DNA from: Anaerolineales bacterium
GTDB taxonomy: Bacteria; Chloroflexota; Anaerolineae; Anaerolineales; Villigracilaceae
Direction of reading: 5' to 3'
NCBI GenBank assembly: GCA_030018695.1
Contig: JASEHI010000015.1
Location: 1 to 43,117, forward strand
Length of the DNA stretch: 43,117 bases
Shown here: positions 1 through 43,117 of the stretch, in pieces
Layout: each line of letters begins with the position of its first letter
Numbering within the stretch: the stretch's first letter is position 1
Translations under genes and position numbers: made by a program
Notes under the pieces: model-generated
The model's database searches: none
Told to the model about the DNA's origin: nothing
What the model saw: the letters and a program-made list of their open reading frames with translations, nothing else

Positions 1-1
1 C

Positions 2-391
2 GCGCTGGACAAGACCTGCAGCGGCAGCGAGAAGGTGTTCATGCGGAACAACATCTTCCAGGGGCAGAAGGTCTTCTTCAATTCCGATGAAGATGCCTGC
101 TTTGCCTGGTACGATGACGAGTCCTCTCCCCCGATGCCGGCCAATCCCTTCGATGCGGCCTATTCGCTCATCACGGACGTTCGCTTCGGCAACGTGACGC
201 CCTGCCCCGGACCACACAACCTGTGCGATGTTTTTTCCGGCCTGCTGAACATCTCCATTAACGCCTTCGACGCGCACCTGCGGCCAGACAGCCCGGCGGT
301 CAACGCCGGGACAGCCGACGGCGCGCCGGCCGATGATTTCGACGGTCGTCCGCGCGGCGCCCAGCCGGACATCGGAGCATTTGAGCAGTGA
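2..391 (+). CDS. C-terminal part of a secreted parallel beta-helix protein (partial at window edge)
   Basis: The frame is open from base 2, so the gene starts before the window and only its last ~129 codons are visible. The tail ends in DFDGRPRGAQPDIGAFEQ. This matches the choice-of-anchor Q type terminus found on right-handed parallel beta-helix proteins of Chloroflexota and other environmental bacteria. Text such as AYSLITDVRF and SPAVNAGTADGAP is typical of the last helix coils before that terminus. It is probably a surface or secreted carbohydrate-binding or adhesive protein, but the catalytic part, if any, is not visible. The same tail recurs as a remnant at 5508-5615. The next gene starts 38 bp downstream on the same strand. 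Confidence 0.75.
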   Translation, partial: ALDKTCSGSEKVFMRNNIFQGQKVFFNSDEDACFAWYDDESSPPMPANPFDAAYSLITDVRFGNVTPCPGPHNLCDVFSGLLNISINAFDAHLRPDSPAVNAGTADGAPADDFDGRPRGAQPDIGAFEQ

Positions 392-429
392 TTGCCGCCA
401 AAGTCCGGGCCTGCGAAAGGAGCGCAAAA

Positions 430-2949
430 ATGAATCACAAGAATCTGATCCGCGCCATTCTGGGGATGGGGTTGTCACTAATACTGATTGTGGGCTGCGG
501 CCCGCAGGCGACGCCCACGCCGCCTTCCACAGAAGGGATCATCTTCACCGCCGAACGCACCAGCCTGCAAACCAGTGAATGCACCCTCCTGCGCTGGGAA
601 GTGACCATCGGCTTCGGCGTGACCCTCGACATGCAGCCGGTGGACAAGGTCGGCCAGATGGAGGTCTGCCCGACGGAGACGCGTGCCTACGAATTGAAAG
701 TTGACTTGGGCACGCACATCGAGACGCGCACGGTGGAGATCACCGTCAGCGGCGCGGGACCGGTTCCGGGTCCCGGCCCGGTTCCGCCGGGCGTACCAGC
801 CTACCAGTCCGGGACGTGGGTTAGCACTGGCGGGCCGCTGGGCGGGCTGGGCTACGATGTTCGCATGGACCCGCGCAACCCGGACGTGATGTACGTCACC
901 GACGCCTACGCCGGGGCCTTCAAAAGCACCGACGGCGGCGCGACCTGGTTCGCCATCAACAACGGCATCCAGCCTTATTTTGGGCCGTCCAACGACGGTA
1001 TCCCGATCTTCAGCCTGACGATTGACCCCAACAACCCGGATACGCTGTGGGCCGGCACGCAATTCACCAGCAACATCTATCGCAGCGACGATGCCGGGGA
1101 ATCCTGGCAGCAGATGAACACCGGAAGCAACGGCATCATCGAGGAGTTCCTTTCCACGCGCGGGTTCACCATCGAACTGGGCAATTCGAATGTAGTTTAT
1201 TTTGCCGCTGAAGTTTCGAGTTGGGAATGGAACAACCAGGCGCTTTCGGGCACCGGCCTGGACATGACCCGCGGCGTGGTCTACAAGACCACCGACGGCG
1301 GGCAAACGTGGACGTGCATCTGGTCCGGCGACAACCTGGCGCGCTACATCTGGATAAATCCGCAGGATCACAACCTGCTCTACGTCTCGACCGGCATCTT
1401 CGACCGTGAGGCGGCCAACAGCAACGCGGCAACCCTCGAACCCGGCGGCCTGGGTGTGCTGCGCTCGCGCGACGGCGGCGCGACCTGGGATGCCCTGGGC
1501 GCGGCCAATGGCTTCGATCCCGGCGACCTGTACATCGGCACCCTGTTCATGCACCCGCAAAATCCCGACATCCTGCTCGCCGGAGCCGGGAACGATCCGT
1601 ATTCGTGGAAAGTCGGGCGTGTGCTGGGCGGGGTCTATCTCACCGAAGACGGCGGCGATACCTGGACCGAAACGCTGGACGGCCACAACATCAGCGGCGT
1701 GGAGATTTGCACAAGCGACCCGAACATCGCCTACGCCAGCGCCCGCACCGGCTTCTTCCGCAGCACGGACGCCGGCCGCACCTGGCAGGAGATGGCTGGC
1801 GATGAATGGGGGCCGCCGGACGCGGTCGTCGGCTGGCCGATTGACATCCAGTGCGACCCGCGCGACGCGCAGCGCATCTTCGTCAATGCCTACGGCGGCG
1901 GCGGCTTCCTCAGCGAGGACGGCGGCGCGACCTGGATCGCTTCCAGCAAGGGCTACACCGGCGCGTTGACCCACAGCATCGCTGTTGCCTCGGACGATCC
2001 GGCGCGCGTCTACGTCGGCGCGCGCAGCGGGGTGTTCACCAGCGCGGACGGCGGTGAGAACTGGCTCGGCCTGAACTCGGGCGCGGCGCGTGACCTGGAG
2101 GGACTCTTCGTCTCCGTGGACCCGCTCGATCCGCGTCATCTCATCGCCATCTACCTGGATACCGGCCTGAGACCGAAGGTCTCGTTCGACGGCGGGCAGA
2201 CTTGGCAGGAGGGCGACGCAACCTTTGCAGCCGGGGGCGGGATCATCACCCGCATTGTTTTTTCACCGGCCACGCCTTCGCTCGTTTTGGCGACGGTGGG
2301 TGACAAAGGCTGCCGCGCTGACGCCGGCGACGGTTGCCGGTCGCAGCCGGGCGGCGGCGTCATCCGCTCCACCGACGGCGGCCTGACGTGGACGCAGACT
2401 TCGCTCGCCAGCGGGCAGGTGCAGGGCCTGGTATTCTCCGGCGACGGGCAGCGCGCCTACGCCGCCATCTACGACGGCCAACTGTACCGCTCGGACGACG
2501 GCGGCCAGGCCTGGGGACTGGTCAGCAGCAACCTGACCGCGCTGGTGCCCGCGCGCCCGGATCAGGATCCTGACGCGCCAGCGGTCGTTGTCTTCTCGCT
2601 GGCCGTGGATCCGTCCGATTCCAATAAGATTTTCGTTGGTTTCTATGGCGGTGGGCTGGCGCTCAGCCAGGACGGCGGCCAGACCTGGACGCTGTCTTCT
2701 GCCGGTATGTCGCCCGAGGCGATGGTGATCGCCATTGTGGTGGATCCGCACAACTCAAATGTAGTCTATGCCGGAACGTTGAACGGCGGTCTCTACTACT
2801 CGCTGGATGGCGGGCAGACCTGGACCGTACACAACAACGGCCTGTCCAACCGCGCCATCCGCGGCCTGGCGCTCTCGGCCGACGGCAGCGTGCTTTACGC
2901 CTCCACCGATGGCGCGGGCGTCTTCCGGCTGGGCACGCCGGGCAGGTGA
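430..2949 (+). CDS. Lipoprotein with Ig-like domain and BNR/Asp-box beta-propeller repeats
   Basis: The product is 839 aa. I chose ATG 430 because AAAGGAG at 416-422 lies 7 nt upstream and a lipoprotein signal follows (hydrophobic stretch, LIVGC with Cys23). The in-frame GTG at 388 overlaps the previous gene and has no such support. Residues ~35-115 look like an Ig-like beta-sandwich seen in Chloroflexota secreted proteins (ECTLLRW, VCPTETRAYEL). From ~130 to the end I count about 13 Asp-box motifs of the form S-x-D-G-G-x-T-W (for example STDGGATW, SLDGGQTW), as in sortilin/VPS10 and glycosidase propellers. No catalytic residues are evident. The likely role is an outer-surface lipoprotein with binding function. 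A second Asp-box lipoprotein follows at 3438. Confidence 0.85.
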   Translation: MNHKNLIRAILGMGLSLILIVGCGPQATPTPPSTEGIIFTAERTSLQTSECTLLRWEVTIGFGVTLDMQPVDKVGQMEVCPTETRAYELKVDLGTHIETRTVEITVSGAGPVPGPGPVPPGVPAYQSGTWVSTGGPLGGLGYDVRMDPRNPDVMYVTDAYAGAFKSTDGGATWFAINNGIQPYFGPSNDGIPIFSLTIDPNNPDTLWAGTQFTSNIYRSDDAGESWQQMNTGSNGIIEEFLSTRGFTIELGNSNVVYFAAEVSSWEWNNQALSGTGLDMTRGVVYKTTDGGQTWTCIWSGDNLARYIWINPQDHNLLYVSTGIFDREAANSNAATLEPGGLGVLRSRDGGATWDALGAANGFDPGDLYIGTLFMHPQNPDILLAGAGNDPYSWKVGRVLGGVYLTEDGGDTWTETLDGHNISGVEICTSDPNIAYASARTGFFRSTDAGRTWQEMAGDEWGPPDAVVGWPIDIQCDPRDAQRIFVNAYGGGGFLSEDGGATWIASSKGYTGALTHSIAVASDDPARVYVGARSGVFTSADGGENWLGLNSGAARDLEGLFVSVDPLDPRHLIAIYLDTGLRPKVSFDGGQTWQEGDATFAAGGGIITRIVFSPATPSLVLATVGDKGCRADAGDGCRSQPGGGVIRSTDGGLTWTQTSLASGQVQGLVFSGDGQRAYAAIYDGQLYRSDDGGQAWGLVSSNLTALVPARPDQDPDAPAVVVFSLAVDPSDSNKIFVGFYGGGLALSQDGGQTWTLSSAGMSPEAMVIAIVVDPHNSNVVYAGTLNGGLYYSLDGGQTWTVHNNGLSNRAIRGLALSADGSVLYASTDGAGVFRLGTPGR

Positions 2950-2955
2950 CAGGCA

Positions 2956-2986
2956 TGTGACGGTCACTTGCGAAGTGACTGTCACA
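2956..2986. repeat. Inverted repeat hairpin between lipoprotein genes
   Basis: Arms TGTGACGGTCACTT (2956-2969) and AAGTGACTGTCACA (2973-2986) pair at 13 of 14 positions around a GCG loop. No T-run follows, so it is not a classic intrinsic terminator. It may be an interspersed palindromic repeat or an mRNA 3'-end stabiliser. Confidence 0.75.
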
Positions 2987-3000
2987 TACGGAGATGAGAA

Positions 3001-3441
3001 ATGAAACGCATTTGTCGTCTCACCCTTCTCGTTCTTCTGGCCTGCGGGCTGGCAAGTCCCGCCCGCGCTTAAGAAGGAGCAACCTTTCGCGAAGAGGGCG
3101 ATTCGCTCATCCTCGAAAACGCCTCCGCCCGCTTCGTCTTCAGCAAGACCTTCCGCGGCGGACTGCACGAGATTGTTGATTTGCCCAGCGGCTCAACTTT
3201 TCACGATCAGGCCCTCCCCGCCGCCCTGTTCAACCTGACCGCCCTCAAACCCGACGGCAGCACGGAAGACATCAGCAGCCTCTCCCCGGGCGGGTTCACC
3301 TACCAGGGTGAGCAGACCCCCTCCGGCGCCCGCCTGACCCTGTCGTACACCAATCTGTCGGGCCGCCCGCTCTCCGTCGTCGCTACGATTACCCTGCCCG
3401 ACGACAGTCCCCGCGCCGAATCTGGAAAGGAGATACCATGA
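3001..3441 (+). pseudogene. Broken secreted protein: signal peptide followed at once by a stop codon
   Basis: ATG 3001 has GGAG 8 nt upstream and begins a clear signal peptide, MKRICRLTLLVLLACGLASPARA. The next codon, at 3070-3072, is TAA. The same frame then stays open to 3441 with protein-like text (ENASARFVFSK, GGLHEIVDLPSGSTF, GARLTLSYTNLSGRPL). This resembles the beta-sandwich start of large glycoside-hydrolase-like proteins such as the DUF6259 type, but I cannot confirm the family. The frame ends inside the ribosome-binding site and start codon of the next gene, so the C-terminal bulk has been deleted. Two lesions, a nonsense codon and a 3' truncation, argue for a true pseudogene. Confidence 0.7.
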
Positions 3442-5483
3442 AGGCAAAACTTGCAACTTTTACCCTTATCGCAGCCCTGATCGGTTCCATCCTCTCGTGC
3501 AACATACCCCTGCCCTCCGGCGGTCAGGGACCGGCCCCGGGCGGGGGGGCGGGCGCTTCGCCCGCGCCGGGATTGGGCCCTGTCGGCGTCTGGATGCCCT
3601 GCTCGTACGGCATGTACGGCGGCATCGTCCAAGCCCTGGCCGCCTCGCCGGATTACGGCGTGGATAAGACCGTCTTCGCGGCCACCTCGGAAGCCGGGAT
3701 TTTCAAATCCGTTGATGGCGGCAGCACCTGGCAAGCCGCCAACAACGGCCTGTGGATCAAACAGACAACCTCGCTCGCCATCTCGCCGGATTTCGCCGAC
3801 GATCACACCCTCTTCAGCGGCGGGATGCACATCGGCGTGATGATCTCCACCGATAGGGGCAATTCCTGGCAGGATGCGAATAACGGGATCACGCTTCTCC
3901 ACATTTATACCGTGGTTATCTCACCGGATTACAGCAGCGATCACACCCTCTTCGCCGGCACGGCAGGCGAAGGCATTTTCAAGACCGTTGATTCCGGCGC
4001 CAACTGGAGCGCGGTGAATACGGGGCTGGGCAATACGAACATCCTCTTTCTTGCGATCTCCCCCCAGTATCCAGCCGACCAGACCATTTTTGCGCTCACC
4101 AGCGGCGGGGTTTTCCGCTCTGGCAATGGCGGCGGCGAGTGGCAGGCGGTGAACAATGGCCTGAACACTACAGACGTTCGCTCGCTGGCGCTCTCGCCGG
4201 ATTTCGCGGACGATCACACGCTCTACCTCGGCACTGGCGGCGAAGGGGTTTTCGTCTCCCGCGACAGCGGCGACACATGGACGCAGGCCGGGCCTGCCGG
4301 CATGTATATCAACGCAGTGCTGGTTTCACCGGATTTCATGACCAACCAGACCGTTTTCGCCGGTGAAGGCAGTGTTGGCATTTTCAAGTCCACGGATGGC
4401 GGGAATACCTGGAACGGTTCCGACAGCGGATTGGCCGAAAATCATCAGATGGTCAGCCTGGCCGCCGCGCCGGATGGCACGCTCTTCGCCGGTCTGTACG
4501 GAGGCGGCGTCTACACCTCCGGCGATGGCGGCAGTTCCTGGCGCGACTCCAAGACCGGCATCACCGACATTTACCTGGGCGCCGTCGCCTCTTCGCCGGA
4601 CTTCGCCGCGGACCAGACCCTTTTCGCCGGCAGCAGCCACCAGGGCGTATTCCGCTCCACCGATGGCGGGAAAACGTGGGAAAAGACCACCGCCGATTTC
4701 ATCCAGGTGAATTCCCTGGCAGTCTCAGCAAACTACGGACAAGATCGCACCGTGTTCGCGGCCTCCGGCCTCAGCGGGATCAACAAATCCACCGATGGCG
4801 GTCTCTCCTGGCAAGCTGTCAACGCGGGGTTAGCCGACGCCGACATGACCGCCCTTGCTCTCTCGCCGGCCTTCCCCGATGACCAGACCCTGCTGGCAGG
4901 CTCGTACCGCGGCGCCCTCTACCGCTCCACCGATGGCGGGAGCACCTGGCTGGACCTGAACGCCGGTCTGCCGGAAAATACTGTAACCGCCCTGGCGTTC
5001 TCGCCCGATTTCGCCCGCGACCAGACGCTCTTTGCAGCCTCCTACCAGGGCGGGATCTACCTCTCCACCGATGGCGGCGGCACCTGGCGCGATGCCAGCG
5101 CAACCCTGCCCGGGCTGGCGGTCATGTCCATTGCCATCTCGCCCGATTTCGCCCACGACCGGACAATTTTCGTGGGCGTTGACAACCTGGGCATCTTCAA
5201 ATCCACCGACGGCGGCAACACCTGGAATAGCGCCAATGTTGGCTTCCCTTATACTATCTACTACCGCCTGGCGCTCTCCCCCACCTTCGCCTCCGATCAG
5301 ACGCTCTACGCGGCTTTCGTACACGTATACCAGTCCACCGATGGAGGCGCGGCCTGGTCTCCCTTTGGGACGGCGATCTGGCTCCGTTACGTAAACTCGC
5401 TGACCGTTTCAGCAGACGGCCAATTCCTCTACGCAGCTACGGATGGGGAAGGGTTGTTCTGCATGAAACTGGGCGGGGATTAA
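3438..5483 (+). CDS. Lipoprotein made of ~13 BNR/Asp-box repeats
   Basis: The product is 681 aa. It has AAAGGAG upstream of ATG 3438 and a lipoprotein signal ending ILSC (Cys21), followed by a Gly/Pro/Ala-rich linker (residues ~27-48). The rest is a regular series of ~45-residue units. Each has SPDF-A-D-x-T-L-F-G followed by an Asp-box such as KSTDGGNTW; I count about 13. This architecture predicts one or two beta-propellers on the cell surface. Individual repeats are strikingly similar to one another, which suggests recent internal expansion. It probably shares function with the lipoprotein at 430. Its start overlaps the tail of the pseudogene before it by 4 bp. Confidence 0.85.
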   Translation: MKAKLATFTLIAALIGSILSCNIPLPSGGQGPAPGGGAGASPAPGLGPVGVWMPCSYGMYGGIVQALAASPDYGVDKTVFAATSEAGIFKSVDGGSTWQAANNGLWIKQTTSLAISPDFADDHTLFSGGMHIGVMISTDRGNSWQDANNGITLLHIYTVVISPDYSSDHTLFAGTAGEGIFKTVDSGANWSAVNTGLGNTNILFLAISPQYPADQTIFALTSGGVFRSGNGGGEWQAVNNGLNTTDVRSLALSPDFADDHTLYLGTGGEGVFVSRDSGDTWTQAGPAGMYINAVLVSPDFMTNQTVFAGEGSVGIFKSTDGGNTWNGSDSGLAENHQMVSLAAAPDGTLFAGLYGGGVYTSGDGGSSWRDSKTGITDIYLGAVASSPDFAADQTLFAGSSHQGVFRSTDGGKTWEKTTADFIQVNSLAVSANYGQDRTVFAASGLSGINKSTDGGLSWQAVNAGLADADMTALALSPAFPDDQTLLAGSYRGALYRSTDGGSTWLDLNAGLPENTVTALAFSPDFARDQTLFAASYQGGIYLSTDGGGTWRDASATLPGLAVMSIAISPDFAHDRTIFVGVDNLGIFKSTDGGNTWNSANVGFPYTIYYRLALSPTFASDQTLYAAFVHVYQSTDGGAAWSPFGTAIWLRYVNSLTVSADGQFLYAATDGEGLFCMKLGGD

Positions 5484-5505
5484 TTCTTACGAAAGGGGAG
5501 AGGCC

Positions 5506-5615
5506 ATGAACTGGCCGGTTCGACCTACTACGTCCGCCCCGACGGCGCGCCGGCTGACGACTACGATGGCCGTCCGCGCGGCGCCCAGCCCGACATCGGC
5601 GCGTACGAGCAGTGA
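5506..5615 (+). pseudogene. Collapsed remnant of a parallel beta-helix gene
   Basis: AAAGGGGAG (5492-5500) precedes ATG 5506. The meaningful frame is offset from that ATG: reading from 5508 gives GSTYYVRPDG, a typical start of beta-helix proteins. It joins directly to GAPADDYDGRPRGAQPDIG and AYEQ, the choice-of-anchor Q terminus. The whole beta-helix middle is missing and the start codon is out of frame. The final ~75 bp are close to bases 316-398, so this is a paralogue of the gene at the window start, reduced by recombination to its two ends. Confidence 0.7.
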
Positions 5616-5754
5616 TCGCCTCCGATTCCCGTATTTAGGCACGGTTAGATTCTTGCCTGAAATACCTTTACAAATTGCTTCCAGGGTCGAGACAAGACTA
5701 TGCGATTTTGGGCGGCATATTTCTTGTATATTACCCAGATATGGGGTATGATAG

Positions 5755-6258
5755 CCCAAACAGGGGTATATTTCCATTGTTCGAAAGACAGGCGGAAGAG
5801 AATTAGTACAGGAAATTGTAAAGGTCATCTTCCCAAAAGCTGAACCGTGCCAAGACCCCAATGCTTTTGTTCTCGAGAAATACTTGGAGGATTTCATAGC
5901 CAGCAATTTCCATGCAATTTTCAAAGGAGAGTTGGAGATTTACGAAGATGCAGAAGGAAATGATGGTCAGCAGTATTCTACTGAAATCGGTACGATTGAT
6001 ATTTTGTCAATTGAGCCGAGGTCAAATTCGTTCGTTGTAATTGAACTTAAAAAAGGCCGTCCTTCCGATCAAGTGGTTGGTCAGATTCTTCGCTATATGG
6101 GATGGGTAAAACAAAATCTCTGCAAAAGCGGGCAAGGAGTAAAAGGGCTTGTCGTTTGCCGCGATCCCGACCCTAAATTATCTTATGCACTAGAGATGAC
6201 CAACAATATTGATGTTCGATACTACAGCATATCGTTCAAACTTCGAGAAGTTCCCTAA
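5755..6258 (+). pseudogene. N-terminally damaged endonuclease NucS/DUF91-like PD-(D/E)xK protein
   Basis: The frame is open from 5755, just after tandem stops at 5749-5754, but contains no ATG or GTG. The first possible start is TTG 5884, inside the conserved block LEKYLEDFIASNF. The C-terminal domain is recognisable: EIGTIDILSIE, VVIELKKG and DQVVGQILRYMGWVKQNL form the D...ExK nuclease core of the NucS C-terminal (PF01939-like) family. The codons are far more AT-rich than in neighbouring genes, which suggests foreign origin. The N-terminal domain is lost, or hidden behind a frameshift near 5740-5755 where ATGs exist in other frames. A functional short form from TTG 5884 cannot be excluded. 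Confidence 0.6.
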
Positions 6259-6274
6259 CACCGGCTCCAGCGGA

Positions 6275-6292
6275 CAGCGGCTTGCGCCGCTG
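6275..6292. other. Small perfect hairpin after the nuclease remnant
   Basis: CAGCGGC and GCCGCTG form a 7-bp stem around TTGC. It lies shortly after the nuclease-like frame ends. There is no T-tract, so terminator function is uncertain. Confidence 0.4.
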
Positions 6293-6385
6293 ATGGTACG
6301 CACCTGGCCAAAAGTGGCGCTAGAATGCAAACGAGTCTCGGCAGTCCCGCCGCTGCCAGTGAGCCATTCCGTTGGGCATAAATCC

Positions 6386-6420
6386 GTCCCGGCAACTCCC
6401 GCCGGGACAACCTTTTCCTG
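6386..6420 (+). terminator. Candidate intrinsic terminator upstream of the helicase gene
   Basis: GTCCCGGC (6386-6393) and GCCGGGAC (6401-6408) form an 8-bp perfect stem with a 7-nt loop, followed by AACCTTTTCC. The T-run is short, so termination may be weak. Confidence 0.45.
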
Positions 6421-6439
6421 AGGTAAAATCAACCCATTA

Positions 6440-6464
6440 CACTATCCACTGAATACTGACCACT
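6440..6464. repeat. ACTGANN heptamer repeat just before the helicase start codon
   Basis: The 25 bases before ATG 6465 read as degenerate 7-bp units (ACTATCC, ACTGAAT, ACTGACC, ACT). The same unit recurs inside two genes, at 11334-11366 and 20525-20565. It replaces the usual ribosome-binding-site region of the helicase, and no clear Shine-Dalgarno sequence is visible. Confidence 0.55.
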
Positions 6465-7994
6465 ATGAAGACCTCATTTACCCCCTCCAACACCGAACCC
6501 AACGATCCAATACCCGAAATAACCTTCGAACGATTGCCCGAGCGCTTGCGGGCGGCAGCCGCGCGCGTGGCCTGGACGCAGCTCATGCCCGTCCAGGCGC
6601 GCACGATCCCGTACCTGCTCGCCGGGCGGGAGATGATGGTCCAGGCGCGCACCGGCAGCGGTAAGACCGGCGCGTTCATCCTGCCCATGCTGGAGCGGCT
6701 CGACCCGGCGAAGCCTCACTGCCAGGCGCTCATTCTCGTCCCAACCCGCGAGCTTGCCCGGCAGGTCGGTCGGGAAGCCGAGACGCTGTGCGGCGAAGTG
6801 GGATTGCGTTCGGTTGCAGTCTACGGCGGCGTCGCGTATGGCGCGCAAATTGAAGCGCTCAAAGGAGGCGCACACATCGTCGTCGGTACGCCGGGGCGCG
6901 TGCTCGACCACCTGCTCAAGCGCACGCTTTCGCTCAAACATCTCAGGATGCTGGTCTTCGACGAAGCCGACCGCATGTTATCCATGGGTTTCTACCCGGA
7001 TATGAAACAGATCCAAAGCCACCTGCCGGAGCGCCCGGTCAGCACCAGCATGTTTTCAGCCACCTTCCCGGCCTCCGTCATGCGCACGGCGCGCGAGTTC
7101 ATGCACGCGCCGGAATTCATCAGCCTGAGCCGCGATCACGTCCACGTCACCGACACCGAGCATGTCTACTACGCTATTCCCGGCATGGACAAAGACCGCA
7201 CGCTCGTCCGCCTGATCGAGATCGAGAACCCGGCCGCGGCGATCATCTTTTGCAACACGAAAAACAGGGTCCATTACGTCACGGTCGTGTTGCAGCGCTA
7301 CGGATATGACGCCGACGAGTTGAGCGCCGACCTTTCGCAAGCGGAGCGCGAGCGGGTGCTGGAGCGTGTTCGCCGCGGGACGCTGCGTTTCCTGGTGGCG
7401 ACCGACGTCGCCGCGCGCGGCCTCGACATCCCCGAACTCTCCCACGTCTTCCAATACGAGACGCCCGAAGATACCGAGGGCTACATCCACCGCGCCGGGC
7501 GCACGGGGCGCGCCGGGGCCAGCGGAGTCGCAATTTCACTGACGAACAATGCCGAAAAATTCGCCCTCCAGCGCATCGCCAAACACTACGCCATGGACCT
7601 TCAAGAGCGACGCCTGCCATCCGACGCCGACGTGGAAGCGGTGGTTGCGGAACGTGTGACGGCCTTGCTCGAAGCCCGCCTGCGCGCGCGTGACAAGCTG
7701 CAAACCGAACGCAGCCAGCGCTTTGCACCCCTCGCCCGCAGCCTGATCGAGAACGAAGACGAGCTGCCCATCCTGACCATGCTGCTGGACGATTACTACC
7801 AGCAGATGCTGCACGCACCCTTGCCGCAGCCATCTGAGTCGCCAGCCTCTGCCGATGCGCAGCACCCTTCGATAAACTCACACCGTCCCGGTGACCTTCC
7901 GGGAGGGCAGCGCCTACTCGGTAGGCCTTCGGCGCCTCAAAGCCAGTCCAAGTCTGGCCGCGAGCGTTGGCGAAGAAAACCCCGAGGGCGATGA
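6465..7994 (+). CDS. DEAD-box ATP-dependent RNA helicase
   Basis: The product is 509 aa and carries all core motifs: Q motif (about residues 21-44), Walker A ARTGSGKT (61-68), PTRELA, TPGR, DEAD (165-168), SAT, IIFCNT, ATDVAARGLDI and HRAGRTGR (~342). Such enzymes unwind structured RNA using ATP and act in ribosome assembly, mRNA decay or cold adaptation. The C-terminal ~50 residues are a low-complexity, basic tail (SKSGRERWRRKPRGR). The DNA encoding it contains repeat-like text at 7890-7935, including a 13-mer also found near 9342-9352. There is no strong ribosome-binding site, because heptamer repeats occupy the leader. hutI follows 7 bp after the stop on the same strand. Confidence 0.93.
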   Translation: MKTSFTPSNTEPNDPIPEITFERLPERLRAAAARVAWTQLMPVQARTIPYLLAGREMMVQARTGSGKTGAFILPMLERLDPAKPHCQALILVPTRELARQVGREAETLCGEVGLRSVAVYGGVAYGAQIEALKGGAHIVVGTPGRVLDHLLKRTLSLKHLRMLVFDEADRMLSMGFYPDMKQIQSHLPERPVSTSMFSATFPASVMRTAREFMHAPEFISLSRDHVHVTDTEHVYYAIPGMDKDRTLVRLIEIENPAAAIIFCNTKNRVHYVTVVLQRYGYDADELSADLSQAERERVLERVRRGTLRFLVATDVAARGLDIPELSHVFQYETPEDTEGYIHRAGRTGRAGASGVAISLTNNAEKFALQRIAKHYAMDLQERRLPSDADVEAVVAERVTALLEARLRARDKLQTERSQRFAPLARSLIENEDELPILTMLLDDYYQQMLHAPLPQPSESPASADAQHPSINSHRPGDLPGGQRLLGRPSAPQSQSKSGRERWRRKPRGR

Positions 7995-8001
7995 TTTTAT
8001 T

Positions 8002-9315
8002 ATGCTCATCCACTCTGCCACCCAACTCCTGACCCTCTCCCCCTTCGGGGACGCTTCGCGGGGCGGCCCGCAGCGCGGCCGCGACCTCGGCAGCCTCGGC
8101 ATCCTCAAAAACGGCGCAGTCCTCGTCCGCGACGAGAAGATCGTCGCCGTTGGCCAGACCGCCGAACTGCGCGCCGCCCATCCCGGCGAACCGAGCCTGG
8201 ATGTCTCCGGCTGCGTGGTGATGCCCGGCTTCGTTGACCCGCACACGCACCTCATCTGGGCTGGCGACCGCGCCGCCGAGTTCGAGATGCGCCTGGAAGG
8301 TGCAAAGTATCTCGATATCCTCGCTGCCGGAGGCGGCATTATTTCGACCGTGCGCGCCACCCGCACGGCCTCCATCGAAACACTCATCGCCCAGACCCGT
8401 CCCCGCCTGCTGCGCATGTTCGCCACCGGCACGACCACCGCCGAGGCCAAGACCGGCTACGGCCTGCAAACCGCCACCGAATTACGCTTGCTCAAAGCCT
8501 TACTCTCTCTGGATGACGAAGGTCCGCTCGAGCTGGCCATCACCTTCCTCGGCGCGCACGCCATCGCCCCCGAATACACCCTGGCGGGTGCAGGCAAAGA
8601 CGACCCGCAAGGCTACACCGGCTTGATCTGCGAGACGATGCTGCCCATCGTCCAACAGTGGTGGCAGACGCACGCCCCGCGCCTGCCGCTCCCGTTTGTG
8701 GATGTTTTTTGCGAGAACAAGGCCTTCAACCTGGCCCAGTCGCGCCGGATTTTGGAAAAGGCGAAGGCGCTCGGCTTTCCGCTCAAAATCCACGCCGATG
8801 AATTTGACAATATCGGCGGAGCGAGTCTGGCTGTCGAGCTCGAAGCAGTCTCCGCCGATCATCTGGTCAAGACTTCGCCGCTGGATATCGCCGCGCTGGG
8901 CAAGTCTGAGACGGTCGCCGTTTCGCTGCCCTGCACGCCCTTCGGCCTGGCCGAACGCGACTACACCCCGGCGCAGGAGATCCTTAAAGCCGGCGGGATC
9001 CTGGCCCTGGCCACCGATTGCAACCCCGGCACAGCCTGGTGCGAATCGATGCAGTTCGCCATTGCGCTGGCCTGCCGCTACTTGAAACTGACCCCGGCCC
9101 AGGCGATTGCCGCCGCCACCATCAACGCGGCCCACGCGATTCGACGCGCCGATACGGTCGGCTCGCTCGAACCCGGCAAACAAGCCGATTTGCTGGTGCT
9201 CTCCGTGCCGGATTATCGTCATCTCGGCTACCGCTTCGGCACCAATCTGGTCAAGCAGGTCATCAAGCGCGGGCGGGTATATTCGGTGGATGTGGGCTAC
9301 TACCGCACTGCCTAG
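8002..9315 (+). CDS. hutI: Imidazolonepropionase (histidine degradation)
   Basis: The product is 437 aa from ATG 8002; an upstream in-frame extension would overlap the helicase gene. It hydrolyses 4-imidazolone-5-propanoate to N-formimidoyl-L-glutamate, the third step of histidine utilisation. Family marks are PGFVDPHTHLIWAGDR (metal ligands H81 and H83), GTTTAEAKTGYGL, HADEFDNIGGASLA, SADHL, LATDCNPGTAW and the C-terminal LGYRFGTNLVKQV. Near residues 13-27 there is an extra Gly/Arg-rich stretch (PFGDASRGGPQRG) where homologues are shorter. It is encoded by a GC-rich palindrome-like sequence. No other hut genes are visible in the window. The 7-bp spacing suggests cotranscription with the helicase gene. 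Confidence 0.93.
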   Translation: MLIHSATQLLTLSPFGDASRGGPQRGRDLGSLGILKNGAVLVRDEKIVAVGQTAELRAAHPGEPSLDVSGCVVMPGFVDPHTHLIWAGDRAAEFEMRLEGAKYLDILAAGGGIISTVRATRTASIETLIAQTRPRLLRMFATGTTTAEAKTGYGLQTATELRLLKALLSLDDEGPLELAITFLGAHAIAPEYTLAGAGKDDPQGYTGLICETMLPIVQQWWQTHAPRLPLPFVDVFCENKAFNLAQSRRILEKAKALGFPLKIHADEFDNIGGASLAVELEAVSADHLVKTSPLDIAALGKSETVAVSLPCTPFGLAERDYTPAQEILKAGGILALATDCNPGTAWCESMQFAIALACRYLKLTPAQAIAAATINAAHAIRRADTVGSLEPGKQADLLVLSVPDYRHLGYRFGTNLVKQVIKRGRVYSVDVGYYRTA

Positions 9316-9353
9316 ATAGTTTTGGACACGGATTACCGGGTAGGCCTTCGGCA

Positions 9354-9457
9354 CGGATGGCACGGATTGACACGGATCCTTCGTGTTCTTTTCTTCGTGT
9401 GCCTTTGTGCCCTTCGTGTTTATCTCTTATCTTCGTGCGTCTTCGTGTCCTTCGTGG
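9354..9457. repeat. Degenerate CTTCGTG repeat tract between convergent genes
   Basis: The region repeats CTTCGTG-like words (on the other strand CACGAAG) about seven times at irregular 7-20 bp spacing, after a CACGGAT-type run (9325-9377). It fills the space between the hutI stop and the stop of the Fe-S oxidoreductase. A related sequence is inserted in the coding region at 36686-36725. Confidence 0.7.
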
Positions 9458-11377
9458 TTAAATCTCCATCTGCGCCGCCAGCACCTCTGCAATATCCAAC
9501 ACTTTCACCTGCTCACCGATGCCCTTCGAGCGGATCGCGTCGTCGAACATCAGCATGCAGTAGGGACAGGCGGTGGCCACAACGTCAGCTTTGGCGTCCA
9601 GCGCGTCCTGGAGACGGCGGTGATTGATGCGCGTGTTGGCGTCGGTCTCGACCCACATGCCGCCGCCCCCGCCGCCGCAGCAGAACGAATCCTCGCCGCG
9701 CCGCTTCATCTCGACCCGTTCCACGCCGGCTTTATCCAGCAGCTCGCGCGGTTGTTTGTAAATATCGTTATAGCGGCCAAGGTAGCACGAGTCATGGAAG
9801 GTCAGTTTGCCGTGCACGCCATTGCCATTCGCTGTGGGGTTCGGAAGGTTCAATTCTGCCAGCAATTCGCTGTAATGCAGCACCTCGTAGTCCCCGCCCA
9901 TCTGCGGATACTCGTTCTTGAGCGTGTTGAAGCAGTGCGGGCAGGCGGTGACGACGCGATTGAACTTGACCTTGCCGAGCGTCTCGATATTCTGCTTGGC
10001 AAATTCCTGGAAGATGTATTCGTGCCCCATGCGCCGGGCAGTCTCGCCGCAGCAGATTTCATCGAAGCCCAGCACGGCGAAGTCCACGCCGGCTTTCTGC
10101 ATCAGTTTGGCGAAAGCCCGCGTCACCTTTTTGTTGCGCTCGTCGAAGGCTGCCGCGCAGCCGGTGAAGAAGAGTACGTCGGTCGTTTCGCCGGGCGCCA
10201 GTTCCTTCACGTTGAGTCCTTCGGCCCAGGTCATGCGGTTTTCGGGCGGCATGCCCCACGGGTTGCCCTGCCGTTCCAGGTTGCGCATCGTGTCGCCGAC
10301 CGACTTGGGCATCTTGCCGCTGGTCAGCAACTGGTAGCGGCGCAGGTCAACAATTTCGTCCACCGGGTTGATAAAGGCCGGGCACTTGACGATGCACGCC
10401 CCGCAGGTGGTGCATTGCCAGGGATACTCCTCGTTCATCACGCTGCCGAAGATCTCGGCCTCCGGCTTGGCCTCGCCCGTATACAGCCCCGTGACCATCG
10501 CCTTGCGCATCAACTGCACCACTTCCTTCGGCGAATACTTCATCCCGCTGAAGGTGGCCGGGCAGGCCTCCTCGCAGCGTCCGCAACGCAGGCAGGCGTC
10601 GAACGAGAGCAACTGCTGCGAGGTGAACTCGGCCGCCTTGCCCACGCCCAGGATTTCGGTCGTCTCGATGTTTTCGATCTTCGCCAGTTCGCCGGTTTTG
10701 CGATTCGGGCGGAGGAGGATGTTCCACGGCGCGTTGATGAGATGGCGCATCTTGGTGAACGGCAGCACGCCGACCAGGATCAGCGCCAGCGTGGCGTGGG
10801 TGTAGACCAGCGCATCGTGCCACGCCGCGGCTTGCCCGGACGGGAAACCGGTCGCCGCTATAATGGCCGCGGCCCAGTTTCCGACCGGCGACCAGGCCGC
10901 CCAGTCCGGTTTGGTGACGAGAATGCGGATGCCCTCGTTGGTGAATCCCGCAACAGCGATCAGGAAGAGCATCACCAGCGCGAACCAGTCATCCCATTTC
11001 GTATCCAAATATTTCGGGCGCAATACCAGGCGGCGAAAACCAGCCATCAGCACACCGAGGATGATGAACGCCCCGGCGATATCCATCACCAGTTCGTAGC
11101 CCAGGTACCATCCGTTGCGCGGGAAGGCCGTCAACTCGAAGGGCGTAAAGAGTTTCATCTGCATCAGGTTGATCGCCGTGCCGATGACCTGGATGGCCAC
11201 GCCCCAGAAGATCATGAAGTGCATCACGCCGGGGTAGATTTTCTTGATAATCCGCACCTGTCCCAGCACATGCACGAAGAAGTCCTTCACCCTCGGCATG
11301 GCGCGGTCAAGCCCCTGGCGGAAACTTGTTTTACTGGTCACTGATAACTGATCACTGATGACTGTTTCTACGGTCAT
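9458..11377 (-). CDS. Membrane Fe-S oxidoreductase, EtfAB:menaquinone-oxidoreductase/HdrD-like
   Basis: The product is 639 aa. The N-terminal ~220 residues hold about five to six membrane helices with a NarI-like arrangement. Two [4Fe-4S] motifs follow (C262-x2-C265-x2-C268-x3-C272 and C322-x2-C325-x2-C328-x3-C332). Next come two CCG domains (C407...C442-C443-G...C479-x2-C482; C531...C566-C567-G...C604-x2-C607) that bind non-cubane clusters in HdrB/HdrD. This layout fits proteins proposed to pass electrons from ETF to menaquinone. ATG 11377 has GGAGG 6 nt upstream and overlaps the Rieske stop as ATGA, which indicates translational coupling. Residues 4-16 (VETVISDQLSVTS) are encoded by an ACTGANN heptamer repeat. 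No etfAB genes lie in the window. Confidence 0.88.
   Translation of the reverse strand: MTVETVISDQLSVTSKTSFRQGLDRAMPRVKDFFVHVLGQVRIIKKIYPGVMHFMIFWGVAIQVIGTAINLMQMKLFTPFELTAFPRNGWYLGYELVMDIAGAFIILGVLMAGFRRLVLRPKYLDTKWDDWFALVMLFLIAVAGFTNEGIRILVTKPDWAAWSPVGNWAAAIIAATGFPSGQAAAWHDALVYTHATLALILVGVLPFTKMRHLINAPWNILLRPNRKTGELAKIENIETTEILGVGKAAEFTSQQLLSFDACLRCGRCEEACPATFSGMKYSPKEVVQLMRKAMVTGLYTGEAKPEAEIFGSVMNEEYPWQCTTCGACIVKCPAFINPVDEIVDLRRYQLLTSGKMPKSVGDTMRNLERQGNPWGMPPENRMTWAEGLNVKELAPGETTDVLFFTGCAAAFDERNKKVTRAFAKLMQKAGVDFAVLGFDEICCGETARRMGHEYIFQEFAKQNIETLGKVKFNRVVTACPHCFNTLKNEYPQMGGDYEVLHYSELLAELNLPNPTANGNGVHGKLTFHDSCYLGRYNDIYKQPRELLDKAGVERVEMKRRGEDSFCCGGGGGGMWVETDANTRINHRRLQDALDAKADVVATACPYCMLMFDDAIRSKGIGEQVKVLDIAEVLAAQMEI
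11334..11366. repeat. ACTGANN heptamer repeat inside the oxidoreductase gene
   Basis: Units ACTGGTC, ACTGATA, ACTGATC, ACTGATG and ACTG follow each other at exact 7-bp spacing. They encode part of the dispensable-looking N-terminus of the Fe-S oxidoreductase. Confidence 0.75.
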
Positions 11378-11814
11378 GACTCACCTCCAACCTTGACGTA
11401 GATTTGCCCACCCACCACCTCGGCGATCAATGGCGTGAGCGGCGCGGGCGGCGGACCATGTAACACACTGCCGTCGTCGGGGCTGAAATAACCCTCGTGG
11501 CAGGGACAATCAATCTCTCCGCTGGCGTTGTTCCATTTGACGATACAGGCAAAATGCGTGCAGACCGCCGAATAGGCTTTCAGGCCATTTGTCGTCTGGA
11601 TGACAATCGCCGGGTAGCGCCCAAACTTGATCGTTTTGGACTCGCCCACCGGCAATTCGCTTTCGGCGCACACCAGCACCGGCTCGGAGGGCACTTCTTC
11701 CAATTTTGGCGGGTAGAAATAGGCGACGACGGGTGTTGCCACCACGCTGACACCCAGCAGCGCGCCCGCGCCTTGGAGCAGTTTCAAAAAATCACGTCGT
11801 GAAATCTCGCTCAT
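11374..11814 (-). CDS. Rieske [2Fe-2S] protein of a cytochrome bc-type complex
   Basis: The product is 146 aa. The N-terminus has a Tat-like signal anchor (SRRDFLK followed by a hydrophobic helix, residues 5-34). The Rieske fold is marked by CTHFAC (C85, H87, C90) and CPCHEGYF (C103, C105, H106). C85, H87, C103 and H106 are the cluster ligands, and C90-C105 the expected disulfide. It accepts electrons from quinol at the Qo site of the cytochrome b encoded upstream. GAGGTGAG lies just before ATG 11814. One base separates it from the subunit IV stop, and it overlaps the next gene by 4 bp, so it is mid-operon. Confidence 0.93.
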   Translation of the reverse strand: MSEISRRDFLKLLQGAGALLGVSVVATPVVAYFYPPKLEEVPSEPVLVCAESELPVGESKTIKFGRYPAIVIQTTNGLKAYSAVCTHFACIVKWNNASGEIDCPCHEGYFSPDDGSVLHGPPPAPLTPLIAEVVGGQIYVKVGGES

Positions 11815-11815
11815 A

Positions 11816-12241
11816 TCAACTCACCTCTCCCCAGATGGTCAGGGCAACGGCAATAATGACACCGATAATGCTCACCGCCAGGCGGATCCACATGGCCTTC
11901 TTTTTGTCTTCTTTCCTGTCAATGAACGGCCAGAGGGCAACGACGATCAAGGCGATCAATACCGTCGAGGTGGCAAAGATCGTTCCCTTGATTCCCAGCA
12001 CCTGGGGCGGAACATACTTGAGGATCTGGTACAGCGCCAGGAAGTACCACTCCGGCTTGACGTGCAGCGGCGTGTTGAGCGCGTCGGCCGGCTCTTGCAA
12101 GCCAATCGGATTCATCATACCGAGAATCCCGACAATCACCGCCAGCACCATGATCCCGATGGTGACGTAGAACTCGGTCATGAAGTGGTCGGGGAAGAAG
12201 GGAATGGTATCTTTTTCAGTTTCAGGATCAGTCGCATCCAT
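11816..12241 (-). CDS. Cytochrome b C-terminal domain (subunit IV-like) of a bc complex
   Basis: The product is 141 aa from ATG 12241, preceded by GAGGAG with 7-nt spacing; an ATG 12 codons earlier lacks this. It carries the PEWY motif (HVKPEWYFLALYQIL), the conserved glutamate of the quinol-oxidation (Qo) site, and three membrane helices, as in b6f subunit IV (PetD). Together with the cytochrome b6-like gene upstream it makes a split cytochrome b. In this operon the split form sits with Rieske and an HdrD-type Fe-S protein. The gap of about 110 bp to the upstream gene is filled by an inverted repeat (12263-12320). Confidence 0.92.
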   Translation of the reverse strand: MDATDPETEKDTIPFFPDHFMTEFYVTIGIMVLAVIVGILGMMNPIGLQEPADALNTPLHVKPEWYFLALYQILKYVPPQVLGIKGTIFATSTVLIALIVVALWPFIDRKEDKKKAMWIRLAVSIIGVIIAVALTIWGEVS

Positions 12242-12262
12242 ATCTTGCTCCTCTTCTCTTTT

Positions 12263-12320
12263 GCATCGAATTTTCACGAATTTCCCGAAGAAAATTCGTC
12301 CAATTCGTGTAATTCGATGC
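12263..12320. repeat. AATTCG-rich inverted repeat between cytochrome b6 and subunit IV genes
   Basis: An arm starting GCATCGAATTTTCACGAATT (12263) is nearly the reverse complement of AATTCGTGTAATTCGATGC (12302-12320). A single-arm copy, differing at 1 of 19 bases, occurs at 29916-29934 just before the ABC permease gene. It is AT-rich compared with its surroundings. Confidence 0.65.
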
Positions 12321-12352
12321 AGAAAAAGTTATTACCGATAATGTCTATTTTC

Positions 12353-13330
12353 CTAAAGCGGCTTCTTGACGCCCAGCTGCCGCACCATCATGAAGTGCAC
12401 CAGCATGAACGCCACCGTCGCCAGCGGGATGACGATGATGTGCATGGCGTAGAAGCGGCTCAGGGTCGCGTCCGTAACGTCCCAGCCGACGCGCAGGAAG
12501 ATCAATATGAGGTTGCCAATAGCTGGAACGGAACCGCCGATTTCGGTGCCAACGGTCGTCGCCCAGAAAGCGCGCTGGTCCCAGGGCAGCAGGTAGCCGG
12601 TGAAGCCGAAGGCCAGCGTCAACACCAGCAGCAGCACGCCGCTGATCCAGTTCAGTTCGCGGGGCGGCTTGTACGCGCCCATGATGAAAACGCGCAGCAT
12701 GTGGGCGATGCACAGGACGATCATGCCGTTGGCCGCCCAGTGGTGGATCATGCGGATGGCCGCGCCGAAGCGCACTTCATTCTCGATGAACTGGATGCTG
12801 GCGTAGGCCAAATCCGCGCTGGGTTTATAGTAGAACGCCAGCATGATGCCGGTGAGGCCCTGGACGACGAACAGGAACGCGGTTATCCCGCCCAGGCAGT
12901 ACCACCACATGGTGGCATACTTTGGTACCGGCTTTTTCAGCATCTTGGACAGCGGTTCGGAGATCTGGTAGCGTTCGTCCACCCACTTGGCGGCGCGCGT
13001 CGTCAGCGGTGTGAACGGTTTGCGCTGACTCCAGACCGAGGCCGAGCGATAGACGCCGTAGACAAAGGCCAGCCCAAACGTGCCGAAAACCAACCAGCGA
13101 GCCAGCGGCGTCCAGATGCTTTCGGCCTCGCCGGTGATATGACATGAAAGGCATGGCTCCAGTCTCGGGGGAGGAATTTCTCCCACGCTGGATGTCTGCC
13201 CCCCGCTCAACGTGCCCGAAGCGACAACCGCCTGGTAGGCGCTGCCGTGCGTGAAGAGGGCAACGGCCAAAATCCCTGCCAGGAGCAGCACGGCCAGGCC
13301 GGAAAAGATGAACTTTCGAGATAGTTGCAT
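12353..13330 (-). CDS. Cytochrome b6-like subunit with N-terminal c-type haem motif
   Basis: The product is 325 aa from ATG 13330, preceded by GAGGTGG; a TTG at 13342 would lie inside that ribosome-binding site. Residues 1-30 form a membrane helix. A single CxxCH haem-c motif follows (C60-L-S-C63-H64), then another helix, then the cytochrome b N-terminal four-helix core. The b-haem histidines sit in IHHWAANGMIVLCIAHML and AMHIIVIPLATVAFMLVHF. The standard b6 protein (~215 aa) lacks the N-terminal haem-c extension, so electron exit from the Rieske protein may pass to a haem fused to cytochrome b. It is first in the operon (13330 to 9458), with a repeat-bearing leader upstream. Confidence 0.9.
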   Translation of the reverse strand: MQLSRKFIFSGLAVLLLAGILAVALFTHGSAYQAVVASGTLSGGQTSSVGEIPPPRLEPCLSCHITGEAESIWTPLARWLVFGTFGLAFVYGVYRSASVWSQRKPFTPLTTRAAKWVDERYQISEPLSKMLKKPVPKYATMWWYCLGGITAFLFVVQGLTGIMLAFYYKPSADLAYASIQFIENEVRFGAAIRMIHHWAANGMIVLCIAHMLRVFIMGAYKPPRELNWISGVLLLVLTLAFGFTGYLLPWDQRAFWATTVGTEIGGSVPAIGNLILIFLRVGWDVTDATLSRFYAMHIIVIPLATVAFMLVHFMMVRQLGVKKPL

Positions 13331-13357
13331 AGGCCACCTCAAAGTTTGGATTGATTT

Positions 13358-13488
13358 GGGTGTGTTTTGAGTTGAGAGAGAACGTCCCGCAGGCGTTGCC
13401 CTGAGCCTGTCGAAGGGTTTGATTGAGCCAATTTAGCCGTCTTTCAAAACCTGCGGGACGGTTGTTTCAACTGATAAGAAACGCACCC
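13358..13488. mobile_element. Second copy of a MITE-like palindromic element, in the cytochrome operon leader
   Basis: Ends GGGTGTGTTTTGA and GAAACGCACCC, the inner stem CGTCCCGCAGG/CCTGCGGGACG, and the core CCAATTTAGCCGTCTTTC all match the element at 19705-19817. The copy is 131 bp because its loop holds an extra ~18 bp including CCCTGAGCCTGTCGAAGGG. The flanks GATTGATTT (13349-13357) and ATTTGATTT (13489-13497) agree at 7 of 9 bases, consistent with a decayed 9-bp target duplication. It lies between the promoter at 13510-13515 and the cytochrome b6 start. Confidence 0.85.
13399..13417. repeat. CCCTTCGACAGGCTCAGGG palindromic repeat nested in the MITE copy
   Basis: This 19-mer, here in reverse orientation, is identical to 25917-25935 inside the SDR gene. 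It accounts for most of the extra length of this element copy, so it appears to be a repeat within a repeat. Confidence 0.8.
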
Positions 13489-13509
13489 ATTTGATTTCCT
13501 TGCAAGTCT

Positions 13510-13515
13510 AATTAT
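13510..13515 (-). promoter_or_regulatory. Candidate -10 box of the cytochrome b-Rieske operon
   Basis: On the minus strand the sequence reads TATAAT, a perfect consensus -10. No good -35 is present at 16-18 bp; that region is occupied by the palindrome at 13522-13541. This would suit an activated or repressed promoter. The leader to ATG 13330 would be ~170 nt and include the MITE copy. Confidence 0.5.
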
Positions 13516-13521
13516 ACACGA

Positions 13522-13541
13522 CCTACCGAACGGTCGGTAGG
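13522..13541. promoter_or_regulatory. TetR-type operator-like palindrome overlapping the -35 region
   Basis: CCTACCGA and TCGGTAGG flank ACGG. The inner text ACCGAACGGTCGGT resembles operators of TetR-family repressors. It covers the spacer and -35 of the putative promoter at 13510. No TetR gene is present in the window. Confidence 0.5.
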
Positions 13542-13605
13542 GTGGAATCATCTCCCCATCATTGTACATCCTGCGAGAAGAAAAACATACAGTGAGAAGT
13601 TACAA

Positions 13606-15231
13606 TCAGCGGCTAATATCTTCGACATAATCAATCGCCCCCTGGCAGACCGGCGTCAGGTGCTGCGAAACGTTTTCCCAAATAAACTCTTCACCGGCTT
13701 CGTCAGTGTCCTCTATCGCGATCGAAAGACAGCCTGGCCCGGCGTTATAGTTGACCAGCGTAAATCGCCATAAATTCTCGTAGCTGCTCACTTCCCCAGG
13801 CGCTCTTCCAGATGTGTTGCGGATGATCACGCCGGCCTGTTCACAATTGGCCAACAGGGTCTCGGCAAAGATGCTGACGCTCAAATCCGCCAGGCGTAAG
13901 TCGAGGCCGAGCGGGCAATCGGCGCAGAAGGCGTCCACGCTGCGCACCAGGGCGCCGCGCAGGGTGGCCTGCTCCGAGTCTTTCAGATGAGGATAGCCCT
14001 TGCGGCAAACGCTATCCAACAGCACTAAAGGACAAAACTGCTCGTAGAATGAAGGGTTCCAGAGCAGGGCTGTATCCGCGCCGTTATCGGTCAATTGCCC
14101 CAGGCCGACCTCGGGGATACTGGTGACAATTCCCGGCCAGAACTGACTTTCACGGCTGAAGAGATTCTTGAGCAATTGCGCCGGGATGCGGGTATCCTGG
14201 GCCACATCGAAAATCAGGTCGTCGAAGCGGTTCTGCCACTCTGTGACAGCAGTCTGCCCTGCCTCCCGGCCGCAGGGACTGGCCGCCCCGCTCGGCAACA
14301 GGCCGCCATCCGGGCAAGTGCTGACATCCACCGCGCCCTGGATGATCAGATTGCCGGCCAGGTAATCGTAGGGGATATTCGAAGCCAGGTCTTCCGGCTT
14401 TTCAGGCGTCCGCAGCCAGGCCGGGGGGCCGCCAACCGGAGGGAAGGCTTCCCAGGTTTGGGCGCAGCCAGCCAGGGGAGCGCCGGCCCATTGCGTGCTG
14501 AGCACATCCACGTACCAGCTTTGCCCATCGGAAGCGTCCTCATTCTCCGCAACCCGCACCAGAGCCTGGTAAGGCTGGCTGCTATCGCCATAACTCGAAT
14601 ATGTCCAGAAATCCACCGTGATACTTTCATCTCCCGTCGTACCGAGTAGGAGTTTACAGCTTGCCTCGCAGGCAAACGGTTCACCATCCAGCCGGCCTTG
14701 GATGCCGCGGATCTTCTCATTGGGCAGGGGTTCTTCAGCGGTCAATACCAGCAGCGGCCGGTTCACACAATGGTTGGTGGATGAGGTCGAGGTACAACCT
14801 TCAAGCGACACCCAGACGACCGGCGGCGGCAAGGTCACAGCAATCGTGCGCCTGGCCAGGGCAGATTGCACAAAATGAAGGTAATATCCGGAGCAGTCGG
14901 AAGAGACCTCCCCCTGATCGAGTCCTTTACATGGTTGAGTGACGGCCCATTTATCGAAAATGTCCTTACCACAAGCCTTGTAGATATCGCTCCCGGTGGG
15001 TAAACCTGCGTGGTCAGCGAAGATTTGACAGACGACTTTGTCATCCTGCCAGCGTGTCAACCACCATTCGTAGGAGGTGTAATCAACGACCACCGCCGCG
15101 ACCCGATCCGGACCTGGGGGCGGCGTCGCGGCAGCCGAGGCGCGTGAGCTCCGCGGGCCGAACGCAAGCGCCAGCCCGCTGAAAACCAGGAGGGTCACAC
15201 CGGTTACCGTTCTAACCCAGAGATGTCTCAT
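13606..15231 (-). CDS. Secreted lytic-transglycosylase-like protein
   Basis: The product is 541 aa. Residues 1-34 are a signal peptide (basic start, hydrophobic core, SRASAAA). Most of the first ~330 residues match no family I recognise and carry several cysteines. A lysozyme-like SLT region starts near residue 345: LLKNLFSRESQFWPG contains the likely catalytic Glu, then GLGQLTDNG, and near residue 495 NYNAGPG. These are the three hallmark blocks of soluble lytic transglycosylases, which cleave peptidoglycan between MurNAc and GlcNAc. Chloroflexota envelopes are unusual, so the real substrate is uncertain. The gene stands alone between the cytochrome operon promoter and a divergent lipoprotein gene. 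Confidence 0.7.
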   Translation of the reverse strand: MRHLWVRTVTGVTLLVFSGLALAFGPRSSRASAAATPPPGPDRVAAVVVDYTSYEWWLTRWQDDKVVCQIFADHAGLPTGSDIYKACGKDIFDKWAVTQPCKGLDQGEVSSDCSGYYLHFVQSALARRTIAVTLPPPVVWVSLEGCTSTSSTNHCVNRPLLVLTAEEPLPNEKIRGIQGRLDGEPFACEASCKLLLGTTGDESITVDFWTYSSYGDSSQPYQALVRVAENEDASDGQSWYVDVLSTQWAGAPLAGCAQTWEAFPPVGGPPAWLRTPEKPEDLASNIPYDYLAGNLIIQGAVDVSTCPDGGLLPSGAASPCGREAGQTAVTEWQNRFDDLIFDVAQDTRIPAQLLKNLFSRESQFWPGIVTSIPEVGLGQLTDNGADTALLWNPSFYEQFCPLVLLDSVCRKGYPHLKDSEQATLRGALVRSVDAFCADCPLGLDLRLADLSVSIFAETLLANCEQAGVIIRNTSGRAPGEVSSYENLWRFTLVNYNAGPGCLSIAIEDTDEAGEEFIWENVSQHLTPVCQGAIDYVEDISR

Positions 15232-15372
15232 GCTGCCACGCGAGAAATAGAACCTGCTCCCATTATGGTAGCCTACTGGCTACAATTATATAGCGGATTC
15301 TCGCCATAATGCAACTATATCAACTGGCAGAGGTTATGTGTTTAGATGATAGAATGTTGGACAAAGGAAAAA

Positions 15373-15770
15373 ATGTTGAAACTCAACGCGATTTTTTTGA
15401 TGACCCTGCTGGCATTTTCCGCCTGCTCCAGGCCGGCAGCGCCCCCCCTGCTTCGGCTGCCACTTCCACTGGGGCGCCAATGGCTTCCGCCGCTTTGCCG
15501 CCTACGCTGACGCCAATCCCCACGTTGACATCCACTCCGACGCTCACCCCCAGTCCGACGCCATTTGCGCCGTTCAACGTCACAGCCATGGTGGACAATC
15601 TCAATTTCCGCACCAATCCGGGCTATTTATTCCCCGTCATTCGCATGTATAAACAAGGGACGACATTTAGCGTGCTGGGCAAAGCCCCCGGCGGCGAGTG
15701 GTTCTACGTCTGGGCGCCGGAAAATATCGAAGGCTGGGTGTTTGGGATGTTGCTGGAGAGCAATCGGTGA
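15373..15770 (+). CDS. Frameshifted SH3b lipoprotein with a C7 tract after the signal peptide
   Basis: ATG 15373, with AAAGGA upstream, begins a lipoprotein signal (MLKLNAIFLMTLLAFSAC) in one frame. The rest of the protein is in another frame: a Thr/Pro-rich linker (TPIPTLTSTPTLTPSPTP), then a bacterial SH3 domain (NLNFRTNPG, GEWFYVWAPENIEGWVFG). The two frames meet at a run of seven C (15442-15448). Eight C would join them into a ~133-aa lipoprotein. This could be a phase-variable tract, a fixed mutation, or a sequencing or assembly error in a homopolymer. In the other frame an open stretch runs back to 15309 without signal-like text. Confidence 0.65.
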
Positions 15771-15950
15771 ATGGGTAGTTTCCTTTACTTCCATTGCCTG
15801 TAGGAGCAATGTCTGGAAGGATGAATACTGCGCCAGTTACAAGGATGAGTACAAAGGTACGGTGGATCCCGCCATAATGAGCGTCATGTTGCCTGTATCG
15901 GAGGAGTTGGTGTTTACGTGGAAGTAGATGGGGCGTGCGGGGCGCATCAT

Positions 15951-16190
15951 TCACGCGGGTTGATAGGCGGCCACGTCCACCTGCCTTTGCCGCTGGCGGG
16001 CTTCGCTGACCAGCGTTTCCAGGCGGGAGGCGACGTTGTCATCAATCCAGTCTGCGCCACATTGTTCACAGACGAGCGCGGGCACATTGCGCACCACAAT
16101 CACGCCAAAACCGAGATCAACGGTAAAGGTAGTTTGTCCGGGATGTTTCGTCCCCCCGCAATCGGGGCAAAGTTCACATTTACCAGTCAT
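15951..16190 (-). CDS. YgiT-type zinc-finger protein (MqsA-like antitoxin N-domain)
   Basis: The product is 79 aa. Two CxxC pairs (CPDCGG and CEQCGADW) form the YgiT/MqsA-type zinc finger. The conserved TFTVDLGFGVIVVRNVPALVCEQCG segment lies between them. Family members are usually antitoxins paired with a DUF4258 toxin. Here the partner immediately upstream is instead a DUF2283 protein, and no DUF4258 gene is adjacent. A DUF4258 gene does occur at 37336. It is last in a minus-strand run of four genes from 17001. Confidence 0.8.
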   Translation of the reverse strand: MTGKCELCPDCGGTKHPGQTTFTVDLGFGVIVVRNVPALVCEQCGADWIDDNVASRLETLVSEARQRQRQVDVAAYQPA

Positions 16191-16213
16191 GGCACTCTAT
16201 GTCTCATGAGCGT

Positions 16214-16426
16214 TCACGGGGCGGGTGTAAGCGCAGGGATGCGCTGGTAGGAGAATTCCTCCATGCCGGCGGCCTGCCGGGCATGTTCGATGGTCAGGCT
16301 GACCACGCGCCCATCACTGTCCAAGTCAACATAAATATTTTCGTTCAACTCCCGCGTCTCTACGGGTGGCTTTTCGGAAAATTCCACCAGTGTGGTATCG
16401 GTATCGGCGAAGTATTTGATGTGCAT
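16214..16426 (-). CDS. DUF2283 family small protein (first of two in the window)
   Basis: The product is 70 aa. The start MHIKYFADTDTTLVEF and the central ENIYVDLDSDGRVVSLTIEHA match the DUF2283 pattern (K-Y-D-x-x-x-D-x-L-x-I, then D...G...G-x-E-I/H). This family is commonly found as the likely antitoxin partner of DUF4258 proteins. Here it precedes a YgiT-type gene by 23 bp. The other copy, at 37130-37336, has the standard DUF4258 partner. Confidence 0.8.
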   Translation of the reverse strand: MHIKYFADTDTTLVEFSEKPPVETRELNENIYVDLDSDGRVVSLTIEHARQAAGMEEFSYQRIPALTPAP

Positions 16427-16446
16427 GGCTCAATCTTTACCTTTGT

Positions 16447-16722
16447 TTACGGATTCTTCAAACACTCATCGTGGTTGTCCACGTTGCGCAGGATACAGAT
16501 CGTCTCGCCCTCGGCGCTTTTTTCGTAATGCAGGGTGAAACGGTATTTCTGGTCCACTCGCACTTCCCAAATGCCACGGTGTCCCTCTATTTTTTTGGCG
16601 TGTAAAGACGGATGACGTTGATCCTGTCCAAAGAGCGCCAGCGCTTTCAGCGTTTTGGCTTGAATTTCACCAGGCAGCGCACGAAATGCTTTCGTGAACC
16701 GCGATGTACGACGGTGGATCAT
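16447..16722 (-). CDS. RelE/ParE-type toxin
   Basis: The product is 91 aa. The pattern FTKAFRALPGEIQAKTLKAL, then HPSLHAKKIEG...GIWEVRVDQKYRFTLHYE and a C-terminal ICILRNVDNHDECL fits the RelE/ParE superfamily, whose members cleave mRNA on the ribosome or poison gyrase. The conserved basic residues of the beta-sheet (K, R in EVRVDQKYRF) and the terminal His are present. It starts 3 bp after the stop of an AbrB-type antitoxin gene, the usual antitoxin-toxin order. Confidence 0.85.
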   Translation of the reverse strand: MIHRRTSRFTKAFRALPGEIQAKTLKALALFGQDQRHPSLHAKKIEGHRGIWEVRVDQKYRFTLHYEKSAEGETICILRNVDNHDECLKNP

Positions 16723-16725
16723 TTT

Positions 16726-17001
16726 TCATCCCCCGCTCAGATCGGCAATTAAGTCATCCATGCTGGTGAAATCTTGGTAGCGGCCCTCGATCAAATCATC
16801 GTCGGCTTCGCGCTCCCCATCCTGCCAGCGCTTGGTCCAGAAGTAGGCTTGGGAACGGTCAATCGCCACTTGGGGCGTCAAGCGGATGGAGCCATCCTCT
16901 TCGAGGTCGGCCACCAACATATCGCCTTCTTTCAGGTTGGCCTTGCGGCGCAAGGCGGTGGGCAGGGTGATCTGTCCATTGCTTCTGATTTGCAGTACCA
17001 T
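16726..17001 (-). CDS. AbrB/MazE-type (SpoVT-AbrB) antitoxin
   Basis: The product is 91 aa. The N-terminal swapped-hairpin DNA-binding domain is clear: QIRSNGQITLPTALRRK, then NLKEGDMLVADLEEDGSIRLTPQ. The C-terminal ~45 residues (acidic, W-containing) would neutralise the RelE-like toxin that follows 3 bp downstream. Such antitoxins also repress their own promoter; the region at 17052-17080 carries a fitting promoter. AAGGAG lies about 10 nt before ATG 17001. Confidence 0.87.
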   Translation of the reverse strand: MVLQIRSNGQITLPTALRRKANLKEGDMLVADLEEDGSIRLTPQVAIDRSQAYFWTKRWQDGEREADDDLIEGRYQDFTSMDDLIADLSGG

Positions 17002-17051
17002 TTCTGCACCGCTCCTTCCAGAATCTCATATTTACGAAATCTGATAAAACG

Positions 17052-17080
17052 ATTGTAGCACGATGCCATTCAAACAGCAA
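17052..17080 (-). promoter_or_regulatory. Candidate promoter of the AbrB/RelE toxin-antitoxin operon
   Basis: The minus strand reads TTGCTG (17080-17075), a 17-bp spacer, then TACAAT (17057-17052). The expected start is near 17045, about 44 nt before the antitoxin ATG. A plus-strand TATAAT at 17100-17105, facing the PLP enzyme gene, makes this a possible divergent promoter region. Confidence 0.45.
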
Positions 17081-17130
17081 GCCAATTTATGGAGAATGGT
17101 ATAATCCCGCTTGTCAGACAACTTCAACCC

Positions 17131-17163
17131 AGACTTCCGAAGTCTTCGAGACTTCGGAAGTCT
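17131..17163. repeat. Perfect 14-bp hairpin in the leader of the PLP enzyme gene
   Basis: AGACTTCCGAAGTC and GACTTCGGAAGTCT pair perfectly around a TTCGA loop. The hairpin ends 7 nt before the AGGAG ribosome-binding site (17171-17175) of the gene starting at 17185. It may be an interspersed palindromic repeat or a translational control element. Confidence 0.75.
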
Positions 17164-17184
17164 CAGCCCCAGGAGTTTCCCGAA

Positions 17185-18651
17185 ATGACCACAATTGACC
17201 TCACCCTCCACAAAGACCGCCGCGCCCGCGCCATCCAGCGCGCCCGCCAGCGCAAGATCGTCATCCCCACCTTCGCCCAGATGAAAGACCCGGCCAAAGT
17301 TCCGGCCAAAGTCAAGGAAGAATTGAAGAGCGTCGGCCTGTGGGATGTGGACCCGCGCAACCTGTTCCGCATCACCTGGAAGAACGAGCCAAAGGTGAAA
17401 GGCGGCGGGTTTGGCGGCGTCAACTATCTCGAACTGCCCTCCTCGCTGACCGGCGTTAAAGCGCGCATCATCGTGCTGGTCGGCAAGTGGTTCCCCACCG
17501 GCGCGCACAAGGTTGGGGCGGCGTTTTCGTGTCTCGTGCCGCGGCTGGTCACCGGTCAGTTCGATCCGACATCGCAAAAAGCGGTCTGGCCGTCCACAGG
17601 CAATTACTGCCGCGGCGGGGCGTACGATTCGGCCCTCCTGGGCTGCGAATCAATCGCCATCCTGCCGGAGGGCATGTCCAAAGAGCGCTTCGAGTGGCTG
17701 GCCAGCATCGCCGGCGAGACGATCAAGACTCCCGGCAGCGAGTCGAATGTCAAGGAAATCTTCGACAAGTGCTGGGAACTGCGCAAGTCCGGCCAGGACT
17801 TGATGATCTTCAACCAGTTCGAAGAGTTCGGCAACTACCTGTGGCATTATGAAGTCACCGGCCACGCCATGGCTGAAGTTGTCGAGCAGGCGGCGGGTGC
17901 GAAAGGCGCCTACCGGGGCATGGCCTCCGCCACCGGTTCGGCTGGCACCATCGCCAGCGGCGATTACATGAAGCAGGCCTTCCCGGGCAGCCTCATCGTC
18001 GCCAGCGAAGCCTTGCAGTGTCCCACCCTGCTGGAGAACGGTTTCGGCGCCCACCGCATCGAGGGCATCGGCGACAAGCACGTGCCGTGGATTCACAATG
18101 TCAAGAATACGGATATGGTGGTGGCGATTGACGACAACGCGGTGGTCAACATTGCGCGCCTGTTCAACGAACCCGCCGGACGCAAGTACCTGGCCTCGAA
18201 GGGCGTGCCCGAATCTCTAATCTCTAATCTCGATTTACTGGGTTTTTCCGGCATTTCCAACGTTCTGAGCGCCATCAAAGCCGCCAAGTACTACGAGATG
18301 GGCGAGGACGACATCATGCTCACCATCCTGACCGACTCGATGGAACTCTACCAGTCCCGCCTGCAGGAAATGCACGCCGAGTTTGGAGAGTACTCCGAGC
18401 GTGACGCCGCCGCCGACTTCGCCCGCTACCTGCACGGACAGTCCACAGATAACCTGCTCGAACTGCGCTACGAAGACCGCCGCCGCGTCCACAACCTGAA
18501 ATACTTCACTTGGGTCGAGCAGCAAGGCAAGACCTATGCCGAAATCCAAGCGATGTGGCAGCAGCCGGATTATTGGACCTCGATTCAGAAACAGGTAGGA
18601 GAGATTAACGAGTTGATCGTGGAGTTCAATAAAGAAGTGGGATTGGCTTAA
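17185..18651 (+). CDS. PLP-dependent beta-family enzyme (cysteine synthase/TrpB fold)
   Basis: The product is 488 aa from ATG 17185, with AGGAG 9 nt upstream. A longer frame from 17089 would run through the leader hairpin and is unlikely. The fold-type II PLP site is marked by KWFPTGAHKVGAA, with K109 as the expected Schiff-base lysine, and a glycine-rich phosphate loop SATGSAGTIASGDY. It is longer than cysteine synthase (~310 aa) and matches an uncharacterised PLP lyase group, so the substrate is unknown. Residues ~342-350 (ESLISNLDL) are encoded by a 7-bp repeat (TCTCTAA). A strong terminator follows at 18678. Confidence 0.8.
   Translation: MTTIDLTLHKDRRARAIQRARQRKIVIPTFAQMKDPAKVPAKVKEELKSVGLWDVDPRNLFRITWKNEPKVKGGGFGGVNYLELPSSLTGVKARIIVLVGKWFPTGAHKVGAAFSCLVPRLVTGQFDPTSQKAVWPSTGNYCRGGAYDSALLGCESIAILPEGMSKERFEWLASIAGETIKTPGSESNVKEIFDKCWELRKSGQDLMIFNQFEEFGNYLWHYEVTGHAMAEVVEQAAGAKGAYRGMASATGSAGTIASGDYMKQAFPGSLIVASEALQCPTLLENGFGAHRIEGIGDKHVPWIHNVKNTDMVVAIDDNAVVNIARLFNEPAGRKYLASKGVPESLISNLDLLGFSGISNVLSAIKAAKYYEMGEDDIMLTILTDSMELYQSRLQEMHAEFGEYSERDAAADFARYLHGQSTDNLLELRYEDRRRVHNLKYFTWVEQQGKTYAEIQAMWQQPDYWTSIQKQVGEINELIVEFNKEVGLA
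18211..18235. repeat. TCTCTAA heptamer repeat inside the PLP enzyme gene
   Basis: The coding sequence contains the 7-bp unit CTCTAAT twice, then CTCGATT. It encodes a short Leu/Ser/Asn-rich segment. Confidence 0.5.
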
Positions 18652-18677
18652 CGGTTCTTTCTGGACCCTGAACCTGT

Positions 18678-18716
18678 GCCCAAGGCTGGAGCAGTTTTCC
18701 GGCCTCGGGCTTTTTT
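18678..18716 (+). terminator. Intrinsic terminator after the PLP enzyme gene
   Basis: GCCCAAGGCTGG and CCGGCCTCGGGC form a 12-position stem with one mismatch and one wobble pair, with a loop of about nine bases, followed directly by six T. It lies 26 bp after the stop codon. Confidence 0.85.
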
Positions 18717-18806
18717 AACGCGAATATCGCGAATAGGCGAATGCCGCGAATAACCCCTTAAAAAACATTCGCGTCATTCGTACATTCGCGAAATTCGCGT
18801 TGAGTC
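18717..18806. repeat. Interspersed ATTCGCG-type repeat tract
   Basis: The tract alternates GCGAATA and ATTCGCG words in both orientations and so can fold back on itself. It fills the space between the terminator and the next gene and resembles the AATTCG-rich repeats at 12263 and 29916. Confidence 0.6.
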
Positions 18807-18834
18807 TTTTCCCGTTTTGGTGTAAAGTTAACCC

Positions 18835-19425
18835 ATGTTGACTCCCACCTCCCTCATCCTTGTCTGCCTCCTGCCGTCCCCGCGCGATCTGGAGATCGCG
18901 CGGCTGCTCGGCTGGTACCGCATCCCGTTCCGCACCGCCCCGAAAGTCGTCGCCGTGGACTATCTGGCTTTTTACCAGCCCGGCAGTTTCGGCGAACAAT
19001 CTGGCCGCATCGAGTGGACCGCGCCGGTCTGCGGCCACGAGCTGACCACGCGCGCCGAACTCCTGCGCGACGAACCGGATCATCCGCGCGCCCGCGAGGA
19101 ATACTTCAAGATACAGCTCGGCGCGCTGGAACGGCTGCCGCGCCCGGTCACGGCGGAGAAGTGGAAGCGGCTGACCTTTCTTTTCACCACCGGGGAATAC
19201 CTGCTGAAAGCGCAGACGCTCAACGATCTGGTTGTACAAAGCGACGAGCGCCAACTGCTGTGGCAATCGCTGCGCGAGCGGGCCGAGAACGAGCAACTCT
19301 ATAAAACTGATTTGCCGGAAGCGGATATTCCGCCGGAGGTGCTGATTGCGCTGTTGGGGATAAAAGAGGCAAAAGCACCATATGTTCCAGATGTACCAGA
19401 AGCACCAAAGGAGGAGGAATGGTAG
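18835..19425 (+). CDS. Hypothetical protein, 196 aa
   Basis: I do not recognise the family. The sequence is non-membrane, acidic at the end, and starts LTPTSLILVCLLPSPRDLEIARLLGWYRIPF. It has an aromatic-rich middle (YLAFYQPGSF) and a helical C-terminal half (EKWKRLTFLFTTGEYLL). It reads as a genuine conserved gene with normal codon use for this region. No clear ribosome-binding site precedes ATG 18835. The last residues (APYVPDVPEAPKE) come from a 9-bp repeat and supply the AAGGAGGAGG ribosome-binding site of the overlapping next gene. The true C-terminus may therefore have been extended by the repeat. Confidence 0.6.
   Translation: MLTPTSLILVCLLPSPRDLEIARLLGWYRIPFRTAPKVVAVDYLAFYQPGSFGEQSGRIEWTAPVCGHELTTRAELLRDEPDHPRAREEYFKIQLGALERLPRPVTAEKWKRLTFLFTTGEYLLKAQTLNDLVVQSDERQLLWQSLRERAENEQLYKTDLPEADIPPEVLIALLGIKEAKAPYVPDVPEAPKEEEW
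19375..19412. repeat. Nonamer repeat at the 3' end of the hypothetical gene
   Basis: Units GCACCATAT, GTTCCAGAT, GTACCAGAA, GCACCAAAG follow at 9-bp spacing. An inverted relative lies at 19927-19966, on the other side of the four-helix-bundle gene. Confidence 0.6.
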
Positions 19426-19918
19426 AGAAGGTTGAGAAAACCGAAAAAGGTTTCCGCAAGTTGTTGGTCTGGCAAAGGGCGCACCAATTGGTTTTGTCAA
19501 TCTACAAATTGACAGAAACTTTCCCGAAATCTGAGCTATTTGGATTGACTTCGCAAATGCGCCGTGCGGCGGTCTCGGTACCGGCCAATATTGCGGAAGG
19601 TTATGCGGCAGGAGGAAAAGGGCAGTTTGCTCGTTACCTCAATATCGCGCAAGGGTCGCTGGCGGAGGTTGAGTACTACCTGATCCTTACACATGATTTG
19701 AAATGGGTGTGTTTCAAATGAGTTGAAAGAAAGAACGTCCCGAAGGTTGAATTGAACCAATTTAGCCGTCTTTCAAAACCTTCGGGACGGTTGTGTCAAC
19801 TGAAATGAAACACACCCATTTGAAATACATCACGGATGTGCAATACCAGGGAGCCGAAACTTTACGCGGCGAAGTCGGCTTCCTCCTTCATCGTCTCATC
19901 CAATCGCTGGGGAAGTAG
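19419..19918 (+). pseudogene. Four-helix-bundle protein (S23/IVS-type) interrupted by a MITE-like element
   Basis: The frame starts at ATG 19419 after AAGGAGGAGG and shows the four-helix-bundle family pattern: LLVWQRAHQLVLSIYKLT, FGLTSQMRRAAVSVPANIAEG, GSLAEVEYYLIL. It is cut at codon 95 by the element 19705-19817 and would end WVCFK. Removing the element and one copy of the 9-bp duplication rejoins HDLK to YITDVQYQGAETLRGEVGF and LLHRLIQSLGK in frame, giving 125 aa, the normal family length, with stop TAG 19916-19918. The family is linked to intervening sequences in 23S rRNA genes in some bacteria, but its function here is unknown. Confidence 0.9.
19705..19817. mobile_element. 113-bp MITE-like element with 12-bp TIRs and 9-bp target duplication
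   Basis: The ends GGGTGTGTTTCA (19705-19716) and TGAAACACACCC (19806-19817) are perfect inverted repeats. ATTTGAAAT flanks the element on both sides (19696-19704 and 19818-19826). An inner stem CGTCCCGAAGG/CCTTCGGGACG and subterminal GAGTTGA/TCAACTG make most of the element palindromic. It encodes no transposase, so it must be mobilised in trans if it is still active. A second copy is at 13358-13488. Confidence 0.93.
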
Positions 19919-19926
19919 CCTCTGTC

Positions 19927-19966
19927 ACCTTTGGCGCCTTTGGCACTTCTGGTACATTTGGAGCCT
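19927..19966. repeat. Nonamer repeat upstream of the dihydropyrimidinase gene
   Basis: Units such as CCTTTGGCG, CCTTTGGCA, CTTCTGGTA, CATTTGGAG recur every 9 bp. Read on the other strand they match the array at 19375-19412. The last unit contributes the GGAG ribosome-binding site at 19960-19963. Confidence 0.6.
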
Positions 19967-19970
19967 CGCT

Positions 19971-21359
19971 ATGCTGATCAAAAATGCCACCCTCATCACC
20001 GCCTCCGAATCCTTCATGGCCGATATTCTCGTCGAAGGAGAGAAGATTTCACAAATCGGTCAAAACCTGCAAGTTGAGAATGCAGACATCTTGGATGCCA
20101 CCAGCAAGCTCATTCTCCCCGGCGGTGTGGACCCGCACGTCCACCTCGACCTGCCCATGTTCGGCACGGTCTCCTCGGACGACCATTACACCGGCACGAA
20201 GGCCGCCGCGTTCGGCGGGACCACCACGATCATTGATTTCGTTTCATTCGATTCTCCCACCCTGCGCGAGTCAGTTGACAAGTGGCGTGTGAAGGCGGAG
20301 AAAGCCGCCGTGGACTATTCCGCCCACATGAACCTGACCCGTTTCGACGAGAAGATTGCCGCCGAAATCCCCTCTCTGCGCGAAATGGGTATTACCACGC
20401 TGAAAGTTTTCACCGCCTACAACGACCGCCTGCGTCTCTCGGATGGCGACATCTTCCGCGCCCTGCGGATTGAGCGCGACAACGGGATGCTGGTCATGCT
20501 CCACGCTGAAAACGGCGATGTCATTGACCAACTGATCACTGACGCACTGAACACTGATCACTGGCAACCGGAATGGCACGCCAGAACCCGCCCCGCCTGG
20601 GGCGCGGTCGAAGCGACATTGCGCGCCTGCGCCCTGGCAGCACAGGCCGATGCGCCGATATACATCGTCCATCTGAACGCCGCCGGGGAAGTGGACATGC
20701 TGCGCTACGCCCGAGAACGCGGCGTGCAGGTGATGGGTGAAACCTGTCCACAATACCTGTTCTTCACCGAAGATGAGCTGCGCCGCCCCGACGGGGCCAA
20801 ATGGATCTGCTCGCCGCCGATGCGTACAGTTGCCGACAACCAGCGTCTTTGGGAAGGACTGGCGGACGGCACCATCCAAACCATCGGCACCGACCATTGT
20901 CCGTTTTTCTATGACGGCACGAAGCCAATCATGTATGAGGGTAAAGAAATTACCATCCCCGGAAAGGAGTTGGGTAAAGACGACTTCACCAAAATTCCCA
21001 ACGGCCTACCCGGGGTGGGTGACCGGCTGGCAGTCCTTTGGACAACCGGCGTCGGCTCCGGGAAGTTGACCGCCAATCAGTTCGTCGCCCTGACCAGCAC
21101 CAATCCAGCCAAGATATTCGGCCTCTACCCGCGCAAAGGCGCGCTGCTACCCGGCGCGGACGCGGATATCGTCATTTGGGACCCGCAGAAGAAGGTCAAG
21201 TATGGCGTGGCGCACAGTCACCAGCGTACGGATTACAACCTGTACGAAGGCTGGGAGTTGGTCGGTTATCCCGAAAAGGTTTTCCTACGGGGAAAACTTA
21301 TCGTGGATGGCGAGAAGTGGCTGGGCAAGGCCAGGATGGGCGAATTCCTGCCGCGCTAA
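19971..21359 (+). CDS. hydA: Dihydropyrimidinase / D-hydantoinase
   Basis: The product is 462 aa from ATG 19971, with GGAG 7 nt upstream; the longer frame from 19836 reads through the remnant four-helix gene. The enzyme hydrolyses the ring of dihydropyrimidines or hydantoins. Metal ligands are visible: PHVHLD (H56, H58), LKVFTAY with the probable carboxylated K145, MLHAENGD (H178), IVHLNAAGE (H234) and IGTDHCPF (Asp ~312). Residues ~186-198 (DQLITDALNTDHW) come from an ACTGANN heptamer repeat and replace a short variable segment of the family. A decayed copy of the last ~75 codons lies at 23859-24089. No other pyrimidine-catabolism genes are nearby. Confidence 0.92.
   Translation: MLIKNATLITASESFMADILVEGEKISQIGQNLQVENADILDATSKLILPGGVDPHVHLDLPMFGTVSSDDHYTGTKAAAFGGTTTIIDFVSFDSPTLRESVDKWRVKAEKAAVDYSAHMNLTRFDEKIAAEIPSLREMGITTLKVFTAYNDRLRLSDGDIFRALRIERDNGMLVMLHAENGDVIDQLITDALNTDHWQPEWHARTRPAWGAVEATLRACALAAQADAPIYIVHLNAAGEVDMLRYARERGVQVMGETCPQYLFFTEDELRRPDGAKWICSPPMRTVADNQRLWEGLADGTIQTIGTDHCPFFYDGTKPIMYEGKEITIPGKELGKDDFTKIPNGLPGVGDRLAVLWTTGVGSGKLTANQFVALTSTNPAKIFGLYPRKGALLPGADADIVIWDPQKKVKYGVAHSHQRTDYNLYEGWELVGYPEKVFLRGKLIVDGEKWLGKARMGEFLPR
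20525..20565. repeat. ACTGANN heptamer repeat inside hydA
   Basis: Units ACTGATC, ACTGACGC, ACTGAAC, ACTGATC, ACTGG recur at 7-8 bp spacing in the coding region. The element keeps the frame and lies in a surface-variable segment between two conserved metal-site blocks. Confidence 0.65.
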
Positions 21360-21442
21360 CCTGGCGCGGCGATCCTGTAGCGCGGAACAAAATGGGGACT
21401 GTCAGCATCAGAGGTAGTGATGGAAGATCAAGTTATGTGAGG

Positions 21443-21490
21443 CGGGATGTCATCCCGACTGAACGACTGCGAGCGGGATAACTCCCGCTC
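21443..21490. other. Two hairpins between hydA and the serpin gene
   Basis: CGGGATG/CATCCCG (21443-21457) forms a near-continuous palindrome. GAGCGGGA/TCCCGCTC (21471-21490) forms an 8-bp stem with loop TAAC. There is no T-tract. They could end the hydA transcript in a Rho-dependent way or stabilise its 3' end. The rest of 21360-21540 holds no gene that I can support. Confidence 0.55.
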
Positions 21491-21544
21491 CACCAAGAGC
21501 ATCACCCCTTTTGAGCCACTTTTTTGATTGAAAGGAGAGATCCC

Positions 21545-22843
21545 ATGAAAAAGCATCTGCAGATGGTTTTTGCATTGGCGACCGCTGCCTCGCTGCTCTT
21601 GTCTGCCTGCGGCCCGTCCGGAGGGGAGGTCGCCCAATCGAAACTGAAGCGGGTGACGGATCCGGAAGTCGCTCCGTCCGACCTGACTGAACTGTCCGCA
21701 GGGAACAACGCCTTCGCCTTCGACATGTACCAGGCGGTGCGTCCCGCGGACGGCAACCTGTTCTACTCGCCCTACAGCATTTCCCTGGCCCTGGCGATGA
21801 CTTACGCCGGGGCGCGCGGCGAGACCGCCATCCAGATGGCGGAAACCTTGCATTACACCCTGCCCGCCGACCACCTGCATCCGGCTTTCAACGCCCTCGA
21901 TCTCGACCTGGCGCAGCGACCCGAGCAGGCTTCCGGTGTATCTGAAAAACAACGTTTTGAATTGAACATCGTCAACTCGTTGTGGGGACAAAAGGATTGG
22001 CCGTTCCTGCCCGGATTTCTCGATACGCTGGCGTTGAATTACGGCGCGGGGATGCGGCTGGTGGATTATCAGACTACCCCCGAACCGGCCCGCAAAGCGA
22101 TCAACGATTGGGTCAGCGATGAGACAAAAGGCAGGATCGAAGATTTGATCCCTTCGGGAGTGATAGACAGGTTGACGCGCTTGGTGCTGGTCAACGCCAT
22201 CTATTTCAAGGCCTCCTGGGATTATCCGTTCGAAGAATCGCTCACCGAAGATGGCCAATTCAAGCTGCTGGATGGCAGCCAGGTCAGCGTGCCGCTGATG
22301 TCGCTGGATACGCCTGAACGGTTGGGGTACGTTGATGGGGAGGGTTTTCAGGCCGTGTCGCTGCCCTATAAAGGCGGCCTGGCCGAGATGGTCATCCTGC
22401 TGCCCGACGAGGGACAGTTCGAAGCCTTCGAGGCTGCCCTGACGGCGGAGCGGTTCGCCGGGATCCTCTCCGGCATAAAGACCCAATCCGTGAATCTGAC
22501 CATGCCCAAATTTAGTTTTACCCGCGATCTCAGCCTGAACGAAGTGCTGGCTGGTATGGGCATGAGCGATGCCTTTGACCCCGATCGCGCCGATTTCTCC
22601 GGCATAGATGGCTCGCGCGACCTTTACATCCAGGCCGCGCTGCACAAGGCGTTCATCGCCGTGGACGAAGCCGGGACCGAGGCGGCCGCCGCCACCACGA
22701 TCATCATCGGGTTGACATCCATGCCGATATCAGAAATTAATATCAGGATTGACCGCCCTTTCATCTTCCTCATCCGCGACATTTCAACCGGCTCAATCCT
22801 GTTCCTCGGGCGGGTGGTAAATCCCGATTCTGACGGCGAGTAA
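21545..22843 (+). CDS. Serpin-family protease inhibitor, lipoprotein
   Basis: The product is 432 aa. AAAGGAGAG precedes ATG 21545. A lipoprotein signal ends LLLSAC, so the inhibitor should be anchored at the cell surface. The serpin fold is evident throughout: NLFYSPYSISLALAMTYAGA, NAIYFKASWDYPF, PKFSFTRDLSL. The hinge EAGTEAAAATT is a near-consensus inhibitory hinge, and DRPFIFLIRD follows the reactive loop. Counting from the hinge Gly as P15 places P1-P1' near Leu-Thr-Ser (IIIGLTSMP), so the target may be an elastase- or subtilisin-like protease. Serpins of this kind occur sporadically in bacteria, including Chloroflexota. It stands alone, followed by a hairpin and convergent TA genes. Confidence 0.93.
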   Translation: MKKHLQMVFALATAASLLLSACGPSGGEVAQSKLKRVTDPEVAPSDLTELSAGNNAFAFDMYQAVRPADGNLFYSPYSISLALAMTYAGARGETAIQMAETLHYTLPADHLHPAFNALDLDLAQRPEQASGVSEKQRFELNIVNSLWGQKDWPFLPGFLDTLALNYGAGMRLVDYQTTPEPARKAINDWVSDETKGRIEDLIPSGVIDRLTRLVLVNAIYFKASWDYPFEESLTEDGQFKLLDGSQVSVPLMSLDTPERLGYVDGEGFQAVSLPYKGGLAEMVILLPDEGQFEAFEAALTAERFAGILSGIKTQSVNLTMPKFSFTRDLSLNEVLAGMGMSDAFDPDRADFSGIDGSRDLYIQAALHKAFIAVDEAGTEAAAATTIIIGLTSMPISEINIRIDRPFIFLIRDISTGSILFLGRVVNPDSDGE

Positions 22844-22858
22844 GCGATAGTGAATAAA

Positions 22859-22884
22859 CCCCCGTTCCTGTATGGAGATGGGGG
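22859..22884. terminator. Weak candidate terminator between convergent serpin and hepT genes
   Basis: CCCCC and GGGGG with additional pairing inside (CC/GG) form a hairpin 15 bp after the serpin stop. The following CTTGAAT is a poor T-tract. Confidence 0.4.
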
Positions 22885-22904
22885 CTTGAATAGGCCGAAT
22901 CCTT

Positions 22905-23246
22905 TTATTCCACCTCACCGGCCAATTTCTCCAGAAGCGGTTTAAGAGGCGGTAATTCTTCGGTGATCACATCCCAGACGGTTTCGAGATCCACCCCCGC
23001 ATATTCGTGGATGAGTTTATCACGCATCCCCGCCATGCGTTTCCATGGGATGTCAGGATACTTTCTGCGGATTTCCTCAGGGATTCGTTTGGCGGCTTCC
23101 CCCATGACTTCCAGGCTGCGTATTACGGCGTTGATTGTCTTGCGATCACAGATGAAAGTCGCATAACTCATGCCATGGGTAAATTCTTCCACTTCCAAGA
23201 TGGAATCGAGAACATCGGCGATGTAATCTCCCCAAACTGGTTTCAT
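22905..23246 (-). CDS. hepT: HEPN-domain RNase toxin (HepT, DUF86)
   Basis: The product is 113 aa. The motif R-D-K-L-I-H-E-Y is the complete RX4HXY active-site signature of HepT toxins, which cleave RNA. IRSLEVMGEAAKRIP is typical of the DUF86 family. In characterised pairs the partner MntA adds AMP to the Tyr of this motif and blocks the RNase, so the conserved Tyr suggests the same control here. The start overlaps the MntA-like gene by 4 bp, which implies coupled translation. Confidence 0.9.
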   Translation of the reverse strand: MKPVWGDYIADVLDSILEVEEFTHGMSYATFICDRKTINAVIRSLEVMGEAAKRIPEEIRRKYPDIPWKRMAGMRDKLIHEYAGVDLETVWDVITEELPPLKPLLEKLAGEVE

Positions 23247-23551
23247 ACGGCGACCACCTCGTTCAAAATCTGCTGTCCAATGCGCGGTTTCAAGGCTTTC
23301 TTGGAGACTAGGTCAACCTTTGCCCCCAATACAGTTCCAAGATATTCTTCGAGTTCAAGGAACTTAAAGAATCCAATGGGTTTGGAGAATTCAACCAAAA
23401 TATCAATGTCGCTTGATTTTTTCTGCTCGCCGCGTAAAACTGAACCGAACAGGCCAATATCTTCGACGAAGTATCTGGCCTGAAGTTCGGGTTTCAGACG
23501 TTTGAGTGAATTCAGTATTATTTCTGCCTGGGGTGGGCGTTTCGCTGCCAT
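23243..23551 (-). CDS. mntA: MntA-type minimal nucleotidyltransferase antitoxin
   Basis: The product is 102 aa. The nucleotidyltransferase core is GLFGSVLRGEQKKSSDIDILVEF (G-S...R-G...S-D-I-D) plus a later acidic KVDLVS, so all three catalytic acids are present. It is expected to AMPylate and silence the HepT product encoded just downstream. No ribosome-binding site precedes ATG 23551. The minus strand reads TATACT at 23563-23558, which would place the transcript start at or next to the ATG, so a leaderless mRNA is possible. Confidence 0.88.
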   Translation of the reverse strand: MAAKRPPQAEIILNSLKRLKPELQARYFVEDIGLFGSVLRGEQKKSSDIDILVEFSKPIGFFKFLELEEYLGTVLGAKVDLVSKKALKPRIGQQILNEVVAV

Positions 23552-23572
23552 ATCTTTAGTATAGCAGAAAAA

Positions 23573-23864
23573 TTATGAAGCGGAGAGTAATTCTTTCAAC
23601 ATCGGATGCCCTGCATACACCCCCCTCATTGCCTCCGGCAATAAGGCTGCGATGCGGTACATGATCTCATCGGTGTACTGCTGGAGGGCTACATCACGGT
23701 CTCTGGCAGGCAGAGGCGGCAGGGTAAAGGCAGTCCCGCCGGTGACGGTGATATGCGAGCGGCGCAGGCGTTTCAGGTTGCCGAAGATGGTTTTTTCATC
23801 CGTGCCGGTCAGCGCCACCGGGAGGATTGGGAACCCGGCCCTGGCTGCCAGGTAACTGGCGCCC
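23573..23864 (-). pseudogene. C-terminal half of a PlsC-type acyltransferase, fused to antisense hydA debris
   Basis: The frame covers PGASYLAARAGFPILPVALTG through EAMRGVYAGHPMLKELL, matching the second half of the intact acyltransferase at 26279. The NHxxxxD and PEGTRS catalytic motifs are absent. The open frame extends to 23911, but its first ~15 codons are the reverse strand of the hydA remnant. The junction lies at a GCGCCCGGC microhomology near 23859-23867. This is a deletion fusion, not a functional enzyme. Confidence 0.8.
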
Positions 23865-24089
23865 GGCTCGGACGCAGATATCGTGATTTGGGACCCGCAG
23901 AAAAAGGTCAAGTACGGCGTGGCCCTGTCCCACCAGCGGACGGATTATAATTTATACGAGGGCTGGTAATTAGCAGGCTATCCTGAAAAAGTGTTTTTGC
24001 GCGGCAGGTTGATCGTAGACGGCGAGAAATGGTCAGGAAAGGCGGGTGCCGGTCAATTCTTGAAACAGAGCGTAGGGGAAGTGATGTAA
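23859..24089 (+). pseudogene. Remnant of the dihydropyrimidinase 3' end
   Basis: Frame 0 reads APGSDADIVIWDPQKKVKY, GVALSHQRTDYNLYEGW, a TAA at 23967-23969, then LAGYPEKVFLRGRLIVDGEKW and SGKAGAGQFLKQ to a final TAA. This aligns along its whole length with the last ~75 codons of hydA (from about 21150). The in-frame stop and the missing 5' part show decay. It indicates a second hydA copy once stood here, or a local duplication. Confidence 0.85.
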
Positions 24090-24139
24090 TTTTCGAAATA
24101 TAAAAACGGACGCGGAATTTGCCCACGTCCCGTTTGAGT

Positions 24140-25318
24140 TTAAATCAGTCCTATCTGCTTGCCAACCTTTTCGAAGATTTCCAAGACGCGGTCCAATTGC
24201 GCATCGGTGTGGCTGGCCATGTAACTGGTGCGGAGTAATTGCCGTCCTTCGGGAACGGCGGGCGAAAGAATGGGGTTGACAAAGACCCCGGATTCAAAAA
24301 GCGTCTTCCAGGCCAGCACTGTGCGCATATCGTCGCCGATGAGGATGGGGATGACCGGCGTCTGTGAGTTGCCGATATCGAATCCCAGACGGCGAAACTC
24401 GTCCCGCATTCGTTCGCCGATGGCGTTCACGCGCTGCGCATGTTGCGGTTCCTCGCGCATGACGTGCAAAGCGGCTAATGCTGCGGCTGCATTGGCCGGG
24501 GGGATGCTGGCGCTGAAAATCAAGGTGCGGGCGTGGTGTTTGATGTAGTGAATGACATCTTCATCCCCGGCGACAAAACCGCCCAGTGAGGCGAAGGATT
24601 TGCTAAAGGTGGACATAATGAGGTCGGTGTTTTCCGTGACCCCGAAATGGGCCGCCGTGCCTCGTCCGCCGCCCAGCACGCCCGTGGCGTGGGCGTCATC
24701 CACCATCAACCGCGCCCCGAATTTCTGGCACAGAGGGACAATCTCAGGCAGCGGAGCAATATCGCCCTCCATGCTGTACAGCCCGTCAACCACTACCAGT
24801 TTCCCTTTGTCGTCCGGAATGGCGGCCAGGACACGCTTGAGGTCGGCCATGTCGTTGTGGCGGAAGCGTTTGGTCTCGCCCCAGCTGAGACGGGCGCCAT
24901 CCACGATGCTGGCGTGGTCGTATTTATCCAGTATGACCACGTCGCCGCGGCTGACCAGCGCGCTGATGACTCCCAGATTGACCTGCATGCCGGTGGAGAA
25001 GACGAGCGCGGCGGGTTTTCCGACCCATTCGGCCAGTTCGCGCTCCAGTTGTTCGTGCAGTTCCAGCGTACCATTCAGGAAGCGCGAGCCGGTGCAACTG
25101 GTGCCAAAGCGGACAATCGCATCCACGGCGGCCTGCTTGACTTTGGGATGCATGGTCAGTCCCAGGTAATTATTCGACCCGCACATAATGAGCCGGTGGC
25201 CCTGATACTCCACTTCCGTGCCTTCGTTTTCGGTCAGGGGGATGAAATAGGGGTAATACCCCGATTTTATGGCCTCTCTTGCGGTAGTAAATTGCGGGCA
25301 TTTTTCAAAGATGTCCAT
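24140..25318 (-). CDS. Serine palmitoyltransferase-like alpha-oxoamine synthase
   Basis: The product is 392 aa from ATG 25318, preceded by GGAGGAG; an ATG 19 codons upstream overlaps the SDR gene. It is a fold-type I PLP enzyme: DHASIVDG (H135), DDAHATGVLG (207-216) and TFSKSFASLGG with K240 as the Schiff-base lysine. The family also includes AONS (BioF) and glycine C-acetyltransferase (Kbl). KHHARTLIFSASIPP after the lysine, and the neighbouring ketosphinganine-reductase-like SDR 13 bp upstream, favour serine palmitoyltransferase, which condenses serine with an acyl-CoA or acyl-ACP. The substrate remains an inference. Confidence 0.8.
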   Translation of the reverse strand: MDIFEKCPQFTTAREAIKSGYYPYFIPLTENEGTEVEYQGHRLIMCGSNNYLGLTMHPKVKQAAVDAIVRFGTSCTGSRFLNGTLELHEQLERELAEWVGKPAALVFSTGMQVNLGVISALVSRGDVVILDKYDHASIVDGARLSWGETKRFRHNDMADLKRVLAAIPDDKGKLVVVDGLYSMEGDIAPLPEIVPLCQKFGARLMVDDAHATGVLGGGRGTAAHFGVTENTDLIMSTFSKSFASLGGFVAGDEDVIHYIKHHARTLIFSASIPPANAAAALAALHVMREEPQHAQRVNAIGERMRDEFRRLGFDIGNSQTPVIPILIGDDMRTVLAWKTLFESGVFVNPILSPAVPEGRQLLRTSYMASHTDAQLDRVLEIFEKVGKQIGLI

Positions 25319-25331
25319 GCTCTCCTCCGGA

Positions 25332-26213
25332 TTATTTGGTTTGACCGCGGCTTGCCATTGCGTCCAAAACAGCAAAGACCCACGATTTTGGCAAGCGCGT
25401 GTTCAGCCAGTAGATTAATTGCACATCCCAGGCGGGGAAAATCGAAAATCGTCCTTTTGCCGCCTGCCGTAATATGATCCGGGCGACCTGCTCCGCTTTC
25501 ATCGCCTTGGCTGTGCCGGAAATGGCCTTGGTCTCCGGCGGCTTGAATTGATTTTCGTAATCCAATTGCGGCGTCTCTGTATCCGGCGGAAAGACGACCG
25601 AGACGCGGATGCCATACCGCTTCATTTCCGCCCGCAAGATTTCCGAAAAGCCCGTCACGGCAAACTTGGATGCGCCATATGCAGAATAACCAAAAACGCC
25701 GATAAAACCGGCCGCGGATGAGATGTTTATGATGTGACCCGAACGGCGCGCCATCATGCCCGGCAGCACGGCTTTGGTCACATAAACTGTGCCAAAATAA
25801 TTGACAGCCATCATCTGGCGGAAGATTTCCGCTGAAAGGTCTTGCACGTAACCAGGATGCGCCGCACCGGCTGAATTAATGACCACGTCCGGCACGCCGG
25901 CCTGGTCCTTCGACAGCCCTTCGACAGGCTCAGGGTAACAGCTCAGGACGGCGCCCTTGACCTGTTCGACCGCGGCAAAGGCCTGCTCTGGCATGGAAAG
26001 ATCCGCGCTCACCATCCCAAAGCGTTGTTCAGGCCGGATGGCGGCTGCTTTGACCTGCTCGAGTGCCGCTTCCAATCCTTCCCTCCGGCGGGCAATCAGC
26101 CAGACGTGAGCGCCCTGCGCGGCCAGCAAGCGGCCGAGGGCCAGACCAATGCCGCTCGAGCCGCCGGTGACAAGAACTGTTTTATTGTTCCAGTGTGCGT
26201 AATGGGTGGGCAT
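25332..26213 (-). CDS. 3-ketodihydrosphingosine reductase-like SDR with an inserted repeat peptide
   Basis: The product is 293 aa from ATG 26213 (GGAGAG 8 nt upstream). The NAD(P)H motif TGGSSGIG (17-24), NSAG (113-116), catalytic Ser165/166 and Y179-x3-K183 define an SDR. The block VVFPPDTETPQLDYENQFKP, with ETKAISG after it, is characteristic of KDSR/FVT1 enzymes, which reduce 3-ketosphinganine to sphinganine. About 15 residues (LSCYPEPVEGLSKDQ, ~90-104) come from a palindromic DNA repeat (25905-25949). They sit between the third and fourth beta strands and have no family counterpart. It is cotranscribed with the SPT-like gene downstream. Confidence 0.85.
   Translation of the reverse strand: MPTHYAHWNNKTVLVTGGSSGIGLALGRLLAAQGAHVWLIARRREGLEAALEQVKAAAIRPEQRFGMVSADLSMPEQAFAAVEQVKGAVLSCYPEPVEGLSKDQAGVPDVVINSAGAAHPGYVQDLSAEIFRQMMAVNYFGTVYVTKAVLPGMMARRSGHIINISSAAGFIGVFGYSAYGASKFAVTGFSEILRAEMKRYGIRVSVVFPPDTETPQLDYENQFKPPETKAISGTAKAMKAEQVARIILRQAAKGRFSIFPAWDVQLIYWLNTRLPKSWVFAVLDAMASRGQTK
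25905..25949. repeat. Palindromic repeat inserted in frame in the SDR gene
   Basis: The outer arms GTCCT/AGGAC and the core CCCTTCGACAGGCTCAGGG (25917-25935) form a nested palindrome of 45 bp, exactly 15 codons. The same 19-mer occurs at 13399-13417. The encoded peptide PEPVEGLS is a known signature of this repeat in environmental bacterial proteins. Confidence 0.85.
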
Positions 26214-26278
26214 CTGGAATTCTCTCCGCAAGCGTGTTGTATGGTTTAACCCGATAGAGATCCAAAAGACACAAAAAT

Positions 26279-26941
26279 TCACAGTAGTTCTTTTAACCGC
26301 GGATGCCCCACATACACTCCGCGCATCTCCTCTGGCATCAGCGCAGCAATCCGGCACATGACTTCATCGGTGTATTCTTGCAAGAGCGCCTCGCGGTCTT
26401 TGCCTTTCGCCTCCTGCGGCAGGGTGAATGCCGCTCCCAGTGTGACCTTGATCTGCAGCCGCTTAAGATGAGTGAGCCGTTCTTTCACCACCGCATCCTG
26501 CGTACCAGTCACCGCGACGGGGAGAATCGGCACCCCCGACTTCCAGGCCAGATAGATCCCGCCCGGTTTGGCTTCGATCAGCGTGCCGGTCTTGGAGCGC
26601 GTCCCTTCCGGCGCAACGGCCAGCACTCCGCCGTGCTGCAGGCGTTTCATCGCCTCGCGCAAGGCACGGAGGTCGGGATTGAAGCGATCAATAAAAATCC
26701 CGTCCAACTGCTTCGCCAGCCAGCGCCAGAAAGCATTTTTGCGGTATTTCTCGGCGATCAACATAATGATGTCGGGCCGGTCGAGCGCGTAATAGACCAG
26801 CGCCGCATCCAGCCTCCCGATGTGATTGGAGGCGATGACGTAGCCTTTCGCAGCCGGCAAGTTCTCCTGGCCAGATAGTTCCACGCGCGCAATCAGACGA
26901 ATGATGAGACGAATGAAAAAGCTGATGATTTTGTAAGCCAT
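26279..26941 (-). CDS. PlsC-type acyltransferase
   Basis: The product is 220 aa. NHIGRLD (NHx4D), IFIDRF and PEGTRS are the catalytic and substrate motifs of 1-acylglycerol-3-phosphate acyltransferases. The N-terminal hydrophobic helix suggests membrane association. AGAGG lies just before ATG 26941. It heads a minus-strand set with the KDSR-like and SPT-like genes (65-bp and 13-bp gaps), so it may acylate a sphingoid base or another lipid made by this set; ordinary phosphatidate synthesis is the conservative alternative. Two decayed paralogues flank the set (23573 and 27005). Confidence 0.88.
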   Translation of the reverse strand: MAYKIISFFIRLIIRLIARVELSGQENLPAAKGYVIASNHIGRLDAALVYYALDRPDIIMLIAEKYRKNAFWRWLAKQLDGIFIDRFNPDLRALREAMKRLQHGGVLAVAPEGTRSKTGTLIEAKPGGIYLAWKSGVPILPVAVTGTQDAVVKERLTHLKRLQIKVTLGAAFTLPQEAKGKDREALLQEYTDEVMCRIAALMPEEMRGVYVGHPRLKELL

Positions 26942-26949
26942 GTGTTCCT

Positions 26950-26994
26950 CTACTCTTTTTTCAAAATATGCGTCAAAATCGTCGCCCCGCTGCC
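26950..26994 (-). pseudogene. Tiny remnant of a thiolase C-terminus
   Basis: The minus strand reads GSGATILTHILKKE then a stop, matching the last residues of the intact thiolase at 28257 (GSGATVLTHILKAE). It lies between the acyltransferase start and an acyltransferase pseudogene. Only the last ~14 codons remain, evidence for an ancient duplication and deletion. Confidence 0.7.
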
Positions 26995-27004
26995 GCTGGG
27001 AATT

Positions 27005-27444
27005 TCAATGTAAAACGGTTTTACCCGCCATGGCAGTGATGCGCGAACGGCGAAAATGCTTGAGGTTGTCAATCACACCGCGGTCTTCCGTGCCAGTCAA
27101 AGCCACAGGCAAAACAGGTATCCGCTTTTGCCTGCCAGAAATGCGACGCCTGGCTTCCCTTCCTGCAAGGCCTCGGTCTTTGAGCGCGTGCCCTCCGGTG
27201 CGATGACCATCATTCCGCCATGCTCCATACGCTTGAGAATTTCGCGGAGCGCGGCATAATCCGCTTCAAAGCGGTTGAGCCAGATGGCGTTAACCAAACG
27301 CCCAAGCATCCCATATAAAGGATGGTTTTTATACTTCACAGCAATGGGCATGATAATATCTTCCCGTTCCATTCCGCGCACTTCCACACGTGCGATCATG
27401 TTCATGATAAAACGGACGATGGAGCGAACGGTTTTATATTTCAT
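27005..27444 (-). pseudogene. Decayed PlsC-type acyltransferase
   Basis: ATG 27444 starts MKYKTVRSIVRFIMNMIARVE. The protein then jumps to REDIIMPIAVKYK, missing ~25 residues that held the NHxxxxD motif. PEGTRSKTEALQEGKPG follows. After AGKSG the frame shifts: the listed frame ends YLFCLWL, while the next frame continues IPVLPVALTGTEDRGVIDNL and KHFRRSRITAMAGK before stopping at 27005-27007, short of the family end. Three separate lesions mark it as dead. Confidence 0.85.
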
Positions 27445-27537
27445 GCCTACTATTTTACAATAATTTATCAAAAGTTTTCACACGGAACAAAACCGGTGAT
27501 TACCCACAAGTCGCCGAATTTCACCCTGCGGCCAAAA

Positions 27538-27579
27538 GCGACATGAATGTCTCGGCACATAGCGCGACATTCATGTCGC
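27538..27579. repeat. Perfect 14-bp inverted repeat in an intergenic region
   Basis: GCGACATGAATGTC (27538-27551) and GACATTCATGTCGC (27566-27579) flank a 14-nt loop. Otherwise 27472-27671 holds no gene that I can support. It is probably another interspersed palindrome of this genome. Confidence 0.75.
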
Positions 27580-27671
27580 CTTACACGGCAAAACAAAGAT
27601 GTGGGCAATCATCAGGAGCAAAACATCCCCGTCATCATTACGGGGATAGAGAAAGATTCGGCTTGTTACCG

Positions 27672-28055
27672 TCATCTCCACAAATAATCGAGATCGTTCT
27701 TCCTCCTACTGGTGGAGGAACCATATTTCTCAAAGATGCGCGAAAAAATCTCGCTGTTACCCGGATTGATTTCCATGATTTGAAAACCAACGTTGAACAA
27801 CCTGTGGTCAACAGAATGCTTATGGCACCACCTGCTACGGGCTACAAATACAATATGGCCCAGATCTGTAATATCCTCAGGCACATCAATCCGCATGATG
27901 AAATCCAGGTTGGGCAATATCGAAACCGGGCTTTCCAACTTAAACCCGCTCGTGCTGATGTCGGAGACATGCCCGATCAATTCACCTGTGCGTTCATTCA
28001 TCACGCACATGTAGTGGGTAAAGTCACATCGGTTTAAACTTCTGCGTTCCGGCAT
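27672..28055 (-). CDS. PilZ-domain protein (cyclic-di-GMP binding)
   Basis: The product is 127 aa from ATG 28055, chosen for GGAGG 5 nt upstream; an ATG nine codons earlier would bury this site. The c-di-GMP motif is split as usual: basic MPERRSLNR at the N-terminus and DISTSGFKLES (D-x-S-x-x-G) ~25 residues later. The beta-barrel text (IMRIDVPEDITDLGHIVFVARSRW) follows. Single-domain PilZ proteins act as c-di-GMP effectors for motility or surface behaviour. It stands alone, with its own candidate promoter. Confidence 0.85.
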   Translation of the reverse strand: MPERRSLNRCDFTHYMCVMNERTGELIGHVSDISTSGFKLESPVSILPNLDFIMRIDVPEDITDLGHIVFVARSRWCHKHSVDHRLFNVGFQIMEINPGNSEIFSRIFEKYGSSTSRRKNDLDYLWR

Positions 28056-28083
28056 ATCGTCCTCCAAGCGTTCCTTAAACATA

Positions 28084-28112
28084 AGTATAAATCAAGAAAC
28101 GATGAGATGCAA
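28084..28112 (-). promoter_or_regulatory. Candidate promoter of the PilZ gene
   Basis: The minus strand reads TTGCAT (28112-28107), 17 bp, then TATACT (28089-28084). Transcription would begin near 28077, giving a ~22-nt leader with the GGAGG site. The -10 is good and the -35 weak. The rest of 28113-28256 shows nothing else recognisable. Confidence 0.45.
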
Positions 28113-28256
28113 CACACCCAACAAAAATGTCATGAATCAACATAATCCGAATTTGAACGGGAGTATAACCGAAACCGGCTCATGATTTCCATAAAACTCT
28201 TACCCCCAAATTTCCCAATTTGTTGGGAAATCAGCAAATTCTACGAAATTGTGGCA

Positions 28257-29405
28257 TCACTCTGCCTTCAGAATATGCGTCAGGACCGTCGCGCCCGAGC
28301 CGCCGATGTTTTGCGCCATGCCGATTTTCGCGCCGTCCACTTGCGTCGCGCCACATTCACCTCGCAATTGTTGGACGACCTCCACGATCTGATAAACCCC
28401 CGTCGCGCCGACTGGATGCCCGCGCGCTTTCAATCCGCCGCGCGTGCAGATCGGCACGCGACCCTGCGGCCTGATCTCGTTATCCAGGCCGAGCCTTACA
28501 CCCTGGCCCCGTTCGGCAAACCCGCACGCCTCCAGCGAGAGCGCGCCCATGATCGAAAAGGCATCGTGCAGTTCGAACAGATCAATATCTTCCGGCCTCA
28601 CGCCGGCCATCTTGTACGCCGCCTGCGCGGATTTATATGCCGCAGTCAGGAACAACGCTTCGGGCCGATCGTGGATGGCGATTGTGTCCGTCGCCGAGGC
28701 GGAGCCGGATACCAAAATACCGGCGGCCCGGCCCAGGGTCCCGGCAGGGACGAGCAGCGCGGCGGCCGCACCGTCCCCGATTGGCGAAGCATCCAGCAGG
28801 TTGATCGGCGTGGCGACCATACTGGATTTCTCGAATTGCTCCACCGTGATGCGTTGATGCAGACGGGCGTACGGGTTGTGCATGGCGTTGGCGTGGGCGT
28901 TGATCGAGAACGGCGCAAAGTCGGCGTGCTGCCAGCCATACTCGTGCATGTAACGGCGCATGATGAGCGCGTTCAGCCCGACGAACGAGACGCCCGCCTC
29001 GGTCTCGTAATCCGCGTCCGCTGCCGTGGCCAGCGCGGCGGTGACATCGTGCCCGGCCTTGTCGGTCATCTTCTCGACGCCGACGACCAGCGCCGACTCG
29101 ACCTCGCCGGAGGCGACTGCCATCAACCCGGCGCGGAAGGCTGCCCCACCCGATCCGCAGGCCGCCTCGATTTTGACCGCCTCCGCATTACGAAGCCCGG
29201 CCCAATCGGCGAGCAGCGCGCCGAGTTGGTTTTGAGCGTTGATCAGCGGCGAGAGCATGTTGCCGGCGAACAGGGCGTCGGCGGTCTCGCGCCCGGCGTC
29301 GTGCAGCGCGGCAAGGGCGGCTTCGAGCGCCAGGTCGCGCAGCGATTTTTCCCAGTGTTCGTCAATTTTTGTTTGTCCGATTCCGAGGATGGCGATGGGG
29401 CGCAT
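28257..29405 (-). CDS. Thiolase / acetyl-CoA acetyltransferase-like (SCP2-thiolase type)
   Basis: The product is 382 aa from ATG 29405 (GAGG 7 nt upstream). The acyl-accepting cysteine lies in IEAACGSGG (C83), and the GHPVGATG loop supplies the catalytic His. The C-terminal block is NIGGSGATVL, lacking the second Cys of classical thiolases. This pattern belongs to SCP2-type or archaeal-like thiolases and synthases. It may cleave or form beta-ketoacyl-CoA in lipid metabolism. A remnant of a second copy lies at 26950. The upstream gene (MFS fragment) is separated by a repeat-like stretch. Confidence 0.85.
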   Translation of the reverse strand: MRPIAILGIGQTKIDEHWEKSLRDLALEAALAALHDAGRETADALFAGNMLSPLINAQNQLGALLADWAGLRNAEAVKIEAACGSGGAAFRAGLMAVASGEVESALVVGVEKMTDKAGHDVTAALATAADADYETEAGVSFVGLNALIMRRYMHEYGWQHADFAPFSINAHANAMHNPYARLHQRITVEQFEKSSMVATPINLLDASPIGDGAAAALLVPAGTLGRAAGILVSGSASATDTIAIHDRPEALFLTAAYKSAQAAYKMAGVRPEDIDLFELHDAFSIMGALSLEACGFAERGQGVRLGLDNEIRPQGRVPICTRGGLKARGHPVGATGVYQIVEVVQQLRGECGATQVDGAKIGMAQNIGGSGATVLTHILKAE

Positions 29406-29461
29406 AAAAGACCTCTTGAAACACAAAGGCTTCGTGTCTTTGTGGGTTGGTGGTATACACT

Positions 29462-29815
29462 CTAGTACCTTGCATTTTGCTTGCCGAGCAGCGGCAGGAA
29501 CCAGGCGACGACAGCCAGTCCGAAGAACGGGATGCGTTCCTGTGTGGTCATCAGGATGACGAACGGTTTATATCGTCGCAGGCGGGATACCCAGCCGGCG
29601 GTGAACAACTGCGGAAATTGCCAGCCGACGCTGTGCATGGCTGGCACAAGCCCAAAAAGGATGGCAGAGTCCGTCATCCGGCTGACAAAAATGGGGATGA
29701 AGGCCGAGAAAGAACTAAAGCCGAGGGCGAAGCCAAAAAACGCACCGTCGAGCAGGTTGACGGTGACATTGAAGCGCAGGTGTTTACGGATTTGCTGGTC
29801 GAGGGAGGAGAACAT
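29462..29815 (-). pseudogene. N-terminal fragment of an MFS transporter
   Basis: The frame has 117 codons, against ~400 for the family. It covers the first three membrane helices: NLLDGAFFGFALGFSSFSAF, PAMHSVGWQFPQLF, and FFGLAVVAWFLPLL followed by GKQNARY and a stop. The loop RLRRYKPFVI between helices 2 and 3 resembles the MFS motif-A position. The coding text ends at a stretch (29405-29470) with CTTCGTG-type repeat words, so the rest of the gene was probably lost by deletion. Confidence 0.7.
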
Positions 29816-29953
29816 GGGCTGATTCTACTTGACTTTTTCAATCCGTTGTAAAATAAGAACGAACGCCAATCCTGTTACGCGCTTTCCTCGGCATGTTCTT
29901 CTCGTATTTTTGTGCAATTCGCGTAATTCGATGCTAAATCCGTGGAGAACCCC

Positions 29954-31084
29954 ATGTTCAATTCCCGCCTCGCCTCCATCATCCGTAAAGAATTCATCCA
30001 AATTACGCGCGATAAGCGCACGTTGGTGATTATCCTGGTCATCCCTATCCTGCAATTATTCCTGCTCGGATACTCAGCCACCAGTGATGTGCGCAACGTC
30101 CCGCTGGCGGTCTTTGACCAGAGTCACAGCCCCGAAGTGCGCGCCCTGTTGGATGCCTACCGCGCCGCGGATTACTTCCGCATCGCCTTCGCGGTCGGCT
30201 CGGAAGAAGAATTGCGCGTTCTCATCGAAACCGGTCAAGCGCGCGCTGGCCTGATTATCCCACCCGATTACGCCCAGCGGCTGGCCGAAGGTTCCGCACA
30301 AGTGGCCTTTATCCTGGATGGCTCTGAGCCATCGGTTGCCTCCACCGCGCTGTCGGCGGCGATACTGGTTGGCCAGGCGCACGCCACCCAGATTCTGTCC
30401 GAGCGCATCGCTCGCAGCGGAATGAATGTCAAACTCCAACCGCCAGTGGCGGTACATACCAATGTTTGGTACAACCCGGATTTGGTCAGCGCCTACTTTA
30501 TGATTCCTGGCGTGATTGGCATGATCTTGTTCGCCATTACCTCCATTCTCACTGCCACGGCCATTGTGCGCGAGCGCGAGCGCGGCACGATCGAGCAGTT
30601 GATTGTCACGCCCATCCGCCCGTGGGAACTGGTGGTGGGTAAAATTCTGCCCTACGCCATCCTGGCTTTCGTGGACACGCTCGAAGTGCTGGCTATCGGT
30701 CACTGGTGGTTCGGCGTGCCGATTCGCGGCGACCTGAGCCTGATTCTGGCCCTCTCCGGCCTGCTGCTGCTTTCGGGTCTCGGCATTGGCCTGTTCGCCT
30801 CGACCATCGCCAACACCCAGCAGGAGGCCATGCTGACGGTCTGGATGACGCTCCTGCCGAGCATTTTCCTCTCCGGTTTTTTCTTCCCGCTGGAGGCGAT
30901 GCCAGTGGTGCTGCGCTGGATTTCGCACCTCGTGCCGTTGCGCTACTATCTCGTCATTATTCGCTCGCTGCTGCTCAAGGGCGTGGGCGTAGCCGCCCTG
31001 CAAAACGAGATCATCGCCCTGTCACTTTTTGGTGTAGTCATCATGAGCGCCGCCGCCCTGCGCTTCCGCAAACGGTTGGATTGA
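29954..31084 (+). CDS. ABC-2 type exporter permease (YbhS/YbhR-like)
   Basis: The product is 376 aa from ATG 29954, with GGAG upstream; the in-frame GTG 29942 overlaps that site. One N-terminal helix (residues ~23-43) is followed by a large extracytoplasmic domain (~45-170) and about five more helices. The ABC-2 signature RERERGTIEQLIVTPIRP, with WELVVGKILPY after it, is present. It should form the membrane channel of a drug or lipid exporter with the HlyD-type protein and ATPases at 31236, 33421 and 34553. The YbhFSR prototype uses two permeases; only one is present in this window. Confidence 0.9.
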   Translation: MFNSRLASIIRKEFIQITRDKRTLVIILVIPILQLFLLGYSATSDVRNVPLAVFDQSHSPEVRALLDAYRAADYFRIAFAVGSEEELRVLIETGQARAGLIIPPDYAQRLAEGSAQVAFILDGSEPSVASTALSAAILVGQAHATQILSERIARSGMNVKLQPPVAVHTNVWYNPDLVSAYFMIPGVIGMILFAITSILTATAIVRERERGTIEQLIVTPIRPWELVVGKILPYAILAFVDTLEVLAIGHWWFGVPIRGDLSLILALSGLLLLSGLGIGLFASTIANTQQEAMLTVWMTLLPSIFLSGFFFPLEAMPVVLRWISHLVPLRYYLVIIRSLLLKGVGVAALQNEIIALSLFGVVIMSAAALRFRKRLD

Positions 31085-31222
31085 TTCAGCGATTCGACGA
31101 TTCATCGATTCAGCGAGTCAATGAATCGGTGAATCACTCATCACTCATCACTCATCACTTATCACTTATCACTTATCACTCATCACGCACCACGCACCAC
31201 GCAACCCGTATCACTCATCCCT
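31085..31222. repeat. ATCACTC/ATCACTT heptamer array and GATTCA repeats
   Basis: After a run of GATTCA/CGATTC words (31085-31135), the 7-bp units ATCACTC and ATCACTT repeat about eight times (31137-31190), then CACGCAC-type units. The array fills the gap between permease and HlyD genes, leaving only ~14 bp for the ribosome-binding site. Confidence 0.85.
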
Positions 31223-31235
31223 CAAGGAGCCTCCC

Positions 31236-32579
31236 ATGTCCCACAAACGCCCTCCCATTCCCGTGATTATCGTCATCCTGCTGGTCGTCATCATCGGCGG
31301 CTACTTCATCATCGAAAACATGAAAAGCGATAACGGCGCGCTGGCCGCCTCCGGTACCATCGAGGCCGTCGAAATCACCCTCTCGCCCGAAATGTCCGGC
31401 AAGGTCGCCGAAGTGCTGGTGGATGAAGGCGATAGTGTCAAGGCCGGGGATGTACTCTTCCGTCTCGACGGGAGGTTGCTTTCGGCCCAGCGTGACGTGG
31501 CCGCTGCCGCTCTGGACACGGCGCGGGCCACCGCTTCGATCGCCAGCGCCGCCCTCGAGACTGCCCGCGCCCAGTACGAGCTGACCCTGACCGCAATCCA
31601 CGCCGAATCCGCCGCGGCGCGCATTGCGGGCTGGCGCGCCGCCAATCCGGGCGGGTACACATTGCCCGGCTGGTATTTTACGCGTGAAGAAGAGATCACC
31701 GCCGCGCAGAACGCAGTGGAGACGGCCAAATCCGCCCGCGACGCCGCCCAGACGAAACTGAAAACGCTCTCGCAAGACCCGGCCAGCGCCGGTTTCATCA
31801 CGGCCGAGACGCGCCTCATCAACGCCAAAGCCGCCTTCGTAATTGCGAAAGATGTGCTTGACCGCGCCAGCCTGGCCCGCGATAATGCGGACCTTAAATC
31901 CGCCGCGCAGGAAACTTACGACAGCGCTAAAACCGAACTTGAGGATGCGCAAACGGCTTACGACGATCTGACCGATACCGACGCCGCCAAAAATATCATC
32001 ACTGCCCGCGCCGAATTTTCCGTGGCGCAGGAAGGCTATGACGCCGCCCGCGACCGCCTGACTATCCTTCAAACGGGTGATTACTCACCCAGAATGGTTG
32101 CTGCCCAGGCCGCCCTCCACCAGGCCGAAGCCGCTGCATCCCAGGCGCAGATTGTGGTCGCTCAGGCCGGAGCGCAGTTGGCGCTGATTGACGCACAGAT
32201 AGGCAAACTAACCGTCGCCGCCCCCGCGGATGGCGTCGTGCTGACGCGCGTTATCCAGCCTGGCGAAGTGGTCGCCCCCGCCTCGTCCGCGCTGACTCTG
32301 GTCCGCCTCGACAGTCTGACCATCACCGTCTACATCCCCGAAGACCGCTACGGCGAAATCTCGCTCGGCCAGGCGGCCACCGTCTCAGTCGATTCGTTCC
32401 CCGGCGAGACATTCATGGCGACAGTCACCCACATCTCGGATAAAGCCGAATTCACCCCCCGCAACGTCCAGACCGTCGAAGGGCGCAAATCCACAGTTTT
32501 TGCCATCCGGCTGAAACTCGGGGACCCGCAAGGCAAACTCAAGCCTGGGATGCCGGCGGATGTTACGTTCAAACGTTAG
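31236..32579 (+). CDS. HlyD-family membrane-fusion/adaptor protein
   Basis: The product is 447 aa. AAGGAG precedes ATG 31236. One N-terminal membrane helix (residues 8-28) is followed by a lipoyl half-motif (GTIEAVEITLSPEMSGKVAEV), a long Ala-rich coiled-coil hairpin (~90-300, AQYELTLTAIHAESAAARIA and following), the second lipoyl half (LTVAAPADGVVLTRVIQPGE), and a beta-barrel. It links inner-membrane ABC exporters to the outside, like YbhG. The last codons (VTFKR) and the stop are part of an ACGTTCAN octamer repeat, so the C-terminus may have been altered by the repeat. Confidence 0.9.
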   Translation: MSHKRPPIPVIIVILLVVIIGGYFIIENMKSDNGALAASGTIEAVEITLSPEMSGKVAEVLVDEGDSVKAGDVLFRLDGRLLSAQRDVAAAALDTARATASIASAALETARAQYELTLTAIHAESAAARIAGWRAANPGGYTLPGWYFTREEEITAAQNAVETAKSARDAAQTKLKTLSQDPASAGFITAETRLINAKAAFVIAKDVLDRASLARDNADLKSAAQETYDSAKTELEDAQTAYDDLTDTDAAKNIITARAEFSVAQEGYDAARDRLTILQTGDYSPRMVAAQAALHQAEAAASQAQIVVAQAGAQLALIDAQIGKLTVAAPADGVVLTRVIQPGEVVAPASSALTLVRLDSLTITVYIPEDRYGEISLGQAATVSVDSFPGETFMATVTHISDKAEFTPRNVQTVEGRKSTVFAIRLKLGDPQGKLKPGMPADVTFKR

Positions 32580-32597
32580 CACGTTCACACGTTCCAA
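32563..32597. repeat. ACGTTNNN octamer repeat over the HlyD gene end
   Basis: Units ACGTTCAA, ACGTTAGC, ACGTTCAC, ACGTTCCA follow at 8-bp spacing across the stop codon. The same type recurs at 34416-34482 and, on the other strand, at 43056-43117. Confidence 0.7.
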
Positions 32598-32721
32598 AAG
32601 AAACGCATGAGTGTGTCGGTAAGGAGAGCAGTCAAACCAACCAGATGGAACACTGGTATGGCACTTTGCGGCAATCAAATGCTCGTTTTGTTCGCAGAAT
32701 GTTGTTCTTCTTGAGTTGGTG

Positions 32722-32740
32722 TATAATTTTGAAAGAGGTG
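32722..32740 (+). promoter_or_regulatory. Candidate -10 and RBS of the PIN toxin-antitoxin pair
   Basis: TATAAT at 32722-32727 is a perfect -10; no convincing -35 is seen at 16-18 bp. AGAGGTG at 32734-32740 precedes ATG 32745 by 4 nt, so the leader would be very short. This would give the toxin-antitoxin pair its own transcript inside the exporter cluster. Confidence 0.5.
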
Positions 32741-32744
32741 AATT

Positions 32745-32981
32745 ATGGTTTTTATGGACATTAATCTCAAACTGCCTGAAACCCTGTTGAAAGAAGCGCA
32801 ATCGGCCGGTTTGCTCAAACCTGTCGAACTGGAAAAACTTTTACGCGCCGAATTGCGCCGTCGCCGCGTGGATAAGCTTTTTGCCACCGCAGATAAACTC
32901 GCCGCGCTGGACGAGCCGCTGCTGACCAATGATGAAATTGAAGCCGAAATCGCCGCCGCCCGCAAAGCCCGCGTCAAATGA
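32745..32981 (+). CDS. Antitoxin-like small protein upstream of a PIN toxin
   Basis: The product is 78 aa. It has a short N-terminal amphipathic stretch (MDINLKLPETLLKEAQSAGLL) and a helical, charged C-terminal half (NDEIEAEIAAARKARVK), which resembles antitoxins paired with PIN-family toxins. The start may also be ATG 32754. Its stop overlaps the PIN gene by 4 bp. It is expected to bind and neutralise the PIN RNase and to repress its own promoter. Confidence 0.75.
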   Translation: MVFMDINLKLPETLLKEAQSAGLLKPVELEKLLRAELRRRRVDKLFATADKLAALDEPLLTNDEIEAEIAAARKARVK

Positions 32982-33394
32982 AGGTCGTTGCCGATACCAA
33001 CACTGTTATTTCCGGCTTGCTCTGGCAAGGAGCGCCACGCTATATACTTGATCTGGCGCGTGAAGGTAAAATAACGCTCTGTACCAGCCCTGCCCTGCTA
33101 GCAGAATTGCGTGATGTGCTTCAGCGCAAAAAATTTTCTGCCCGTTTGAAAAAAGTGGGGACAACCGCAAGAGACTTGTCACTCGAATATGCTGCACTGA
33201 CGAAAATCATCCGTCCCGAACCCATTCGGCCCGTCATTCTCGCTGACCCCGATGACGACGCCGTGCTGGCCTGCGCCCTCTCCGCGGACGCGAAAGTCAT
33301 CGTTTCTGGCGACAGTCACCTGTGCAATTTGGGCTTATTCCACAAAATCCCCATCCTCACCGCCCGCAAGTTTTTCGACTTTTCCAACCTGTAA
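32978..33394 (+). CDS. PIN-domain toxin (putative TA system toxin component)
   Basis: The product is 138 aa. KVVADTNTVISGLLWQGAPR holds the first catalytic Asp. ALLAELRDVL has the conserved Glu. LADPDDDAVLACALSADAKV and IVSGDSHLCNLG hold the remaining acids. All four expected acidic residues of the PIN RNase site are present, so the toxin looks intact, unlike the PIN gene at 38947. The pair sits between the HlyD gene and the first ATPase gene of an exporter cluster. Confidence 0.9.
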   Translation: MKVVADTNTVISGLLWQGAPRYILDLAREGKITLCTSPALLAELRDVLQRKKFSARLKKVGTTARDLSLEYAALTKIIRPEPIRPVILADPDDDAVLACALSADAKVIVSGDSHLCNLGLFHKIPILTARKFFDFSNL

Positions 33395-33420
33395 ATCTTC
33401 GAACTTGAGAACCTGAAAAC

Positions 33421-34407
33421 ATGATAACTGCCACCAACCTCTGCAAATCCTTTGGCCCAACCCGTGCCGTTGATAGGCTGACCCTCCAGATAAATGCTGG
33501 AGAGATATACGGCCTGGTCGGCTCGGATGGCGCCGGCAAAACGACCACCCTGCGCCTGCTGGTCGGCGCACTGAAACCCGATTCCGGTTCGGTCAGCATC
33601 TGTGACTTCGATATGTTCCGCAAGACCGAACAGGCGCGTGCCCACACCGGCTATCTCTCGCAGCGCTTCTCGCTCTACGAAGACCTGACCGTGCTGGAAA
33701 ACATCCGCTTTTTCGCCGAACTGCGCGGCCTGAAACGCGAAGAGTGGCTGCCGCGCTGCATGGAGATTCTCGAATTCGTCGGCCTGGCCGATTTCAAAGA
33801 CCGCCGCGCCGGTCAACTCTCCGGAGGCATGAGACAGAAACTTGGCCTGGCCTCCGCCCTCGTCACCCGCCCACGCGTCCTGCTGCTCGACGAGCCCACC
33901 ACCGGCGTAGACCCCGTCACCCGCCAGGATTTCTGGCAGTTGGTCATAAAACTTGTTTCGCAATACGAAACACGCAACTCGCAACTGGCAACCCCTAACA
34001 CGCAACTCGAAGGTGTCGCCGTCCTCCTGACCACCCCCTACATGGACGAAGCCGCCCGCTGCAACCGCGTCGGCTTCATGCGCCAGGGCCGCCTGATCGC
34101 CGAAGGCACGCCCTCCGAGTTGCGCGCCACGCTCACCGGCCGCATCCTCGAGGTAGTCCCGGTTCCAGCACGGGGCGAACTGCGCGGCGCGCCGCTCCCG
34201 TTATTAAAAAAAATCGCCGCTGAAGATAAAGATGTGGAAAATGTCCAGGCTTTTGGCGACAAACTCCACCTGCGCGTGACCGCCTCCCAGGCCGAATCCG
34301 TTATCGCGCGTTTGCGGGACGCCATCCCCGCCCGCACCGGTTCGCTGGCCGAGGCGCGTCTCGTCCCCCCGACGCTGGAGGACGTATTCATTTCGCTAGC
34401 GCGTTAG
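33421..34407 (+). CDS. ABC exporter ATPase 1, with heptamer-encoded insertion
   Basis: The product is 328 aa. Walker A GSDGAGKTT (~37-45), signature LSGGMRQKLGLASALV, Walker B VLLLDEPTTGVDP, and a switch segment LLTTPYMDEAARC (Thr-Pro in place of the usual Thr-His) are all recognisable. Between Walker B and the switch lies an extra ~17-residue stretch (QYETRNSQLATPNTQLEG) encoded by NNGCAAC heptamers (33957-34012). Because it keeps the frame, the enzyme may tolerate it. It pairs with the ATPase at 34553; in YbhF the two halves are one protein. Confidence 0.9.
   Translation: MITATNLCKSFGPTRAVDRLTLQINAGEIYGLVGSDGAGKTTTLRLLVGALKPDSGSVSICDFDMFRKTEQARAHTGYLSQRFSLYEDLTVLENIRFFAELRGLKREEWLPRCMEILEFVGLADFKDRRAGQLSGGMRQKLGLASALVTRPRVLLLDEPTTGVDPVTRQDFWQLVIKLVSQYETRNSQLATPNTQLEGVAVLLTTPYMDEAARCNRVGFMRQGRLIAEGTPSELRATLTGRILEVVPVPARGELRGAPLPLLKKIAAEDKDVENVQAFGDKLHLRVTASQAESVIARLRDAIPARTGSLAEARLVPPTLEDVFISLAR
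33957..34012. repeat. NNGCAAC heptamer repeat inside the ATPase gene
   Basis: Units ACGCAAC, TCGCAAC, TGGCAAC, CCCTAAC, ACGCAAC, TCGAAGG follow at 7-bp spacing and encode an Asn/Gln/Thr-rich loop absent from ABC ATPases. Confidence 0.7.
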
Positions 34408-34545
34408 CAGGTTGACACGTTTACACGTTTACACGTTGCACGTTTACACGTTCACACGTTGACACGTTTACACGTTACACGTCATGTGCCAACGCGCAAA
34501 CCTGCCAACGAGAAAACGTTCCAACGAGAAAAAGTTCCAACGCAG
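34408..34545. repeat. ACACGTTT octamer-type array between the two ATPase genes
   Basis: From 34416 to 34482 units ACACGTTT, ACACGTTG, CACGTTTAC repeat at ~8-bp spacing, then degenerate CCAACGAG/AAAACGTT units run to 34545, right before the ribosome-binding site of the next gene. Only this repeat and the ribosome-binding site separate the genes. Confidence 0.85.
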
Positions 34546-34552
34546 GAAGATT

Positions 34553-35461
34553 ATGCCTGATCCTGTCATTTCTGCCCAAAATCTGACCCGCCGCTTTGGC
34601 GACTTCGTCGCCGTTGACCACGTCTCGTTTGAAGTTAATCAAGGCGAAATCGTCGGCTACCTCGGCCCGAATGGCTGCGGCAAGACCACCACCATCCGTA
34701 TGCTGCTCGGACTACTCAAGCCCAGCGATGGCAAAGCCACTGTGCTTGGCTATGACGCTTTCTGCCAATCGGAAGAAGTGCGCTCCCGCGCGGGTTATAT
34801 GTCGCAAAAGTTTGCCTTATACGATGATTTGACCGTTTGGGAAAACCTGACCTTTTACGGCGGCGTGTATGGTATCCACGAAAAAGCCCGGATCGAGGCA
34901 ACGCTTGCCCTGGTCGGGCTGGCAGGTCACAGGTCCGACCTGGCGCGTGCGCTCTCGGCCGGCTGGCGTCAACGGCTGGCGCTCGGTATCGCCTTGGTCC
35001 ACCATCCCAAACTTTTATTTCTCGACGAACCCACCTCCGGCGTGGACCCATCGGCCCGGCGCGTCTTCTGGGATTTGATCTACGAACTGGCCGCGCAGGG
35101 CGTGACCGTTTTCGTCACCACGCATTACATGGACGAGGCCGAGTACTGCGGCAGGATTGGCATGATGCGGGATGCTAAACTGTTGGCCATGGATACACCC
35201 GCCAATCTCAAGGCGCAGGTCATCCCCGGTGACGTGTGGGAGGTTTCTGCCGGCTTGCTGCAGGAAGGGCTGGCGGCCTGCGCTAAGTGCGAAGGCGTCT
35301 TCCGGGTTGGACTGGCGGGAGATCATCTGCGCATCATTGTCGAGCGCGGGATGACAGAAAAACAACTCCGCGCTTCGCTGACATCCGCCGGGCTGAAACC
35401 CACCCGCCTCGCCCGCGGCGAGCCGACGCTGGAGGATGTGTTTTTGTCGCTGGCGCGGTGA
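34553..35461 (+). CDS. ABC exporter ATPase 2
   Basis: The product is 302 aa from ATG 34553 (AGGAAG upstream); the longer frame from 34484 would translate the repeat array. Walker A GPNGCGKTT (~41-49), Walker B LLFLDEPTSGVDP, and the switch TTHYMDEAEYC are standard. The signature reads LSAGWRQRLALGIAL, with Ala for the first Gly of LSGG, a deviation that could lower ATP hydrolysis at one site of an ATPase heterodimer. The C-terminal ~80 residues resemble the DrrA-type extension (EPTLEDVFLSLAR), also present in ATPase 1. Confidence 0.9.
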   Translation: MPDPVISAQNLTRRFGDFVAVDHVSFEVNQGEIVGYLGPNGCGKTTTIRMLLGLLKPSDGKATVLGYDAFCQSEEVRSRAGYMSQKFALYDDLTVWENLTFYGGVYGIHEKARIEATLALVGLAGHRSDLARALSAGWRQRLALGIALVHHPKLLFLDEPTSGVDPSARRVFWDLIYELAAQGVTVFVTTHYMDEAEYCGRIGMMRDAKLLAMDTPANLKAQVIPGDVWEVSAGLLQEGLAACAKCEGVFRVGLAGDHLRIIVERGMTEKQLRASLTSAGLKPTRLARGEPTLEDVFLSLAR

Positions 35462-35552
35462 GGTGCTGGCAATGTACTCTACCTTTTGCAGCCCAATAGG
35501 ATGATAAGTTACGGCGCGAACCCACGATCACAAGGCGCAATAAGGCCATTCG

Positions 35553-35561
35553 TGATACAAT
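35553..35561 (+). promoter_or_regulatory. Candidate extended -10 promoter of the MNT gene
   Basis: TGATACAAT matches an extended -10 (TGn TAnAAT). No -35 is clear. The ATG at 35587 would lie ~19 nt after the start of transcription. Confidence 0.4.
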
Positions 35562-35586
35562 TTTTGTGTTAAAAAGGGTGCAAATT

Positions 35587-36015
35587 ATGCTCGAAAATTT
35601 TGCCGATTTCCCTTCTGTTGAACAGTTGAAACCGCTGGCAAAGAATTTTGGCTTGCGGTTTATTGTGCTTTTCGGCTCGACAGCGCGTGGTGTGATGAAT
35701 CGAGAAAGTGATATTGACCTTGGTGTTCTCTCGGAAAAACCGCTTTCGCCAGTGCAAAGGCGGCGACTGTGGAACGCGCTTTCTGCCTTGTTTCCTGCTG
35801 ATGTAGATTTGACTATGCTCAACCATGCCGATCCGCTGGTCAGTTATCAGATTGCCAGCGAAGGGGTCATTTTGTTCGAGACAGTTTCCTTTGTCTGGGA
35901 AACCTGGAAATCCTATGCTATGCGTCGTTATTGGGATACGCACAAATTTCGCGAAAGCCAAAGCGTATATCTAGCTCGCCGTGCCGAGGAGCTGCGCCAT
36001 GCTGCGCTTGAATAA
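35587..36015 (+). CDS. Minimal nucleotidyltransferase (MntA-like) antitoxin
   Basis: The product is 142 aa from ATG 35587; an earlier in-frame start at 35566 is less likely. The core is VLFGSTARGVMNRESDIDLGVL (G-S...R-G...S-D-I-D) plus VDLTML with the third acid. It is longer than the antitoxin at 23243 and ends in a helical tail. The companion HEPN toxin gene begins 17 bp before its stop but is gutted (35999-36191). This antitoxin therefore survives without its toxin. Confidence 0.85.
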   Translation: MLENFADFPSVEQLKPLAKNFGLRFIVLFGSTARGVMNRESDIDLGVLSEKPLSPVQRRRLWNALSALFPADVDLTMLNHADPLVSYQIASEGVILFETVSFVWETWKSYAMRRYWDTHKFRESQSVYLARRAEELRHAALE

Positions 36016-36191
36016 GGATTTGCTTCGCCGTTCGCCTCGCTTCCACTACGGGATTGCGGAACCGTTTGATACATGGATACGAAAAAGTTGAGCATCAGAT
36101 CGTTCATCGCAGCCTCAAATCGCTGATCAGAGATTACCGGCAATACCTTGTCAAAATGAACGATTACGTGCAATTTGAGAAGTCAGTATAG
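35999..36191 (+). pseudogene. HepT (HEPN) toxin with a large internal deletion
   Basis: ATG 35999 starts MLRLNKDLLRR, a normal HepT beginning, but in a frame different from the end. The frame with codons at 36042 onward reads STTGLRNRLIHGYEKVEHQI, then VHRSLKSLIRDYRQYLVK, and stops at 36189-36191. It contains the full RX4HXY signature (R-N-R-L-I-H-G-Y). Roughly 80 to 100 codons between the two parts are missing. The toxin is dead while its antitoxin gene is intact. Confidence 0.8.
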
Positions 36192-36255
36192 TTTGACCGA
36201 TCAAGATTTACCTTGTGCACGCAAATTGTAGGTCAGATTGACAAACCGGCTTCTT

Positions 36256-37119
36256 ATGGTGCCACTTTTGCTCAGACCCTCCCTCTTTCGCCGCCTCACT
36301 GCCTTCATGGGTTGGACAAGCGCCAGTTACGCCCTGGTGGGGGTGTTTTTATTAACCGTCTTCCTCATCATCTACATCTGGTGGCCGATTGCCGTGCAGG
36401 TGCTGGCCTATATTGATTGGGGCGGGCAGTGGTGGCGTTACTTCGATTGGCTGCTGGTCGGCATTTTCCTGTTCATGTCGCTGACCATCATGTCCGGCGC
36501 GGACATCCGCGCGGATGCGCTCATCATCTTCGTCGGCGCGCTGGGCGGATTGGTGATCGAGAGCTGGGGCACGCAATCCGGTATCTGGTGGTATTTCACC
36601 GCCCAGCGCCCGCCGTTGTGGATCATCCCGGCCTGGCCGATCGCCAGCCTGACGATTGACCGCATGGTGCGGGCTTTAATTCTTTTTACCACGAAGTACA
36701 CGAAGGGCACGAAGGAAAAGAAACAGTCCCCTTTGTGCTCCATTGTGTCCGCTTGCCCCCGCTCTTTGGGGGTCGTGTTAAATTTCAAGACTCTCTATTG
36801 GCTGGTCTTTCCCGCTTTCTACGCCCTGATGCTCTTCTTCGTCTGGCCGGCGATGGGCAAATCCATGACGGTCATGGCCGTGCTGCTCGTCACCTTCCTC
36901 ATCCTGACTCCCACAGACCACCGCTTTGCAGTCCTGACCTTCCTCGCCGGGGCCGGATTGGGTTATTTTCTTGAATATTGGGGCACGACGCGCGAGTGCT
37001 GGACGTATTACACGCTGCAAAAGCCGCCATTATTTGCCATGCTGGCGCACGGCATGGCGGCGGTGGCTTTCTGGCGGGCGGGGGAGGTGGTGGAGATGGT
37101 GTGGGGAAAATTTTGTTAG
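36256..37119 (+). CDS. Polytopic membrane protein of two similar halves
   Basis: The product is 287 aa from ATG 36256 (a TTG at 36238 is also possible; no clear ribosome-binding site for either). I count about eight membrane helices. Each half contains a matching block: GALGGLVIESWGTQSGIWWY with FTAQRPPLW after it, and GAGLGYFLEYWGTTRECWTY with YTLQKPPLF after it. This indicates an ancient internal duplication. I do not recognise the family with confidence. The linker between the halves (~residues 143-176) carries FTTKYTKGTKEKK, encoded by a CACGAAG-type repeat, which seems to have been inserted in frame. It is not obviously linked to its neighbours, which are TA genes. Confidence 0.7.
   Translation: MVPLLLRPSLFRRLTAFMGWTSASYALVGVFLLTVFLIIYIWWPIAVQVLAYIDWGGQWWRYFDWLLVGIFLFMSLTIMSGADIRADALIIFVGALGGLVIESWGTQSGIWWYFTAQRPPLWIIPAWPIASLTIDRMVRALILFTTKYTKGTKEKKQSPLCSIVSACPRSLGVVLNFKTLYWLVFPAFYALMLFFVWPAMGKSMTVMAVLLVTFLILTPTDHRFAVLTFLAGAGLGYFLEYWGTTRECWTYYTLQKPPLFAMLAHGMAAVAFWRAGEVVEMVWGKFC
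36686..36725. repeat. CACGAAG-type repeat inside the membrane protein gene
   Basis: ACCACGAAGTACACGAAGGG and following CACGAAGG words match, in reverse orientation, the CTTCGTG tract at 9354-9457. The peptide TTKYTKGTKEK is the usual translation of this repeat. Confidence 0.75.
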
Positions 37120-37129
37120 TTACGGCACA

Positions 37130-37336
37130 CTATACTGCGATTGGGGAGACCTGATATTCTATCTTGCCTGGCACAGCTACGTGGCTCGAGGCATCCAGGA
37201 TTTCCATTGAAACCAGATTGCCCGAAGTGTCGTAATCTAAAATCACGCCGGGCTTATCTTCGTCACTTTCGGAGACAATCCCATCCGAGAAAATGATGGT
37301 CAATGTGTCAGTTTCACGATCATATATTACCTTCAT
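37130..37336 (-). CDS. DUF2283 family protein (probable antitoxin of DUF4258)
   Basis: The product is 68 aa from ATG 37336, preceded by GGAGGG and overlapping the DUF4258 stop as TAATG. MKVIYDRETDTLTIIFSDG and GVILDYDTSGNLVSMEILDAS are canonical DUF2283. The tight coupling with the DUF4258 gene supports a toxin-antitoxin pair. It is the second DUF2283 gene in the window (see 16214). Confidence 0.87.
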   Translation of the reverse strand: MKVIYDRETDTLTIIFSDGIVSESDEDKPGVILDYDTSGNLVSMEILDASSHVAVPGKIEYQVSPIAV

Positions 37337-37602
37337 TATTCGACCCTCCAATACTTGCTCACTTTACTTGTGCGATAGGCTGTCACGACAGCGGGGGGCT
37401 CAGAGTCAATATCTATAAATACCCGAAGCAAATAGGTTTTCGGTGGTTTGCCTATCTTGAACGTAGATTGAAGCACTACACGGCCTGGTTGAATCATTAG
37501 TGTTTGTTCTGGTTCGGCAAGCACCTTTGCGATGTCTTCCTCGGAGATATGACGGCGAGCTATTTCCTGGCGGGCATGATTGGTTAAGCGGTAGCGCATC
37601 AT
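37336..37602 (-). CDS. DUF4258 family protein (probable toxin)
   Basis: The product is 88 aa. YRLTNHARQEIARRHISEED, VLAEPEQTLMIQPGR and the C-terminal VVTAYRTSKVSKYW match DUF4258, a RelE-related fold predicted to be an RNase toxin. The start overlaps the small gene upstream by 4 bp (ATGA). The three genes 37751-37130 form one compact unit. Confidence 0.87.
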   Translation of the reverse strand: MMRYRLTNHARQEIARRHISEEDIAKVLAEPEQTLMIQPGRVVLQSTFKIGKPPKTYLLRVFIDIDSEPPAVVTAYRTSKVSKYWRVE

Positions 37603-37751
37603 GCCTCGTTAAACACTTCGTCCAGATGTGCGGTGAGCGCCTGCGGTGTATCCGCGCAGGTAATGCGATCAAGGAGAATATCCTGCAGACCCGCTGCTAA
37701 TCGTTCTCCCGCGCTTAACGTCTCCACTGCCGTTTCATCCATAATGGTCAT
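37599..37751 (-). CDS. Small protein of unknown function preceding the DUF4258/DUF2283 pair
   Basis: About 50 aa from ATG 37751 (or 37742), ending in the ATGA overlap with the DUF4258 gene. The text (MDETAVETLSAGERLAAGLQ, AHLDEVFNEA) is helical and acidic and matches no family I know. The frame stays open a little farther upstream (FTLPEEPLLL) to a TAA, so it could also be the tail of a truncated gene. The 4-bp overlap suggests real translation. Confidence 0.45.
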   Translation of the reverse strand: MTIMDETAVETLSAGERLAAGLQDILLDRITCADTPQALTAHLDEVFNEA

Positions 37752-38035
37752 CAGCAAGAGTGGCTCTTCGGGCAATGTGAATTATATCCCTTTTTGCATG
37801 GCTTTCCATCAAGTTTTCACTTCAACCCCAATCGTTCAAGAATTGCTTGAGCAGCCTTCTCATCTGCCTCCATAACGCGGCTGTGTTGAATGTCAATCTC
37901 GAACGGGATGGCGTGTGCGCTCCGCACGCCGTTTTCGCCTAGCTCAACCAGTACCAGCGCGGACTGACGTGTGTCTGCCAGCCCGCCTTGATCGAAGAGG
38001 GCATTACCCAGGCTGTAGAGGACGAGTGCCGGACT

Positions 38036-38068
38036 ACGAACCCGTTCCCTTGCAGGGAACGGGTTCGT
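38036..38068. repeat. Perfect 14-bp palindrome inserted in frame in capA
   Basis: ACGAACCCGTTCCC and GGGAACGGGTTCGT pair perfectly around TTGCA. On the minus strand it encodes RTNPFPARERVR, a charged loop between the GHHPHVIQP and YSLGN motifs that CapA homologues do not need. Confidence 0.8.
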
Positions 38069-38529
38069 GCGGGCCGATGCCGAACCTGCGGGAGGTTGGA
38101 TCCATTCGGCGGGCTGGATCACGTGCGGGTGATGTCCCCAGATCAGCGCCGCGCCGGCCTGGGCGAACTGCGCGGCGAGCCATTTTTGCCGCTCGCTTGC
38201 ACCGCCTTGATATTCCATGCCCCAGTGGATCGAAACGATGACCAGCGCGCCGTTATCATACGCTTTTTGGATAACCTGCGTGGCAGTCTCAACATCCAAT
38301 GGCGCGGAGACATCTTCAAAGGCCAGGAATGCCAGCCGGAGGCCGTTTATTGTGCGATCGACCGGCTGCGGGCCGAGGGCCGTCAGACCGGCGGCGTGGA
38401 GCGTGGACTCGGTCTCAGCCAGGCCGCCCGGGCCGCAGTCCAGGCTGTGGTTGTTGGCAATCGAAACGAGATCGAGGCCCCAGTCCGCGAGCAGGGCGGC
38501 GCGGTCGGAGGGCGCGCACAGGTTGTAGG

Positions 38530-38657
38530 GTTGGGAGGTTGGAAAGTTAGAAAGTTGGAAGGTTGGAAGGTTGGAAGGTTGGGAGGTTGGAAAGTTAGAA
38601 AGTTGGAAGGTTGGAAGGTTGGGATGTTGGAAGGTTGGAAGGTTGGGAGGTTGAAGG
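38530..38657. repeat. AACCTTCC octamer array within capA (16 units)
   Basis: On the minus strand the units are AACCTCCC, AACCTTCC, AACATCCC, AACTTTCT, AACTTTCC in a higher-order pattern of 8 + 6 + 2 octamers, about 128 bp. The array lies where the two halves of capA lose frame. Confidence 0.92.
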
Positions 38658-38904
38658 GGATAGGTTCAAGGAGGGATTTACAGCGAAAGGGGATTCGAGG
38701 TTCGCCAGCGCCAGGTCAGCCGATTGGAGGTAGGGGGCCAGGTATGCCAGCGAGTCTTCATCCGGCGTGACGCCGCGGCCGAGCATCAGGTCTCCTAAAA
38801 AGGCCAATGTGACCGTCTGGCGAGGCTGGCATCCGGCCAGGAATACAAGAAAAAGTGCTGCTAGTACACGATTTCGCAAGTTTTCCGACTCAGTGACAGG
38901 CCAG

Positions 38905-38949
38905 TAGTCATATTCCTTACCTCGATTGTTTTGGGTCGGCGAAATTCTA
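38905..38949 (-). repeat. Duplicated promoter/RBS segment upstream of capA
   Basis: The minus strand reads TAGAAT (38949-38944), then a CGAGGTAAGGAATATGACTA block. It closely matches the promoter-to-start segment of the antitoxin gene (39547-39503). The ATG here is followed by an unrelated 16-codon frame. It looks like a partial duplication of the antitoxin leader. TAG of the -10 also serves as stop codon of the PIN gene. Confidence 0.6.
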
Positions 38950-39324
38950 TAGATGTGTTGCCGTTCGGAGCACATTCACAACGAAATCGCGCGGCGTGAG
39001 GATTTTGATTCCGCGATACTGTCCGAGTTGTTCGACGCACACTGCTTTGTGCCGCAAGAACTCGGAGACATCTTGGATGCGTGGCGCAATGTCGCGATAT
39101 CTCTTGGTGATATGCGCTCGCCGAATTGCTTCGAGGTACTCATCAAGCAGTGTCTGCGACATTATCGCCGTGACTTCTCGACAGAGTGCGGCATCAACGA
39201 TTCGCGCAGACGCGCCGTAGCGACCGATTGTTCCACTGATGAGAACGTTGGTGTCAACGACTACGCGCGCGCCGCTCCGCGCGAACTTCCTGAACAGCCG
39301 CAGTAGCGTCTGCCATAACTTCAT
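38947..39324 (-). pseudogene. PIN-domain toxin with internal deletion
   Basis: The frame shows VVVDTNVLISGTIG (first catalytic Asp), MSQTLLDEYLEAIRR (Glu) and an end QYRGIKILTPRDFV. Between KAVCVEQ and LGQYRG the usual block with the third and fourth acids (DPDDxxxLxxA...ADxxVSGD) is missing, about 35-40 residues. The frame is preserved, but RNase activity should be lost. ATG 39324 overlaps the antitoxin gene by 71 bp; a start closer to VVVDTN would need a rare codon. Confidence 0.75.
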
Positions 39325-39508
39325 CTTCGGTGACTCCTTCGTTGGCAGCGCGAATTGCCTCAACAGCCTCGATAGCTCGGCCTTGAATTTCGTCGCGGCT
39401 GAATTCAGTGTTCAGCATGTACCACAATCTTGCTTTTTGCGGATTCGGCAGTTTGCGAACCGCCGCGAGGAGCTTGTCGAACGTCAGTTCAACGCTTGTA
39501 GTAGCCAT
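39254..39508 (-). CDS. Antitoxin-like protein paired with the damaged PIN toxin
   Basis: The product is 84 aa. MATTSVELTFDKLLAAVRKL followed by PNPQKARLWYML is a pattern seen in small antitoxins of PIN toxins. The C-terminal half (GVTEDEVMADATAAVQEVRAE) is helical and overlaps the toxin start. GAGG lies 9 nt before ATG 39508, and a near-consensus promoter is at 39542-39570. Confidence 0.75.
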   Translation of the reverse strand: MATTSVELTFDKLLAAVRKLPNPQKARLWYMLNTEFSRDEIQGRAIEAVEAIRAANEGVTEDEVMADATAAVQEVRAERRARSR

Positions 39509-39541
39509 ATTCTTTACCTCGTTTCTTTCTGGCTCGGCAAG

Positions 39542-39570
39542 ATTCTAGCACGGCTGAGATGGGTTGTCAA
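39542..39570 (-). promoter_or_regulatory. Near-consensus promoter of the antitoxin/PIN operon
   Basis: The minus strand reads TTGACA (39570-39565), a 17-bp spacer, then TAGAAT (39547-39542). Transcription would start near 39535, 27 nt before ATG 39508. This is the best promoter in the window. Confidence 0.75.
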
Positions 39571-39636
39571 TCAAGGTTGAATCGCGCGAGTTGGACAATT
39601 TGCCTGTGTTCGATCCGAATTGGCCAACCATCTTTT

Positions 39637-41838
39637 TCAAGGCGCGATGAATGAATTTGTCCACTCCGGCTGCGGCGGGTTGGCGCCAGCCTCGATTTGC
39701 GCCTGCCATTCCTCGTCGGTCATGCGGTTGGCGGCCGGGACAGTGAATTCATAATATGTGAACACCGCGCCAATGCCGATGCGCCAGGGCTGACCGGGCA
39801 GGACAACGTAGATCCAGGTCGGCTGGCCGATGGCCTCCTCCAGGGCGACCAGGCCACCCTCCGGCGAGGGGCCGGTGGCCACATCCGCGATCAAGGCGGC
39901 TTTCTGGTCTTCCAGCACAGGACGGCCCTCGCCTTCATCCACGTCGGCAGCCGCCAGGGTGAATTGTTCCAGTATGCCGCCCCAGTAGAAGATATGCCAG
40001 TATTCGTCCTCGGTCAATGCCTCGCCGGCCAGTTCCTTCTCGGAGGCGGTCTTGAGGAAGGTCAATTCTTCGATCAGGTTCTCGAGGTTTCTCCGGGTCA
40101 ACTCGGAGAGCCGGTTGCGTCCCTGTAAGCCGTTTTTGGTCATCTCGGTCAGAGCCAGCAAGCGGGCGTAAGCTTCGGGATTGGGTTCAACGTAACCCTG
40201 CGGAGGCTGTTCCATGCCCTCGCCGCCACCCATCTCGGCCATGACCTGCTTGGCATACAGGATGGTATCGTGCTTGAGTTCAGTCCACGAGCCGAGGGCG
40301 GTCTGGAGGTCTTTGCGCGCCCAGGCCTGGGTGCGCATGAAGGTTGGATAGCGATTGTCTTTGGGGGTGATGAGCGGTTGGAAGGAATACAGCCACGACC
40401 AGTACAGGTTCTGCGTCCAGGAATCCGTTCCCAGGGCAGAGACCTCGTTACGGACTTTGGTCATCTGTTGATTGTAATTGGCATACTGCGTCTCGCCCAT
40501 CTCTTTCAGGATGTTATAGGCCTCGTCCGAACCCATAGCGGCAAAGAAATCCAGCCCCTTGGGCAGGCCGCGCGGATCATCCGCTGTGCCTACTTTACGC
40601 CAGATCAACTGGCCGAAGACGTAGGCGTCCAGGGTGAAGCGCTGGCCCATGAAGCGAAAGCCTTTGGTGACTTGATCCTGATCCTGCCAGATCCAGACCC
40701 ACATGGAATTTACCTGGGGCGGCGGCAGGGTCTTGGCGGCTTCCATGAATTGGGCGAACTTGGCCTCGTCGGCGAAGGACTGCGCAGCGGCGTTGAGGCC
40801 GAAGACGGTATCCATAAGTGCGCCGTACTCGTGATAGCCCAGGTCGTCCGCCTTGCCAACGATGAAGACGGTTGGGTCGTAGATATTCTCCCAGAGCTGG
40901 GCGGCCGGGGCGCCATTCGCGGCAGTGGCGGAGCGCAGCACCTGGGTCAGGAGCAGGGCGCGACGCGTCTCGAAGGCGTCGTTCAGGCGGAAGGTCAGCC
41001 GTCCGTACCACATCATGGCGCGGAAGTACTTCTTGAGTTCTTCGCTGCGCGTATAATGGCCGCGGGGTTTGTACTGGCTATAATCTTCAATCAGCTTCTT
41101 ATCAGCGGCCAGGTCAGGGCGATCCCAGATGGGCGAGACCTGCGCACCGCCAGCGGCGTTGATCAGCCCCAGTTCGGCGTTGACCAGGTTGGTCGCCTCG
41201 CCCGGCACCGCGTCCGGCAGACCGAGCAGTTGGGCGGCCACGGCGAAGAAAGCCACGTTGCGCAAGGCTGGTTCTTCGAGCGAGCTACCGCGCAGGGTCT
41301 GGTACTGCTGGTACGATGCGCTCAACATGGCGCTGGTCAGGGAGTTCAGGTCGGCGATGAAATAATCCCGTTCCAGGTCGCGCAGCATCTTGTCGAAGAT
41401 CAGGTGGTAGACGTGGTAGATCGAATCGGTGGTGATGAAGAGGTTGGCCTGGTCGTAACGGTGGCTCTCATAGAGCTGGTAGAACTCGCGAAATTCGCCG
41501 GGATTGGGCGGCAGGACGACGAAGCCGTTCTGCGCCAGGAGCGCCCGGGCCTGCGGCGTGAGTTCGACCGTATCCATGCCCTGTACGGCGTTCAGATCCA
41601 CGGGCAGGGTGTAGTCGCTGCCACCGAAGGAGGCCGGCAGGTTGACTTGCACAAGCGGATACTCGGCGAAGCCAGGCGGGTAGACGCCCGGCGGCGGGGT
41701 GGGCAGCGGCCCGGAAGTTGTCGGCGTGGCGAGAGTTGCCGGCGGCTGGGTGAGCGGTATGGAAATGGTGCAGGCCAATGAGACGACGATCAAGGCGCTG
41801 ATCGCCAGCCAAAGGGGATGATATTTAATGGGTTTCAT
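39637..41838 (-). CDS. DUF3160 lipoprotein
   Basis: The product is 733 aa from ATG 41838 (GAGGAG ~7 nt upstream). A lipoprotein signal ends VSLAC, then a Thr/Pro-rich linker (residues ~30-52). The rest is the long, mostly helical DUF3160 domain: LFITTDSIYHVYHLIFDKML, TQVLRSATAANG, MWVWIWQDQDQVTKGFRFMGQ, RRNLENLIEELTFLKTASE, YYEFTVPAANRMTDEEWQ. The family is exported and common in Chloroflexota; no biochemical function is known to me. It is transcribed after the FG-GAP gene (25-bp gap), suggesting they work together at the cell surface. Confidence 0.88.
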   Translation of the reverse strand: MKPIKYHPLWLAISALIVVSLACTISIPLTQPPATLATPTTSGPLPTPPPGVYPPGFAEYPLVQVNLPASFGGSDYTLPVDLNAVQGMDTVELTPQARALLAQNGFVVLPPNPGEFREFYQLYESHRYDQANLFITTDSIYHVYHLIFDKMLRDLERDYFIADLNSLTSAMLSASYQQYQTLRGSSLEEPALRNVAFFAVAAQLLGLPDAVPGEATNLVNAELGLINAAGGAQVSPIWDRPDLAADKKLIEDYSQYKPRGHYTRSEELKKYFRAMMWYGRLTFRLNDAFETRRALLLTQVLRSATAANGAPAAQLWENIYDPTVFIVGKADDLGYHEYGALMDTVFGLNAAAQSFADEAKFAQFMEAAKTLPPPQVNSMWVWIWQDQDQVTKGFRFMGQRFTLDAYVFGQLIWRKVGTADDPRGLPKGLDFFAAMGSDEAYNILKEMGETQYANYNQQMTKVRNEVSALGTDSWTQNLYWSWLYSFQPLITPKDNRYPTFMRTQAWARKDLQTALGSWTELKHDTILYAKQVMAEMGGGEGMEQPPQGYVEPNPEAYARLLALTEMTKNGLQGRNRLSELTRRNLENLIEELTFLKTASEKELAGEALTEDEYWHIFYWGGILEQFTLAAADVDEGEGRPVLEDQKAALIADVATGPSPEGGLVALEEAIGQPTWIYVVLPGQPWRIGIGAVFTYYEFTVPAANRMTDEEWQAQIEAGANPPQPEWTNSFIAP

Positions 41839-41863
41839 AGCATTCTCCTCATGCAATTGCGCG

Positions 41864-42592
41864 TCAGGGCGCGAGAATCAATACGCGACCGTCCGGTGCG
41901 CGGACGATCTGCATTTGGCGGAACCTTCCCTCCAACATAGAGACGGCGCTGAAGCCGAATCCGTTCCATTCCCAGACTTTGAGCCTGTTCGCCGTTTTGG
42001 ACGGCGGATCATCATACGCAGCCTCCAGCACAACTAGTTCTTCCTTGCCATCTGCATCCAAGTCTGTGGCGGCGAAGGCGCGGACTGGCTCGGCCAGCGC
42101 GGAGCCGGCCCATAGCTCCCGGTAAACTCCCCGCTTCCAGCCGATCAGGATCAGGTGGCAGGATTGCCCTTCGGCATCGTGAAATTCCGAGATGCGCCCG
42201 CCGTGCGGCAGCCACGCGTCCACCGGCCAGGGGCGGAACGGCCGCCAGACCAGCAAGGCGACCTCGGGCAGGCCGTCACGGTTCAGGTCGCTGAAGGCAG
42301 CCTGGGCGACGCGCCAAGATGCGGGACTTTGCCAGCCGGCTTGCGTCCCGGAAAGGATCGCCAGGCGGCCATCCGCCAGGCGCAACATTTCGGGGTGTCC
42401 ATCGCCATTCAGATCGGCTTGTGGGGGTGAGTCCAATAGTTCATAGGAAGCGGGCAAGGGGATGGGCTGCAATCCCTGCTGAAGGCCTACCGGCGGGGTC
42501 AATTCCCAGGCGCGCGGGGTCAGCGGAGAGAGCAGGAGCAGGGCGAGGAGGCTGAACAGAAGTGGAAAGAAAGACTTGCGGGTGACGGTCAT
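41864..42592 (-). CDS. Secreted FG-GAP/VCBS repeat protein
   Basis: The product is 242 aa from ATG 42592; a longer frame from 42694 overlaps yjbQ. Residues 1-30 are a signal peptide or anchor (KSFFPLLFSLLALLLLSPL). Three calcium-binding-like blocks, ADLNGDGHPEMLRL, SDLNRDGLPEVALL and TDLDADGKEELVVL, are FG-GAP-type (D-x-N/D-x-D-G-x-x-E) repeats of a partial beta-propeller. The ribosome-binding site is weak. It lies between yjbQ (23 bp) and the DUF3160 gene (25 bp), all on the minus strand, so the three are probably one operon. Confidence 0.8.
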   Translation of the reverse strand: MTVTRKSFFPLLFSLLALLLLSPLTPRAWELTPPVGLQQGLQPIPLPASYELLDSPPQADLNGDGHPEMLRLADGRLAILSGTQAGWQSPASWRVAQAAFSDLNRDGLPEVALLVWRPFRPWPVDAWLPHGGRISEFHDAEGQSCHLILIGWKRGVYRELWAGSALAEPVRAFAATDLDADGKEELVVLEAAYDDPPSKTANRLKVWEWNGFGFSAVSMLEGRFRQMQIVRAPDGRVLILAP

Positions 42593-42615
42593 CCTGCTTG
42601 TATTGTACAACTTTT

Positions 42616-43035
42616 TTACTCTCCCATCACCTGCACGACCAACTCCCTGCGCCTCGGCCTGACATCGAAATCCAGATACACAATTTGCTGCCATGTGCCG
42701 AGCGTCAGGCGGCCTGCCACGAAAGGCACGCTCAGCGAGGGGCCGAGCAGCGTGGCGCGCACGTGGCTATGACCGTTGCCGTCATGCCAGGCGGCCTCGT
42801 GAGCGTAGGCGCGCCCTTGTGGGATGATCTCGTCGAACAGGCGGCGTAGATCCGCCACCGCGCCTGGTTCGTACTCGATGGTCGTCACCCCGCTGGTGGA
42901 GGATGGGCAGAAGACCGTCACGATGCCAGATTTCAGTCCGGATTGCGTCACGGCCTCCGCAACCTCACCGGTAATATCTTGCACATCGGCATTCCCCCGG
43001 GTTGAAATCGAAATCGAGGTGGTTTTAACTGCCAT
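42616..43035 (-). CDS. yjbQ: YjbQ family protein (UPF0047)
   Basis: The product is 139 aa. AAGGAAG lies 9 nt before ATG 43035. Family marks: VTVFCPSSTSGVTTIEYEP, NGHSHVRATLLGPSLSVPF, LTLGTWQQIVYLDFDVRPR. The conserved His of HSHVRA and Trp/Gln of GTWQQI are present. Members such as E. coli YjbQ have weak thiamine-phosphate synthase activity, but the physiological role is unclear. It heads the operon that continues with the FG-GAP and DUF3160 genes. An octamer array occupies its upstream region. Confidence 0.92.
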   Translation of the reverse strand: MAVKTTSISISTRGNADVQDITGEVAEAVTQSGLKSGIVTVFCPSSTSGVTTIEYEPGAVADLRRLFDEIIPQGRAYAHEAAWHDGNGHSHVRATLLGPSLSVPFVAGRLTLGTWQQIVYLDFDVRPRRRELVVQVMGE

Positions 43036-43055
43036 AACATTCTTCCTTCACAATC

Positions 43056-43117
43056 AAACGTGCAAACGTGCAAACGTGCAAACGTGCAAACGTGCAAACG
43101 TGCAAACGTGCAAACGT
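43056..43117. repeat. AAACGTGC octamer tandem array at the window edge
   Basis: The 8-bp unit AAACGTGC repeats perfectly about 7.75 times and continues beyond the window. It lies ~21 bp upstream of yjbQ, where a promoter would be expected, and has the same unit type (read on the other strand) as the array at 34416-34482. Confidence 0.95.

Follow-up and report, generated by a model that had tools for sequence, protein, structure and literature searches.

A 113-bp MITE with ISKra4-type ends in an Anaerolineales bacterium, best read as carrying a REPIN-like hairpin

A four-helix-bundle gene of an Anaerolineales bacterium (Chloroflexota) is interrupted by a 113-bp MITE. It is highly probable that this element was put into the gene by a trans-acting DDE transposase of the ISKra4 family (p-MULT 4), and that its interior is a captured REPIN-like hairpin. 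The element is thus best read as a REPIN-like hairpin inside an ISKra4 MITE. The window, that is, the whole stretch of DNA that was analysed, is 43,117 nt long (contig JASEHI010000015.1); the host assembly (GCA_030018695.1) amounts to 2.86 Mb in 192 contigs and is 94% complete.

Insertion in a four-helix-bundle gene

The insertion site comprises the following features:

19419 to 19918, plus strand: interrupted four-helix-bundle gene of the 23S rRNA-intervening-sequence protein (23S rRNA-IVP) family (PF05635, TIGR02436, ortholog L124)
19696 to 19704, no strand: left 9-bp target-site duplicate ATTTGAAAT, read directly; 9-bp duplicates also occur at other copies
19705 to 19817, plus strand: 113-bp ISKra4-ended MITE of subfamily A, from direct reading and genome copies
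19705 to 19726, plus strand: left terminal inverted repeat GGGTGTGTTTCAAATGAGTTGA, perfect over its first 12 bp; L274 and L277, both autonomous elements, have these 22 bp as their left end
19796 to 19817, minus strand: right terminal inverted repeat GGGTGTGTTTCATTTCAGTTGA; the same 22 bp stand at one end of the autonomous element L256
19818 to 19826, no strand: right 9-bp target-site duplicate ATTTGAAAT, read directly

Direct reading confirms an element of 113 bp with perfect 12-bp ends (GGGTGTGTTTCA and TGAAACACACCC), as the initial annotation had described it, and the inverted repeat reaches 22 bp with three mismatches (19/22 identical between ends). The perfect 9-bp target duplication that had been claimed is likewise present: ATTTGAAAT flanks the element as a direct repeat of exactly 9 bp. 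As ATTTGAAAT almost equals its reverse complement, the inverted repeat seems to extend through the duplicate. The duplicate was considered as part of a longer inverted repeat, and this was rejected; other copies are flanked by other 9-mers, and ATTTGAAAT therefore belongs to the target and not to the element.

When 122 bp (the element and one duplicate) are taken out, an in-frame gene of 125 aa results; with the insertion present, the frame meets a stop after 100 codons. In profile searches, the uninterrupted reading scores 128.8 bits against PF05635 and 125.1 bits against TIGR02436. An ortholog from the same family as the host (L124, genome G019) is 75% identical and uninterrupted, and the alignment crosses the join. 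The proposed restoration of a 125-aa protein is thereby borne out. This ortholog, which is without the inserted sequence, supplies the empty site that was to be sought, and the contrary view of the element as a conserved part of the gene fails.

The element is short, has terminal inverted repeats and is non-coding. In agreement with the lack of coding capacity first noted, it has no frame of its own of at least 50 aa, only frames entering from the flanks. As DNA, the 131-bp stretch formed by the element and its duplicates folds with z = -9.8 relative to shuffles.

Elsewhere in the window, several frames were recognized by eye. Adjacent small frames on the minus strand (22905-23246 and 23243-23551) resemble a HEPN/MNT nucleotidyltransferase toxin-antitoxin pair, adjacent frames at 16447-17001, also on the minus strand, resemble an AbrB-type antitoxin and a RelE-type toxin, and a frame at 21524-22843 resembles a serpin with a lipoprotein signal.

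Copies in the host genome and the target rule

The initial annotation would have been given up if no other genomic copies with matching ends existed. This objection falls, as the host genome contains some 40 more copies, which fall into at least three sequence variants. The 22-bp end matches 112 times in this 2.86-Mb genome, with 56 matches on each strand, and a reversed-pattern control has none on either strand of that genome, so the end cannot be attributed to chance. Many host contig ends fall within copies of the element. These contig-end copies were considered as ends of autonomous IS, which was rejected: the sequence there is that of the MITE.

The flanks of 41 end pairs were parsed for duplicates; at least two of these pairs evidently joined neighbouring ends by chance. 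Exact 9-bp duplicates occur at 23 of the 41 and three more have one differing position; exact duplicates of 10 to 12 bp are absent among the 41, and one parsed copy has a shifted 8-bp repeat. In about one-third of the parsed copies the duplicates are imperfect or absent, which is a matter of decay, recombination and tandem pairs. In subfamily A, all seven complete host copies have exact 9-bp duplicates and are 98-100% identical, indicating a recent spread. The targets of the parsed copies follow the consensus AWWTSAWWT, an AT-rich near-palindrome, and this is why the duplicate in the window resembles an inverted repeat. The element is therefore a member of a dispersed multi-copy family with target-site duplications.

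The same window holds another member:

13358 to 13488, plus strand: second, older ISKra4-ended MITE of 131 bp, with flanks GATTGATTT and ATTTGATTT

Here, a 25-bp palindromic repeat (GGCGTTGCCCTGAGCCTGTCGAAGG) is inserted into one stem arm. Further palindromes lie within the stem of some copies (L034, L064, L172, L179): CCCTGAGCCTGTCGAAGGG, and another inside CCCTGAGCCTGTCGAAGGG. Doubly nested palindromes were observed at positions 199-344 of L172 and 226-348 of L179, with CCGTCTCGCACCGGCGTGCCGCCGATGTTCGCGGCACGAACGGTG inside the insert CCCTGAGCC..GTCGAAGGG.

ISKra4 transposons with the same ends

MITE-type ends are present in 15 of 61 related genomes. A search of the relatives with NF033572, the ISKra4 model, led mostly to ISKra4 elements with other ends; those of the right type were reached via a search seeded with a relic in genome G041, and then by an IS-specific end pattern, in which the ends continue IS-like rather than MITE-like. 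Matches of this pattern are confined to Chloroflexota records. In this way the full-length transposons for which the initial annotation had suggested looking could be found. In Anaerolineales bacterium BS150m-G17 (JADHTJ010000078.1), an intact ISKra4-family element of 1648 bp, L274, encodes a 507-aa transposase that scores 259 bits against NF033572 (cut-off 205). One of its ends equals the MITE left end GGGTGTGTTTCAAATGAGTTGA over 22 bp, the opposite end is GGGTGTGTTTCATTTGAGTTGA, and its 9-bp duplicate ATATGATTT fits the MITE target rule AWWTSAWWT. Two other elements, L256 (1724 bp) and L271 (1672 bp; transposase 293 bits, cut-off 205), contain full-length transposase genes between MITE-type ends, on contigs that terminate at the element end. 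Both keep the asymmetry of the MITE, with AAATGAG at one end and TTTCAG or TTTCGG at the other. The ends of the MITE thus match those of autonomous elements (L274, L256, L271 and L277), all in other genomes. More distant ISKra4 elements (L139, L145, L155 and L119) likewise combine GGG ends with exact 9-bp duplicates.

The prokaryotic Mutator-like elements (p-MULT) have inverted repeats of 18-39 bp and duplications of 8 or 9 bp, and p-MULT 4 is known in Chloroflexi (PMC3942029). The window element resembles ISKra4/p-MULT 4 as described there in its 22-bp repeats starting with GGG, its 9-bp duplicates and its occurrence in Chloroflexota, and also in having a partner element with an NF033572 transposase and the same ends. 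It differs in being gene-less and in its interior, which is unrelated to that of the IS. A circular transposition intermediate is a feature of ISKra4/p-MULT 4. Some ISKra4 elements are reported to insert 13-17 bp upstream of sigma-A promoters (PMC3942029), whereas the window element is located inside a gene.

Since L274 has the same ends, the same duplication length, the same kind of target and an ISKra4 transposase, the window element is assigned to the MITEs of the ISKra4 (p-MULT 4) family. Target duplications of 9 bp are not exclusive to ISKra4, as is well established; other families also make them. The element could be moved by another 9-bp-duplicating DDE family (for example IS1, IS903-type IS5 or IS4/IS50-type), with a convergent likeness to ISKra4 ends. 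We consider this extremely unlikely: the ends are identical over 22 bp to those of elements encoding ISKra4 transposases, duplication length and target preference are shared, and these ends were not met with any other transposase. L274, in particular, strongly disfavours another driver. What the comparisons of sequence establish is the insertion with a 9-bp duplication, the multi-copy spread and a partner IS that shares the ends and the target. The initial proposal of a non-autonomous element moved by a 9-bp-duplicating transposase is supported by the copies, their duplicates and the partner IS elsewhere. It had called this transposase unknown, which no longer applies, since L274 indicates the DDE type of the ISKra4 family (p-MULT 4).

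In the host assembly (94% complete), no intact transposase of the matching type was found, and a search with a close relative of the driver gave no match. Multi-copy IS are frequently lost from genome bins. The only ISKra4 trace in the assembly is a 57-residue piece on contig C160, which was considered as a likely driver and rejected, as it lies about 0.3 kb from differing ends (GGGTGTGCGTCAGTTTTTT). The MITE and the partner IS have no evident common sequence beyond the ends of 22-27 bp, and the MITE is therefore not a simple internal deletion of the IS.

A link of Nezha, a MITE of cyanobacteria, to an IS that is today classed close to ISKra4 is taken as a lead only. Nezha was described by Zhou et al. 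in 2008 and is cited in PMC3733652 and PMC10969869 as a bacterial MITE with inverted ends, and to that extent it resembles the window element.

Other arrangements of these ends were also observed. In two genomes, G041 and G013, ISKra4-like elements that have MITE-type ends (L136, 2781-4253, and L083) are interrupted by, or fused to, a transposase gene that resembles IS66 by eye. The same ISKra4-type ends enclose an unrelated interior (GTCGAGTA..) at position 1107 of L071 and at 1242-1392 of L059.

The interior hairpin as a separate module

The interior had been described as almost fully palindromic. It is indeed palindromic, but it is not a mere fold-back, since the hairpin module that it contains occurs widely without these ends. 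In the window, the module consists of:

19736 to 19748, plus strand: left arm of the interior hairpin, CGTCCCGAAGGTT, 13 bp, perfect; the module exists without MITE ends
19749 to 19776, plus strand: 28-nt hairpin loop; 26-30 nt in 72 of 75 distinct hairpins, with a mode of 28
19777 to 19789, plus strand: right arm of the interior hairpin, AACCTTCGGGACG, pairing with the left arm

The pattern ACGTCCCGMAGG-N20-50-CCTKCGGGACG was used to scan 150 relatives. It is found in 50 of them, belonging to 22 of 65 genera, with 0 to 77 matches per genome; the reversed control has no matches in the 150. In a set of 75 distinct hairpins the stem measures 13 bp, the pattern having left the last two pairs free, and past it the pairing drops to chance. 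The variable stem pair is A-T in 47, C-G in 27 and a mismatch in only one of the 75, under a pattern that permitted all four combinations. Stand-alone hairpins are numerous in the relatives, in genus g17 foremost, and lie mostly in short inter-frame gaps, near gene starts and ends. In an Rfam search, neither the 113-bp element nor the stand-alone hairpins gave a match.

The hairpin might simply serve the MITE as fold-back filler, in which case copies lacking the ends would be decayed MITEs and no REPIN-like module would be involved. Some copies do agree with this: L008, L171 and L194 have no ends, share the loop of the composite and are plainly decayed MITEs. However, the loops of 30 stand-alone hairpins from relatives are no more similar than expected (0.32 versus 0.30 when shuffled), although the lengths of stem and loop and the paired A-T/C-G changes are kept. 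The loops of ISKra4-ended composites are more alike (0.51 versus 0.34 for copies without ends), which indicates that the composite descends as a unit.

The hairpin also occurs in other surroundings. A second MITE-like family of the host, of about 140 bp, has the same stem with another loop, the ends TCTCAAAAAGAAGGGG and TCTCAATAACTTGGGG, and 8-bp duplicates. Its members are L189, L192, L197 and L198 (host contigs C134, C186, C115 and C123); duplicates read by eye are cggtattg for L189 and gcgcgccg for L197. A third context, with CACCTTACGCA flanks, is found in several genera; in its records (L213, L217, L218, L219 and L199) the hairpin is flanked by CACCTTACGCAGA and GGTGCGTAACATCA. The hairpin, in turn, is missing from some ISKra4-ended MITEs (L059, L082 and L100). 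It follows that the ends and the core are modules that can be separated.

At the intergenic site orthologous to L238 990-1043 (L279, L280), the congeneric genomes G463 and G473 have a different short palindrome, AGTGACAGTCACCT..AGGTGACTGTCACT, in the gap where G400 has the CGTCCCG hairpin.

Linkage to a RAYT-like gene

In a scan for Y1 transposases, 48 loci from 30 genomes were inspected. In three genomes, the gene of a 192-aa HUH protein has hairpins on both sides:

L326, 854 to 1438; L327, 759 to 1337; L328, 795 to 1379: hairpin-flanked RAYT-like Y1 transposase genes in Chloroflexota

One of these genomes, G233, has the most hairpins of all that were scanned. The only NCBIfam match of the protein is NF047646 (REP-associated tyrosine transposase), with 73.9 and 77.4 bits (cut-off 80), and it scores 44.5 bits against PF01797. 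At the other 45 Y1 loci inspected hairpins are absent, the one exception being an ISKra4-ended composite that lies close to a Y1 gene in L338; the 30 best-scoring loci are without hairpins, the RAYT-like ones being among the weaker matches. In most of the hairpin-rich genomes that were examined, among them the host, no RAYT of the linked type was found.

These comparisons, made at the level of sequence, establish the hairpin's independent existence and its linkage to a RAYT-like gene. Together with the loops at chance likeness and the hairpin's presence in a family that has different ends and 8-bp duplicates, the flanking of the RAYT-like gene makes it very unlikely that the hairpin is no more than filler of the MITE.

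It could also be imagined that the hairpin is a functional site of the host (operator, attenuator or terminator), spread by chance or conversion, and not a mobile REPIN. The conserved stem with its paired changes, the locations near gene ends and starts, and the small number of genomes with a linked RAYT would fit such a role. Against this, the hairpin is present in G400 and absent in G473 at the same intergenic site of congeneric species, its copy number per genome is very uneven, and its linkage to the RAYT-like gene speaks against a host site. We regard this explanation as rather unlikely.

REPINs, REP doublets that form a hairpin, are marked by conserved inverted arms, a spacer kept in length and not in sequence, compensatory changes and linkage to a RAYT (PMC3116915). 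The module resembles them in its inverted conserved arms, its spacer, whose length is kept while its sequence varies freely, and the compensatory changes in its stem; it is mostly extragenic, multi-copy, and flanks a gene similar to REP-associated tyrosine transposases. There are also differences. The arms are 13 bp, compared with REPIN 16-mers, and the total is only 54 bp; the GTAG foot is missing, the arms being CGTCCCGMAGGTT, in most cases preceded by AA and followed by RT; and the RAYT-like protein scores just under the curated cut-off. As the foot is missing and no such RAYT was found in most hairpin-rich genomes, the module is called REPIN-like and no more. CGTC-tagged REPs have stems of 8-9 bp, loops of 4-5 nt and an unpaired CGTC tag (PMC3733652). 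The module shares with them a short palindrome with CGTC at the end, but its stem is 13 bp, its loop about 28 nt and its CGTC paired, and on these grounds an assignment to this class was rejected.

Proposed mechanism

We infer that an ISKra4-type transposase is the mover, through the following steps. The transposase, either absent from the host or missed in the assembly, would mobilise the MITE in trans by recognising its ends of about 22 bp. It would then join these ends to the target AWWTSAWWT, AT-rich and roughly palindromic, where the strands are cut with a 9-bp stagger. Repair of the cut would duplicate the 9 bp and leave the gene truncated after 100 codons. One or a few capture events may have placed the REPIN-like hairpin between ISKra4 ends, and since then it would have been carried passively with them, the composite probably being moved by the DDE enzyme only.

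A more speculative extension, which we think has a small chance of being right, is that the hairpin is repeatedly recruited as a core by MITEs with unrelated ends because it benefits the composite, leading to elements of dual mobility. The recruiting families would be the ISKra4-type, the TCTCAA-ended with 8-bp duplicates and possibly the CACCTTACGCA-ended. The benefit might, for example, be that the RAYT drives amplification on single-stranded DNA, or that host transcripts are affected.

Significance

In the literature searched, which leaves out most subscription journals, no composite of an ISKra4 MITE and a REPIN-like hairpin is described. To our knowledge, an ISKra4 MITE built around such a hairpin is new, although the kind of MITE itself is already known. 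For one bacterial MITE, a full chain is available, from a precise insertion and an uninterrupted ortholog to a target rule and an intact partner that shares the ends and has a known transposase, which makes mobilisation directly testable. The element joins two classes of genome parasites, the single-strand REPIN/RAYT system with its Y1 enzyme and the MITE/DDE system, and it suggests that Chloroflexota harbour a REPIN-like population that has a RAYT-like gene of its own. If the reading given here is true, survival of a hairpin as a passenger of DDE MITEs would be a new route by which REPINs persist in genomes.
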